Assembly: GCA_030568195.1 (NCBI GenBank)
Contig: JAJLTO010000004.1
Span: 1,116,001-1,180,000 of the forward strand
Source of the DNA: Dipodascopsis uninucleata var. uninucleata
Taxonomy: Eukaryota; Ascomycota; Lipomycetes; Lipomycetales; Lipomycetaceae
Length of the DNA stretch: 64,000 nucleotides
Reading direction: 5' to 3'
Every line of letters starts with the position of its first letter. Position 1 is the first letter of the stretch. The translations under genes and the position numbers were made by a program. The notes under the pieces are model-generated. The model made no database searches, was not told the DNA's origin, and was given only the letters and a program-made list of their open reading frames with translations. This document shows, in pieces, positions 1-64,000 of the stretch.

Positions 1-864
1 TATAATTTGGCTCAAGGTCAGTATTATTTATGTATATATCCGGTACTAAAGAAAATTGAAAATGCTAAGTATTTGGATTATAGCTTTTAATACCTTGGAG
101 ATTCTTTCGATTTTGGGCTTTGTTAGATAAGATAGATCCGCCGGAGAACATGCTGAGATGTATGAGCGACAACTACTCCGCATCTGCGTTTTGGAGAGCA
201 TGGCACAGAAGCTTTCATAGATGGGTTATCAAGTAAGAGATATTTCTGATATTATTTCTCTATATTTGAGTGTTCTTGTTCTCACCTCTAGTTCAGATAT
301 TTATATGTCCCTTTGGAAGGGGCCAAGCATCCTATAAGAAATATGCTTCTCATATTTACTTTCGTTGCATTCTGGCATGACATTCAGTTACGGCTTTTGG
401 CCTGGGGTTGGCTTATTACTCTATTTGTTATACCAGAGGTAGTTGCTAAGCTAATATTTCCTGCTAAGAAGGTACCTGATCGATCTGTATTTGAACTTTT
501 TAGTATTATTATTAATACTTGTTATTTATAGTGGGCTTCAAAACCAATCTATCGGCACATGTGCGCCATAGGGGCTGTAGCCAATATTTATCTGATGATG
601 ATCGCGAATCTCGTTGGATTTGCTCTTGGATTGGACGGCGTAAAAGATATGATTAAAGATATTTTCAAGACAATATGGGGTACGTATCCTCTCTGAAATT
701 TGTATTCTACTATATTTTATTACAGCTGGACTAAATTAACTCGTAACAATCCATTAGGAATACCATATGTTTTGTTTGCATCCGTGTGCTTGTTTGTCGG
801 TGTTCAAGTAATGTTCGAGGTTCGGGCCTCTGAGGGAAGGCAGGGTATCAATTTAAGATGCTAA
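1..864 (+). CDS. GUP1: GUP1-type MBOAT membrane O-acyltransferase, 3' part
   Basis: This is the C-terminal part of a multi-pass MBOAT acyltransferase of the ER. In yeast Gup1 remodels GPI-anchor lipids. The 5' end lies outside the window. Visible exons are 1-16, 84-232, 297-471, 532-679 and 758-864; all phases agree. Recognisable stretches are [20 protein letters not shown], the RYIYVPLG-like [12 protein letters not shown], and [14 protein letters not shown], which holds the conserved MBOAT histidine. It ends with a hydrophobic segment followed by VQVMFEVR. The first intron has a TGCTAAG branch sequence shortly before its TAG acceptor. Family assignment is secure. GUP1 rather than its paralogue GUP2 is inferred from the overall match. 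Confidence 0.9.
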
Positions 865-1400
865 GATTTTTTCTATAGCGCACTGGTAAAAGCTGATGTG
901 GTTCCTTTATTACCGTTATGAATAATCATACTCTACAGAGCTGTATCTCTACTACTGTATATATAGATATCAAAACATAATTATATACTGAATGTACTGA
1001 AAATCTATCCGTAACATCTAAAGAATTAGCATTCGATTTGTTCGACGTAACATTATTCATCGCTCATCCGAATATGGTTTGAATGTGACTTAAATGCGAT
1101 GGATTTTGCGTTTGTGGATTATATGTCACAACTGAAACAAATGTTAAAGCGTCACTACAATTCTTGAAATTCCAGAGTTGCTGTAAAAAAGAAAAATTCC
1201 TTTCTAGACAGTAAAGATCAAGGAACAGAACGCAACAAGTTCGATTAGCATATTGGAGTGATTGATCAAAGAGCGTATTTTAGTCTGTTCTTTGACTCTT
1301 CAGATATATATTTGTTGGACATTTTCTTTCTTAGAGATTGTAGGCGGCGCAACCTTTTCTCCTTTTCACAAAACAAGTAGAATTATAGAAATCGAGCAAG
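865..1400. other. Intergenic, GUP1 3' side and SMD1 5' side
   Basis: AT-rich sequence between two genes on the same strand. It should hold the GUP1 3' end and the SMD1 promoter. I see no coding signal or repeat in it. Confidence 0.6.
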
Positions 1401-1991
1401 ATGAAATTAGTACGGTATGTATGATTGATCTGGTAATTACGTGCTCTATGAATTCGATGTTCTAATGGATTGTGTTATAGGTTTCTTATGAAATTGACTT
1501 CGGAAACAGTTCAGATTGAACTGAAGAATGGTAGGTGTTTATTGATTGCGGTGATTGTATTCATCGCTTTGTCAATGATACGCAATATATTTTCAATGCA
1601 TTATTTGGTCACTGTTGTTTAACAAGATTGATTGAATAAATTTATTGACTGTTCTAATTTAGGAACAATTGTGTCTGGAACAGTCGTTTCCGTTTCGCCT
1701 ACGATGAACACGATGCTGAAAACAGTGAAGATGACAATCAAGGGTCGTGATCCTATATCACTAGATTACATTAACATTCGAGGTAATAACATCCGATATT
1801 TCATTCTCCCTGATTCACTTCCTCTTGATACATTGCTCGTTGACGACGCTCCAAAGCCCAAAAATAAAAAGCGAGGAGAGCCTGGATCAAAAGCTAGAGG
1901 AGGTGCTAGAGGAGGTGCTAGAGGAGGACGAGGTGGTGGTCCCAGAGGCGGTCGTGGAGGAAGAGGAGGAAGAGGAGGAAGAGGATTTTAA
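1401..1991 (+). CDS. SMD1: Small nuclear ribonucleoprotein Sm D1
   Basis: Core Sm-ring protein of the U1, U2, U4 and U5 snRNPs in the nucleus. There are three exons, 1401-1414, 1481-1530 and 1663-1991, giving 130 residues. The start MKLVRFLMKL, the NG pair in ELKNGT, the [20 protein letters not shown] segment and a C-terminal Arg-Gly-rich tail (about residues 98-130) match Sm D1 throughout. The tail is encoded by GAGGA/GGTGG repeats, the usual arginine-methylation region. Both introns have TTCTAAT branch sequences close to the acceptor. The first exon encodes only four whole codons, so the gene is easily missed without splicing. Identification is firm. Confidence 0.97.
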
Positions 1992-2384
1992 GACTATATA
2001 TAAGAGAGAATGCAATCAATTCAATAAGGTAATTTTGTTTACTTTAATCTGAATAACTACAGTTTGACTGTGTATATTAGTACATTGTGGTGCGTGACAA
2101 CTCACGTTAAGTGTCAGCACTAAAAAAAACGAGAGAAGCAAATGGAAGCAGTAAGAGAATTATTTTGTTTACAACATATTTATTACATCGGTATATGTAT
2201 GACTCATATTCGTTGTCATAGAAAAAGCATTGTTTTTTTTTTGTCAAGAGAAAATAGTGAGTTAAGAGTCTAAACATGTTATTATAAGTGTATTTATACA
2301 TTATGTGGTATTTAGATATACATCTGGAGTACGTTATTTGTCATATAGACAGCCAATGTTAGTTATGTCTCTATTTCATAGTCA
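1992..2384. other. Convergent intergenic spacer
   Basis: The 3' ends of SMD1 (+) and the membrane-protein gene (-) face each other here. The stretch is AT-rich with a poly-T run near 2230. I see no gene. Confidence 0.6.
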
Positions 2385-3200
2385 TTAGGAGTAGTAAGTG
2401 AACTTTTGAGACCAAAGATAGTTTTGTTTGGGTTGTTTAGACATGGAGTTGCCAGGAGCTTGAAGGCCATCCAGAAGTTTGGCGTTCGAGGATGGCTCAT
2501 CGATAGGCGGGCATGGAGTATATATTGGAGGTGCAACTTCCTCTATTTCACATGCTACTAGATGCCTTTCATTTCTAATACGCTCCATTTCGCATGCATA
2601 AGTACTGTCGATGGCGACAGAAGCACTCCATGTAGTCCTAATGAAGGTTGTGTGGTTAGTTCGAAGTAGCTTGTTTAACCGTAATAGTGATATTGTACTT
2701 ACAGGTTGGCAGCACATATAGCTACCACTAGTCTGTATGTATCTGAGCTGTGCCCGATAACTGGATATTCAATGACCAAAAGGGGGACTGAGAGAGACCA
2801 AAATACTAGGAAGGCGATGTCAATCGAGATCAGCCTTGATGGGTTTTCATACAATGTAAGCTGAGTATCAACAGATCTAAAGATGTAGGCTGATGCTAGG
2901 AAGAGGCATCCTACCATACTCAATGATCCCTATAAAAACAATAATGTCAGTTATGTTGGTTAAAATAATATATGCATCGTGACCCATGTAGCCTATACAC
3001 ACCAGTCCACAGATTGCCATAACTGTGAATTCGAATCCACTTGATCTTAAGGCTCGAGTGTCAGCCATAAGATAGGCATCATTAACTACTTCTTGCATAT
3101 GCATGATTGCAAAAACTATTGCTAGCACGGCAAATATAAATTGAGATGCTCTGCAAAGAACGGTGGTTGTGATTCTGCTACAGGATTTATCGCAATCCAT
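2385..3200 (-). CDS. Four-helix membrane protein, MARVEL-like topology
   Basis: Exons 3200-3003, 2929-2703 and 2637-2385 give 225 residues. Four hydrophobic segments lie at about residues 17-35 (FIFAVLAIVFAIM), 56-80, 92-115 and 125-145, followed by a roughly 80-residue hydrophilic tail rich in Pro, Glu and Cys. The layout resembles fungal MARVEL-type plasma-membrane proteins (Nce102 and relatives), with both ends probably cytosolic. I do not recognise the exact family from sequence motifs. The introns have CATAACTGAC and AACTAACC branch sequences. The 3' end converges with SMD1 and the 5' end is about 375 bp from ARP4 on the same strand. The gene is secure as coding; the MARVEL name is inference. 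Confidence 0.7.
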
Positions 3201-3575
3201 TTTAAATTCCTAATTGTTAATAATCGACATATACCAGTTCTTAATCCTGGTTTAATTGTAATGGCTATCCGCTTAGAAAATGGTATATGGTATAATATCA
3301 ACGCGAATCGCACTATTATATAGACAAAATCATAGCGTTTAGTGGATTGGGCCGATTGAAAATACTTCCTAGTAAGGAACTTCATTTTCAGCTGGAGTTA
3401 TTTTACAATAATATATAGACATAAAATAATAGAGTAAATAAATTCGATGAACGTAAGACAACATTCACCGCTGTTCCCACTAACTATTACGTTCTTAGAC
3501 GCTAATTCATATCCACCATACATATCGTACAAAGAAGCAAATTATGCTCCAACAGCAAATCTATCTGTTATTCCA
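3201..3575. other. Intergenic, upstream of the membrane-protein gene
   Basis: This lies between the ARP4 3' end and the start of the four-helix membrane protein, both on the minus strand. I see nothing beyond AT-rich promoter-like sequence. Confidence 0.5.
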
Positions 3576-5160
3576 TTACTTACAACGCTTCTCAACGATG
3601 GCAGCGCCAACTTCTTCGTATTCTTTCTTTCCAATCCACATCTGGTGGAAACTTCCCAAACTGGCAAGAATGCTTCCTCCAATCCACCCAGCATAACGCC
3701 TTTCAGAAGAGTTTCCAGGAGCCTGTATTCGGATCTTCATACCAGGGAACATCTGAATCAATTCAGCATTTATTCGTTCAGTAAATCCTTGAATTAAGCT
3801 AGTCCCGCCAATTAAAACTATATTATTAACTAAATTCGATCTCGCATCGACATCGCAAGCATTGACGCTAGCATTGATCAAATCTGCTATACCCTGCACA
3901 TTAGAGTCCAATGTGACATCTGGCAAAGGAAAATCCTGTGGTTTAAAAAGCGGTTCAGTAGTACTATAACGCTCAGTACCGAACGCCACGTTATAACCAT
4001 CAGGGAATTCGAAGGATCGAGCAGGTCTAGTTGAAGCAATTGACTCGTTATATGCCTGCTCCATGACCTGACTGGTGCTTTCCTTGAACTCGTTCAAAAT
4101 TCGACTTCGCTCAAACTCCAAGAAACTATCAGTTAGGCCATCGAACGTTTTCAGCGTTGCCTGTGCTGGCTGGCCTAAATCGACGGGAACTTTCTTAGAA
4201 ATCATGAAATGTGGAGTAAGAGTTATGTTCTTCGATTCAAAAAGCTTTTTGAGATGTTTATTAAGATAATCCCCTGCGAAATTTGTATGGAATGCAGCTA
4301 TTACTCGACCTTGTTAGCAGATTCTTATTGAAATGATTTCTATAACGTGAGGCATACCCTTTTTTAAGACTAATCCGTCAATGACAGGTGTTACACTGGC
4401 AACACTGCTGCCAATGTCAACTACAAGCGCCGTTGGCTTTCCACAAGCAAAACTGTCAACAAAATTGTTAGAATCATACTTGTCAGTTGATGGACACCAT
4501 AATCACATCTACTTACGCAGAGCAAACAGCTTCTCTAGCTAAATAAAATGCCGGAACATGCATCTGTTCGAATGCAACTTCTACTGCCTTTTCTCGATTC
4601 TTTTGGACAGACCAGCAAGGCTCTGTTACTAATAATGGATGCTCCTGTGGTTCGACATAGAGACGCTTGGATAGAGCGAAATCCCAGATCTTAACGGTCA
4701 TATCCCAATCCATGACTATTATGAAAGAAGAAAACATCAGAATATCGCCCTTCAAAATTAGAATTACAGAGCTCCTAAAACAAGGAAATAGGTATACTAT
4801 AGTATGACCAATTCTTTCATGCTGATTTCAAGAAGCTGCCTCACCAGCTGAAATGATACTTACTACATCCATCATTCATAGGGCTTAAAATCTCCATACC
4901 GGGTCGAGGACTGTGTAATTCATTGTCACCAACATAAATATTGTCACCTTCCTTGCCGTAGAAAGAGGGAACAACTACTTTTGGTGTATCCTCTCCTGCA
5001 AATCCTACTCGTGTCCACGAGCTGCCTGGATCAATCACCAGCGCCGAAATCTCGTCTATTTCAGTATTGTCAGCATCCTATACTTTATTTTCCTATCTCA
5101 ATCGTTTAATGTAAGTTACTAACCCCCTCCATAAACAGCTGCAGGTGGAGCATTCGACAT
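3576..5160 (-). CDS. ARP4: Actin-related protein Arp4
   Basis: Nuclear actin-related protein shared by the NuA4, INO80 and SWR1 chromatin complexes. Five exons: 5160-5124, 5077-4864, 4715-4517, 4452-4358 and 4309-3576, about 425 residues. It starts MSNAPPAAVYGG and continues into LVIDPGSSWTRVGFAGED, the Arp4 ATP-binding phosphate-1 loop. Later come LVVDIGSSVASVTPVIDG, the GGTSLIQGF loop and the typical C-terminal FHQMWIGKKEYEE. The fourth intron is only 48 nt, with TGCTAACAAG as combined branch and acceptor. One problem is that exon 1 ends in a run of five G (minus strand) and is one base too long to keep phase with exon 2. An ATG at 5153 would be in phase but would lose the conserved AVYGG. 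Confidence 0.93.
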
Positions 5161-5372
5161 TTTTGACAAGTCTTATAATTGATGGCTCGAATACAGGACA
5201 CAAATCATTAAATGGTCGTGAATAACAAGAGGAGAGATTTTCTTATTGTGATGCTACAGGCTATACATGTGTTACCCTCACGAATAAATTCTAACAAAAA
5301 CTCGTTCCATTCATTGACGAGACATTTTTGAGGAGCAGAACACTATACATGAGATATCAGAATACAGACAAA

Positions 5373-6837
5373 ATGTCAAATCTGGCGAAAGATAAAGACC
5401 TGAACACTCAAATTGAGTCTTTTATTGCGTAAGTTTGGTAATATTGTTACAAAAAGTTAACATAGAGGGACAGAATCAGAATGAGTCGCTAACAGCGTAC
5501 TTTTTAGTCAAATCAAGAGACGGCAAATATCAGGAAGCTATGATGTAGCCATTGCGACAGCACAGCTTTTGCTTAGAGTGGTATCAGCAGCCCGTTGGAC
5601 ACACGTTGATCAGCTTATTACACAAATAAAAATTGTAGGAAAGAGATTGCAGAGTGCTCAACCAAAAGGTAAGCAAATTAGTAGTGAATTTGAGTCCTGC
5701 GAATATTTTTAAGATTATTTTTAGTTATTTATCAATGGTGGTCTAACGTCTTTTATTCTATGGAAGAGCTTGCATGTGGAAACGTTGTCCGGCGCGTTCT
5801 TGCATTAATTCGAGAGGAGAGCGAAGATGATACTCAGGATTCAGACTCAGGAAATAATTCTCCGCTTATTTCATCGATGTTCAGTCTTCTTTCAACAAAT
5901 GATGCATATTCAAAGTCAGATGATTCTTTAGAAAAATTGGGGAAGAAAGATCTCAAACCATATATTATTGAAGGGATACAGGAGCTTATCGATGAAATGC
6001 GTTCGATAGATGAGAGCATTGCTAGTATGTCAGTAGAAATGATCCATGAAAAGTAAGTATTAGATTCTATAGCATAACCTCTCTTTCGTCAAACTAATTA
6101 CGTTTTTCTACTTGATTAGTGAGACTCTTTTGACTCCAACGCCGAGTTCACGTACTGTTCTAAAGTTTTTATTACGAGCAGCTCAGAAAAGAAAATTTAC
6201 TGTTCTGGTTACTGATGTATTCCCTAATGACGTTGAGAAAACACATGAATTTTCCAAGAAGCTTGCACAAGCTGGTATTGAAACTACTATTATTACAGAC
6301 GCTATGGTGTATTCTATAATGGGACGTGTAGGAAAAGTGATTCTTGGAACTAATACAGGTATGTTGTCATACACAAGTTTTTTCTTTTTTTTCAAAGTCT
6401 ACCTAGCTCATGCTCTGTTTCAGTTCTTGCCAATGGTGGTTTTTTAGCATCCTCTGGGGCTGCTATGATATGCCAATGTGCAAATGCTCATAGGACGCCT
6501 GTTGTTGTCGCGACTGGCCTTTATAAACTTTCTCCTATGTATCCATTTGATATCGAGAGCCTTATTGAGGTAGGAGATACAGGAAAGGTCCTTGAATTTG
6601 AAGATGGTGATCTGGTTGATAAACTAAACGTTGTCAACCCTCTATATGACTATGTTCCTCCGGAATTCGTCGATCTTTATGTTACGAACTTGTAAGTATA
6701 TTTTGAGATCATCTTCAGTTCCGTTCATAAAATCAAGAGAGCTAACTTATATTTCCTATTTTAGGGGTGGCTATTCTCCAAGTTTTATGTATCGACTGGT
6801 CCTTGATCACTACAGACAAGAGGATGTAAATTTGTAG
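5373..6837 (+). CDS. GCD7: Translation initiation factor eIF2B subunit beta
   Basis: Regulatory subunit of the guanine-nucleotide exchange factor that recycles eIF2 in the cytosol and senses eIF2-alpha phosphorylation. Six exons: 5373-5428, 5508-5668, 5767-6052, 6120-6358, 6424-6691 and 6765-6837, giving 360 residues. Matching signatures are the N-terminal helical domain (AIATAQLLLRVVSAARW), PSSRTVLKFLLRA, ETTIITDAMVYSIMGRVGKV, VLANGGF, and the C-terminal DYVPPEFVDLYVTNLGGYSP. VLANGG and the DYVPPE end distinguish beta from alpha (GCN3) and delta (GCD2). The second intron ends in GGAAG, 15-25 nt after a TCTAAC branch. Use of the earlier TTTTAG would insert an unrelated peptide before ELACGN. 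Confidence 0.95.
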
Positions 6838-7084
6838 ACTGTACCATAATATTTCATGCAAACATAAAATAGAATATACTATTAAAAATAAAGAACTCGT
6901 TACGATTGTTAGAGCAATTGATGTAAGTTGAGAAGGCAGGACAGTCTAACGATTTTCGGTCTGCTCCATGAGCCGCATGTAGATATCATGTCCTATTCAT
7001 CTACAAGTACTATAAATCTTTTAAGCGCGTTCAATTGAGTAGTCTACATGTTTAAGTAGAGATATTAATCAAAAGATCCAAATT

Positions 7085-8160
7085 ATGCGGTTTGCAGCTA
7101 TTATTGATAATCCAGAGGCATTGAAGGGTAAATGAAGATTTTTGCTTTATAAATTTTGAATGTCGACCTAGATCAAAGCTGATTTTGCAATAGAGATCAC
7201 ATATGCACTATCTTTTATCCGGAAATTATGTCTAATAAAGATCAGTCCTACTTCTCTTAGTATTATAACTATAGTTGACACCAGTGGGACTCAAGTCTGG
7301 GCGTATGTGTCACTCCTTGTCTCATTATTCTATTCTTTCGTTGCTACTATGGTCGGATCAGTCGCTAAAATTTATGATAATGTAGAACTTTAGGAATTTC
7401 AGAAACATTCTCCGATCTGACGCTCAAATCACTTGATGACGACGTTATAAGTATGGAGCTTAATATAGACATGTTAGTCAGAGCTCTGAAATCGTGCTCT
7501 AGTTCGGGTTTAGATAGTGTAAGAGTGAAGCTTACTAAACATAATCGAATTCCGTATCTCGCAGTGATGGTAGAACATTATTCACGGACGGGCAGTACTA
7601 CAAAAATTGCGCAAGAAATACCAGTTAAAATACTGCGCTCAGAACAGGTTCAGACCATTCATGAGCCTGAGTGCCCTCGACCAGATGCAATTGTCGTTCT
7701 ACCACATCCGCTAACGAGTATCTTGAAAATCTGTGACCGATACCGTTACATTGGTGTGCGTATTCTGGTTTCTGCCAATATGAATGGAGATTTGAGAGTT
7801 GCTGTTGAAAACGACAATGTACGAGTAGATACGAAGTGGAAAGAATTAGAAATTGCACAACAAGAGCTAGATAGTGATACTCAGCCCGTCTCGCTGACAC
7901 CGAGAGAAAGTGGTGCGTTCGCAAGTGTGCGGGTAGACGCTAAAGACTTATGGAACGTCCTCAAAATACATACGATATCCAAGCGAATAATAGTTTGTAA
8001 GTGAAATCAACAGTCTTTTTTTATTATGAGCTTCTCTACTAATTTATTCCATTAAAATGAAGGTATCTGCGACAATCATGCGCTTATAGTGTATGCCTAT
8101 GTTAGTGGCATGGAAGATGAAAGTGTACTAACTTATTATCTGAGCTCATACTCTCCATAA
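7085..8160 (+). CDS. HUS1: Checkpoint clamp subunit Hus1
   Basis: PCNA-like subunit of the Rad9-Rad1-Hus1 ring, loaded at DNA damage to activate ATR/Rad3 signalling. Exons 7085-7127, 7179-7302, 7386-7996 and 8063-8160 give 291 residues. The N-terminus MRFAAIIDNPEALK matches the family start (MRF...). A DTSGTQVWA segment, SMELNIDMLVRALKSC, and the terminal tract CDNHALIVYAYV followed by LTYYLSSYSP fit Hus1 in order and length. Two of the three introns end in AAG (CAAAG and GAAG). The middle acceptor is the GTAG at 7382-7385, because the nearer TTTAG breaks the frame. The gene follows GCD7 on the same strand after 247 bp. Confidence 0.88.
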
Positions 8161-8319
8161 AACTAGCGTTTATGTATAAATAATAAACAATGTTATCGTA
8201 AGCATAGAAATGTTTTCGTACATAGTATTTTAGGAAAGATGATAAGGATTTTCTTTTTGACAATCAGCGTGCATCATATCGGAATAACGTGTAAAATTGT
8301 ATGAAAACCACAGTTCATA

Positions 8320-9486
8320 TCATGAATGTGTCTTGACAAATTCGTTTATCCAATTAATAAGCTTATCGACAGCTTCTTCGGTAACGGCATTATAATTTGA
8401 AATTCTGAAGCCTCCAACACTACGATGACCAGTTATACCAGTTATTCCACGCTCTTTAGCGCCATCTAAGAACTGCTTTTCTCGACCTTCTCCAGAAATA
8501 GTAAACACGATATTCATTCGGCTGCGAGACCTCCTTTCTACAGGAAGATTAAATATTCCTTCAGGAGCTGAATCCAAAGCATCATACAGCTTTTCTGTTT
8601 TCAAGGCAGTCCGCTTCTCTTGTGCCTCTATGCCGCCGGATTCAATGAGTAACTTAGTAGTCAAGCTAATTACATGAGTATTAAAAATAGGAAGAGTATT
8701 GTATAATGAATTGTTTTTGACGACAGTGGGAAGATCAAAAACGATAGGTGCTAACGGAATATCAAGAGCTCGAAGCTCTGCACTCGTAGGCTGGTCTAGA
8801 AGGCTCCGCTTCACAATACAGATGGTCACACCAGCAATTCCGACGTTCTTTTGGGCACCGGCGAAAATCATTCCATACTTCGACACATTCACTTTTCGCG
8901 TTAAGATATTCGAGGACATGTCACAAACTAGTTCAACACCTTCAGGTATTTGAGGAACAGAAGGAAACTCCACGCCATCAACTGTTTCGTTGTCGCAATA
9001 GTAAACATAGGCAGTCTCCTCAGGGTTGCCAAATTTCCAAGTCGAAGTATCGGGAATAGAAACAAACTTCCCGGCTGGATTTGCTTTACGACTATCCACT
9101 ACAATATTCGTATCAATTCCGAGTCTAATTGCCTCATCAGAAGCCTTTTTACTCCAAGAACCAGTAACAATGTAGTCTACCTTTCCTTTCTTTCCAGTCT
9201 TCTTAGCAAACGCTGCTAGCATATTGTACAGTGCTACAGCGAAAAGTCCAGTACCGCCTCCTTGTAAGAAGACAACTTCATGGCTATCTGGAATATCCAG
9301 GAGTTCTCTTATGTTATTCTTGGCAGAGTCGACAACCGCAATTCCTGTTGCTGACCTATGTGAAATTTCACCTAGTCCGAGACCTGATTCATTGTAGTTC
9401 ACCAGGTCCTTACTTGCCTGCTCCAGTACTTCTATAGGAAGAATGGCTGGACCTGCGCCAAAATAGCATAAACTTGGTCTTGACAT
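8320..9486 (-). CDS. SER1: Phosphoserine aminotransferase
   Basis: Class V PLP-dependent aminotransferase that converts 3-phosphohydroxypyruvate and glutamate to phosphoserine in the cytosolic serine pathway. It is a single exon of 388 residues, the usual length. The start is the ATG at 9486 (MSRPSLCYFGAGPAILP), since the upstream in-frame codons lack an ATG. Key elements are the GAGPA N-terminus, HRS in EISHRSATG, FLQGGGTGLF for phosphate binding, and GAQKNVGIAG, whose Lys (about residue 213) forms the PLP aldimine. The C-terminus GITGHRSVGGFRISNYN is diagnostic of SerC. The 3' end converges with HUS1 about 160 bp away. Confidence 0.97.
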   Translation of the reverse strand: MSRPSLCYFGAGPAILPIEVLEQASKDLVNYNESGLGLGEISHRSATGIAVVDSAKNNIRELLDIPDSHEVVFLQGGGTGLFAVALYNMLAAFAKKTGKKGKVDYIVTGSWSKKASDEAIRLGIDTNIVVDSRKANPAGKFVSIPDTSTWKFGNPEETAYVYYCDNETVDGVEFPSVPQIPEGVELVCDMSSNILTRKVNVSKYGMIFAGAQKNVGIAGVTICIVKRSLLDQPTSAELRALDIPLAPIVFDLPTVVKNNSLYNTLPIFNTHVISLTTKLLIESGGIEAQEKRTALKTEKLYDALDSAPEGIFNLPVERRSRSRMNIVFTISGEGREKQFLDGAKERGITGITGHRSVGGFRISNYNAVTEEAVDKLINWINEFVKTHS

Positions 9487-9966
9487 TATCTCCAATAAAT
9501 ATATAATCTAGTTCTTGGTTATTATAAGATCATAAATAGTATTTATCTCTATTCTTAGTGTATATTTTAGTAGTGATAATTCCAAACCAAGAGAATTTTT
9601 TTGAGACTAAAATGTAGTATTTAATAGTTTGGGAGTTGCGTTTGAGTTGGACTGCCTATGACTAACAAAAGAGCACATCGTTATTTTCTGCCATTTTTTG
9701 TCAGCAATGGTTTGATACCAATAATACTATCATGTTTCGCTGCAATAGTGCAGTTCTTAGTTTATCTCGTATCCTAAATTTTTGTTTTGTTTACTCTAGA
9801 TAATGGACATATGAGTTACAACTGGAGCTAAAGAGTAAAATCTCGTACTAAAGGTGATATGATACGATAATGGCTAAATTTGTAAAGAGAGCATACAAAT
9901 AAGTTCATAACCTACCAAATCAAATAAACAAATAATCCCATGAAGCTTTTGGAGCTCTATCATTGT
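9487..9966. other. Intergenic, SER1 promoter side
   Basis: AT-rich sequence between the SER1 start and the 3' end of the CE4 gene, both on the minus strand. I see no coding signal. Confidence 0.5.
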
Positions 9967-11242
9967 TTATTTCTGAAGGACAGCACCAGCTGGAGCAGGC
10001 ATCAAGGCTCCTGGTGGCGGGGTGTTCTTGGATTTGAAATCATCAGCCATCTCGCCCATCGTGACCCATTCGACACCCTCGTGAGAGTTGATGAACTCAA
10101 TGATTCTACAGCAATCAGCTATTAACTATCTCGCAATATCCAAAAGCATAGAAGAGCAAAATTGCTTACCTTTCATGCATAAGAAGGACATGGGGACGTC
10201 CTGAGACATCTGGGTGGATCGTCATTGGAAAAATAAACTCATCATGCTCACGATAGAAATACTCAAAGTGATCTTTCCAGATATCCTCAATGTCTCGTGG
10301 GTTGACATAACCGTGAGAGTTAGGTGCAGCCTTAATGAACATCTTCATAGGGAATAGTTAGAGTTGGACAGAATCTAATATAGTTCCAAAATATTACATA
10401 CCATTGGAGGAAGATCATCGATATACCAGTTTCCTGGTATCTCAACAAGGCCGGTATCCTGGCCGTATACAAGAGGCTTCATCCATTCCTCTGCCTTCTT
10501 GCTGTAGTCAATCTTTGTCCAAGAGTCTCCAGTTCTAAGCCAGTAGGCTTGGCAGTCATGATGACTCAAAGAATGATCGTATTCAATGCCATATTTCAAC
10601 AAGAGTTCAGCACCCTCCTTAGAAGTCTCCCACCAAGGAGCAACGCTTCCCTTGGGTGGTTTACCACAAAAATCAGTCAGCAACTTGTAAGTCTTGTCGA
10701 GCACATCAGCCTGCTGCTCAATGGTCATGTCGGCGGGATTCTCGTGAGAATATCCATGAAGACCGCTATAAACATACAATGCGACGAATGCGGTCAGTAC
10801 ATATTAAAATCAGCTGTCTTCTAAGAAAAAACTCAACTTACATTTCATGACCACCATCACGAATCAACTCACACTCCGCAGGGAAAGTCTCAAGAGAGTG
10901 ACCAGGAATGAACCAAGTTGCTTTGATACCATACTTGTCAAAAAGCTTCAATAAACGACGTACACCAATGGTACCAGCCCAAAGACCTGCATATGGCACG
11001 TTAACACACAGTACAGTTTTTGTAGTCTTATATGACACTCACCTCGAGAAATATCGTTAGAAGAATCTTCTCCGCCATATGAGCCAAGCCAACCGGCAAC
11101 AGCATCGATATCGACACCATAGCAGACGAGGACACCTAATTTAAGCCAATTATCGTTAGAGCCAACTACATATTTTCTGCTGTCACTGTGTATTTATAAA
11201 CCGCGCATTACAATGCCGTGATTACTTACGTTTCTTTCCCAT
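9967..11242 (-). CDS. CE4 polysaccharide deacetylase / imidase-like hydrolase
   Basis: Metal-dependent hydrolase of the NodB/CE4 fold. Six exons: 11242-11230, 11135-11043, 10986-10842, 10765-10402, 10342-10170 and 10105-9967, giving 308 residues. It lacks a signal peptide, so it is probably cytosolic. From the N-terminus one sees [36 protein letters not shown], the metal motif LHGYSHENP (two His), VAPWWE, and the terminal HVLLMHE. From established knowledge this subfamily, which includes bacterial PgdA-like proteins and cyclic imide hydrolases, is cytosolic and differs from secreted chitin deacetylases. The substrate is therefore open: cyclic imide or allantoin-like amide hydrolysis is as likely as sugar deacetylation. 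It is transcribed divergently from an amidase. Confidence 0.85.
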
Positions 11243-12364
11243 TTTTATTGTATTTATAGACGATGGATTATCAATTGAATCGCAATAGATATTAGCGGTG
11301 AGAGATAATTAGAACGTAAGTGACATAGAAGAAGATAAAAGATTCCGTATGTATTAGATTGGGATAATTGGTACGATATTTCAGCTAAAGTCAAAATAAT
11401 CACTACCTCTAACCTAGCAGTGCTCTACTATGTACTCGAGCACTGTACCGTCAGACTCCATAAACACTACATCTTAATTTTACATAGTTCCACATGCCCA
11501 TTTATTCATTTGTATAGAACTTGTCGGCCCGGTCTATTCTATTGTTGTTGGTTGTTAGCTTATACGATAGTCAAATGTCAGTAGATCTCATCTCTTAAAT
11601 TCGTAATAAACAAATTTACTCAGAGGGAATACTATTAGGAGTGGCATCATTCAATGTTTATTACAGATGCATAGCACTTCAAATCGTCAGGATAATAGAT
11701 ATCGGAATAGCGTAGTTTCGTGTTCTGTAGACAATTTAGAGACGCAATCTACCAATGTAAGACATTGTATTTAAGGTTAAATATAAATTGCGCTTATCTC
11801 GCTATCGGGTGATTCTCGGGTACACTCCTAGCTGTCATCTAAAATAATCGGGTCAGAACTGAAGAGATACAGGCAATCACCTTTGAAGGGCTGCAATACA
11901 AAGAGATATCAAGAGAAGACAGTGAACTTGGAAATATGCAGTCAAGGTATATCAAATATATCTGAATTGACTTTTACGATTGAGAAGATGGCTGTTTTTT
12001 AGTAGAAGCGCCTTAGTTTGTCGCTAGAACACAGGTCACACTATTCATCTATGCCTAAGCGGATTCCACGCGAAAAACGTTCATATCAAATCAAATTGAG
12101 TTTGTTCTTTCGTTCAGTGCCCTCATCATATCTTTAGAGCCGAGAGGCATAACTTAGCTAGCGCATTTGGCGAGCGTAAAAGAAAGTTTTCATAGTAATA
12201 CCTGGCTTCTATTAAATCGTAAAGTGGATAGCAGACAAATGAATATATATACCAACCTTTGAATCTAGTTGTATGAGTTTTTAGTGTATCTTGGTTCTTG
12301 TGCTAGACCAGAGAATCAATTCAATAACAAAAGTTAAGAAGAATTTCGTACCAGTATATCTAGA
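11243..12364. promoter_or_regulatory. Shared divergent promoter region of CE4 and amidase genes
   Basis: This 1.1 kb non-coding region separates two hydrolase genes that point away from each other. TATATATA at 12243-12250, about 115 bp before the amidase ATG, could be its TATA box. GATA-type motifs are visible as AGATAA at 11303-11308 and 11333-11338 and as GATAAG on the minus strand at 11793-11798. Such motifs bind nitrogen-regulatory GATA factors in fungi. They are short and expected by chance in AT-rich DNA, so the link to nitrogen control is only suggestive. I see no coding frame inside. Confidence 0.4.
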
Positions 12365-14032
12365 ATGTCTACTTGGCAAGAAGTCGTCGCTCAAAAGCGA
12401 GCTGATAGAGAAAAACTTCTAGAGCCATTTAAGCTTGCGGAAGATAAGCTACCCCCCAAAGACCAGCTTAATGTTTACGACTTCATTGAGAGTGGTGGAG
12501 CTGACTCCATTTTAACTGAGAAGGACAAGGAAATTACCAGCATTGATGACATTGATACTTTAGCAGCAGCAATTCGCGACGGAAAATACTCGTCTTACGA
12601 AGTAATTTCAGCATTTATTAAACGTGCTACGGTTGCTCATCAGCTCACCAACTGTTTTTCTGAAGTTGTCTTTGAGCAGGCTTTAGAACGTGCAAAGGAA
12701 CTGGACCGCATTTACAAAGAGACTGGAAAGACTGTAGGAAAGTACCATGGTGTGCCAATTACTTTGAAAGATCAGTTCAATGTCTATGGTGTTGACACCA
12801 CTCTGGGATATGTTGGCCGCGCTAACAACCCAGTTACTGATAAGTCTAAGGAGGCTGTTCTAGTAACTATTTTCGAGAAGGAAGGTTCTGTCGTAATTGC
12901 GAAGACAAACCTGCCACAGAGTATTATGTGGTGTGAAACTGACAATCCATTGTGGGGGTGCACTGTAAATCCAAGAAGACGTGACTTCACTCCTGGTGGC
13001 TCTACCGGTGGTGAGGGTGCATTACTAGCTCTGAAAGGTTCAATAATGGGATGGGGAACAGATCTAGGAGGAAGTGTTCGTATTCCACAGATCATGAATG
13101 GTGGTTATGGCCTTCGACCAAGTGCTTTTAGAATTCCATATGAGGGTGTTCCTGTGACGATCGATGGTCAAGAGCATGTTCCTAGTGTCATTGGACCTAT
13201 GACTCGAAATTTAGATTCATTGATATCGATTACTAAGACTGTTATTGATAATGAGCCTTGGACCTTGGATCCAAAGTGCATTCCAATTCCATGGCGTCAG
13301 GAAGATTATGATGAAATCACGAAGCATCCTAAGCTTGTTTTTGGTGTCATGAAAGATGATGGTGTTGTAAGAGTTCACCCACCAATCGCTCGGGTACTCG
13401 ATGAGGCTGTAGAGAAGATCAAGGCTGCAGGACATGAGGTCATCGAATGGAATGTCCCAGAATTGCACCAAGAGCTTGTTCCTATTCTTAACAAGTTCTA
13501 TATTGCTGATGGCGGTGAGGATGTTAAGACTGACGTTGGCAAGATGGGAGAGCCATTCATGCCGTATGTTGAGCGCATGGTAAATCGAGGACCGCCAATC
13601 TCGATTCCTGAATATTGGCATCAGATGGTGCTGAAACGAGAGTTCCAGAAAAAGTATCTTGATCGCTGGAATGCTACTGCTAAGTTAACTTCTACGGGCA
13701 AGCCGATGGACTTTATAATCGCACCAGGTTTCCCTCATACCGCTGTTCCTTGCGAGTCTTGTGCTTGGGTCGGATACACGCGTGTATGGAATGGTCTTGA
13801 TTATTCAGCAGCCGTTTTTCCTGTTGATAAGGTTGATAAGGTCAAGGATGCACTTACAGAGGAACACAAGTCTTACGTCCCCCGAAACGAATGGGATGCT
13901 CACAATTGGCCATTATATAATCCAGAAACTATGGAAGGATTACCTGTTAACCTTCAGCTAATTGCTGGACGATTACAGGAAGAAAAACTTCTTGCTGGTG
14001 TTGTTAGAGTAGAAGAGATCTTGAAGGCCTAA
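12365..14032 (+). CDS. Amidase-signature hydrolase (acetamidase-like)
   Basis: Intronless, 555 residues, the usual length for fungal acetamidase-type enzymes that hydrolyse amides to acid and ammonia. The amidase-signature catalytic triad is visible: Lys135 in VPITLKDQFN, cis-Ser213 in PGGSTGGEGA and nucleophile Ser237 in GTDLGGSVRIP. The N-terminus MSTWQEVVAQKRADREKLLE and the C-terminal GLPVNLQLIAGRLQEEKLL are typical of the AmdS branch. There is no signal peptide. It diverges from the CE4 gene across 1.1 kb. The codon context looks like its neighbours, so nothing points to recent transfer. Family assignment is firm; the natural amide substrate is unknown. Confidence 0.95.
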   Translation: MSTWQEVVAQKRADREKLLEPFKLAEDKLPPKDQLNVYDFIESGGADSILTEKDKEITSIDDIDTLAAAIRDGKYSSYEVISAFIKRATVAHQLTNCFSEVVFEQALERAKELDRIYKETGKTVGKYHGVPITLKDQFNVYGVDTTLGYVGRANNPVTDKSKEAVLVTIFEKEGSVVIAKTNLPQSIMWCETDNPLWGCTVNPRRRDFTPGGSTGGEGALLALKGSIMGWGTDLGGSVRIPQIMNGGYGLRPSAFRIPYEGVPVTIDGQEHVPSVIGPMTRNLDSLISITKTVIDNEPWTLDPKCIPIPWRQEDYDEITKHPKLVFGVMKDDGVVRVHPPIARVLDEAVEKIKAAGHEVIEWNVPELHQELVPILNKFYIADGGEDVKTDVGKMGEPFMPYVERMVNRGPPISIPEYWHQMVLKREFQKKYLDRWNATAKLTSTGKPMDFIIAPGFPHTAVPCESCAWVGYTRVWNGLDYSAAVFPVDKVDKVKDALTEEHKSYVPRNEWDAHNWPLYNPETMEGLPVNLQLIAGRLQEEKLLAGVVRVEEILKA

Positions 14033-14263
14033 TAATTAAAGTATAGCATGTCTATAGTATCACTAATCAGTGTAATTAATAAATTTCTATAATAATGGAT
14101 CTACGTTTTATGACGATTTACAGTAGGAGTTATTCATCTCATATATTCAAATGTTTATTAAAATGGAAGACTATGAATGAAAAATATCTTCTAATAATAA
14201 CATAAATAGATTTAAAAGCAATAATTAGATATGAATGAATATCTTAGCTCAGATAATAGAAAT

Positions 14264-17200
14264 CTAAACGGCCAGAGTATTCTTACGAGCGAGCTTAGGA
14301 TTTTTCGTTGTGAACCAATCCATCTTCCGCTTCATCATCTTCCACAGTTCAATACCACATACATAAATAATCATAACTGCAGCGAGCAAGGACCATTCCC
14401 AAGTAATTGGCTTCATCTTAAACACTTTGTCATTCAAGCCAGGAATGTACATCACGGGAAATACTGAAACAGCAGCAAGAAGAACCGAATAGAATAAGAA
14501 CTTATTTGCATACATGTCTCTAAAAAAGGGAAACTTATGTTCAGAGCTTTTACTCAGTCGGAACATAGATCTTCTAATACTTTTGAATTCCCATGCACTA
14601 ATCAAAATGAGCCAAGTCAATTGTGAAAACATAGCCGCTCTTGCTTTGAATACCAAATGGCAGCTATCATTATAGTTTGAATTGCATTCATAGCCAAGAT
14701 TTCCATCTCCATGTCCATACACTATAATAGTAAAGCTCATCAACAGACAGGCACCCATGAGAAAGCCATATATCATTGTATCAAGAATAATTTCCCAAGA
14801 AAAAACGCCCTTCTTTGTATCGTGCGGTGGTCTTTCCATAATGTCATCACTGGCGGGTTCAAGTGATAAACCGAAAGCAGGACCAGGTGAGGTGATCATA
14901 TTAATCCATAGAATCTGTAATGGGGCAAGAGGGAACACCGAGAGTCCGTCATCATCTTTGAAGGCAAGACCAATGACTAGTAAAATAACCTCAGCAACAT
15001 TGGAGGACAATAAATGTAAAACAAACTTCTGAATATTGTCAAACATACGACGACCTTCTTCAACAGCCGATACAATTGAGGCGAAATTATCATCAGTTAG
15101 TACAAGATCAGATGCGGTTTTGGCGACATCAGATCCCTCTTGACCCATGGCTATACCTACATCAGCCATTTTGAGACTAGGAGAGTCATTAACTCCATCA
15201 CCAGTCATTGCAGCAAATCCTGATCGTCTATGAATAGCTTCTATCATTCTGACCTTTGTCTGAGGTGCACATCTGGCTATTACACGTGGTAAAGTGTCTA
15301 GCTCGTCTACCTGTTCATCGGACAAATCATCGAACTGAGTGGCAGTCATAACAAGATTATCAGATATTCTTGAAGGTAGCATGCCCATTTGACTTGGAAT
15401 AATTCCCACTTCACGAGCGATTGCTTCTGCTGTTCCAGGATGATCCCCTGTTAACATGTGAACTCTAATTCCAGCGTCCATACATTGTTTAACAGCTCCT
15501 TTAGTCTCTATGCGAGGTGGATCATATAAACCTGCTAAACCAATAAGGACAAGATCCTTCTCAACTATATCTCTAGGAATATCAAGATATGACGATTTTG
15601 GATTAGCAATAACTCGACGTGCCAAAGCAAGAACACGAAGACCCTGGCTAGCTAGGTTGTTTACCACCTCGAGGATCTGCTGTTTCTTTTTATCTGTTAT
15701 CACTTCTTGATGGTTACCGTATCCTACACCGATGCAAAGGTCTAAAATACGCTCAACGGCACCCTTAGCAAAGACTATAACCTCTCGATTACCTGTGAGA
15801 CCCTGGCTGCGAGCAGGACCTTCAAAGACTACAGACATTCTCTTGACATCTGAATCAAATGGATATTCTGCAAGTTGTGTCCATCCTGCTGCTAAGTATT
15901 CTTTCTTACCGCTATCGAATCTAGCTGCAAATACCTGTAAAGCTATTTCCGTTGGATCACCAATTGCTTGCCAGGACTTTTTCTCTTCGTCAAATCTTAC
16001 AGAAGCCAGATTGCAAAGTGCCGCTCCCTGTAAGAATGCTTCGAGAGCCGGTACTCGTTGTGGAAGTGTTTCTTCGTTTGGCTTTTCTGAAATATCCTTG
16101 TCAGATACTGGTATTTGAGGAAGATCACCACCGGAATACTCTAAGCAAATAACTTTGCCTGACTTGGGATTATTGGGTGATGTAGTGTTAAGAACTGTAT
16201 AAAGACCAGCGCCTGGTACATATGCTTGACGGGTGATCATCTTTCCTTGAGTGAGCGTACCAGTTTTGTCAGAACAAATATTTGTGACACCTCCCAATGC
16301 TTCCAGTGCGTCAAGTTTTCGAACAATAACCTGACGCGATGCCATACGCCTCATGCCTATTGCCATTGTGATAGTTAAAACCGCAATCAGGGACTCTGGT
16401 ATAATAGCTATACCCAATGATATAGCATAGATAGTCACCTCGTGAGTAGCATCAAATGAATTAACTGCAAATACGATTAAGGCAAGTAGACAAGCAAATA
16501 TAAGAAGAGCATAGGCCAAAATTGCGAGTTTACGTTGCAAAGGTGTTCCTACTGTAAGTCCAAGGAAAGAGCCAATGGCATCGTAAATTCGTAGACTAAG
16601 ACCCTTTACTGGCTGAAAGGCGCCGTACTTCCTCGCATTGAGAGACCTATTGGTCTTGCGCTTCTTTCCAGCGAGTGAAGCTGCTATTTTACCAATCTCT
16701 GTTGCCATTCCAGTCCCAATAACTATTCCTCGAGCTCTTCCTTTGGTGACTGTTGATGATGAATATGCCAGATTGATTCTATCTCCCACGCCACAGGTAT
16801 CGTCAATAGGGAATGTGAGATCCGGATCTTTGAGGACGGGAAGAGATTCTCCTGTGAGAAGAGCTTCATCGGATTCAAAGTTCATTGATTCAAAGAGACG
16901 AAGGTCCGCTGGAATGGAATCACCAGTCTTAACATCAACAATGTCTCCGGGAACAACTTGCAAAGAAGGCACGTGAATAAGATTACCATCTCGAACCACA
17001 GTAGCTGTTGGCGACGAAAGAGATCTCAATGAATCGATTGTCTTCTCCGCTTTATATTCTTGAAAGATACCAATAACAATATTCAAAATAATTACTGCTG
17101 TGATTACACCTCCTTCGACGTAATCGTTAACTCCGTAAGAGAGAGCCATAGCTAACACGAGCACGAGGCCCATGGCATTTGCACATTGCTTGGCTACGAC

Positions 17201-17533
17201 ATTTAAAAGGGATACACCGGAGGATCCATCTAATTTATTATGTCCATATTTGTCTAATCTGACTTTGACTTCAGCTTCAGTCAAGCCAAATTCGGTATTC
17301 GTTGCAAGTTCATCTAATAGATAAGGTTGTTAGTTCGATTTCCTATAACGATATAATAATTTCTAGTATAAAATGGACCCTGACAATATCATAAGTGTTG
17401 AAGAAAGGCATATTGAAACAACAAAACTCAGAAATATGGAGATATAATTACCAGCAACTGCGGCGCTCGTGAGCTTATATGGTGCTCGAGAAAACTCGAA
17501 TTGCAAAGTTACGTCTTTTTTCTTGTTGACCAT
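14264..17533 (-). CDS. ENA1: ENA-type P-type ATPase (Na+/K+ export)
   Basis: P-type ATPase of class IID, which pumps Na+ or K+ out across the plasma membrane of fungi under salt or alkaline stress. Two exons, 17533-17452 and 17313-14264, give 1043 residues. Visible are the actuator motif LLTGES, the PESL segment of M4 in IIPESLIAVL, the phosphorylation site ICSDKTGTLTQ (Asp near residue 376), the nucleotide-binding KGAVER and the hinge MTGDGVNDSPSLKMADVGIAM. Six C-terminal membrane helices follow. The N-terminus lacks the long extensions of Ca2+ pumps. The IID assignment rests on overall match and the DKTGTLTQGKM and GDPTEIALQVF tracts. The 3' end converges with the amidase gene, 230 bp away. 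Confidence 0.93.
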
Positions 17534-18363
17534 AGCTTCGAATTTTTCACAAAACTCCTAAACGAATCCGTTTTGGGTTATCTTAGTGAGTATGTATGAG
17601 ATGGAGGAGTGCTAGAATAGCAAAAGTGGTGCACTTAGAATCTCGGAGAATTCCACTAAGGTATTGACAACTTGTGTGAGGGAGATTATAACTATGTAGC
17701 AAATCTCTTCCAATAGGTATAAATATAAGTTATACTTCAATCTACTGGAAAAGCACTATAACTGATAGAAGGACTGTTCTCTTGTGGTTAATAAGTTATA
17801 TATTAAAGCTAGCAAATTGAAAGTCTTCTGATCTACGAGTTAAAAGATTTATGTCATGTTCTCTGTCTTTGGTGGGCAGCGGCCCCTATTTATGTTTTGC
17901 GGTCACCAGCTGACTCGATAGCAACTTTACCTGGTCCTCCTAAACTATGCGGTACTCTAAAACTACCAAGAGATTATTATTTGTCATGCCAAGACTGCCT
18001 TTGAGTACAATGGTGATTTCTAAGGGACGACTTGGTTATGCTGGTGTCTGCTTGAATATCATTTCTTGACGAACTCGGCGATGAGAAAGTGACATCACTA
18101 ATTTGCCATTTACGGTAATCGCTATTACCTTATTTGGTAACTTGTTCATGTGACATGCGACCTTAACGTTATTAAAACTTAGATTTTGGCATGGCATGGC
18201 CAAGAAATTGTCATGTGACTAGGGAAAGTCTTGTGGGCAAAAAGAGACGTGGTTTCCTTCCGCTCGTTAAAACAGAGAGTTTATATCACTGGCCCACATC
18301 TGCAGCACTGAGGAACGACCAAGATAAACGATAGATCTAGTTCATATAGCAAACAAGAGTGAA
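17534..18363. other. Divergent promoter region, ENA-type ATPase and SDH7
   Basis: These 830 bp lie between the ENA-type gene (-) and SDH7 (+), so they must hold both promoters. A single AGGGG (stress-response type element, minus strand) lies near 17884. I see no reading frame or repeat. Confidence 0.4.
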
Positions 18364-18875
18364 ATGAGACCTAGTATTATGAGACTCGTACGACCTCGTC
18401 GACCTGAAATATTAGGGAATGAAGTGAATCTTCTACCACCTCTCTCTCTCTACCGAAGAGTATTAAGGGCTCATCGCAGGTTACCATTTGAGCACAGACT
18501 GCTAGGCGACGATTACGTTAAAAACGAGTTTAGACTGCATAAGGACGTGGAAAATCCCCTGTATATTGTAGGATTCTTAACGAGCTGGCAGCAATATGCG
18601 GAACAAATAGAGGGTGACCGATGGAAAGACGCAAAAATAGACGCTCAGAAGTTGGAAAAGATGTCGGATGAGCAAATCATACAGGTGAGTTAATGGCTTG
18701 GATTGAAACGAGAGTTTGCAACCTCTTGGCTATCTTCGGAAATAATTCTGACCAAGATATAATGTTTCGGTTTCATTTTTAGTTTTACGAACTTATGCAA
18801 TCTGCTCAAGGACGTACATCAGAATACTCGCACCACTTTTACGATGATTTAAAGGCGAAAAAAGGCGGGAATTGA
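18364..18875 (+). CDS. SDH7: Succinate dehydrogenase assembly factor 3 (LYR protein)
   Basis: Small mitochondrial matrix protein of the LYR family that helps mature the iron-sulfur subunit of complex II (SDHAF3, Acn9). Two exons, 18364-18684 and 18783-18875, give 137 residues. The N-terminus is short, basic and rich in Arg, as expected for a matrix presequence. LLPPLSLYRRVLRAHR contains the LYR tripeptide. The tract LGDDYVKNEFRLHKDVENP and then FLTSWQQYAEQI is diagnostic. The intron has a TTCTGACC branch sequence and a TTTTTAG acceptor. Length and motif order match the family; identification is secure. Confidence 0.93.
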
Positions 18876-19284
18876 CAAGGCGTCCGTTATCAGAATATGT
18901 ACATAACCGATAGATAAATAGATAAATAGATAAATAGGTGCTTTGAAAAAGCTTCTTTTAGTAGATGCTGTTCGTATATTTACTTCGTTTTACAACAGTA
19001 TTTTTACATGATTGGGCCCAGCATTGAAGACGACAGATGCTCTCTTTTGGTGTAATAGAGAATTTATAGTATATTTGTATTCAAGGAATCAAATAACGAA
19101 ACACTTTCAACACTCTTCCTATCAATATTTAGACTGATGAAAATGTGGAGTAAAAAATATTACTCCGGCATAGACAAATAATTTTCAGTTTCACATGACA
19201 TCCTGCATATAGTACTATAGACGTATGTAATATACAAAGATGAGAGTATAGTAAACAGACCTATAACACCTCTGCACTGAATTA
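18876..19284. other. Convergent spacer, SDH7 and FDH1 3' ends
   Basis: AT-rich spacer between convergent genes. Apart from the short TAGATAAA repeat I see nothing. Confidence 0.5.
18911..18937. repeat. Short tandem repeat, unit TAGATAAA
   Basis: Three direct copies of the 8-base unit TAGATAAA followed by TAG, just downstream of the SDH7 stop codon. It is an ordinary AT-rich minisatellite and is likely to vary in length between strains. Confidence 0.8.
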
Positions 19285-20794
19285 CTACTTCTTGTCATTG
19301 CCATAAGATCTAGTAGCGTAATGACCATCGATAACAATCAAATCCTGAGGACGATAGTTCTTTGAACCGCTAAGAAAGGTTTCGATAATATTCTTTGTTC
19401 CATTGGCATATCGCACTTGCGCATCAATTGAAGTACCAGACATATGTGGTGTCATGGCATTGCCACCTCCGTACTGGTTTCGCATTGAACGCCAAGGATG
19501 ATTTGCCGGTGCTGGCTGAGGAAACCACACATCGCCACCGTATCCGCGAATCTGGCCGGACTTCAAAGCGTTGGCAACATCTTCTTTGACACAAATAGCA
19601 CCCCTAGCGGTATTCACAAGCCATGAGCCTTTCTTGAATTTCGAGAGAAGCTGCTTATTAACCAGTCCTTTAGTATGCTCGTGCAGAGGGCAGTTAATTG
19701 TTACTACATCTGCCTGAGCGACCATTTCCTCGAGAGATTCAACACGGCGACAATTAAGTTTCTTCTCGACATCTGCAGGAAGTGCCTGGTAATCATAGTA
19801 CAAAAGCTCCTTACAGTCAAATCCATTAAGTCTGCGAAGGACAAGCTGTCCAATTCGCCCAGCACCAATTGTAGCTACCACTTTGTTCTCCAAGTCAAAT
19901 GAGTTCTTGGCAACTGCTGCTACGTCCCATTCATTCGCGACGATCTGTTCATGTGCAGGTACGAAGTTACGCACAAGCTAGATAGCACAGCAAGTATTAA
20001 GTCAGTATCAACACGATTCTTAATTTCCCTTTCACATCTGAAATACAACGCGCAAACACACACTCTGAATATTCATAAAACATCCATCCCATAAAAAAAG
20101 GTTTAATGGTTCATATAACTTAAAGCCATAAATAACATCGCATGCAATGGGAAGTATTCCGAGTGTGGCATTTCACGTGACTCATATCGTAACTCTAAGT
20201 TTCCATTTTGAACTCATAGTTTCCGGAAATGGAAATAAAGCTGCCGATGAAGGAAAATAAGTCTACTTACAGTAAGCATGGTCATAACGACATGTTCAGC
20301 AACCGATGTGACGTTGGATCCGGTCACTTCAGCGACTGTAATCTTTCTCTTGTTTGCGTACTCTAGATCGATATGATCAGATCCAACACCAGCCGTAACT
20401 AGAAGACGTAGGTTCTTTGCCTTCTCAATTCGCTCGCGATTAATATACCCTGGGTGGAAAGGGGTCGTGATAACTATGTCAGCATCGACAATCTCTTTGT
20501 CCAAGACGCTGTCGGCACCTTCTTTGGAGTCCGTAGTAACGTAGGTGTGACCTAGAGACTCCAACCAAGGTCGTAGGCCTAGCTCATTCTCAAGACACCC
20601 GTACATACGGGGCTCGTCTTTAGCATGCTGACCGCCCTAGATCAAGATATTCATTCGTAGTTAGAAAGATTTTTTTCCTGCCATTTTATATAGTAGCGTG
20701 CCTTGATCTTATATATTCCCCGCAAATTACGAATATTGATTCGCACTTAAATCAGACTTCGAATTACCTTGTACAATACTGCTAACACCTTCAT
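19285..20794 (-). CDS. FDH1: NAD+-dependent formate dehydrogenase
   Basis: Cytosolic D-2-hydroxyacid dehydrogenase family enzyme that oxidises formate to CO2 with NAD+. Exons 20794-20768, 20636-20271 and 19977-19285 give 361 residues. It starts MKVLAVLYK and continues [20 protein letters not shown]. Formate-binding residues lie in [19 protein letters not shown] and [11 protein letters not shown]. The Rossmann motif is [13 protein letters not shown] and the catalytic region is [19 protein letters not shown], with the His of the QH pair region. The second intron is 293 nt, far longer than most here, and carries a CACGTGACTCA motif. FDH in yeasts either detoxifies formate or serves methylotrophy. 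Nothing else in the window indicates methanol use. Confidence 0.95.
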
Positions 20795-21533
20795 TCTAGT
20801 ATATATATCAATAGCAGCTATTTAATAGTCAATAGAGAGAGTATAGCAGTTAATTTATTATAAGAAGATATTAATTGCTGGATCTGGGGCAAGAAATGAA
20901 AGTAAGTAGCTTGAGACTGGGGAATAGATCTACTATATATACACCTTCATCTATATATTTTTCGGGATGTGCGTAAGTTTACCTGATTGCAGGATATATT
21001 GACTTTACAGGAGCCCTATTTGGTACGATACCTATGAGTATGGAAAAGAGCTATTGATAACTCGTAATCCTAGTGAAGATAATTTAATGACTAGAGTAGC
21101 ACTCGATCAGTGAACTGTAAACTTTAGTATGTCGCGCACGTTATGATCCGCCGAATCCGAATTCAGCGCACTCTGCAACGGCGATATTGAAGATCAGGCA
21201 CGAGAACGGTCTTCCCCTCTTCTTCGATAAATGTACTCAATTCTTTCCCCACTCATATACATGTATTCCATACGCCCGATTCATCGGACATAGCGTTAGT
21301 TTGTATTATATGCATCCTTTTCGTGAAAATCACATTTAGATTGCAGACATGTTCTTTTACTTTCATCGCTACATACATTACAGTCACAAATAGAACACAG
21401 ACTGCTGAAAAGAGAAATATAAATATGTGAACCCAGAGTTATGACCGAAACTTACGAAGGTATTTCATAATAGTGAAACAAACCGATATCTAAATATTTC
21501 TATATTTCGTAGCACCACCCCTGTACTTTTGCA
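20795..21533. other. FDH1 promoter region
   Basis: This 739 bp stretch lies upstream of FDH1 and downstream of LYS4. It holds the TATA-like element listed separately and a CCCCTC near 21214. I see no coding sequence. Confidence 0.5.
20931..20941 (-). promoter_or_regulatory. TATA-box-like element of FDH1
   Basis: TATATATAGTA on the minus strand lies about 137 bp before the FDH1 start codon. This is a normal distance for a strongly regulated yeast promoter. The call rests on sequence and distance only. Confidence 0.4.
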
Positions 21534-23770
21534 TTAATTGGAAGATCCAATAGCATGTTTGACCCAGCCTTCTAAACCCTCTTTAACAATGATATCTTGT
21601 AAACTTGGACCGAGATCACCAACTTTCTGCTCATAAATGACCCTATCGTCTTCTCGCACTTCAACACGAGCACGTGTGACATCCCACTTAATCCTCCAGC
21701 CAGTTCGACGGGTCAATTCTGGTTCCGCGTCTTTGTACTTCTCCCGTAAAAGAGAAACAAGACCCGGAAGCTCAAGAGTCAAAAGAGCATTGTTAATACT
21801 ATTTCTGAAAAAAATGTTACCAAAAGAACCTGAAACTACAAGACGCATATCACGGGCTAGAATACAGGTAGCAGCCTGTTCACGCGAGGATCCAGTTCTA
21901 TATAATTAAATCTTCGTTTTAGTTCATCTAAACGACCATAATCACTATTTTTGCAAAGCTTACCCAAAATTGAAACCACTAATCAAAACATCACCAGCAT
22001 GAGTCTTCGAAGTGAACTCGGAATCATAGTTTTCCATACAAACTTGTGCCATGACATCTCGTGGAACATCATCCTGGTAAGTATACTTTCCAGGATAGAT
22101 GCCATCAGTGTTGCTATATCACATTATATTAATATTCTTATTCAACTCGAGTGCTACAAGATTATACTAATGGGCATTACTTACATGTTATCGGCATCAC
22201 AGAACACCAGCTCTCCTTCAATGAGAGGAGGAAAGCCTTTTAAGATTGGAGTAGATGCAGCAGATTCATCAGTAGACGCAGAGCTAGCTGAAGACCCTTG
22301 TTCTAGCTCAATAGCCTTAATCTGCTGATCTGCTGGCACTGAGTGACCATTCACCTCTGCAGGATGTGCAATTCGCCCAAGAACTGCTGATGCAGCAACA
22401 ACAGCAGGTGAGGCAAGGTATGCAAGAGCGTCACGGCTCCCCATACGTCCCTTGAAATTTCTGTTAGTAGCAGAGATGCCAACTTCTCCGTCCTTCAGTA
22501 AACCGGTTCCAAGACCAATACAGGGACCACATCCAGCAGGAAGTGGCCGTGCACCAGCTTCTAGAAGAGCGTTCCAAGACCCGCTAGCTTCAGCATCCTT
22601 CTGAACCACGGAACTAGCTGCTGCAACGTAAAATTCGACACCATCAGCAACTTTTCGGCCGCGAATGACATCGGCAGCAGCATTGATGTCTGATAAACGA
22701 GAGTTTGTACAAGAAACCAGATATGCCTTCTGGATTGGAACGCCCTTAGACGACAAAGCTGCAACGGAATTCATCACCTTAACAGAATTAGGGCCAGAAA
22801 CGTAAGGGGAAAGAGTATTTAGATCAAGAACCAGATGTTTAGCATAGACGGCATCAGGAGACGGCTTTAAAGACTTGTCCTGAGATTCGAGCATCTCGGC
22901 CAAAGCATCAACACGCTCAATGTTTATACGAGGATGTGGTTGAGGTAACCTCAAAATTCTAGATCGCAGGTACTGAACAAGTACATCATCAATAGGAAAC
23001 AAACCAGACAAAGCACCCCATTCTGTAGTCATGTTCGCGATCGTCAATCTATCATCAACAGTGAGATCTGCAATAGCGTCACCAGTAAATTCAATAGCAT
23101 GGTTCAGAACCTGATCCTGATTAAAGGCACCACAAAGTGCAACGATAACGTCCTTACCAGCAACTCCAGAAGGTAGTCTGCCACGTAACTCCACCTTTGC
23201 AACAGGTGGGATCTGCCACCAAGTTTGGCCAGTAGCCCAGATGGAGGCTGCATCCGTTCTGACAATTGGAGTACCAAGACATCCGACACCACCATACATA
23301 TTGGAATGAGAATCAGAGGCAACCGTAAGAGTTCCAGGAAACGCATATCCCTCTTCGACCAGAATCTGGTGGCCAATTCCTCGACCAGCAGGGTAGAAGT
23401 CGAGTCCCTGCTCCTTTGCGAAGTTTTCAATATTTGCATACTTCTGTAAATTCTTTTCTGATTTATTTTGAACATCGTGATCAAGCGTCAGAACCACTTG
23501 CTTTGTATCATGCACGCTTTTAGCGCCCAGACCCTTAAACTTCATTGCAACTGGCCATGAGTTGTCATGTGTCATGCAGTGTTCAGGCTTGATGGTGACA
23601 AAATCCCCAGAGTGTATTACCTTGCCTTCTGGAATTCCAATGCTATATTTCTGCACAATTTTCTCTGTAAGATTTTGTGACAGCCTTCGTTCTGTAAACG
23701 ATAGAAGTCTCTGAGAGCCATAACGCCAGAGCTGTACTTTGTATCTCTGTAAATTTGGTCTTCTCAACAT
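21534..23770 (-). CDS. LYS4: Homoaconitase, mitochondrial
   Basis: Iron-sulfur hydro-lyase of the fungal alpha-aminoadipate lysine pathway, which converts cis-homoaconitate to homoisocitrate in mitochondria. Exons 23770-22185, 22113-21964 and 21897-21534 give 699 residues, the family length. The N-terminal 35 residues are Arg- and Leu-rich without acidic residues, a typical presequence. [4Fe-4S] cysteines appear in [10 protein letters not shown] and [29 protein letters not shown] starts the swivel domain across the first intron junction. [18 protein letters not shown] carries the substrate-binding serine and arginine. Homoaconitase rather than isopropylmalate isomerase follows from the DADN(I)[13 protein letters not shown] tract. 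It is divergent from ELP5 over 350 bp. Confidence 0.95.
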
Positions 23771-24120
23771 TTTAGAGGTCTCACGGTCTTAAGTCTATTT
23801 TTCTAAAAGCTAAGCGTTCTATTATGCACACTTTTTTATTAATTAAGAAGGCTGCCTAAATTATATATCCTAGTGCTCTATTGCAGTTCTAGAACAAAGC
23901 AACGTAGCAGTCTCTATGTTGGTATTAAATATGGTTGCGAAATCTCGAGGCGACGAATAGAAAAGCAATGATTTTTTTTTCTCATCTGTCAACTTAAAAT
24001 TCTAGTTTTTAATTTAGGCGTGGTTTTTCTTTCCCAACTAAAATTTTTGTTCCGTCATTTGCACTTTGATGCTCTAAATACAATTCACATAAAGGACGGA
24101 CTCTTCAGCAGACACACGCG
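23771..24120. other. Divergent promoter, LYS4 and ELP5
   Basis: A 350 bp AT-rich region shared by two divergent genes. I could not pick out a clear TATA box or a lysine-pathway regulator site. Confidence 0.4.
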
Positions 24121-25056
24121 ATGACTAGTGTTCCGAAACCTACACAGCAGCATACAACCCTCCTGATGAAGCGCTTGTTCTTATTGAAGGACTATTCACC
24201 GTTGATTTTGCTTCGTGAAACTATTGATCAGACAGCGAAGTATGTGTTAGCTGAGTTTGCCTACCAAAGCAGATCAGTGGACGACCTAAAGACGATCTTC
24301 CTTGGATTTGAGTCGATCAAAAGTGATCTAACATATATAGAAAATGACAAGATTGAATTCATAAGTTCCTATGGAGAGAGCTGGAAGGCAATTACAAAAA
24401 GGGTATCGCAGCTTGTTTCGAATCATAAGAAGTCTCTGATTTTGATCGACTCGCTCACTTCACTGGATCTAGAGTCAGTCGTACCCTTCATATCGTCGCT
24501 TGTTCATCCATCATCAACTATTGTGGTAATAAACCCATGTTCAGTGTACGGCAAAAAAATCCCACAGAAGGACCAAACATTAATTCCTTCAGTCGAGACG
24601 CAATTAAACTATCTCTCTACAACTGTTATATCTGTGAGGCGTATGCCTAGCAATGATGACGAGCTACGTAAAGATGAAACTGACGAAGACATTGCAGAAT
24701 TTGTTCTGCCTATTAGATCAAATATGGATTCTTGCATTATAAATTTTCTACATAGGCGAAAGTCGGGCCGAGCAATAGAGGCCAACATGATGTTTAGCTA
24801 TAGAGATCACGAAGTTAACCTGTTGACCACCGGTAACGAAAGCAGAGAAGGACAGAAGACAGACGAAGATTCTGTCCTGAAAAACCTAACAACATTTAAT
24901 CTAGGTACAACAGAGAAGCAGAAAATTGCTCGAGACAATGTGGTACTTCCTTACTTGGCTGCACAACAAGACGACTCTGCTGGTGGAGCCATAGTATATG
25001 AGTTCGAAGCTGAAGATGACTATGACGAAGAAGACCCCTACGAAGACCCTTTTTAG
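24121..25056 (+). CDS. ELP5: Elongator subunit Elp5
   Basis: RecA-fold subunit of the Elp4-Elp5-Elp6 ring of Elongator, which supports tRNA wobble-uridine modification. It is intronless, with 311 residues. The core shows LILIDSLTSLDLESVVPFIS and VVINPCSVYG strands typical of the degenerate RecA fold, with no Walker A motif, as is normal for Elp5. The diagnostic part is the C-terminus: TTFNLGTTEKQKIARDNVVLPYL, then a very acidic tail with YDEEDPYEDPF. That ending is the hallmark of Iki1/Elp5 proteins. Its 3' end converges with SEC22, about 100 bp away. Confidence 0.9.
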   Translation: MTSVPKPTQQHTTLLMKRLFLLKDYSPLILLRETIDQTAKYVLAEFAYQSRSVDDLKTIFLGFESIKSDLTYIENDKIEFISSYGESWKAITKRVSQLVSNHKKSLILIDSLTSLDLESVVPFISSLVHPSSTIVVINPCSVYGKKIPQKDQTLIPSVETQLNYLSTTVISVRRMPSNDDELRKDETDEDIAEFVLPIRSNMDSCIINFLHRRKSGRAIEANMMFSYRDHEVNLLTTGNESREGQKTDEDSVLKNLTTFNLGTTEKQKIARDNVVLPYLAAQQDDSAGGAIVYEFEAEDDYDEEDPYEDPF

Positions 25057-25154
25057 ATTGAAGACTACTCTCCTTTCAATTCGAGCTTATTTACAGTTAT
25101 AAATCCGTACAATTATCTCAGTACTCTACCCTGCCCGGCTCTCTCAGTCCTTAT

Positions 25155-26384
25155 CTATCTCAGGAACATATACCAAATCAAGAAAACAAAAATTAAACCT
25201 GCGCCAGTGATTGGTGCATACTGCCGTATCATGGCCTCGATATTTATCCGTTTGGCGGCACGGCGATATTTAGATGATTCTGCGCGCAGTGAAGATGATA
25301 AATTGGTCATACCTGCAGTTAAATAAAGTCAGACTAGTTCTGCAATTTAGACCTTCTACTCAGCAACGTTTACTTACGATCAAGACTGTCACCTCGCTGT
25401 AACAGATCTTCGATATTTTTGGTCATAACACGGGTAACATCTTGTAACTCAGAGTTAAGCTTGTCGAGATTCACTGTCGTTCGCGTGTCTTCATATACTC
25501 TTTTAGTCTTTTGCATAAAGTTATCTATGTATTATACGGGTTGTAGGTCAGTAAACTTTGTTGTATCATGCTCACCTCTTCTTTGCTTACCGAAATTAAT
25601 GAACGCAAACGGGCGCAGATCTGGCTGTTCGATACGATGTCCATTGGAATTGTAAAACTCTCTATCTAGCTCGTCAAGATATGTAAATGCAAGCTTTCGG
25701 GGATATGAGCGATCACATATTGTAATATATATAAGTCCGTGTGCGATCAAGTAGCTGTGCGGTTCATAGTCATCAGTAATTACAGCCTTGTCTATAGTCA
25801 TATTTATTATACGATGTTACTCACTGATGATTGAATGGCCCAGATTCAATTGATGCCCTGGGTTCTGATGCATCGTGCAGCTTTCTGATAATTTCTTTCT
25901 GTTCTGACGTGTACTTGGACAACATGCTGGGTTCCTATATAGTGATAATGATGCTCGTCAACATTGTGTCGACCTCTATCAAACACGGTACTCTGGCCAA
26001 TTTCCCCCTTTAGAGCCGACTGTACTCAAAATATACTGCAATCATTACAGATCCTTTCTCACGATACAATACTTGCGCGAACACTTATTCTCTGCTGACC
26101 AGCGCCCCTAACCAACTCCTTTTCGACATTCCAGTAGTCACTAGCTGCACCCATTTCCATGCTCTGCAGCTAATGAGTTCAAACATCAAGGTTTTACATT
26201 TTGCACAGTCTGAGCACGCTTCTTCGCCTCTTGTTCTTACCATTGAATCATCCGTAGTTGCTGCTAGTGGCAGTTCTGTAAGAGCTGTCAGCATTTGGCC
26301 ATCTTCATAGAGATCTCATATAACCACATATCCGTGTGCCTACTTACTGTCGCGCAGTCGTACAATTGTCGTTGTGAGAATCAT
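25155..26384 (-). CDS. SEC22: R-SNARE Sec22
   Basis: Longin-type R-SNARE for ER-Golgi vesicle fusion. Six exons: 26384-26348, 26275-26241, 25934-25825, 25754-25591, 25524-25378 and 25312-25155, giving 216 residues. The longin domain includes IESGPFNHHYLIAHGLIYIT and CDRSYPRKLAFTYLDEL. The SNARE motif runs from LDKLNSELQDVTRVMTKNIE and contains the zero-layer Arg in LLQRGDSLDRM. A C-terminal anchor follows (AGLIFVFLIWYMFLR). The second intron is 306 nt while the others are 65-72 nt. Reading through the fourth donor would replace the conserved FINFDNFMQKT, so splicing at 25590 is preferred. Identification is firm. Confidence 0.94.
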
Positions 26385-27221
26385 TTCTGCTTTTATGTAG
26401 ACTTATATACTCAAATATACAATAATTTACAAATCTATTCGATCCGTATGCCAATATACGATTGATTATTAGATACGGATGCTCTGCTAACGTTGCGTAA
26501 ACGATGGCTGTGCGATCATGAAGCATCTAGTCACTCTTTCTTGCTTCTCTTGGTAACTAATCTCTGCTTGTGTGATGTTAAGAAGGGTTTGTGTGCACCG
26601 CCGCGCTACACCACCACATGTGCGGCGGTGCAGACTCCTCGATCTCATCTCTGGATTTGCGTTTATTCTGAAGAGTACGGTCACAGCAGCTTCGTAATAT
26701 AGACCAGCAAGAAGAATTCCTATCGCTCTCGCAGTATCAACGGGTATCGGTTCGGAAAGCCATCGTTTTCAACGGTGTAGTAGCAACATTCAGAGCATTT
26801 ATAAGTCAGGATTTTAATCCATCATACGGTCTAAATGTCGAATATTGCCGGTCAAGTCTAGTACAGGTTGCTTACACTATTGGAGTGAGCAGGACTGCAA
26901 GGGCAGGACTAACTATAGGCCCAAATAAGAACGGTCAGGCAGCCAGGTACAAAAATTGCAGGAGTGGTGAGATCAGCTAACTATTGGGGAAGGTTGGGTG
27001 TAGACAAGTATAGAAAGCAGACTAACTCATAATCGAGCACTATCTATAGGGCAACTGCAACTGGACAACAATCAAGGACAAGATCGTCTCCTGCGTAGGA
27101 TACTTATGGTCAGCTGGACTAACAGGTGACTCACAATAAATATTTGTTAGTAGTTGATGTTTATGGGAACATCGTCTTGGTTAAATCAAATTTTGTACTC
27201 AAAAAGATCTAGGAGATCGTC
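26385..27221. other. Divergent promoter region, SEC22 and EST1-like
   Basis: This 837 bp stretch lies between two divergent genes and is less AT-rich than most spacers here. It holds the GC-rich inverted repeat listed next. It also has a roughly 100-codon stop-free frame at about 26672-26980 that lacks an ATG, which I do not recognise as coding. Confidence 0.4.
26594..26642. repeat. GC-rich perfect inverted repeat (hairpin)
   Basis: Arms TGCACCGCCGC (26594-26604) and GCGGCGGTGCA (26632-26642) are exact reverse complements over 11 bp around a 27-base spacer. The CGGCGG halves could be paired sites for a zinc-cluster regulator or form a hairpin. It lies about 210 bp upstream of the SEC22 start. 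Confidence 0.75.
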
Positions 27222-30005
27222 ATGCAACGCCAGCCAGATACTGTAAAGACCAAGGGCAAACGTCAAAATCAAAGTCCCCAGCGCGTTCCAGCTGGAACTG
27301 TACCCAATGTCACAAGTGGCACTATTGCACAATATGCCTCTCCTCGGCGACACTATCGGAGAAGGGGTGACGTGGATTTTAATCATTCAGATGACAAGGA
27401 TCCTGATTTTGACCGTTCGCTTCCAGCCTCTGCGTCGAATATTACAGGGGCAGGAATTACGACAAAAAAAAATACAAAAAGCTCACCCGCATTGACTAGC
27501 GGAACGTCATTTAATTTATCTGGTACAGGAATAACAAATATTGGGGAAGAGCAATCTACAACGAAGCAACTTTATGATCCAAAGACTGATCCAATCGCAG
27601 CAATCCCCAAGCCACCGCCAGAAAATGATGCTAGCATACTTCAAAGCAAGAGATTTGAAGAATTTGGGCACCTTTATTCGCCTGGGCTGAATAGTTCCTC
27701 TACTAGATGGAAAAAACGCCGAGAACGACGATGGAAAGGTGATCTGGGAAGTGGAAGCGGTAATATAAACAGTCATTCTGGTGTCCGAAGTAGTAATGAT
27801 ACTGGCTACTCGAATAACAATATCAATAGCCATAATAATAATGTTGGCAATAAAGCTATTGCCAAGTCGCTTCAGCAATCGAAAGGCGAAGTGAATCCGA
27901 TGATTTATAGTCCTGAAAAAGACGCAGACGTGCCGGTAATGCAAACTCGGCGTCGTAGACGTCAAATCATAGATGAGTTTCAAGCTCGACAGGAATCTCT
28001 AACGAATGTTTTCACTCAACGTGAAAGTGGGAAAATCATGCTGTTAACAAACTCTAGCGTTAAGGATGATTCCAAAGAAAGCTACGTACGTGAACTGGAC
28101 CATCCCCGTGAGAGTGTAAAGGATCTCGAGCGTTCCATTCAAGATTCTTACTCTCGTATTGGCTCTTTGGAGGCTAAAATTGCAGACATGGATAATTTCA
28201 ATGATCGATACAAGTTTGAAGAGGATATTTGGTGGGAATCAATACGATGGTACCGAAGGTTACTTGAAGAATACGAGTTTTTCATATTCAGATGTAATTC
28301 GTGTGATACATCTAGCAGTATGAGGAGTCTCCCAAGAAAATGTAAGATGCCAATACGGATGTGGAAGAATTGTGCCTCAGAGCCCTTTGAATCTCTCAAA
28401 AAGTTTTTACCTGATTCATCTGACATAATAATTGCATACTTATATATGGTGTATAAAACATTTGCCCGTCTATTTGAACTCCTTCAATCTGACACAGAGA
28501 TTTGGTGCGAATATCTCGGTGATCTCTGCCGTTACTTGATGTCTATAGAGTCTGAAAAAGAGGACCGGAAAAAGTGGCAAGATATGGCATTTTCTTGGTA
28601 CATCAGATGTTCACGCATAAATCCATCAGTTGGCCGGTATTATCATCAGCTGGCTCTGACAACTGAGCCAGCCATACTCGACCAGTTTTACTATTTTTGC
28701 AAGAGTCTTACTACGAAGCCTCCATATCTGCAAACAATAGACTCTATAATACCATTGTTTGATGCGTGTTTCGAGATGCATGTAAGGGATCACGATGCTA
28801 TTCCATTTACTTTTATTCGGACACATGGGATTTTGTTTATGCGATCTCATCTTGGTGAATTAGACGATATGCTTGCAAGCTTTTTTCGCGTCGTGAATCG
28901 ACCAGGAGCATGGATGGTTGACGGAATCAAGTTTGCGATCACAAATATAGCTTGTGTTTTGCAGTATGGAGCAAAAAATGGAATTATAAGTCGCCTAATT
29001 GAGTTCCCTAATGAACGGCGACTAGAATCAAATACTTCTGACAATTCTCAGATGTCTTTATCTGATGGAACGAAGAGTACTACTCACCCGCTGTCAGCTC
29101 AAACGTCGAATAGTTCGACAGATTCATCTTCAAGCTTTTCTTCGGCTTCTGCCGAGGGCGCTGTGCAATTGAGGAGCGAAAAGCAAAAAGATGTCATGAG
29201 TCTCTTCGTCGCAGATATGAATAGTGCTCTTCCTCATGAAATTCAGGAAAGTCCCGAAGATGTACATGCTACGCCAATCGAGCTCTTCATGCTCACTGAC
29301 AGATTTTCTACAGGACTAGGCATGCTTTCGTTAGCAAGAAAGATAGCGTTTTCTACGCTTAAACTTGCCCTGACCGTTGCTACACCTGAGCACTATTCCC
29401 ACATTTTCGCCTGGCTAGTTTTTCTTGACTACATGAGCAAATACCAGCATGCGTCCGAAACACTATTTTTATACGGTAATTTCGACGAAAACTCTGATTT
29501 TCCTTGGGATCAACTTGTACGCTTTTTGACGACTCTTACGTACCTAGCAGATGTAGATAAACTTTACAAGGCTGAGTTATTCCCATGTGCTTCTCCTTTA
29601 TGTGAAGATTGGGCTCTTAACGGCTCTTATTGGGCAGACTCTTTCCCGTGGCCAAACGGGTTCTTTAAACGAGATTTCGAGTATGACGATATAGAGATCA
29701 TGCGAATCAAAGGTGACGTTGGCCCACAGCCGCGACCCGCGAATAATCAACCTGCAAGACAGCCAGATCGGCTACTTGCAGATTCAGAAAAGCCATTTGG
29801 AGCTAAAAAATCTGAGCAGCAAGATCAAAAGCGCGTAGATCGCATTTTATGGACTGCGTTCAGACTTGCAAGAGTTGGCCCGTGGTTTGAATATAACAAA
29901 AACACTCGGCAGTTTACACTGGTAGATCAACAATTATTACCACATTCTGAATTTTTTCACGATCATATGTCGGCTCTGAAAAGCAATCCTACCGCAGAAG
30001 GATAA
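27222..30005 (+). CDS. EST1/SMG7-like TPR protein
   Basis: Intronless, 927 residues. Residues 1-330 are low-complexity, rich in Ser, Asn and basic stretches. From about residue 333 (EEDIWWESIRWYRRLLEEY) a 14-3-3-like and TPR helical domain begins. GRYYHQLALTTEPAILDQFYY at about residue 470 is the classic start of the EST1 DNA/RNA-binding domain, followed by a helical repeat region to about residue 880. There is no C-terminal PIN nuclease domain, so it resembles Est1, Ebs1 and SMG7 rather than SMG6. Such proteins recruit telomerase or act in nonsense-mediated decay. Which role applies cannot be told from sequence alone. Confidence 0.82.
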   Translation: MQRQPDTVKTKGKRQNQSPQRVPAGTVPNVTSGTIAQYASPRRHYRRRGDVDFNHSDDKDPDFDRSLPASASNITGAGITTKKNTKSSPALTSGTSFNLSGTGITNIGEEQSTTKQLYDPKTDPIAAIPKPPPENDASILQSKRFEEFGHLYSPGLNSSSTRWKKRRERRWKGDLGSGSGNINSHSGVRSSNDTGYSNNNINSHNNNVGNKAIAKSLQQSKGEVNPMIYSPEKDADVPVMQTRRRRRQIIDEFQARQESLTNVFTQRESGKIMLLTNSSVKDDSKESYVRELDHPRESVKDLERSIQDSYSRIGSLEAKIADMDNFNDRYKFEEDIWWESIRWYRRLLEEYEFFIFRCNSCDTSSSMRSLPRKCKMPIRMWKNCASEPFESLKKFLPDSSDIIIAYLYMVYKTFARLFELLQSDTEIWCEYLGDLCRYLMSIESEKEDRKKWQDMAFSWYIRCSRINPSVGRYYHQLALTTEPAILDQFYYFCKSLTTKPPYLQTIDSIIPLFDACFEMHVRDHDAIPFTFIRTHGILFMRSHLGELDDMLASFFRVVNRPGAWMVDGIKFAITNIACVLQYGAKNGIISRLIEFPNERRLESNTSDNSQMSLSDGTKSTTHPLSAQTSNSSTDSSSSFSSASAEGAVQLRSEKQKDVMSLFVADMNSALPHEIQESPEDVHATPIELFMLTDRFSTGLGMLSLARKIAFSTLKLALTVATPEHYSHIFAWLVFLDYMSKYQHASETLFLYGNFDENSDFPWDQLVRFLTTLTYLADVDKLYKAELFPCASPLCEDWALNGSYWADSFPWPNGFFKRDFEYDDIEIMRIKGDVGPQPRPANNQPARQPDRLLADSEKPFGAKKSEQQDQKRVDRILWTAFRLARVGPWFEYNKNTRQFTLVDQQLLPHSEFFHDHMSALKSNPTAEG

Positions 30006-31699
30006 TTCAGTCATAGGTATAGGGTTTAAATACGTATTTTGACTCGCATCATTGGACAAAATTTCCCTGAGAGGTGAATTCTTTGGTACAGTCATCGTGG
30101 CGGCTATCATTGTTTCTGATGTCGCAAATATTAGAGGACAGATAATATAGCCTGCCTTTAGTTCGACAGAAAACCGGAATATATTTCCTAAATAGCCCCA
30201 TGTCAAAAAGGTCAAGTGCAGTAGATAAAGAACATCGGCTTGATATCAAATTCCTGTTCCCCTATAGGTGATATGATAGGTTGAAATGATAATCTGTAAG
30301 AGGACTTCTATTTTCTTTTCTATCTTCCTTTATTTCCTTCGTCATAAAGCTCACTCTTACTTATCATATGATATCTATAGCTATCTACCAGGTATGTCTT
30401 GGAAGTCATCTTCCAGTTGTACGGATCCTATTGTGCACATGCTCACCTGTGCTCAACCATCTATATATATCTATATCTGTAATAATGACAATGTGTATGA
30501 TATAAATTTCTCCACATAAATGTTCAATTTATCATGAAGAATAACCCGGCTAATTTACTACATGCTCCTTCAGTATTTAACAAATTATCATATTTTTATG
30601 ATTAATCGTAGCTTAAAACTTTTTATTGAAGTCCTTTGAGCTGGTTATTTCTTATGCCGGATATCTCCATTTTACTTTCTAAAATGTGTTTGCCCGCTAA
30701 TCCCAATACGAGTTGCCGCGAACCACGCAATTCATTGCCGGGGTATAGCAACGAACTATTTGTCTCCATTTCTATCCATCTATTTGCTATTAATTACCAT
30801 GTACTCTATTATCGTGGCTAACATGTCTATGCACTATTCTGCTTTTTTCCAGGCCAAGGTTAAGAAATAGATTAACAGTGACATATAAATTCGCGGGGAA
30901 CAACGATCGGAACGCTAGATAGTCAGTGTCTCCGAAAACAAGTGACATTTTTGCTATTTATTGAGGAGCTATCATTTAGCTTATTTGTTACCTGTAGTAG
31001 GTCTGTTTCACCTGCTACTGCGGTCTATGGCCACCAGTTTGCCAGTCATGAGCTGCAATCTGTGCGTTAGCCTCTCTAGTAGATGAAGCTCGTCAATTTT
31101 CTCTTTCAGCCTATTCTTATTGCCTTCTCCACGTTTTTGACCATATATCTTTTGATTCATACTCGTTTCAAACGGCATCATTTTATGATGTCGGTGGATA
31201 TTTTATATCATGACTAACAATGTCAAATTAAATTACGTAATTTAGTTGAATTTAGTAGTAAGCGGATAGTTTTCCGAAAAGAACAAATAAAAACATCGTG
31301 ATAGCCGAGCTTCTGGCATTATAGTTCTTTAAAGATCAGCAAGTTTCCATTCGAATTCCATGGGTATCGCTCGTCTCCGATTTATCTGCAGCAGAGAAAC
31401 CAATAGAAAGTGCAGTAATTCAAGATCTACCAACAAGGAATACAGAAAAATCTTCAGTGAAGAATATTATGAACAGATCCTACGAGCACGGAATAAGCTG
31501 CTAGGATAATAAGTAATAACTGAACGTGTAAAGAGAATTTTCTACGAGCTGGGGAACAAGAGACCTGTTAAACCTGGAGAAGCGCTTGAGAAGCTCAACG
31601 ATCAGGACACAGTGCCTCAATAATCCGAGAATATCGCTGAAACAGGAGAAACTTCAAAGATCAAGATCGAATCTTTTCTGAGGAGTACTGGAAGAAAAA
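30006..31699. other. Intergenic, upstream of TPS3-like gene
   Basis: A 1.7 kb AT-rich stretch. The only item of note is a 49-codon ATG frame at 31360-31509, within 200 bp of the TPS3-like start, which could be an upstream reading frame in its leader. I see no tRNA, repeat or conserved protein. Confidence 0.45.
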
Positions 31700-34016
31700 A
31701 TGACGCTATTAGTTGTGTGCCTGTAAGTAAATATTCTGGTAAACATTTTGAGATAGTGCGAAAGAAATGAATAAATGTCTGAGCTATGTGTAAGCAAGGT
31801 TTACTGCAGTGAATAACAGCTAACTAATAACGCATTTCTTGACTATTTTGTTCCGGATTTAAAGATACTTGCCAAATACGATTGATTTCAACTTGAACGA
31901 CCCCAGTCTTGTGGAGCAAAAGATTGGGACACCAGTCTTGTCCCAAACGCCTTCCCTGTCAACGACTTACGATCTTCCGTCCCAGGCACCATCAGCTGGA
32001 ACTTCAAGCGTATCGACTCTTACTACTTCGGGAACTCTCACAAATGGACCACTTCCGAACTTCATTCAATCACTTGCATCGCGGGTAACGTCTGCTCATA
32101 ACACGCCTCCTCCGTCGCCTCCCCTGACGACTGAAATCGAGGAATTTTTTTTTAAGACGGGATCTGGGACGTCATCCTCCAGTCATTTACCTAACTTGGT
32201 CTCATCTACCTTGGCAGATATCAATTCGAGTTCAAACACGGCTTCTACGCCCAGTGCTCTCGAATTTGAGAACAATTTCAGATCTGAATATGCTCGATCA
32301 ATGAAAAAAATCGCCGAAACTCGTCCTAACACGGCGAGTCCGTCAAACATAGGCACTGCCTTCAGAGACGGGTCTGAGCCATTGAGTGGATCACCAGATT
32401 CAATGTTATCTTCTACATCGCAGTCTCGTCTTTCCGGCGGTAATCGACCTCCTCTTACAATGGTTACACATCCTAGATCTCGGGCGAATTCACCACCACC
32501 AGCTAAATCCTTAGTTGACGAGCGCAGACAGAGCATTCCAAATGTTCCTTCTTTGAGAATGGCACCTAAACGACCAAAAAATATTAACGTTGTGTCACCA
32601 TCTGAAGCAGCTTCTGTTTTTTCTCGAGCTCCGTGGACAGTTGTAAAATTTAGCAAAGGTAACGGTGGCCTTCGAAATGCTATCGCAAGAGCGCAGGCCG
32701 AGGGTACTGTTCAGGATGTTAAGTGGATAGGTACTCTAGGTATGCCTACAGATGCCTTGGAGCTGTCAACTAAGGCGGTTATTGAGAATATTCTCAAGAA
32801 AGACCATAATAATATACCTGTATTTGCTGGCGACTCAACTATTGAGGGCCATTATACGCATTACTGCAAAGACATTCTTTGGCCAACTTTCCATTATCAG
32901 ATTCCTGACAACCCAAAATCCAAGGCATATGAAGACCACTCTTGGGTTCATTATCATGCACTTAATAAGGCTTTTGCAGATACTGTCATCAAGAATTATA
33001 AACCAGGTGACATTATCTGGGTCCATGACTACCATCTCTTGCTCGTTCCAGGAATGGTACGCGAGAAATTACCTGAAGCTAAAATTGGATTTTTCTTACA
33101 TATTGCATTCCCTTCTAGTGAGGTTTATCGCTGTCTTCCAGCACGTAAGACTCTTCTTGAGGGAATGCTTGGAGCGGATGTGGTTGGGTTCCAGACCAGA
33201 GAATATGCCAGGCACTTCCGTCAGACTTGTGAGGTGGTTCTGGGATTGCATAGTTCAGGGAATTACATAAACTATAAAGGTCGAAGATTATCCGTGGTTG
33301 ACATTTCTATCGGAATTGATCCGCCTTCATTGCAATTAGCTGCAGAGAATGCGGATGTCAAACAATGGCGCACAATGCTGAGAGAGCGATGGCCCGATAT
33401 GAAACTTATTGTTGGTCGTGACAAATTAGATCAGTTTAGAGGTGTCCGAAATAAAATGCTAGGTTATGAACGTTTTTTGAAGTTCCACCCTGAATGGAAA
33501 GAGAAAGTCATTTTTATTCAAGTGTGCTTAACAAATATCGCATGTCAGGATCTTGAATCAGATGTTTCTGATATAGTTACTCGTATTAACTCGTCAAACT
33601 CGCATGTGGGGTCAGAACCGCCTGTCGTGTTTTTGCACCAAGACATTTCATTTGAGCAGTATTTGGCGCTTCTTTTTGAAGCTGATGCGTTCGTCGTCAC
33701 GTCACTGAGAGAAGGAATGAATCTCACTTGCCATGAGTATATTTTCTGTCAAGAGCAATCCTCTAAGGGCCCGCTTATTTTATCTGAGTTCACTGGTAGT
33801 GCCTCAGTACTAGGTGATAAGTGTCTTTTGGTTAATCCATGGGACAAAGTGGAAGTTGCGGACGCTTTTTATAAGGCATTAACAATGCCACTCGAAGAGA
33901 GAAAGGAGCGATGTGATGCACTATATAGCGAAGTTATGACGAATACCTGCGCTCATTGGGTCAAGCTATTCCTTAGAGAACTTGACGCTGTCTGTGACAA
34001 ACGTTACTCAAACTAA
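31700..34016 (+). CDS. TPS3: TPS3/TSL1-type trehalose-phosphate synthase complex subunit
   Basis: GT20-family protein of 724 residues. Exon 1 is 31700-31722 and exon 2 is 31865-34016; splicing joins MTLLVVCL to YLPNTIDFNLNDP, the typical start of regulatory subunits Tps3 and Tsl1. The intron is 142 nt with CTAACTAATAAC upstream and an AAAG acceptor. Residues 30-260 are Ser/Pro-rich, a likely phospho-regulated linker. The GT20 domain follows (WVHDYHLLLVPGMVREKLP, GADVVGFQTREYARHF). The active-site loop reads VGRDKLDQFRGVRNKML, where catalytic Tps1 has GVDRLDYIKGVPQKL. This implies a regulatory, probably inactive synthase. The protein stops at the end of the GT20 domain; the phosphatase-like domain usual in Tps3 and Tsl1 is absent. 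Confidence 0.85.
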
Positions 34017-34515
34017 ATTATCAGCCTAATAATTGTCATTTACACTATGTTTATCTCCACTTATAATTGTGCTAGTTTCTCTCTCTTTTTCATTTATGGT
34101 TTTGTGGGTCTGGTATTTTGTGTTTGTGTGTTTGTTATTTGTCTCAAAGAAGGATAGAATATATGAAAATCCTGGCTCAAGCAACAAAAGATCTTTTGGT
34201 TACATTTGCAATTAGCTTGTGATTATATATAATAATATGATATTTGTTAGTATGGCTAGAGTTGATTTGAAAGCCAGATCGACACGTTAAGATAATAAAA
34301 AATAGATCCTTCAAATCGTGTAACGGTTATATTTTTGATGTTAAACCAAATACCATTCCCACGATGCTCATTCACGATATTTACTGAATGCATCTATTAG
34401 TCCAATGTATTAATAAGTAGTCTTGACGTCGTATTTAGAGTAATATTTATAAAACCGAAAGGTAAAGCATAGTGTTCCATTCAAAGAGTAATAGAAGTTC
34501 TCCCTTCGAGTATTA
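34017..34515. other. Convergent spacer after TPS3-like gene
   Basis: AT-rich spacer between the TPS3-like 3' end and the 3' end of the small membrane-protein gene. No phosphatase-domain coding sequence is found here. Confidence 0.55.
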
Positions 34516-34963
34516 TCATGATCCGGAACTATCAGGCTCAGTATCGAAGTACAGGGATGATCGATCATCATTATTGGCATCAATAAGACGCCCTAGTCCT
34601 CTAGATTTCCATATATTGTTCGGTCTAGTCTCAATAACATTTTCCGTTACTGTGTTAAGATTAGACACACCAATGCCTGACTCTAATACATCACTTCCAT
34701 CCAGCCTTATAGCTCCATCCTGGACTTCTGCACTATTCAATCTCTGCAGATAGCTGGATATATCGTGCAGTTGAATACTGATGTTATATTTGTTCAAAAG
34801 AGGCTGTAGAGCCCATCTATAGCCTCTGTATAGCAATGTACCACACACCACAATGAGAAATAGTGTCTGTGTATTACTGTTAGTATCTCACGCAAAAGTG
34901 GCAAGTTGCAGCGCGAATACTTACGAAAAGCGTATTCAGAACTGTACTTCGTTCGCTCGTCAT
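34516..34963 (-). CDS. Small single-pass membrane protein, unknown
   Basis: Two exons, 34963-34925 and 34866-34516, give 129 residues. The intron is 58 nt with GTAAGT donor, GATACTAAC branch and CACAG acceptor, all near ideal, which supports a real gene. The N-terminus is short and polar, then TLFLIVVCGTLLYRGYRWAL forms one membrane helix at about residues 13-32. The rest is hydrophilic with Asp/Ser-rich ends (GLGRLIDANNDDRSSLYF). I do not recognise the family. A small ER or mitochondrial-membrane accessory subunit is possible but unproven. It converges with the TPS3-like gene. Confidence 0.65.
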
Positions 34964-35674
34964 GATGTATCTAAGCAAGACTCGTTGATAAATCAAATTA
35001 TTATATGCCTGAGCTCTTGAGTATCATAATCTGCCGCAGCATCCCACAAGCGATATCGCTTGTTATTTTTAGATACCTTCTAGCATCAGAATTCAGCCTG
35101 TAAAGAACTTTTCAGTTCTAGATTAAATACTAGATTCTTTGATCTAGTTCCTTATATGTAAACAATAGTATGAAGACTCATGAATTAGTTTGAGAAAAAT
35201 AGATATTCCCACGAAATGCATAGAAAATACAAGGCGTTTTGGCTCTTTTTCTATATAATATGAAATTTTTATGCCTAATGAGAAATAATCAAGAGATGCG
35301 GCTCAATATTACCTCTGCAACAGATCCAATTTTCGATAGCCTCTGAGCTACATAAAGCTTCTAACCGGCCAAATAATAATTCCTCGCTTGGGAATATTTC
35401 CTTTCGATCTTTCTATAGTGCATTTAGCCAAATGTACCACTAATCCTTTCATCGCTTTCCCGACATCTCAATGAGCTGATTTCATTATGCGCGGCTCAAG
35501 TCTTCAGTCTTACATGAAAACGATTCTGCATATATACCTCAAAGCCTAAAATTCACGATGTATAAGTAAACAACAAGCAAAAAAGTTTGTTCTTTTTGAC
35601 GAAGGAACGAAGCTTCAGTACAAATAGTTACATAAAGTGAATTATAGGGCTTTGCAAGACGAATCTGAGCTGCA
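34964..35674. other. Divergent promoter, small membrane protein and KEL3
   Basis: A 711 bp AT-rich region between two divergent genes. I see nothing coding. Confidence 0.45.
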
Positions 35675-37703
35675 ATGGCAAAGAAAAAAGATAAAACTGC
35701 TAAAAAGGCAAGAACTGCTGAAAAGGCTCAGAAAGCTCAAGCAAAATCTGCTCTTAAGCAGAAGAAGAAAGCGTCAAAGGTTGGAGAAGATGACGATGAC
35801 CAAGATATTGATGAAATTCTGGAGCAATATGCGCGTGAGGTTAGTAAAATGGACATATTCATGATTATAATAGAGTTATTAGTTAACATAATTACAGCAA
35901 GCAAGCTTAATGGCTGTTAAAACTGCTCAGGTTAGCAGGCCTTCTAAACGACTTAGTGCAACTCTCGTTGCTAGTCCTTCTCAGCACAGCAGGAAGGAGT
36001 TATTCCTTTTTGGCGGAGAAAGTGTAAACAATGTGGGCCTAGCTGAATTTTACAACGATCTTTATGTCTACAATGTGGATACAAATATTTGGCGTCAAAT
36101 TACTTCAAATAACAGTCCTTTGCCTAGAAGCGGCCACGCGATGTGTGTTCACCCACATACTGGTGTAATTCTTCTCTTTGGAGGGGAGTTTTCATCCCCA
36201 AAGCAGAATACATTTTATCACTATGGAGACACTTGGCTACTTGATGCTTCCACTAGAGAGTGGTCTAAGATAGAGACAAAGAAGGGCCCATCGGCTCGGT
36301 CAGGTCACCGAATGACATACTGGAAGAACTACATCATTCTCTTTGGAGGTTTCCGCGATCTTAGTGCATCTACTACATATTTGGGCGATCTATGGGCATT
36401 TGATGTCACAACCTATAAGTGGATTCAAATCGAGTTCCCTTCAAGTGCCATGAAGCCTGAGGGTCGAAGTGGGCATAGTCTTATTCCTACTGAAGACGGT
36501 GCGGTCCTTTGGGGTGGTTACTCCAAGGTGAAAAATTCTCAGAAGAAAATTGTTGGAAAAGTTCATACAGATACTTGGAACTTACGTCTCACTCCAGATC
36601 TGAAGGCTGTTCGATGGGAGCGAAGACGTAAAAGTGCATGGGCGCCTTCATCGAGGGTTGGTTGTTCTATGGTTTTTCATAAAGGTAGAGGCATTTTATT
36701 TGGTGGTGTCTACGATACAGATGAAACAGAAGAAACTCTTGATTCCGAGTTTTTTAATGATTTATATGCGTACCAAGTCAACTCGAATAAATGGTTTCCC
36801 CTTAAAATACGTCCACCTAGAAAGAAACTTATTGAGCAAGAGAAAGGACAAAAAATTATGGAGACAAATGAACTCGAGGAGAATCTCAACCGGCTTTTGA
36901 ACGGAGGGGACGCAAAGATATCAGCTCACGATGATTCCGATGACGAAATTGATAAGAAGCTAGCTGAAGATGAAGAAGAAGCGGTTGATAAAGTTGAGCA
37001 CACCGTAGTGCATACTATGCCATACCCTCGATTCAATGCAGCAGTTGCTGTGCAGCAAGATGCATTATATATTTATGGTGGTATGTGGGAATTAAAAGAC
37101 AAGGAATTTAATCTCGATAGCATGTATGGTATTGACCTAGGAAAGTTGGACGGCGTCAAAGTTATCTGGGAAGATTTCAAAGAAGACATTGAGCGAGCCG
37201 CTGAAGTTGAAGAGAGCAGTGATGATGATGATGATGATGATGATGGTGACGATAACGATGACGATGATGAAGATGAAAGCGAAGTTGGAGATGATAATGA
37301 CGAGGAAGTGGATATTTATGCGAAATCTGATGAGAAAGAAGATATTTTGGCGCAAGATGTTCTTGATGATGCAGAGCCATTGTCTGACCTAGCGTCTTCT
37401 CTTAATTTGCAAGATGATCCTCGACCATTTCTGCCACATCCTCGGCCATTTGAATCCCTACGAGCATTCTACAGCCGCACATCAGGTGTATTTATGGAAT
37501 GGGCAATTTCAGACAATAAGGATGATACTAAACGAGCTAAAGATCTTAAACGGGACGCTTTCAAGTTATGTGAAGAGAGATGGTGGGAGCGCATTGAGCA
37601 AGTTCGTGCTCTTGAAGATCAGTACGAAGAAAGTGGTGTAGGCGAGATTGTGGATTTGAGCACAAAGAATGCAGGAACGAGTGCTGGAAAGTCACGACGA
37701 TGA
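35675..37703 (+). CDS. KEL3: Kelch-repeat protein Kel3 (KLHDC4-like)
   Basis: Two exons, 35675-35839 and 35898-37703, give 656 residues. The first 50 residues are Lys/Ala-rich with a short acidic patch. The body is a kelch beta-propeller: blades are marked by LFLFGGE, ILLFGGEF, IILFGGF, AVLWGGYS, ILFGGVYD and LYIYGGMW with paired RSGH motifs (PRSGHAM, ARSGHRM, GRSGHSL). A long Asp/Glu tract near residues 480-530 is encoded by GAT repeats (37217-37250). The C-terminus carries the conserved LRAFYSRTSGVFMEWA typical of Kel3 and KLHDC4. The role is poorly known; the family is cytoplasmic. Confidence 0.88.
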
Positions 37704-37966
37704 CCTGATTTTGCTTTGCTTCATAATAATAGAAGCACATAAAAACATGTTTAAATATAAAATGTATAGATAGATATATAGATAGATATAAACATAATTT
37801 AAAAAGTCTTTAAACATAACCTGAATAACTCCGAGAGAATGCCAACGTGAAATTATCTATTATTCGTCTCGTCTATACAGGTACAAACTGACACTTTAAA
37901 TACAATACAAGCAGACAGGCCACTTTACATTAATCCAGAACAAAGCAAATCATAAAAAAGATCAGT

Positions 37967-38392
37967 TTATTTGAGAACAACATTCGCACTTCGTAATTGA
38001 AGATATTGCTGATCAACACCAGGCGGAAGATTTTTAATTGCGTCATAGATTTCTTTATTGTGGTATCGCATCCCGTTCGAGGGCATACGGTAAGGCGCAA
38101 CAAGTCCTGTAATATCACACCACCATTTTCTTGGTAAAACTGAGGGAGGAGCTTCCACGTTAGTATATGTTGGAAGATCCACTGATGGTTGCGCGTTAGC
38201 TAGTCTTTTTGACTCATCAGCGATAACTTGCTTAGCATTTTTCACTCTCTTCGTTGGAGCTTTTGCACGTGGATTTCGGAATGGTTTTGGTACCGGCATG
38301 ATGTCAGCATCGAACAAGGTGAACGGTGGAGTATTCTCACCAGATTGTGAAACCATCGGCGAAGAAGGCGTTGGAGACGAAGGAACTGTCAT
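37967..38392 (-). CDS. IES6: INO80 complex subunit Ies6
   Basis: A single exon of 141 residues, near the usual length. The conserved half is the YL1 C-terminal domain: PPSVLPRKWWCDITGLVAPY, then NGMRYHNKEIYDAIKNLPPG and the end QQYLQLRSANVVLK. In the middle, PKPFRNPRAKAPTKRVKNAKQ matches the basic KPFKxP motif of Ies6. Ies6 binds Arp5 and couples ATP hydrolysis by INO80 to nucleosome sliding in the nucleus. The window also encodes Arp4, another INO80 subunit, but the two genes are 33 kb apart. Identification is firm. Confidence 0.92.
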   Translation of the reverse strand: MTVPSSPTPSSPMVSQSGENTPPFTLFDADIMPVPKPFRNPRAKAPTKRVKNAKQVIADESKRLANAQPSVDLPTYTNVEAPPSVLPRKWWCDITGLVAPYRMPSNGMRYHNKEIYDAIKNLPPGVDQQYLQLRSANVVLK

Positions 38393-39061
38393 TTTTCTGT
38401 TGTAATGAAAGAGTATGAATCACGATGTATAAAGAAGAGGAGGGAAAAGTTGAAAATAGCAATTTCCAATCATTTTGAATGTTTTGCTAGTCGAGAATAT
38501 TATTTCATCTCCCAAACCATAGCTTAGAATTTCTACCTTCTACCGCATAGTCAACACTAAGTCATATACGCTATTTATAGCTTATAAGCTAGTCATTGTT
38601 AAATAAAAGTTCCTATTTAATTTCCTAATATCTACAACAAAACCCTGCGGGAATTTTCTATGAGGTTTGATAAATATTCGTCGATCCTTAACTAAGATTT
38701 GAATCACTGTTCAATCTCCAGGGAAGTAGAGTGATATTATAAGAGCTGGTTTAATGCCTCCCTAAAACTTCTAATCTTGAATTTATACACCTATAGATTC
38801 GAATTAGATTCAGTTAGATACAAACTTGTTGTATATACAATGATCATAGCTTTATCTATATTTCTAATATTTTAAATTATCATTAAACATTAAATCTAAA
38901 GTTGGCCGCGCTTGGGTAATCATGCCAAACAAAAATTTATTCTGGCATAGAAGACACCGCCTTCGAGAATCAAATCAAAACAAAAAAATCACAACGCCAT
39001 ACTCAAGAAGAACTTGTAAACGATCGTATGATATGCAACTCTATTATATCTTAAAAGTTGA
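38393..39061. other. Intergenic, IES6 upstream side
   Basis: AT-rich sequence between IES6 and the GT2 gene, both on the minus strand. No coding signal is seen. Confidence 0.5.
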
Positions 39062-40801
39062 TTAAAGTCGTTGCCTGTTTGATGGCTTAAGTGAGACTTC
39101 ATAGTTATAGTTGTCTGTCCAAAACTGTAAGATCTGAGTTTTCAAGGCAGGAATAGCACCAAAAATTGTTCCTGCGATAGGAAACAAGATGTAATCTATT
39201 AAATAAAAGGCACTTTCTCTGTCGAATAATGGAATGTGCTTTAGTGGATCACGGCCATCGTCATCCAGATCAGTCGAGCTAAGAGCTGAGTTAATAACTT
39301 TCCGTCGAAGTCTGACAGCACTGGCATGGAATCTCTCATACAGAGCTGTCTGTATCACGACACCAATATACGCAGCCGTTCTAAGATGGGCAGTGTAGAA
39401 CAAGACGCTGCTTGCCAACTTACTTGGTGAAGTATTACTGATTATAGGTAGTATGGAGCACGCAAGTACATCAATAAAATAGTGAAGTGGAAGAAAGTGA
39501 GCTTCGTACATCCGATGCAGGAGGACCAATAAACGCCAATAGTCCGAAATCCTGGACCCGAACTTGAATCCGTTGGACAAGTTTCCAGACACCGCCTTAT
39601 CATCTCCATATTGTGGTAGACTATAATCCTTGTTTTCTTCAAACTTCACAAACAGACCAACTGTCCTGCGAATGGTATACCCAGAATCAACCATACCCCA
39701 CATATGACGACAAGCCTGCCTAAATCTAGCTTTATGGGAAGACGATAACCAAGCAAGCGTACCAGAATTCAAGACTTCAGGTGCAACATTGCAATGTGAT
39801 GCAGGACTGAAAATAGGAACTGTCTTCATTCTCCCGTCAGTCTCAAAATAACATTTAAGGAACATATGGAGATCCTCACCGATAGCCTCAGGACCGCTGT
39901 CCCAGAAATCGACACTTTCTGCAAGAGACAGAGAAACTGAATACACAGAAGTGGGAGTTATAATTCTAGAAGATTCATATAGACTAGCAATTCCAGCTGC
40001 AGACCACAACATATCTGCACATCTCACAATGGGAGCTATGGCATCAGCATTTCTATCGAACACTATAGGTGGAATGAACATGATATATTCATTTGTATCA
40101 GTCGTGGTCATATAGTACATGCCAATCGACTCGAAGTAACACGGCAGTAAGTGGGTATCAGCATCCATAATAGTGAGCACATATTTTCTTTTGTGGTCAT
40201 TCTTGGATCGGATTTCTCGAGCTGCACTTCTTGTTGCCCAGTTAATATTAGATGATTTACCGGTAGCTTCACCGGTAACTCCACTTGGATGTATCGTGAA
40301 TGACATGTGTCTAAAATACTTAGAGTACTCCGAAATGAGAGTGTGCGCTTTAGTATCCGCAGCTTTCTCGTTCTGTTCCATAGAAAGATAGATCTCATAG
40401 TCAATCTTTGCTAACGCGTGACTTGCCAACATACTCAGCGTCTCACGCAGCGTATCGAAGGATTCCTTATAGTTTGGAATGAAAATAGCATGTAAAGGTC
40501 TCTGCTCGTAGGCCATCAGAGTATTGGTATCATCTGAAACATAACCATTACTACCAATGTTCAAATGTTTTCGACGGAGCTCTCTCGAAACAATGAACAT
40601 ACCAACACAAGATCTGATAGCAAATGATACCACAAACATATGGCAAAAGATGGTAAAGATTATGAAGAAACATGAATTAATCCCACATATGCTGAACAAA
40701 ATAAGTATCGCTGTTGAAAGGCCAGGAGTCACCCTTGCCAAATATCGCATAGGCAACAAACCCACTTTATACCTAGAAGCGGAAATACCTATGTATCGCA
40801 T
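39062..40801 (-). CDS. GT2-family membrane glycosyltransferase, substrate unknown
   Basis: 579 residues from the ATG at 40801. Two N-terminal membrane helices (about residues 27-72) precede a GT-A catalytic domain. Nucleotide-sugar binding is by MDADTHL (about residue 212), with GEDLHMFLK near 307 as the acid/base motif and RQACRHMWG near 361 in the place of QxxRW. Further membrane segments follow near the C-terminus. The motif set is that of processive inverting synthases (chitin, hyaluronan, cellulose type), but the protein is not a chitin synthase. A short upstream exon is possible: minus-strand ATG at 40939 (MNYPFDSKFYFGYASR) could splice to an AAAG acceptor just before the listed start. 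I could not settle this. Confidence 0.75.
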   Translation of the reverse strand: MRYIGISASRYKVGLLPMRYLARVTPGLSTAILILFSICGINSCFFIIFTIFCHMFVVSFAIRSCVGMFIVSRELRRKHLNIGSNGYVSDDTNTLMAYEQRPLHAIFIPNYKESFDTLRETLSMLASHALAKIDYEIYLSMEQNEKAADTKAHTLISEYSKYFRHMSFTIHPSGVTGEATGKSSNINWATRSAAREIRSKNDHKRKYVLTIMDADTHLLPCYFESIGMYYMTTTDTNEYIMFIPPIVFDRNADAIAPIVRCADMLWSAAGIASLYESSRIITPTSVYSVSLSLAESVDFWDSGPEAIGEDLHMFLKCYFETDGRMKTVPIFSPASHCNVAPEVLNSGTLAWLSSSHKARFRQACRHMWGMVDSGYTIRRTVGLFVKFEENKDYSLPQYGDDKAVSGNLSNGFKFGSRISDYWRLLVLLHRMYEAHFLPLHYFIDVLACSILPIISNTSPSKLASSVLFYTAHLRTAAYIGVVIQTALYERFHASAVRLRRKVINSALSSTDLDDDGRDPLKHIPLFDRESAFYLIDYILFPIAGTIFGAIPALKTQILQFWTDNYNYEVSLKPSNRQRL

Positions 40802-41891
40802 TCTCTTTGAGATATGTTTATCTAGATGCCAACTATGATAAAAATGACCTGTTCACCCCAGTTATTCAGGAACAGAAAGCACCAAATTATACCGTGACGC
40901 GTACCCAAAGTAAAACTTAGAATCGAATGGGTAGTTCATGCGCTTTTCGTTGAAGAAAATACTGAATATAATAAATGGTGTGAGTCTGCAGATTCACACT
41001 GTTACGAATCAAATGCTTAGCAGGTAAGATACATTTCATACGGATAATCTCATCCTGAAAAGGCCTACTCCATCTGACAGACGACCACTCGATCACGTTT
41101 TAATTACTGCATATACTAATGATAAATCTTTTATACTTCCGGATAATCCTATTCAGCTGCTCCACAAGAATTATAACGATAGTACAGGTGTAAAAGAATT
41201 CAATATCTTTAACGCTTCGTCAAGGTTTGCTCGATTATTAGAACCGGTTGAAGTTTACCAAGGCACACTTTGTGGCTGAGAATTCCATTGAAGCCTTAAT
41301 ATCAGGACAGTGTGGCGCACCTTGACATCTGCATGCAGCTCTAGTACAACTCTTGTACGACAAATGGACTTAATATACACCCTAAACCAATACTGCAAAA
41401 TATTAAGTAAGCACAATACACCACGTTTATACTCGTGCTCGCTGTTAAGGTCCATCTTAAGAACAAAGGAAGACATATTTATACCTTGTAAACATGTATT
41501 GAAAAATACATCAATTCTAAATTTAGGCAAAAAAGAGGATATGGTTAAAAGCATTATAGGAGAAAATGACAGAGAACTTAAAAAGACAAACACCAGTGTA
41601 TGAAATATGAATATTAAAGACATTAATTAGAATGATCTTGAAATATGAATGAAAACAATAAGGTACTTTTGCATCAAAAAGAGAGGATAAAACAATAGAG
41701 TGGCATTTAAAACATAAAAAAAGGATTACAATCATAATGTCTGATAACAATAATAAGTACTATATAGCGTAGTCGTCTCTAAATGCAATCTTCTGCATAT
41801 TATCTCTGAAGAATAGAAACTCAGTAAGAAAGCAACAATTAATAAAAAGATCCTAATAATGTAATCCTGTCATGTCTGCGCATCGTGAAAA
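40802..41891. other. Intergenic, GT2 upstream region
   Basis: About 1.1 kb between the GT2 gene and the formin 3' end. It may include a first GT2 exon near 40895-40939. Otherwise I see AT-rich sequence with no recognisable gene. Confidence 0.4.
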
Positions 41892-44800
41892 TTATGTAGT
41901 GGATTCTTTGCTTGTTACGTCACTTCCTAAAGAGCGTATCTCTTGCTGTGAATCTTCAAAGTTCTCTGACACATCTGAATTAGCAGATCCATCTGAGCTC
42001 TGATTCAGATAGTCGAAGACATAGTCAAATTGGTTCGCTTGAGCTTGAGGTTCGCCACAAGCACCAGCCATTATAGTTTCATTAACATCTGAAGAAATGT
42101 CCATACTATTAGGAAGCAACGGCGTTTGACTTCCTTGATCTGCTCCATTTGACTCCACCACTTGCCCTGTCGGTTCATGTTTTTCCACAACATTATTATC
42201 TTCATTATGATCCTCTACTCGCTGTTTAATAACGTCACTAGTGCTACCGACAGTTGTCACTTCAGTCGCCATTCCAGACTCATGTTCAGGTTTTCCATGA
42301 GTAGTCAAAATCCCTCTCACTGTATCTGTATCTTGATTTTCCTCGGATACAACTATATCTAACTGCTCTTGTAGTGATTCACCAATCTCCTCCAGTCGCG
42401 AAGATCGTGGCTCTGAATTGTCAACTTCCTCTTTATGTTCTACTGAGATCACTCTGTCTGATTGTTCTACTAAGGAACCACTATTTGATATTTCATTACC
42501 ACCTACACTGGCCTCTGATGAAATCTCTAAGTTTTCATCTGTCTGAGTGGATTTCGCTAATGAGTCCGTACTATCATTAGTATCTGCATTGAAGTTATCT
42601 GAAACTTTTGACGCTATATTCTCACTCTCATTTGAATTTGTATCGTCCATAGATGAAATAGATTTATCCAATGACGACGATGAGCTGTCATTTGAATCAG
42701 ATCTCCCTTCAGGCTTATCTAACTGAAGGCGTCTTTGTGTCTGGGCTCGTCGAGCTGCAGCTCGCCGACGTGCTGCCCTTGCATCACCCGTCTGAGGACC
42801 CGCCGCTCTGAGCTTGGCAAGTAAATTATCCATAACCGCAGCACTTTCCGACGTATCCTTTTCTGTTTCCCCCCCACGAGCCTTTCCAAGATCATCAAGT
42901 ACGACAGCTTTCTTCTGTGCTTCCAAAATATTTTTTCTTCGTATCTCATATAATCTCTGTTCCTCCTCGCGCTGAAGGTTTTCTTTTCTAGCTTTCTGAA
43001 AGTCAGAGAGAAAATTAGAGAACTTCAAGAAAAATGTCTGCCTTGATGAAGAATCCCTCACGTCTTCACCAAAGTATTTTAAAACATTATCAAAAATAGT
43101 TTGTGTATTCCGTAGATGCTCCTCCATATATTCCTTCTTTTTTCTAGCTTCAGGGAGAAATGGAACAATTACTTTTAAAACTCTATCTTCAGGATGGAAA
43201 ATACTTCTATCTGACAGATTGCCAAAGTCTATAGAGTCCTGAACGTTTTTAATTGCCTGCACAAATTGTCTGCAGTCAGACTGAAGCTGCTCTACTGATA
43301 ACTTCGAGGCGGGAACGACAACACTTAAATCGTCCAAAAACGCATCTAAATAAGGGAAAGATGTCCGTACAATTTTTTCCACATAATGCAAAAACGTCAT
43401 TGTATTTTGTTCATCCTTGGTAAATGCCAGTCGCTGAAGAGTGCCTACTTTAAAACCAGTCGCTTGCTTCTTCGGGTCGTTCATGTAATTTCCAACTGCA
43501 AGAATAATATCCAAAAGACTTCGAAGATTACCAGAATGCCTGATGGCTTCACTAGCTGAATCTATAAGTTTGAGCTTACCGACAAGCTCTTCATAATCTT
43601 TCTCTAGATTCTGGGTCAGAAGAAGAGCCCGCATTCTAGATCGCCAATATCCTTGTAAGTTAAAGCATAGCTCCAAATATAGCTGATCAGCTCTCGAAAG
43701 TTCTGAAGGGTCTTTCTCACGTGTACGTTTTTCTGTAGAATTTGACCAAATCGTACTATATGGTATGAAGTTACGTGATACTGAATCAGGTATTCGCGTG
43801 AGCTCATCTTTAGCCAAAAACTCCAGGACGTTACCATTTCGCATAACATCCTTGTCACATCGCAATATCTTAAAAATCAACTCGTCAACAGGCAAATTTG
43901 CGAATGCATGAAGATTGATCATAAACTGCTGCGCTAAATCACGAGATATAAAACTTTTCTTCTCCTCATTCTTGTTCTTTGAGGTATTTGTAAGCTTCTT
44001 CACTTCTTTAGCAGCAAAGATACGTTCCACTTCTGCGAAGATACCTTTAGAGTAAAGTACGCCATAAATCTCAGCCCGTGAAGCCTTTTTCTTCTTTTTG
44101 CTCTTTGTCTTTCGTTTTGCAGACTCATTTTTGTCAAACTGTTCGTCTGTTCCTTCTCCGTTGGTCAGGCTAATTCCTCCATCACCTTCATCATCAGTTT
44201 CTTCTTCCTCATCTTCCTCGTCTTCCTCCTCGTCTTCAAGCTCATTGTCATCTTGTGCCCAAAGAGTGTACTCCACTGCATCCAACTTCTCCCAATGCAT
44301 AGGTTTCAGTTTCTTTCGTGGCCGGATTCCTAAAGTGCCTGGGGACTCTTCTTGCGCTGCAGTCGCCTTGGAAGGTTGTCTACCAGATGATGGTGGTGGT
44401 AAAGGTGGCGCCATAGGAGCTCCTCCAGCACTTGGAAGAGGGGGAGGTGGTGGTGGTGGTGCTCCATTAGTACCTGGAAGAGGAGGCGCTGGAGGTGGTG
44501 GTGCTCCGCTAGCACCTGGAAGAGGTGGTGCTGGAGGTGGTGGTGCTCCGCTAGCACCTGGAAGAGGTGGTGCTGGAGGTGGTGGTACTCCACTAGTACC
44601 TGGAAGAGGAGGTGCTGGAGGTGGTGGTGCTCCACCTGAAATTTGAGGAGGCGCAGGTGGTGGTGGAATTGCAGATGGGTCAGCTTCTGGTATTATATCA
44701 TCTGCCGCAGTTGCCGACATTGAAGGTGGTGGTGGTGGTGGTGGTGGTGGAGCAGAATCAAGAGGCACAAGACTATCATTGCTTTGCACATACTTGAGAT

Positions 44801-47800
44801 TCTCAGGCATAGATGGAGGTAAATGATGTAGTGGTGGACCTCTGGCAGCGTCTTGAATTATATCAGCACCAATCGCATCAATAGACCCTGTAGCATTACG
44901 AATATTCGCAGGAGAAGTAAAGACCTCGGTCTTACCTCTAACAGAACCTAAAGCAGCACCTCCAACAGAACCACTAAAAGAACCACTAACAGAACCGTCA
45001 ACAGCGTTTCCTATTGAGCCTTCAGTTGCAGTGCCTGTCCTTGCTCCCAATAGCGAAGACTCCGGTCGTGATGAGCCGTTAAAATCGCCTTCCGACAAAT
45101 TTGTCTTGGATACACTCGAAGCTTCAAAACCAGACTGGAATAAAGCTGATCTACCCTTTGTACCATCACGATCCATGATAGAAATAGCAGATGACGTTAC
45201 ATGCCCTGGAATATCAGCAAGCAAAGCCGATTTTGATGATAAACTACTATTTGTTCTAGTCATGACATTATCCGAAACGTGAAGCAGTCCAGATGATCTA
45301 GAGGGCGAGATAGATGAATCCTCATAAGTCATCCGATCCTCCCTGCTATCATCTAGAAGCATAGAACGTACAACATATCCACGGGATCCTCTATTAGAGT
45401 TTGGGGACTTCTTTGGGGTAGAATGCTCTGAAGATTCATGCTCAGATATGTACACTTCTGGAGCACCATACGCAGTAGAAGCCTCATAAGTAGCTGATTC
45501 TTCATCGTCACTATCATCGATTTTTTTGACTCTGCTAGTGAGCTCTGCCAAATAAGACTGCGAAACATCCTTTAATACAATAGAATCTCTCGGTAGAGGT
45601 TTCCTTGGTCCTCTTGGTTTACCTATAGTAGCTCCTCTAGCTTTCTGTTCCTGACCATTATCCCCATAGTCACTATGACTCGATATATCATCTGTAGACT
45701 CTTCTTTAATGAGAGGGTTATAAGACTTGCGTGATTGAGTAGTTTCAATAGAAGACATAGAATCCGACTTCAAATGAGATGTAGAATATCTTCCTCGTGA
45801 TGCAACATAACTATCGCGAGACCTAGAACTTCCCAAAACAGCATTACTAGCAATATTCTGATAGTATTCTTGTTCTTTAGCTTCACGTTGTACAATATCC
45901 ATTCTTTGTCTGAGTTGTAATAACTTGGCTGATGGTTCAATACTACTGTCCCATGCTCGACCTTCAGCTCTGTAATCATTAAGACGATTCTCTAGTTGAG
46001 CCTCCAAACGATCGAGAAGTTCTCGCTTATTAATACCACCATTATTAGTTATAGAACCAAATGTTGGTTTGCTATAAGGTGAAAGACTATCTTGCTCATA
46101 AAGAAGCAAAAATAGCTCTCGTATCTCACTTTCTGCATTTTGCAGTTGTATCATATGCTGACGAGTGAGTTCCTCAATCTGATTTTGAAGAGCTGCATTT
46201 GCCTTTTTCTGCAAAGATATAATCTCTGCTTGCTCTGTTAACTCTTTTTGAAGTTTGGCAACCATACCATCTGCCCCTAGAGCTACTTGCGCAGCCATTT
46301 CGTCTCGCTCGGCCAATGCGATTTCTGCCTTCTTGTTCGCTTCCATTGCTTCGAGAACAGCTCGTCTAGCTTGATCTTCCGTAGACATCTTATTCATGAT
46401 CTCCTGTACCGAGAACTGAAGCGTAGAACGCAGGTCTCTGTCAGGCAATATACGATCCATCACCACATAAGATAAAATTCCATCGATGAGTTTGAATACA
46501 TGAGCCCTATCTTCTGTCATGTCGTCACGAACCAGTAACATATGTTGCATTGTAGATACGAAGAAATCTTCCGAACCAGTTCCTTTGACACGTCTCCAAA
46601 TATCCTCTGCAATTTCCACTGGATCGTCAAGATCACGTATTTCATCCTCCTGTAGCCTTTCCATAAGATCTTCGTAATCAAGAGCAGCTGCATCTTCGTA
46701 TTGCTGGATTTGTTCATCTATCAAATCATAATGAAATTCTTGCATTATTTCAACAATACGAGGTAATCCCGCTGATTTTAATTGAGATCTAATATGAACT
46801 CGAACTTTTATATCCTCAGAGCCTTGAGCTAGAATGTTGATTAAGAGAAGAGTAGCTACGCTGTATTCCATTAACATACTTTCAGATCCGATTCCTCCAG
46901 CTCTGACTTCTTCGCTTGCACCAACCATCGAACCCATTTTTCCGCGACCAGTGAGTGTTTTCTCAACTGTTTTCAACCAACCGTCGAATCTATTCTGTTC
47001 ATTGAGATTGCTTTTAAGTTGATCAAATGCATTTATCACTTGTGTATGGCCATAAGGACGAGCCCAATGTGCCAAAAATGTGAGGATATCAGTAACGAGC
47101 TTTCTCGTACTAAGACGAGGAGAGACTATTGACCCAATAAGAGCAGGAATGCATCTAGTCGACTGTAAAGCTTCGTCTGCAGCGTCTTCAAGATTAAGAA
47201 GAGCTTTTAGGCATTTGACATAATCATATTCACGCTCAATTTCCTCTTCCTTAAATCTAGAATATCGTGTATTTATCTGCTGAATAACGGTGCACAGAGC
47301 AAGCTGACCCTGCGCTTCGCAAAACTGACGAACCCATACAATTGGCTCAGTTCGCAAGCATACCCAAAGATTTCCCAACTGCTTAGCACTAATAGACCGA
47401 TCCATTATTTTACGAACATACCACTCGGGTGTATTTTCATTCTCTCGCGCAGATCCTCTTCGGCGCTCATTTTGAAATTCGGTCAAAGCATCTTGATGAA
47501 TTAACATCCATTTTTTAGCTGTTGGATAATTTAACATTTGCTGTCGAGCCTGCTGAGGTAATGATTTGAAATTTCGTTTGTTCATCAACTCTTGAAACAT
47601 ACGGTCGATAGCTGCATCGTTCTTTGGTTTCTCCAACATAAACTCCGATGTAGTCGAATATGACGATGCTACCGAATATCTGTTAGACGCTGTCTTCATA
47701 GCTCGTGACTGATATAAACTTCGATCGTCCGTTTCTAGAGAATATAGACTAGCTCTACTAGACATCGCTAGGTCCAAGCTACCATTTCTCGAAATATCCA

Positions 47801-48248
47801 CGATGGACGGTTGAGCGTTACCTCCTAGGCTTTGTATTGATCTCTGAGAGGACGTACTAGGTGTGTGTGACAGCACGTTTCCAACGGTAGTCGAATCGAA
47901 CGTCCCTTCATATGGTAAGTGTGGAGAAGAAGATTGTAATGATGCATTACTATGACGACTCGCAGTAGAACCTGAAGAATAAATGTGCCGCTGTGACGAT
48001 TGAGACAACTGGCTTAATGAGGGAGCTGAACCACTGGGTCCCATACCATCGCCGGTGCTAGATGAATGCTTCTTGGTACTCTGCTTTGTATGTTTTCGCC
48101 TTGCTAGGAAATGTGATCCTGAAGTTGCACTTCCAGTCCGAGTGGGTGAGCTACTAAACTGACCAGACGGCGCTGACTGCTGCTGTTGCTGCGAAGGCAG
48201 CGACAACGGCGGCGGCGGCGGCTGCTGCTGATTAGAATGGTGTTGCAT
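41892..48248 (-). CDS. BNI1: Formin (BNI1/SepA type)
   Basis: Actin-nucleating formin of 2118 residues in one uninterrupted exon. In order: Gln/Pro/Ser-rich N-terminus; GTPase-binding and FH3 (DID) region at about 205-640; coiled coil near 640-720; long Ser-rich linker; FH1 poly-proline at about 1165-1285; FH2 from LKPMHWEKLDAVEYTLW (about 1310) to about 1710, including GNYMNDPKKQATGFKVGTLQRL. A DAD autoregulatory motif VMDNLLAKLRAAG with basic follow-up RRRAAARR lies near 1800, then a 300-residue acidic Ser-rich tail. An acidic run then a Lys-rich run (about 1329-1388) interrupts the start of FH2. It should act at sites of polar growth under Rho GTPases. Confidence 0.95.
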   Translation of the reverse strand: MQHHSNQQQPPPPPLSLPSQQQQQSAPSGQFSSSPTRTGSATSGSHFLARRKHTKQSTKKHSSSTGDGMGPSGSAPSLSQLSQSSQRHIYSSGSTASRHSNASLQSSSPHLPYEGTFDSTTVGNVLSHTPSTSSQRSIQSLGGNAQPSIVDISRNGSLDLAMSSRASLYSLETDDRSLYQSRAMKTASNRYSVASSYSTTSEFMLEKPKNDAAIDRMFQELMNKRNFKSLPQQARQQMLNYPTAKKWMLIHQDALTEFQNERRRGSARENENTPEWYVRKIMDRSISAKQLGNLWVCLRTEPIVWVRQFCEAQGQLALCTVIQQINTRYSRFKEEEIEREYDYVKCLKALLNLEDAADEALQSTRCIPALIGSIVSPRLSTRKLVTDILTFLAHWARPYGHTQVINAFDQLKSNLNEQNRFDGWLKTVEKTLTGRGKMGSMVGASEEVRAGGIGSESMLMEYSVATLLLINILAQGSEDIKVRVHIRSQLKSAGLPRIVEIMQEFHYDLIDEQIQQYEDAAALDYEDLMERLQEDEIRDLDDPVEIAEDIWRRVKGTGSEDFFVSTMQHMLLVRDDMTEDRAHVFKLIDGILSYVVMDRILPDRDLRSTLQFSVQEIMNKMSTEDQARRAVLEAMEANKKAEIALAERDEMAAQVALGADGMVAKLQKELTEQAEIISLQKKANAALQNQIEELTRQHMIQLQNAESEIRELFLLLYEQDSLSPYSKPTFGSITNNGGINKRELLDRLEAQLENRLNDYRAEGRAWDSSIEPSAKLLQLRQRMDIVQREAKEQEYYQNIASNAVLGSSRSRDSYVASRGRYSTSHLKSDSMSSIETTQSRKSYNPLIKEESTDDISSHSDYGDNGQEQKARGATIGKPRGPRKPLPRDSIVLKDVSQSYLAELTSRVKKIDDSDDEESATYEASTAYGAPEVYISEHESSEHSTPKKSPNSNRGSRGYVVRSMLLDDSREDRMTYEDSSISPSRSSGLLHVSDNVMTRTNSSLSSKSALLADIPGHVTSSAISIMDRDGTKGRSALFQSGFEASSVSKTNLSEGDFNGSSRPESSLLGARTGTATEGSIGNAVDGSVSGSFSGSVGGAALGSVRGKTEVFTSPANIRNATGSIDAIGADIIQDAARGPPLHHLPPSMPENLKYVQSNDSLVPLDSAPPPPPPPPPSMSATAADDIIPEADPSAIPPPPAPPQISGGAPPPPAPPLPGTSGVPPPPAPPLPGASGAPPPPAPPLPGASGAPPPPAPPLPGTNGAPPPPPPPLPSAGGAPMAPPLPPPSSGRQPSKATAAQEESPGTLGIRPRKKLKPMHWEKLDAVEYTLWAQDDNELEDEEEDEEDEEEETDDEGDGGISLTNGEGTDEQFDKNESAKRKTKSKKKKKASRAEIYGVLYSKGIFAEVERIFAAKEVKKLTNTSKNKNEEKKSFISRDLAQQFMINLHAFANLPVDELIFKILRCDKDVMRNGNVLEFLAKDELTRIPDSVSRNFIPYSTIWSNSTEKRTREKDPSELSRADQLYLELCFNLQGYWRSRMRALLLTQNLEKDYEELVGKLKLIDSASEAIRHSGNLRSLLDIILAVGNYMNDPKKQATGFKVGTLQRLAFTKDEQNTMTFLHYVEKIVRTSFPYLDAFLDDLSVVVPASKLSVEQLQSDCRQFVQAIKNVQDSIDFGNLSDRSIFHPEDRVLKVIVPFLPEARKKKEYMEEHLRNTQTIFDNVLKYFGEDVRDSSSRQTFFLKFSNFLSDFQKARKENLQREEEQRLYEIRRKNILEAQKKAVVLDDLGKARGGETEKDTSESAAVMDNLLAKLRAAGPQTGDARAARRRAAARRAQTQRRLQLDKPEGRSDSNDSSSSSLDKSISSMDDTNSNESENIASKVSDNFNADTNDSTDSLAKSTQTDENLEISSEASVGGNEISNSGSLVEQSDRVISVEHKEEVDNSEPRSSRLEEIGESLQEQLDIVVSEENQDTDTVRGILTTHGKPEHESGMATEVTTVGSTSDVIKQRVEDHNEDNNVVEKHEPTGQVVESNGADQGSQTPLLPNSMDISSDVNETIMAGACGEPQAQANQFDYVFDYLNQSSDGSANSDVSENFEDSQQEIRSLGSDVTSKESTT
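44461..44638 (-). repeat. Formin FH1 tandem repeat, 42-bp unit
   Basis: About four to five tandem copies of a 42-base unit encode GAPPPPAPPLPGAS-type 14-residue repeats. Each copy supplies one or two profilin-binding proline tracts. Near-identical copies suggest recent expansion or gene conversion, and the copy number may vary between strains. Confidence 0.85.
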
Positions 48249-49091
48249 CAGGCCGGACTACGCACACCTAGGCGCCGATTTGCCGAGTATTTTGCTACTT
48301 TTATGGTTGAGGATAATGTATATAATTACCGATATTGGCGTAAATAAGGAAAATTTCACGTTTCTGAAATATGTGCGCTGTATTCTGTGAATATGATGAT
48401 GCTAGAGCTGGCACCACCAATTTCTTCCTCTAGATTATGCGAAGAAGAATCACTCTTAGGAGAATAGCTTCTAAAGAAACAGATAATAAGTTGCTTGCAC
48501 TTATTTCTATTCTGAGAATTTGTTAAGATATCTTCAGTTGTTTGGAACGTGTTGTTTATAAATACTTCTATCGGATCTCATGTCCAATGTCTTAGCGGTC
48601 TTCAATCTCACGAAGTATCACAGATCTATAATAAGAGCGCCTCTCTAAGTTCCTCTGACGCCATCTCGTGTCGGTTCTGGTAAATATTGATATTCTCTTA
48701 TCCAGTAGCAGTAGACCTTCCCTCTATATGTCTACTTATTTCCACTTTCTTTTCAACCTCAAAATTTTCCTCTGCTTAGGTAGTGTCTAATCGTCCAAGC
48801 GAACGGGAAGAAAACAACGCTTTTCCTGTTTCTGCTCCCTGGTTATAAAAATAAGCCTAAAGAACTGTAAAGGGGTGTTGTTCCCGTGACTTATGCAGTC
48901 AGCCTACGCACAAAACAACCTCCATGTCATTCTATATAGCACGTGATAAACAGAACTGCTTTAAGTATGAACAAAACATGACTGCGAATTATTTGTGCGG
49001 GAGATTGGTATGGAGCAGGGCCCGTATATGAACAGACGATATTTGACATTCACAATAACTGCAAACAGTAGAAAATTGTAAAGAACAAATT
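48249..49091. other. Divergent promoter, formin and APC2
   Basis: An 843 bp region between divergent genes. A CACGTGA E-box core lies at 48940-48946, about 150 bp before the APC2 start. No coding signal is seen. Confidence 0.45.
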
Positions 49092-51751
49092 ATGAATGTC
49101 CTTTCAGGTCATAGCTCTTGGATGCTATCCAAAGCATTAATGTATGATACAGTATTCGAATCTGCTGATCGGAGATCAGACAATGAGCTGGTGCGAAATG
49201 ATGCGCAAACAGCGCGGTTAATCGCAAGCGACTGGCAGGAAGTGACAGCTTGGGCATCACCGAAGGCATTATTACATCCTGCTACAGACAGTATTATTAT
49301 GGCCATTGGCAGGCTAGGCCAATTTGGACTGTTAGATCGATTATTGGACTGGTATATGGGTAAGTACCAAGTGATATTCTGTAATATTAGATCAATCTGT
49401 GATCGCTATATATAGTCAGCGAGAAGGGAATGTAAGTTCGATGATCTATGGCTATCTGAAAGTATCGATCTGGAACGATTTTATAGCATTGATGCTCGAC
49501 TACATAGCTGTTTAGACCAGAGTTCGGAAGACCAAAGAAACTATTCTTGCTGGTTTTTATATGTCATTCTTGATTTGAATAATTTACTTTTGAGAATTAT
49601 CAAGAAAGCCGCTAATTTGATATTTCGTTTAATGTGATAGATACTGTGAGGTCTCATTTTGCTGTACATGCATTACCAGCCCTCAAAGGGCCCGAAATTT
49701 TAGGTGAATCACCGAATTCTTTGATCGAAGTATGTGCAACCGCAGAACGAATACTGAAAACACTGTGTGACGCCGTTAATCATTATATGCATCCCCTATC
49801 ATATATTTTTTCAGATACTGATAGTATGACTAGCACGCTATCTATCATGCGGTTTAAGCAATCGCTTCATGCGATGATCGCATTATCTCTAAATGAATAT
49901 GGGTTTCAAAACATTGCTCGTAACCTTGTGAGACGGCAGCTTGATGCATGTGTTGGTGCTTCTGACGACTCTGGGGAAGATGAGAATGAAAATGGTATGA
50001 TGGATGAGGCGGAAAAGGCGACAGACAGACAACGAATGCTGAGGTCCTTGCGGCTTAAAATTGATGAGCTGGAAATCCAGGAATTTATAGAACGAATCGT
50101 GGCAGAGGTATTTCATGAATTTATGCATAGTTACGTGAGAGATCGATATACGCAAAACTGGGAACGAGAACCGGAAGAAAAGTCTGCTCTGGAACAGCTC
50201 AAGAAGAATGTCATGTGTCCTATATATCAATGTATTAGTGCCCTTGTACGTAAGGATGAAAACGAAATGATCGCAAATCATTTGTATGATCTTGCGCAAG
50301 AAATATTTATAAGGCTAAGGGTAGAAGAGATGTTTGATATGGTGATATATTTCCCGGATTCACTCCCTGCTATCAATGATCTTCGGATGTGCTTGAAAAC
50401 TCAAGAACATAGAGCTCAACTTGTCGCTTCCTTTCAAAGCTCGTGTCAAGCCCGTTTGCTACACTGCGGAGCCACGACATCTGATATTATTTCATTTTAT
50501 ATTTCTACAATAAAGGCATTTAAAATATTGGAAAGTCGTGGAGTACTTCTCGATAAAGTGTCCAGACCTATTAGAAGATATCTGAGGGAACGTGACGATA
50601 CTGTTAAGTGTGTTGTAAGCGGAATATTAGAAGTCGATGATCCTTCATTGGGTGATCTCTCTGAATTAGCTAGTCAGCTTATTGCAACGTCTGGAAGTAC
50701 GCAGCAGGAGAATGGAGATGACAATGATTTCTTCGATATGAACTGGGTTCCAGACCCAGTAGATGCTGCACCCGATTTCAGAAACAAGAAATCAGTTGAC
50801 TTCCTAGGTTCCTTCATTTCCTTATATGATAATAAGGAAGTATTTGTCAAAGAGATTGTAGTGGCACTAGCAAATCGCCTGCTTGATCTTAAAAGCTACG
50901 AAATAGATCGTGAAATGATGCAGCTAGAATTACTAAAGCTTCGCTTTGGTGAAGCTGAACTTCATAGCTGTGATGTGATGATTAAAGATATCTCAGAAAG
51001 TAAAAGAGCAGATTCGAATATTCATGAGATTTCGTCTCGATCACTGACTTCAGCACCAGTGGATAGACGATTTCATGCGAGCATGCTCTCACGCCTATTT
51101 TGGCCAATATTTAAGAATGAAAAACTGACTCTACCTGCAGAGGTAGAGCAACAAATGCAGAGCTATGAGGAAAGATTTTCGGTTCTTAAATCAGCTAGGC
51201 ATCTGCAGTGGCTCAAGCGACTTGGTAATGTCGACATCACCCTTGAACTTGAGGATAGAACTATCGAAATGACAGTTAGTCCGGAACGCGCAACTGTGAT
51301 TTACTTATTTCAAGAGAGACCTGTTTTTACGCTAGCTGAGATAATGAGTAGAACACAGTTGGACGATGTAGCGGCTAGACGCTCGATTATGTTCTGGCTC
51401 AAGCGTGGAGTCGTCAAGGAAGAGGAAAATAAGCGAGACACTTTTAAGTTATTGGAAAGGGCTGAAGAGACTAACATGAGAACTATACTTGGAGAAACTC
51501 TGGAATCTTCAGTACAGACAGTGGAGGATGCGAATATGGAGGAAATGAGAATATACTGGTCGTACATTGTTGGCATGTTGACCAACCTTCAATCATTGCC
51601 TATTGACAGAATACAGTCCTTCTTGAAGATGCTGATACCAAAAGATATGGGCTACGCGCGAAGTATTGACGAGCTGCGAGATTTCTTGACATTGATGGTA
51701 ACTGAGGAGAAGCTAGAATACATTAGCGGAAATTACCGACTGAAAAAGTAA
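49092..51751 (+). CDS. APC2: Anaphase-promoting complex subunit 2 (cullin)
   Basis: Catalytic-core cullin of APC/C, the ubiquitin ligase for mitotic exit. Exon 1 is 49092-49359 and exon 2 starts at 49420 after a TCAG acceptor. The last exon is 49641-51751. About 839 residues. Diagnostic parts are WVPDPVDAAPDFRNKKSVDF, LLKLRFGEAELHSCDVMIKD, a cullin-homology region and the terminal WHB domain IYWSYIVGMLTNLQSLPIDR. In exon 2, FYSIDARLHSCL aligns with FGLLESRLDPYL of human APC2. The exon 2 to 3 junction is unclear. The acceptor GTGATAG and branch GCTAAT are good, but no canonical donor keeps phase at the natural end near 49560. Confidence 0.9.
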
Positions 51752-53474
51752 CGTGGACATGAAATAATGAGAATTTTAATATGCATATGAGTATTCAAGT
51801 GTCTTCTAAATGAAATCAAATAGAGCTCAGTATTTATGCATGTTTTTACGGTGTTTTCAACGGACAGACTGTAACTACTATCGAAAGTCAGATGTTTGAA
51901 TGGTCGATAGATTTAGGACCAATGGTTGCCAGTTTCAACTCTTAAAAAGACTTATCGGAGATGTTTACTAAAAGTCCGCATGCATAACTAACTTATCATC
52001 TAATTTATTCTGTATTATATACGATCATAGATTGTCTTTATATAGCGTGTAGTTTCTATCTATCGTAGGCGGAGTCTCTTTTAATGTATGTACAATCTCT
52101 ATTGTAGTCGCTTATACTTGCTACTCTCTCCATTAGTCCTTGTACTTAATTTCGTCTGAGTAATGCAACGACCATTTAAATGAAAATGTCTATTGCATCA
52201 CGTGATATTATGTCATCAATAGTCTTTGTGGCTGTATAAAACGTGGCTGTGTATTTGTGGCTGGTAGTCACACCACTTCTCCAAGTAAGGCAAATAGCAA
52301 ACTTAGACGATAAAGCGTTGGTATTTCTCTGACTGCCGCCGCGTGCTGTTTTTCTCTTCCACCTCCGCAGAGGCTATAAGAAAAGTTACAGCTTACATTT
52401 GGCTTTTTCTCTCTTTGTCAAGTCAGCACCACGAAGTTATCACTTGGGTAATATTAAGGCACAAAAGCTCTCTGACGAGAAAAAGGATCACTACCAGCTG
52501 TCTTGCAGTAGGCAGAAAGTGGTTCTGTAGAATTAATAGACCTAGTAGTATAAGAGAATTCGGTCAGTGTTTTTTGGAGCACAGCAAGGACAGCAACACT
52601 GCGAGAGAAAATCTTTCAATTGTTTGAAATACTAAGTTAGTGAAAATCAACAGGTACGAATACAAGAGCATAACTTAAATAAAGGGATGATAAGATTAAG
52701 CTAGTTGGTTGGATGGGGGTTGGAGGAGTATTGCAGGTCGCAGCAGATGAAAAGGTGGCATGACTCTCGAGTGTGGATGAGATGTAATTTTTCTCAAATC
52801 AATATGCTAACATTTACCTGATTATTTCTTCTATTCTAGAAATTTAAAGAGGAGAAACTTGTCAAAAGTTCCTGGTGAGTCTTTCTTTTCCTTTAATATT
52901 TATACGCTATAATAGAAGTTGCCTATCTGATGTCCTGTCTATGGACTGGGAGAGCATATGAAACAGCCAACCTGTTTTAAACATTTAATTTCAAGTCATC
53001 AGAGTAAGGAGCTTTGTTCTAACAGTATAAAAGTATCCCTGGTGGCAGACTCTCTCGGCTCCTTTTTTTTCAGTATATAAGAGAAATTTGCCTGTTTGAA
53101 AGCTCAGTATTAAGCTGCAGTAAAGGAGCGAGTTTGAATACAGAACACTTGTAATATCTTACGGCATCTACTCAACGCATTCCAGGAATATTCCAATAAT
53201 TATCTATTCAGTGAATAATATAGGCGAATAGTGGCTCTTATGAATTTGTACAGATAATAGAGCATCCAAAATCATATCATATTGATATATATGTGCATGT
53301 ATATCTTTATGTATGTGTATATATATATGTATATATATATACATAGAGATATATTTATCATAGCATCGTCCTAGATATATTTAGAGGAAACATATCCTGC
53401 TATTAAGTTGCGACCCATAAGTTAGCACATTTTATTCACTCATATAACTATAAGTATATTCGCTAAAATTCAAG
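51752..53474. other. Long intergenic region before TDA3-like gene
   Basis: A 1.7 kb stretch. ATCACGTGAT at 52197-52206 is followed by GTATAAAA near 52236, which looks like a promoter about 1.2 kb before the next coding start. A 94-codon frame at 52343-52627 lacks an ATG and resembles no known protein. Alternating AT sequence occupies about 53286-53355. A non-coding transcript or long leader is possible. Confidence 0.35.
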
Positions 53475-54784
53475 ATGCCGTCATCATCACCACCCCAAGA
53501 TCAGCGTACTCACATCATTATTGTCGGTATGTATTTGGTTGAGCTGGAAAAATGGGAAGATGCGAATGTTTGTTTAAAAAAATAATCGTGCTAATTGATG
53601 TTATTTTAGGTGCTGGCATTATTGGTGTTTGTACGGCATATTATTTAACTAGACATCCCAAGTTCTCACAAGAAACTCATAAAATCACGATTATTGAATC
53701 AACTCGACCAGCCAGTGGTGCAAGCGGAAAGGCAGGTGGCCTCTTAGCATTGTGGGCATTTCCATCTCAATTAGTACCGTTATCTTTCAAGCTACATGAA
53801 GAACTCGCAGAGCAGTATAATGGTGAAGAAGAATGGGGTTATCGACGACTTCAGACTGTCTCATTAGAAGGAAACTTGACAAAAAATGCGCGGAAAACAA
53901 AGAAAAAGTCAGATATAGGATTGCCGGATGATCTTGATTGGGTTAGAAATGACATTATGGAAAGCTGGTCTAAGTTGTCAGGAAAAGACTCTACTGCTCA
54001 AGTTCATCCTTATAAATTCACAATGTTTATGCTCCGACGAGCACAAGAGAGTGGTGTCAATCTTGTTTTAGGCAAAGTTCTCAAGTTGAACTATTCATCG
54101 AAGGGTAATGCAGTTGAGTCTGTTATATATCAGCCAGTTGGATCGTCAGTTGATGCTTCAAACGGAGATCGCTCGTCTGCGCTCGATTCACAGTCAAGAA
54201 TCATGCAAGGTGATAAAATTGTTGTCACTGTTGGTCCTTGGACGTCGCGACTGTTACCAACCTGTCCCGTGTCAGGTCTACGCGCACATTCTATCACAAT
54301 CACTCCATCAAGGCCTGTGTCTGCGTATGCTCTATTTACCGAATTGAAGCTCGCAAAGGGAAAATATACTTCTCCAGAAATATATGCCCGAAAAGATGAA
54401 GTATACATTTGTGGCGAAGGTGATAACTATGTTGAAGTTCCTGAAACTACAGATGACGTTGAAGTTCTCAAAGAACGATGTGAAGAGCTGGTAAAATATT
54501 CTGGAATAGTCAGTAATGAACTTCAATCGGGCCGTATAACTAGAAGACAGGCATGCTATCTACCTGTGGTTGATGTACCATCGACATCGGGACCTCTAAT
54601 TGGACATACAAACTCGCAGAATCTTTACATGGCAAGTGGACATAGTTGCTGGGGTATAAACAACGCGCCTGGCACTGGTAAAGTCATGGCAGAAATTTTA
54701 CTAGATGGTGAGGCTACAAGTGCAGATTTGACATCCTTAGACCCTCGCAAATATTTTGTTAGTGGCAACTTTCAATGCGACTGA
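53475..54784 (+). CDS. TDA3: FAD-dependent oxidoreductase, Tda3-like
   Basis: DAO-family flavoprotein of 408 residues in two exons, 53475-53526 and 53610-54784. The intron splits the dinucleotide-binding motif: THIIIVGAGIIGVCTAYYL forms only after splicing. ESTRPASGASGKAGGLLALW is typical of the Tda3 and FAP1 group. A C-terminal GPLIGHTNSQNLYMASGHSCWG followed by NNAPGTGKVMAEILLDG closes the FAD site. In budding yeast Tda3 is linked to endosome-Golgi trafficking and to loss-of-function sensitivity phenotypes; its substrate is not known. The gene symbol is assigned by overall similarity. Confidence 0.83.
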
Positions 54785-56637
54785 AGTCTCACTCTTCTTT
54801 TTGTTTGGGGACTCATGAGTGCTGGTTTTGTTCTACTTTTTTTTCCATCTACTATTATTATTACCAATTATATGAGCAAGCAATAAGGATTATGAAGTAT
54901 CGAGAAGATTATCTTAAAGATCAGGGAGTGGAGAAGAGAATTAAGTAGAATTGCTCTACTAAAGTCATGTTTGGTTGCTTATATATGTATATATCTTCGA
55001 ATATATATATCTATATATATAATTTACTGTTAACTGTTATACTTATTGAGTCTTTTTGAGGAGTTAGTCTATTGTCAATTTGAGGTCTTTTTAATTCACT
55101 AATTGTTTTCTATTCTATATCTGAATACAAGTGGTATTGTTTCCAAGTTTTCCATTAGTTTCAAAATTGATTTTTGTGCTTTTCAGTCTATTTCTATTTT
55201 CATTATATTTTTTGATATTCCCTCTTCTACGTTAGCATCATTGTTAATAATAATTGTTATTGTTCTTTCACTTCAATATTTCTCTTTTACATACATTGAT
55301 ATACTCTTCTGATCGAAATGGAGCTACCGCCTGTTATCTTTCTGGTCGCCTTTGAATGTATATAACAAACCTCTGCTTAGCTTTCAGATTCGAAGAATAA
55401 AGTTGCACATGCATATCTTCTTTAAGAATTGGAATGTCCTAGTACAATTAGATTTGGTACATGGATAAGCGGAACATGGATAAGTAGAACAAGCAGCGAT
55501 TGTATGTAAAGAAAGCTCAAGTTATTATGAAAATATGTGAACAGCAACTAAAGGAATGTACATATATGGAAATCAAATTTCAAGAAGTCAGAAACTGACA
55601 TCGCATAAGTTAGTTGATAGCAATTTAATGTGAAGTGCTTGGTTACCTGTTGTTCAATGAGTTTAATACATACTTATATATCCTTGAAAACTATATAGTA
55701 AACATTATGATACATCTTGTTCGCTCTTGCCACTCTCTTCATTCGTTACAATTCATCTCATAATCCATAGGCTCTATGGAAAACGTATATTGACTTTTAA
55801 AGCTTACTATGTCTGATATTCTTACAAGTACCAGTGGAATGAAAAATGGAGATTGTATCAAATTACTTAGCTAGCATTAAAACGAAATATACTGTCTCCT
55901 CTTATGATTTTAGGTCCATCAGATTCGAGACAAATTGCATATCTGCCATTAAAAGTGCAATACTACAAACTCCTTTAGATTTATTCAAAGGAAAACAGAT
56001 TTCACCTTCATATTTTTCACATTTTTTTCATTATTCTATCATATAAAAAATAGTAAACACAATATCTATCGCTAAGACATAGCATATTTTGCACTTCCTT
56101 TTATTTGTAATTTTTTTAATTTTATCTCATATTATCCTCGATTCCGTAAGAACACTCTCACATATACTATACAACTGATAAGACAATTGACTAGTACAAG
56201 TTCGATGTAAAGAAAAGAAATAACTTTAGAGAATAAAGGTAAAAAAAAGAAAAAAGGAAAAAAACCATAAAAAAAACTTTTAGTATGTAAATGCTCCAGA
56301 CCCCATGAAAACCGTACTACCAAAGACTAATATACAATACATGATACTTCGCAAGTAAAGTAAGAGGATTATAACCCTGACGACTAGCAATATAACATCA
56401 ATAAACAAGCAGCTTGTATAAGGAAAAAAATAGATATTTATATATAAAAAAAATGCAGTAAGTGTGGTAGTATATAGAGTAGAGAAAGGACACTTAGCAT
56501 CTAGGTACGTCCACAGACTAGTCTATCAAAAATTCAGGACCTACCGCCATTCACCATGATCCTTGTATAATCGAGTTCATAAGATAGAATATAAGTTAAC
56601 AAGAAAATATAAATAGACCAGTCAGTCTATTAATACT
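54785..56637. other. Convergent AT-rich spacer, TDA3 and TBP 3' ends
   Basis: A 1.85 kb very AT-rich region between convergent genes. It contains alternating TATA tracts near 54980-55020 and a purine run near 56240-56270. I see no gene, RNA or long repeat. Confidence 0.5.
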
Positions 56638-57645
56638 CTATTGCTTGCGAAATTCACTCAATACAGGATAAATGGCTTCGAAAGCAGCATAAATTTCTTC
56701 CCTAACCTTAGCTCCTGTAAGTACAATCTTACCAGAAACGAAGATCAAAAGAACAATTTTAGGCTTAACCATACGATAAATAAGACCTGGAAATAGTTCT
56801 GGCTCATACTGTAAATAAGATCAGTTAGCATATTTGTCTCTTATAACAAAACAAACACATTAAGGTATACTGCATACCGATGAGAAGTGTCCGTGAGAAA
56901 ATGCAAGACCTTCCAATCGTATTGGAAATCGCACATCACACGAACCAACAATATTCTGTATCTTAAATTCCATAAACTTGGCATTAAATCCGAGCTTCTG
57001 GATGATGCGGGCGTACTTCTTTGAAGCCAACTTCGAGTCATCCTCGCTCTTTGCGCCGGTGACAACCATCTTACCAGAAGCGAAAATCAAAGCCGTAGTC
57101 TTTGGTTCACGTATACGCATAATGACGGCCGCAAAACGCTATTAAATATTTTAAAAAAAGTATTAAAAGCTGCTCCAACTTCAAAAACCAGTCCAATAAA
57201 CCGACTTTTCAGAAGCATACCTTTGGATTATACTCTGCATTACGAGCATGTAGAGCGATAGTCTTCAGATCCAATCTGCATTCCAGATTCACAGTTGCAA
57301 CTATGTTCCTATAGATTAAAAGTAACAAATTAGCATCATGCATCCCAACAATTCTCACATTCACAAAGTAACTTACTGTAAAGTAGGTACGATGCCAGAA
57401 ACACTCGCACCAGTTCCGGATACCGCATTTCCCGTTGTAGCAGCAGGTGTTGCAGCAGGTGTGGCGGGTGCAATGTCCATTGACGGCTTGACGTCAATCG
57501 ACTGAGATGATTCAGGCATCTGATGATCAAACGGTGGCGTAATATCAGAAGCAGCCATAGGAAAAGACAGCGAAGAAGGCGAAACAAAAGCCTTTGCTTG
57601 TGCCGCAGTTCGTGGGAGAGCAAGAGAATTAATTTGACTTTCCAT
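56638..57645 (-). CDS. SPT15: TATA-binding protein
   Basis: General transcription factor of TFIID, with 262 residues. Exons are 57645-57377, 57308-57221, 57138-56878 and 56808-56638. The first 85 residues are a variable Ala/Pro/Thr-rich N-terminus. The saddle domain of two direct repeats follows: [40 protein letters not shown] with [12 protein letters not shown], then [40 protein letters not shown] and [17 protein letters not shown] codons sit at conserved leucines in NLECRLDL, evidence for the standard code. All introns are 68-82 nt. Identification is certain. Confidence 0.98.
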
Positions 57646-58695
57646 TGTGTTTTCTTATTGATTCAGCAACAGTAATATATAATTAAATATAAGTGACAAA
57701 TATCAATGATCAACAGTGAACAGTGAACAAGTATGAGGATGAATTTTGGAGATGAATTATAGTAGAATTTAAACGAACAAACGATATGATGATATTGTGG
57801 TGTTAAAAGAGTAATAATGCCAGAGTAAGACAAGCTAATGTAACCCCGACTGCGATCTATCTAAATGTAAGAATATATATGTAAATACGCTATTGAATAT
57901 ATATATAAAAGCGAATCTATATAGGACGAACAATCGTGCAGCTTATGAACGCTCAATATATAAATATTTGCATTCATATGCTTTATCAATTGCTAACTAT
58001 ATATAATACCTTTGTCGAAAATCCGTGGATACGATCTCGGTAATGAATATACAATAAACGATAAAATATGAAATTGAAAATTCAGATAATTTGTTTGTTC
58101 GGGTTAGGTTTCCAAGCTAGAAATCTAAACCTCGCGATCGATCCTTTTTTGAAATTATCGATCCACGGGACGCGACGACGTATTTATATATTTGAGGGTT
58201 AGGTGCTAAAGTTTAAGGGATGTCGATTCAATGGCACTTTACTAGCCACAATTATCCACCCTGATACCATAATAGGCCTAGCGCTGTACGATCCTGCTAA
58301 CTTTGTTCCAGTGATGTGCGCTTGCTTACCTACAATGTCGCCAAATATTATGTAATGTTTGTATCTTAACACGACGCCTCTTTTTATCACCGACCTCCTT
58401 GAACCATCCCTTTGTTGACGATTTCATCTATCTACTTCTTTTTAATGCCTGCTCACCATCAGTTACCCTTACCCAGATATATGTTTCTGAGGCTGATATA
58501 CTCAACTAGGAGAGGACAAGGGAAATGCATAACAGCAGATAGGGAAGAAATGTAACCACGAGCCAGCCAAAATATGTATATTGAGTAGGCACCAGATTTT
58601 CTAACTGGCAGATCGCCAAACAAAAAAAAATAAGGTGGATGAAAGAACGTTTAACTACTCTTCAATCTCATCTGCTGCATAGCAAGCAAGAAAAG
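57646..58695. other. Intergenic, TBP promoter side
   Basis: This holds the TBP promoter. Two GGGTTAGGT elements (58101-58109 and about 58196-58204) resemble TTAGGG-type sites bound by Tbf1/Teb1-like factors. A 63-codon minus-strand frame at 58199-58390 has no ATG and matches nothing I know. Confidence 0.45.
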
Positions 58696-59054
58696 ATGGC
58701 CCCAACTCGCCACTCAAGAGTTTCAGCGAGCTCATTTGATTACATAAGGTCAGTCGCTATTATTAGTCAAGATTTTTGCTCATAACAGTAGCCGCTTCAG
58801 TGACTCATCTACAGGTCTGACATTGCCTGTCTACAGTCCTAAATAGACGTCTTCTTATGTGGAGAGAAGAGCAGTCGTACTTGGATATTTCACGGGCGCA
58901 AACAGGACATGCAACGCACACAAAAATGTTCCGAAATTTTTTTTAGTGACGCAGCTGTCAGGATTATGGTGTCCAAAAATTAGGTACTCCAGCAGAAGAG
59001 TTGGCCCTGCGGAAGAAGAAGCCTGAAGTGGCGACGGATGTGGACACCTCCTAG
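58696..59054 (+). pseudogene. Small coding gene with interrupted frame, unknown product
   Basis: Exon 1, 58696-58748, encodes MAPTRHSRVSASSFDYIR and ends at a GTCAGT donor. A TAAATAG acceptor at 58846 gives exon 2, which begins RLLMWREEQSYLDIS and continues RAQTGHATHTKMFRNF. The frame then shifts at a run of eight T (58937-58944), after which SDAAVRIMVSK reads in another frame. It shifts again at a run of five A (58975-58979), after which LGTPAEELALRKKKPEVATD reads to a TAG at 59052. All segments have coding-like composition and join in order, so this is a small gene of roughly 95 residues. It is either broken or carries two homopolymer errors in the assembly. I do not recognise the family. 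Confidence 0.45.
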
Positions 59055-59796
59055 AAGTCTAAAGATAGATCTCATACTGACTGGTGGCCCAAGACTCTAA
59101 TGCCTAGAGTTAGTATTGGCTAAGATAAAGGCAGACTAGTTTCTCCAACTTTCACTTTCAACTAATTGTGCTTGTGCTATACTAAGATAGCGCAAAATAC
59201 ATATTGTGGCTGATTTTGGACGTGCTAAAGATCGTGTTAGGTTTCAGTCCCATGTCTTGACATCACGTGAGTTGTCTCCATACGCCAGAGCAAATACGTC
59301 AGACTGAACTAGGTTAGGGTAATAGGTTTCATGTAGACCGAGGCTGCGAATAGTTATACTCTGGTGACCTTTTGCAATAAAAACAATCCAATGAAGGTCA
59401 TGTCAAGGTAATTAATTGATTTACTAGTATATCAACAAAAAAATTATGATCTACGATGTTCTAGTGCAGCAGAGTGTGTCAATGACTTATATTGCAATAA
59501 ATAGGTGTATAACGGCATTAACTGTGAAATATGCTGAGCAGGTTCAATCACTTCCCCGAAGAGTAGCCCTTCCATGTTACAAATAGGAATAAGGCAACGC
59601 GACATAATATCAGTGACCGAGTTGAAGTCAAAATTTACTTGTATTTACAAAAATTCAGGAATCTATAGATATTTTATCTGAATCGATCATAATTAGATGC
59701 TAATAAGTGCTTAAAATGCAATTGGCAGGTACAGCAAGTGGTGTGCTGTTCTATGTACGCAGTTAGTACTTGTCGTCGATGCCTCCTTTCGTAGTA
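59055..59796. other. Intergenic, downstream of OMS1
   Basis: A CACGTGA core lies at 59274-59280 and a GGTTAGGGTAA element near 59314. No convincing gene is seen. An open frame continues about 22 codons past the TAG of the preceding small gene, ending with DWWPKTLMPRVSIG, and may be a remnant of it. Confidence 0.4.
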
Positions 59797-60902
59797 TTAC
59801 CAAATTAAAAACCTTTTCCGTGGTTCTTCGTGAACAATATCTCCGGGTCGGTGTGTAACGATAGACCAAGTCGTGCCCAGATGCGAGCGGTCTTCGTAAT
59901 CAATCTCCAATCCTGATCTTCGCACAATATCACCAATATCTAGATTCCATCTGCACCCAAATTTCTCTGCTCTTGGTGCAGCATTCTTGTCTAAAATGCG
60001 ATTGATGAATTCCCACGTGCCCCGGCCATGTTCAATAAGGACAATCTTTCCTCCAGGCTTTAGTAGACTCTGCAGGTGTACTAGAACTTGAACAGGGTCT
60101 TCAAATGAGCAAATACCAAATGTTTCGTAGATTACGTCGTATTTTGGACCATCCAGAGGGAGAGCCTCCGCTTTGCTGATAAGGAATTTTGCATGCGCAT
60201 AGTTGGGATTACGCTGGAAAAACTTATCTTTTGTCTTCTCCACCATTTTAGGAGAAGCATCCGCGAAAGTGATGGACTTCAGCTTCGATAGATCCAGATA
60301 AGTGATATTTCGCCCAGTTCCGCATGAAACTTCGAGAACATCACCCTGATTAAATAGTATATGAGGTTAGAATAAGATACGTCTGCCGCCAATTCGTCAG
60401 ATCCGAGTTGCAAATGATTAACACATCGTCCTTTTACGCACTATGGGCCTGCCAGGATCCAAGAATAATGGCTTCTCAATTCTTAACTCACCTGCACCTG
60501 TCGCGTAATCCATTTTCGCCATAACGGTAGAAGCATGAACTGTTCATCTCTATTAATGATACGGTCGTAATCGCTAGCAAGTCCATCGTAGATCTCGGTT
60601 GTGTCACGGACTCTGGTTTCTTCATATGGGCCATTATTTGCAACCCCCGATGTTAAGAACCAATACGATCCTGCTACAAACACCATGTAAATTCCCACAC
60701 CAGTGATAATCACCTTTCTCCGCCTGGCTTTAAGTTCTTCCGGAGAAACTGTATCTTTGCGATTTGCCTCGCTATCACTAGCAGTCGCAGCCTTTTGGTT
60801 AATACTTGCCCGCGGCTTAGGTGTGAGTGCCTTCCTCGGAACCTGCCTTGGCTGTTTCGCCGTGCTTAAGAGCCTTACTAGTGGCCTCCGCAGCGCTTGC
60901 AT
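59797..60902 (-). CDS. OMS1: Mitochondrial membrane methyltransferase Oms1
   Basis: Class I SAM-dependent methyltransferase of the inner mitochondrial membrane, 319 residues. Exons are 60902-60492 and 60345-59797; the intron is 146 nt. The ATG at 60902 is chosen because the upstream in-frame extension lacks an ATG. The N-terminus MQALRRPLVRLLSTAKQPRQ is a presequence, and one membrane helix follows (VIITGVGIYMVFVAGSYWFL, about residues 67-86). The SAM motif GDVLEVSCGTGRN is created at the exon junction. IYDGLASDYDRIINRDE, IYETFGICSFEDP and KIVLIEHGRGTW are typical of Oms1 proteins. The methyl acceptor is not established. Confidence 0.88.
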
Positions 60903-61254
60903 TATTGCTGGTCGTTCTAAACTCGTTTGTGTTCGTTTATATTTGGTACTACAATATCTGGCAATCACCTCGATAACACGGAAAATTTTTGTTTACCAGT
61001 AATGGTGAAACTCAACGTTCAAATATCCCGAAAGTCCCACTTCACGAAGTCGCCGCACGCGAATTTTTGCTTTTGAGAAAAAGACCTTTTTTCCTCTCCT
61101 TACACAAGTGAAAATTCTCTTATTAAATTTTTTTTTACGCTCATTTTGTTTAGTTGTCGTATATTTTATCACATTTTACGCCATAACGAGACACAAACTA
61201 TTACTATCATTATCTAGATATTTTTGAGACGTATTGATAAGCGTATTATTTACA
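60903..61254. promoter_or_regulatory. Divergent promoter, OMS1 and SRP2-like
   Basis: A 352 bp region between divergent start codons, with poly-T/A tracts near 61128 of the kind that exclude nucleosomes. No specific site is identified. Confidence 0.4.
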
Positions 61255-62972
61255 ATGTCTTACTCAGATGTGCGCATCTATATACGCCCCATAGGCCGCG
61301 ATGGTAAGTTCAAGTAAATGAATTGGTGAATGATGTTGAACGGAAAAAATCAGCAAGAGTAAAAGGCAGTACAACAATTAGATAGAAGAACGTAGTACTA
61401 TCTTACTTGTTAACTTTGGTGGATGGAGAACAAATTATTGGATCTATGATGGCGAGGAGTACAAGCTCGAAGTACTAACTGGAGATTGTGATACATTGTA
61501 TAGTCGACAAGCTAGATATCGAGGATCTTTTCAAAGGATATGGCAAGCTCGTTGAAATCAAGCTTATGAGCGGTTTTGTAAGTTCACAGCATTGAGGATG
61601 TTTGCAGACTACAGTGGCAATACTGACTGAGGATTAAGGGGTTCGTTGAATTCGAGAATCCACGAGACGCTCAAGATGTTGTGGAAGGTATGTAAATAGT
61701 TCTTGATAGGGTCGCTCGTCAATGAGTTGCTGGATTCATATCATTTTAATATTTGTCAGTTTATTTTTTGAAGGCAGTTGCTAACCACACTCGATATTAC
61801 AGAATTTAGTATGTGTTTGAAGAATAACGTCTAGCTCATTTGCTTCTGATATTCAAAGTTCTAACATCGTCATTTCTTAATAAGATAATAAAAACTTTCG
61901 AGGAGAGCGCCTTTTAGTTGAATTTGCGAAGGATCGTCGTCGTCGAGATGACCGTGATAGAGATCGTGATCCCTATAGTCGTGGACGCGATCGTGATCGC
62001 GAGAGTTTCCGGGGAGATCGCCGTCTGCGTCGCAGTGGATTTCGCTTGCTGGTATCAGGACTTCCATCGGATTGTAGCTGGCAGGTATGTTGCGTTTTAA
62101 TGATAGTGCTATACGCGTTGTGCTGCTCTTAAAAGCTGGTACTTCAGAGTATCGCCAAAATTATATCTTTAAATTTATAGGTGGTCAAAATTCATTAGAG
62201 AACATATTATTAACATTCTGTCCCTTGGGAATCTTTAACATATTAGGATCTGAAAGATTTTGCTCGACGTGCAAATATTGATATTTTATTCGCTGATGTC
62301 TCTAGAGATCGTGATGGATCGGGGTAAGCGCAGATTAATTGTTAGCTAATATTAGAGAGCTTGCCTAATATTTTTCTGATTCTAGTGTCATTGAAGTAGA
62401 GAGAGAAGACGATCTAGAAGTTGCAATGGAAAAACTTGATGGTGATGAAATTAAAGGGTCTCGAGTTACTCTTACGAAAGATGTAAGGAACTTATAATTA
62501 ATGATCTACTTAAAGCTTATGATACGATAAATTTTAACAAAATTTTGAACAGATTTCGGATGAAAGGGATCGTGACCGCTCTAGATCTCCTTACAGAGGC
62601 TCTCCACCACCTCGTAGATCTTATCACGATGATGGATATCGCCGAAGACGTGATTACTCGAGATCGCCTCCTCCACGTAGAGGTGGTAGAAGGGATGACT
62701 ACAGAAGTAATCGTAGACGTGACCGTAATCGCCATGATAATAGGGAACGTGAGCCTCGTCGTGACAGTCGTGATGGTCGAGATGATAGAGACGACAGGGT
62801 TAATAGAGACGTTGATGATCGCGAAGAGCGTGCTCTTGATGATGAGGATCGTCGTGAGAGCAGGGGAGCACCGATGGATGAAGATTATAGCGAGCACAAT
62901 TCAGACAGAGAAGTTCGCAATGGTGACAAAGATGAGAATCATAACCCGGTAGACTCAGGATCGGAAAACTAG
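61255..62972 (+). CDS. SRP2: SR-type splicing factor, Srp2-like
   Basis: Two-RRM SR protein of 323 residues in eight exons: 61255-61303, 61504-61577, 61639-61687, 61803-61808, 61885-62084, 62247-62323, 62386-62482 and 62553-62972. RRM1 shows VRIYIRPIG, GYGKLVEIKLMSG, GFGFVEFENPRDAQDVV and FRGERLLVEFAKD. RRM2 starts RSGFRLLVSGLPSDCSWQDL and includes SWQDL, the SR-protein signature resembling SWQDLKD. The C-terminal 140 residues are rich in RD, RS and acidic pairs. Layout matches fission-yeast Srp2. It acts in splice-site choice and is itself one of the most fragmented genes in the window. Exon 4 is only six bases. Confidence 0.9.
61803..61808 (+). other. Six-nucleotide microexon of the SRP2-like gene
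   Basis: AATTTA lies between a GCTAACC branch with ATATTACAG acceptor upstream and a GTATGT donor downstream. The next acceptor follows a TTCTAAC branch. Inclusion yields DVVEEFNNKNFRGER, which matches the RRM length of Srp2 (DIVNDFQGKEFMGSR) and SRSF1. Skipping keeps frame but removes two residues. Confidence 0.75.
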
Positions 62973-64000
62973 TTCATGGTTTGTTGTCAATCAAATGTTT
63001 CCAGATCTTTATGTTTTCCCTTTGAACGACTAAAAACAAATGCCGTCTTTTTTCCTGTATCTTTACTTATTTTCCCAAAAAAAAATGTGTCTATGAGATT
63101 TCGAATTTTCGATGGCAATGTACGGTTAGTCTTGTTTATCGTCACACTGTCAGTTATTGTTATTTACCAACGGACGGCTAATAACCTCTATGTATCTCAA
63201 TTCTCTTTCTCAGATATCTTATAATGTTTTTACTAGTATTGATTTCTGTTTGTTTGTTTTTCGTCATTTTTTATTATTTCTGTTTATAAGTCTTATATTG
63301 ACGGATCTGATTATCATTATTATAGTAGTTTATTAAAGATCACTTGTTTTATATGGTGTACGCTACGTGAAAAAAGACGATTTGTGTTTAATTATAGTGA
63401 CTGTTATGATACTTTTGACAAATAATTTGTCGGCTTTATCATGGCTGCTACTACTACTATCACTATTCTCTATTGTCAATTTGATTGTTAGTAATGTTGT
63501 TTACTACTACTGTGTTGTTTTTGTGTTGAGTCGTCGTTGATTTTATTTAGTCCATATGTCGAGTTTGTTGATGTCATGTCGATACATGATATTTAAAAAC
63601 TGAAATGGAATATCCATGCTCTTCTTGAGAGACAGTCAAGGAGGTAGGTCTGTATACAAATATACGATAGAGTTAAATATACAAATGTACATATACGTGC
63701 ATGCATATCTCGCTCTACTTAAAGTGGTAATTTTGTACGTAAAAGGTAGGCACAATGAATATGGGTTACATGAATTATAAAAATCCAGGATTTTATAGAA
63801 AGCCGAATGAGATCCCCTTTCTCCCCGGAATATGCTTGGCTATTTTTATCATCAGTTTTACGTTAATCACAATTTCAGTACAAAGATTATCGTAGATATC
63901 TAAATATAAAACTGAATTTCTCGTGATTATAACAGACAAAATATGGTACATCCACATTTATTAAACTTCAATTTTTTGAGAGAAATAAAACAAAAAAAAT
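62973..64000. other. Downstream region of SRP2-like gene to window end
   Basis: About 1 kb of AT-rich sequence, T-rich on the plus strand. I see no gene or RNA. It may contain the SRP2-like 3' untranslated region. Confidence 0.45.

Follow-up and report, generated by a model that had tools for sequence, protein, structure and literature searches.

On the forward strand of the window (the whole 64 kb stretch of DNA analysed), positions 61255-62972 hold an SRP2/SRSF5-like gene with eight predicted exons and a product of 323 aa (Table 1). Its features at the sequence level mark the product as a putative SRP2/SRSF5-like SR protein with two RRMs (two stretches matching PF00076 in Pfam), the stretch CSWQDLKDF in RRM2 and an RD/RS-rich tail. 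CSWQDLKDF spans the exon 5/6 junction and is matched in Npl3, SR34, SRSF1 and SRSF6 chains; the SWQDLKD motif, present in Npl3 too, is what we take to be a mark of the Srp2/SRSF4-5-6 family. In phmmer comparisons with the PDB, RRM1 scored about 64.5 bits against an SRSF6 variant (9r53) versus 46.8 bits against Npl3, and RRM2 scored 60.1 bits against an SRSF6 chain (9hx5) versus about 52.6-52.7 bits against Npl3. With both RRMs together, Npl3 had the top score among the matches listed (99.6 bits), a ranking by similarity and not by tree. By eye, the C-terminal tail is RD/RE-rich with a few RS, and RD- or RD/E-rich tails have been described for fungal SR proteins (PMC9767378). A search with an RRM2 pattern gave 46 matches in viral contigs and 410 in genome contigs, none of them confirmed, neither collection being meant for fungi.

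Table 1. Predicted features of the SRP2/SRSF5-like gene, in positions of the window
Feature	Positions	Strand	Basis
Exon 1, start codon and RRM1 beta-1	61255-61303	+	gene model, translation
Intron 1, 200 nt	61304-61503	+	gene model
Exon 2, RRM1	61504-61577	+	gene model
Intron 2, 61 nt, AAG acceptor	61578-61638	+	gene model
Exon 3, RRM1, GFVEFENPRDAQDVVE	61639-61687	+	gene model
Intron 3, 115 nt, strong signals, branch-like TGCTAAC 61779-61785	61688-61802	+	gene model, splice scores
Exon 4, 6-nt microexon AATTTA: completes Glu, encodes Phe, starts Asn	61803-61808	+	sequence, gene model, splice scores, shuffles, window scan
Intron 4 (76 nt), donor context and AAG acceptor both weak, branch-like TTCTAAC 61859-61865	61809-61884	+	gene model, splice scores
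Exon 5, RRM1 end, linker and RRM2 start up to SWQ	61885-62084	+	gene model
Intron 5, 162 nt, between SWQ and DLKDF	62085-62246	+	gene model
Exon 6, RRM2	62247-62323	+	gene model
Intron 6, 62 nt	62324-62385	+	gene model
Exon 7, RRM2	62386-62482	+	gene model
Intron 7, 70 nt, weakest signals of the gene	62483-62552	+	gene model, splice scores
Exon 8, RD/RS-rich tail and stop	62553-62972	+	gene model, translation

Across the window, the gene model predicts genes with short introns and CTAAC-like branch sites, and the Pfam scan of the longest frames (10 of 31) identified actin, aconitase, Elongator Iki1, GT20 and others. These features suggest eukaryotic and probably fungal DNA. The gene divergent from the SRP2-like gene (59797-60902, minus strand) resembles a methyltransferase by eye and is perhaps OMS1-like. 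Farther away, on the minus strand at 41892-48248, 2118 codons and a stop follow one another in a single frame, whose product looks formin-like by eye, with a proline-rich FH1 region. Tiny first coding exons are predicted in other genes, namely 14 nt at 1401-1414 (+), 13 nt at 11230-11242 (-), 23 nt at 31700-31722 (+) and 27 nt at 20768-20794 (-). A TBP-like gene recognised by eye (56541-57645, minus strand) has an uninterrupted frame, and the last intron that the splice model placed there is probably false; the model does err. Within the SRP2-like gene, intron 7 (62483-62552) is the least certain placement.

Splice signals around AATTTA

Exon 3 ends in ..GTG GAA G at 61687 and is followed by the intron 3 donor GTATGT from 61688, whose acceptor TTACAG ends at 61802. 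The microexon then meets a second GTATGT donor from 61809, the intron 4 acceptor AAG ends at 61884 and exon 5 runs from 61885. Read directly in the sequence, the exon and splice coordinates of an earlier note on this DNA were right to the base. AATTTA is a predicted coding microexon by structural definition (internal, at most 27-30 nt), being 6 nt long, with AG before it, GT after it and branch-like motifs upstream of both acceptors.

Signals were scored with a home-made gene and splice model. Its 30 training introns were predicted introns of other genes in the window, at least one of which (56562-56706, in the TBP-like gene) was judged false. The splice-site tables came initially from a fungal prior, and the starting parameters of the final model had seen the SRP2-like gene; the final model was retrained five times without the introns and coding sequence of that gene, which was masked in the noncoding background training too. 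The model whose final training excluded the gene recovered the AATTTA exon exactly. The total score of intron 3 exceeds that of 29 of the 30 training introns, and the branch score of intron 4 exceeds 28 of them. The intron 4 donor in its context (TTA/GTATGT) and the AAG acceptor each score below all 30, so that the strong signals earlier claimed for both sides of the exon hold for intron 3 and for the intron 4 branch, not for the intron 4 splice sites. Weak sites are not peculiar to the microexon, because intron 7 is weaker still: its donor and acceptor both score lower than those of intron 4, the only such intron of the gene.

Holding the start of exon 3 and the end of exon 5 constant, we compared 54 open in-frame models containing one or two GT-AG introns. 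Inclusion of AATTTA scored best (14.0 natural-log units), followed closely by AATTTA joined to the acceptor at 61902 (13.8), with skipping at 11.4. The lead of inclusion is therefore 0.2 units over the 61902 variant and 2.6 units over skipping (~13 to 1), the latter margin shifting one for one with the hand-set intron prior. On these predictions the splice scores favour inclusion just slightly, and it is the comparison of protein sequences that decides.

Protein length in RRM1

Inclusion gives the RRM1 peptide DVVEEFNNKNF and skipping gives DVVEDNKNF, both in open frames. Against Pfam RRM_1, inclusion scored 60.5 bits and skipping 53.0 bits, a loss of 7.5 bits that leaves the skip protein well over the cut-off of 20.7. 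Four further models scored 48.8-54.0 bits; the scan took in 6 of the 54 models and covered, of the eight top-scoring ones, all but the two with the acceptor at 61917. In phmmer searches of the PDB, the five alignments displayed for the inclusion form are gap-free at the microexon (Npl3 8b8s and 7qde, SR34, SRSF1 and the SRSF6 variant 9r53), whereas the skip form shows a two-residue gap against both Npl3 chains, SR34 and SRSF1. The score of 9r53 falls from about 64.6 bits with the exon to 55.2 bits on skipping, and distinct PDB sequences matched at E <=1e-6 fall from 42 to 29. The proposal in the earlier note that inclusion restores RRM1 spacing is thus upheld against SRSF1, SR34, Npl3 and the SRSF6 variant, a set to which S. 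pombe Srp2 does not belong. It had also placed the loss on skipping in the loop before beta-4. Skipping does keep the frame and remove two residues; the location was inexact, since by the standard RRM topology that we assume, the microexon residues form the end of RRM1 helix alpha-2 (completing EEF-N).

Residue identity was rejected as evidence for AATTTA: on a four-sequence RRM1 profile, 960 of the 3904 open hexamers equal or exceed it. All 3904 outscore skipping on that profile. As the AATTTA residues are not special, the protein support lies in length, and the comparisons support a need for AATTTA in keeping the conserved RRM1 length, the fit of its residues being average.

Chance expectation and uniqueness in the window

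Dinucleotide shuffling of 61695-61845, most of the 197-nt stretch between exons 3 and 5, produced an equally good 6-nt exon in 0 of 4000 sequences, and a frame-keeping exon of any length up to 30 nt with the same gain in 2 of 4000. Twelve more predicted introns, each 90 nt or longer, showed no gain from a hidden exon (six without a candidate, six negative); ten of these came from other genes and two from the SRP2-like gene, and one is the probably false intron of the TBP-like gene. On both strands of the 64 kb, AATTTA is the sole AG-exon-GT cassette of 3-30 nt at its signal level, by cut-offs set just under the values observed for it. A single intron giving the needed protein length was sought with GT, GC, AT or GA donors and AG or AC acceptors, and all four candidates carry stops. 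Birth of the exon by intron duplication was rejected as well: introns 3 and 4 are unlike, and their local score of 15 was reached by 189 of 300 shuffles.

Probable constitutive inclusion and alternative readings

AATTTA is very probably a real 6-nt coding exon of the SRP2/SRSF5-like gene, included in most or all transcripts. Two phase-1 introns would lie six bases apart in RRM1 and both would be removed, and exon 4 would supply two residues that RRM1 requires at the end of helix alpha-2. The acceptor at 61802 is both nearer to the donor at 61688 and better-scoring than the one at 61884; inclusion should therefore dominate. The position, frame, signal scores, uniqueness in the window and fit of the protein length are computed results. 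We infer removal of both introns, constitutive inclusion and intron definition as the mode: introns 3 and 4 would each be recognised across the intron, with no complex bridging the exon. Both introns are short, and neither shares its donor, branch-like site or acceptor with the other, so that each could be recognised in this way. Intron definition is given as the general mode for short fungal introns in the part of PMC4379411 available to us, and under it, according to the accessible text of PMC8624252, splicing efficiency tracks intron length and not exon length, so that a 6-nt exon between complete short introns should be tolerated. For the unc-13 microexon of C. elegans, the available text of PMC8378409 describes that a short upstream intron in place of a long one removes the requirement for PRP-40.

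The simplest competing reading is a single 197-nt intron (61688-61884), with AATTTA and its flanking signals present by chance and RRM1 two residues shorter. Such an intron has a score of 12.5, above 17 of the 30 training introns, and its product is in frame, but the absence of a comparable 6-nt exon among the 4000 shuffles and the two-residue gap against homologues make it highly improbable. That the microexon is included but joined to the later acceptor at 61902 has a near-equal splice and coding score; as it would lower RRM_1 to 50.7 bits and remove six residues before beta-4, we give it almost no credence. Intron 4 could be the regulated element beside an included microexon, with weak sites that lead to its retention and so to unproductive mRNA in which the frame stops after 67 aa. 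Its donor and acceptor, lower than those of all 30 training introns, are in keeping with this, as is intron retention as the known unproductive mode of fungal srp2 (in the available part of PMC4379411); retention of intron 1 in T. reesei Xlr2 was read by its authors, in the text accessible, as possibly inefficient microexon splicing (PMC11121469). On the other hand, the known srp2 event seems to map to another intron, each of the seven introns brings in a stop when retained, and the sites of intron 7 are weaker still; intron 4 is thus not set apart by either property. We regard regulated retention of intron 4 as unlikely, though it is compatible with constitutive inclusion of AATTTA.

The earlier note had suggested a self-regulated switch, with inclusion perhaps depending on SR-protein activity. 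In such a switch, SR-protein level would set inclusion versus skipping, giving two RRM1 variants or feedback. The frame kept on skipping, the weak intron 4 signals and a skip protein that is still RRM-like at 53.0 bits all leave room for it. Exon skipping in splicing mutants is suppressed by overexpression of S. pombe Srp2 (PMC4547733), and a link between SR activity and AATTTA inclusion is, by analogy, possible. At AATTTA itself the sequence gives the suggestion no support. The skip form is a protein of 321 aa with no early stop, and therefore no decay-based feedback would arise by the skipping route; the RRM_1 score drops by 7.5 bits; the donor at 61688 has a nearer and better acceptor at 61802; six bases would leave hardly any space for an exonic enhancer; and the srp2 event already known is retention of another intron. 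Regulated skipping thus appears quite improbable. A narrower version, in which AATTTA and the weak intron after it act as a sensor of SR activity (the exon being skipped when Srp2 is scarce, crippling RRM1, and included when it is plentiful), we consider very doubtful; if true, a fungal SR gene would have a feedback switch that keeps the frame and does not depend on decay. Our estimates for these readings are not mutually exclusive, since retention of intron 4 fits constitutive inclusion and the switch allows partial inclusion. If the gene is regulated at all, we would expect this from intron retention rather than from skipping, the candidates being intron 4 with its weak sites and the long intron 5, each of which leads to an early stop when retained.

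Intron 5 exceeds 28 of the 30 training introns in length (their median is 72 nt), and when it is retained the frame meets a stop after 141 aa. We take it to correspond to SRSF5 intron 5 and Neurospora srp2 intron 3, assuming that the human intron lies after SWQ. By analogy, 62085-62246 is probably the equivalent of the retained Neurospora srp2 intron. As far as the available text of PMC4379411 goes, fungal srp2 is known to be spliced unproductively through intron retention, coupled to NMD in Neurospora, and the retained intron is notably long in Aspergillus and Neurospora.

Comparison with known systems

Gene finders readily overlook coding exons of this size, and AATTTA is a clear case: leaving it out silently deletes two residues of an RNA-binding domain with the frame intact. 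It also lends itself to asking whether fungal spliceosomes, through intron definition, can manage splice sites six bases apart. Were its inclusion to follow SR-protein level, which nothing here shows, SR proteins would have a form of autoregulation not described before.

Very small exons are on record in fungi. The accessible part of PMC12940212 mentions in general terms exons coding for 2-10 residues, and reports a 1-nt exon in Fusarium CYP621A and an 8-nt exon in a Phanerochaete P450. The CYP621A exon resembles AATTTA as a tiny fungal coding exon that rebuilds a conserved motif and lies between two short introns resembling one long intron. It differs in being 1 nt long, so that its omission breaks the exon phase, in lying in an enzyme gene and in being confirmed by reads and 20 orthologues (PMC12940212, same part). 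Trichoderma Xlr2 likewise has a fungal coding microexon in a regulator gene, but that exon is 20 nt long and the text available shows its expression to be glucose-dependent, whereas regulation of AATTTA would be hypothetical (PMC11121469). In plants, 2,398 microexons of at most 15 nt across ten species are described in the accessible text of PMC8831610; like AATTTA, they are very small internal coding exons, often unannotated and important to the protein, and unlike it they were identified from RNA-seq; neither 'RRM' nor 'SR protein' occurs as a term in the main text. Among the matches listed from the open-licence literature, no title or abstract start names a microexon in srp2. Intron retention in fungal srp2/SRSF5 is the comparison within one gene family, being splicing-based control of an SR gene in fungi; that event retains another intron, and 'microexon' is absent from the main text of PMC4379411 as available. 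Fungal coding microexons are already known, and AATTTA would add an srp2-type case to them.
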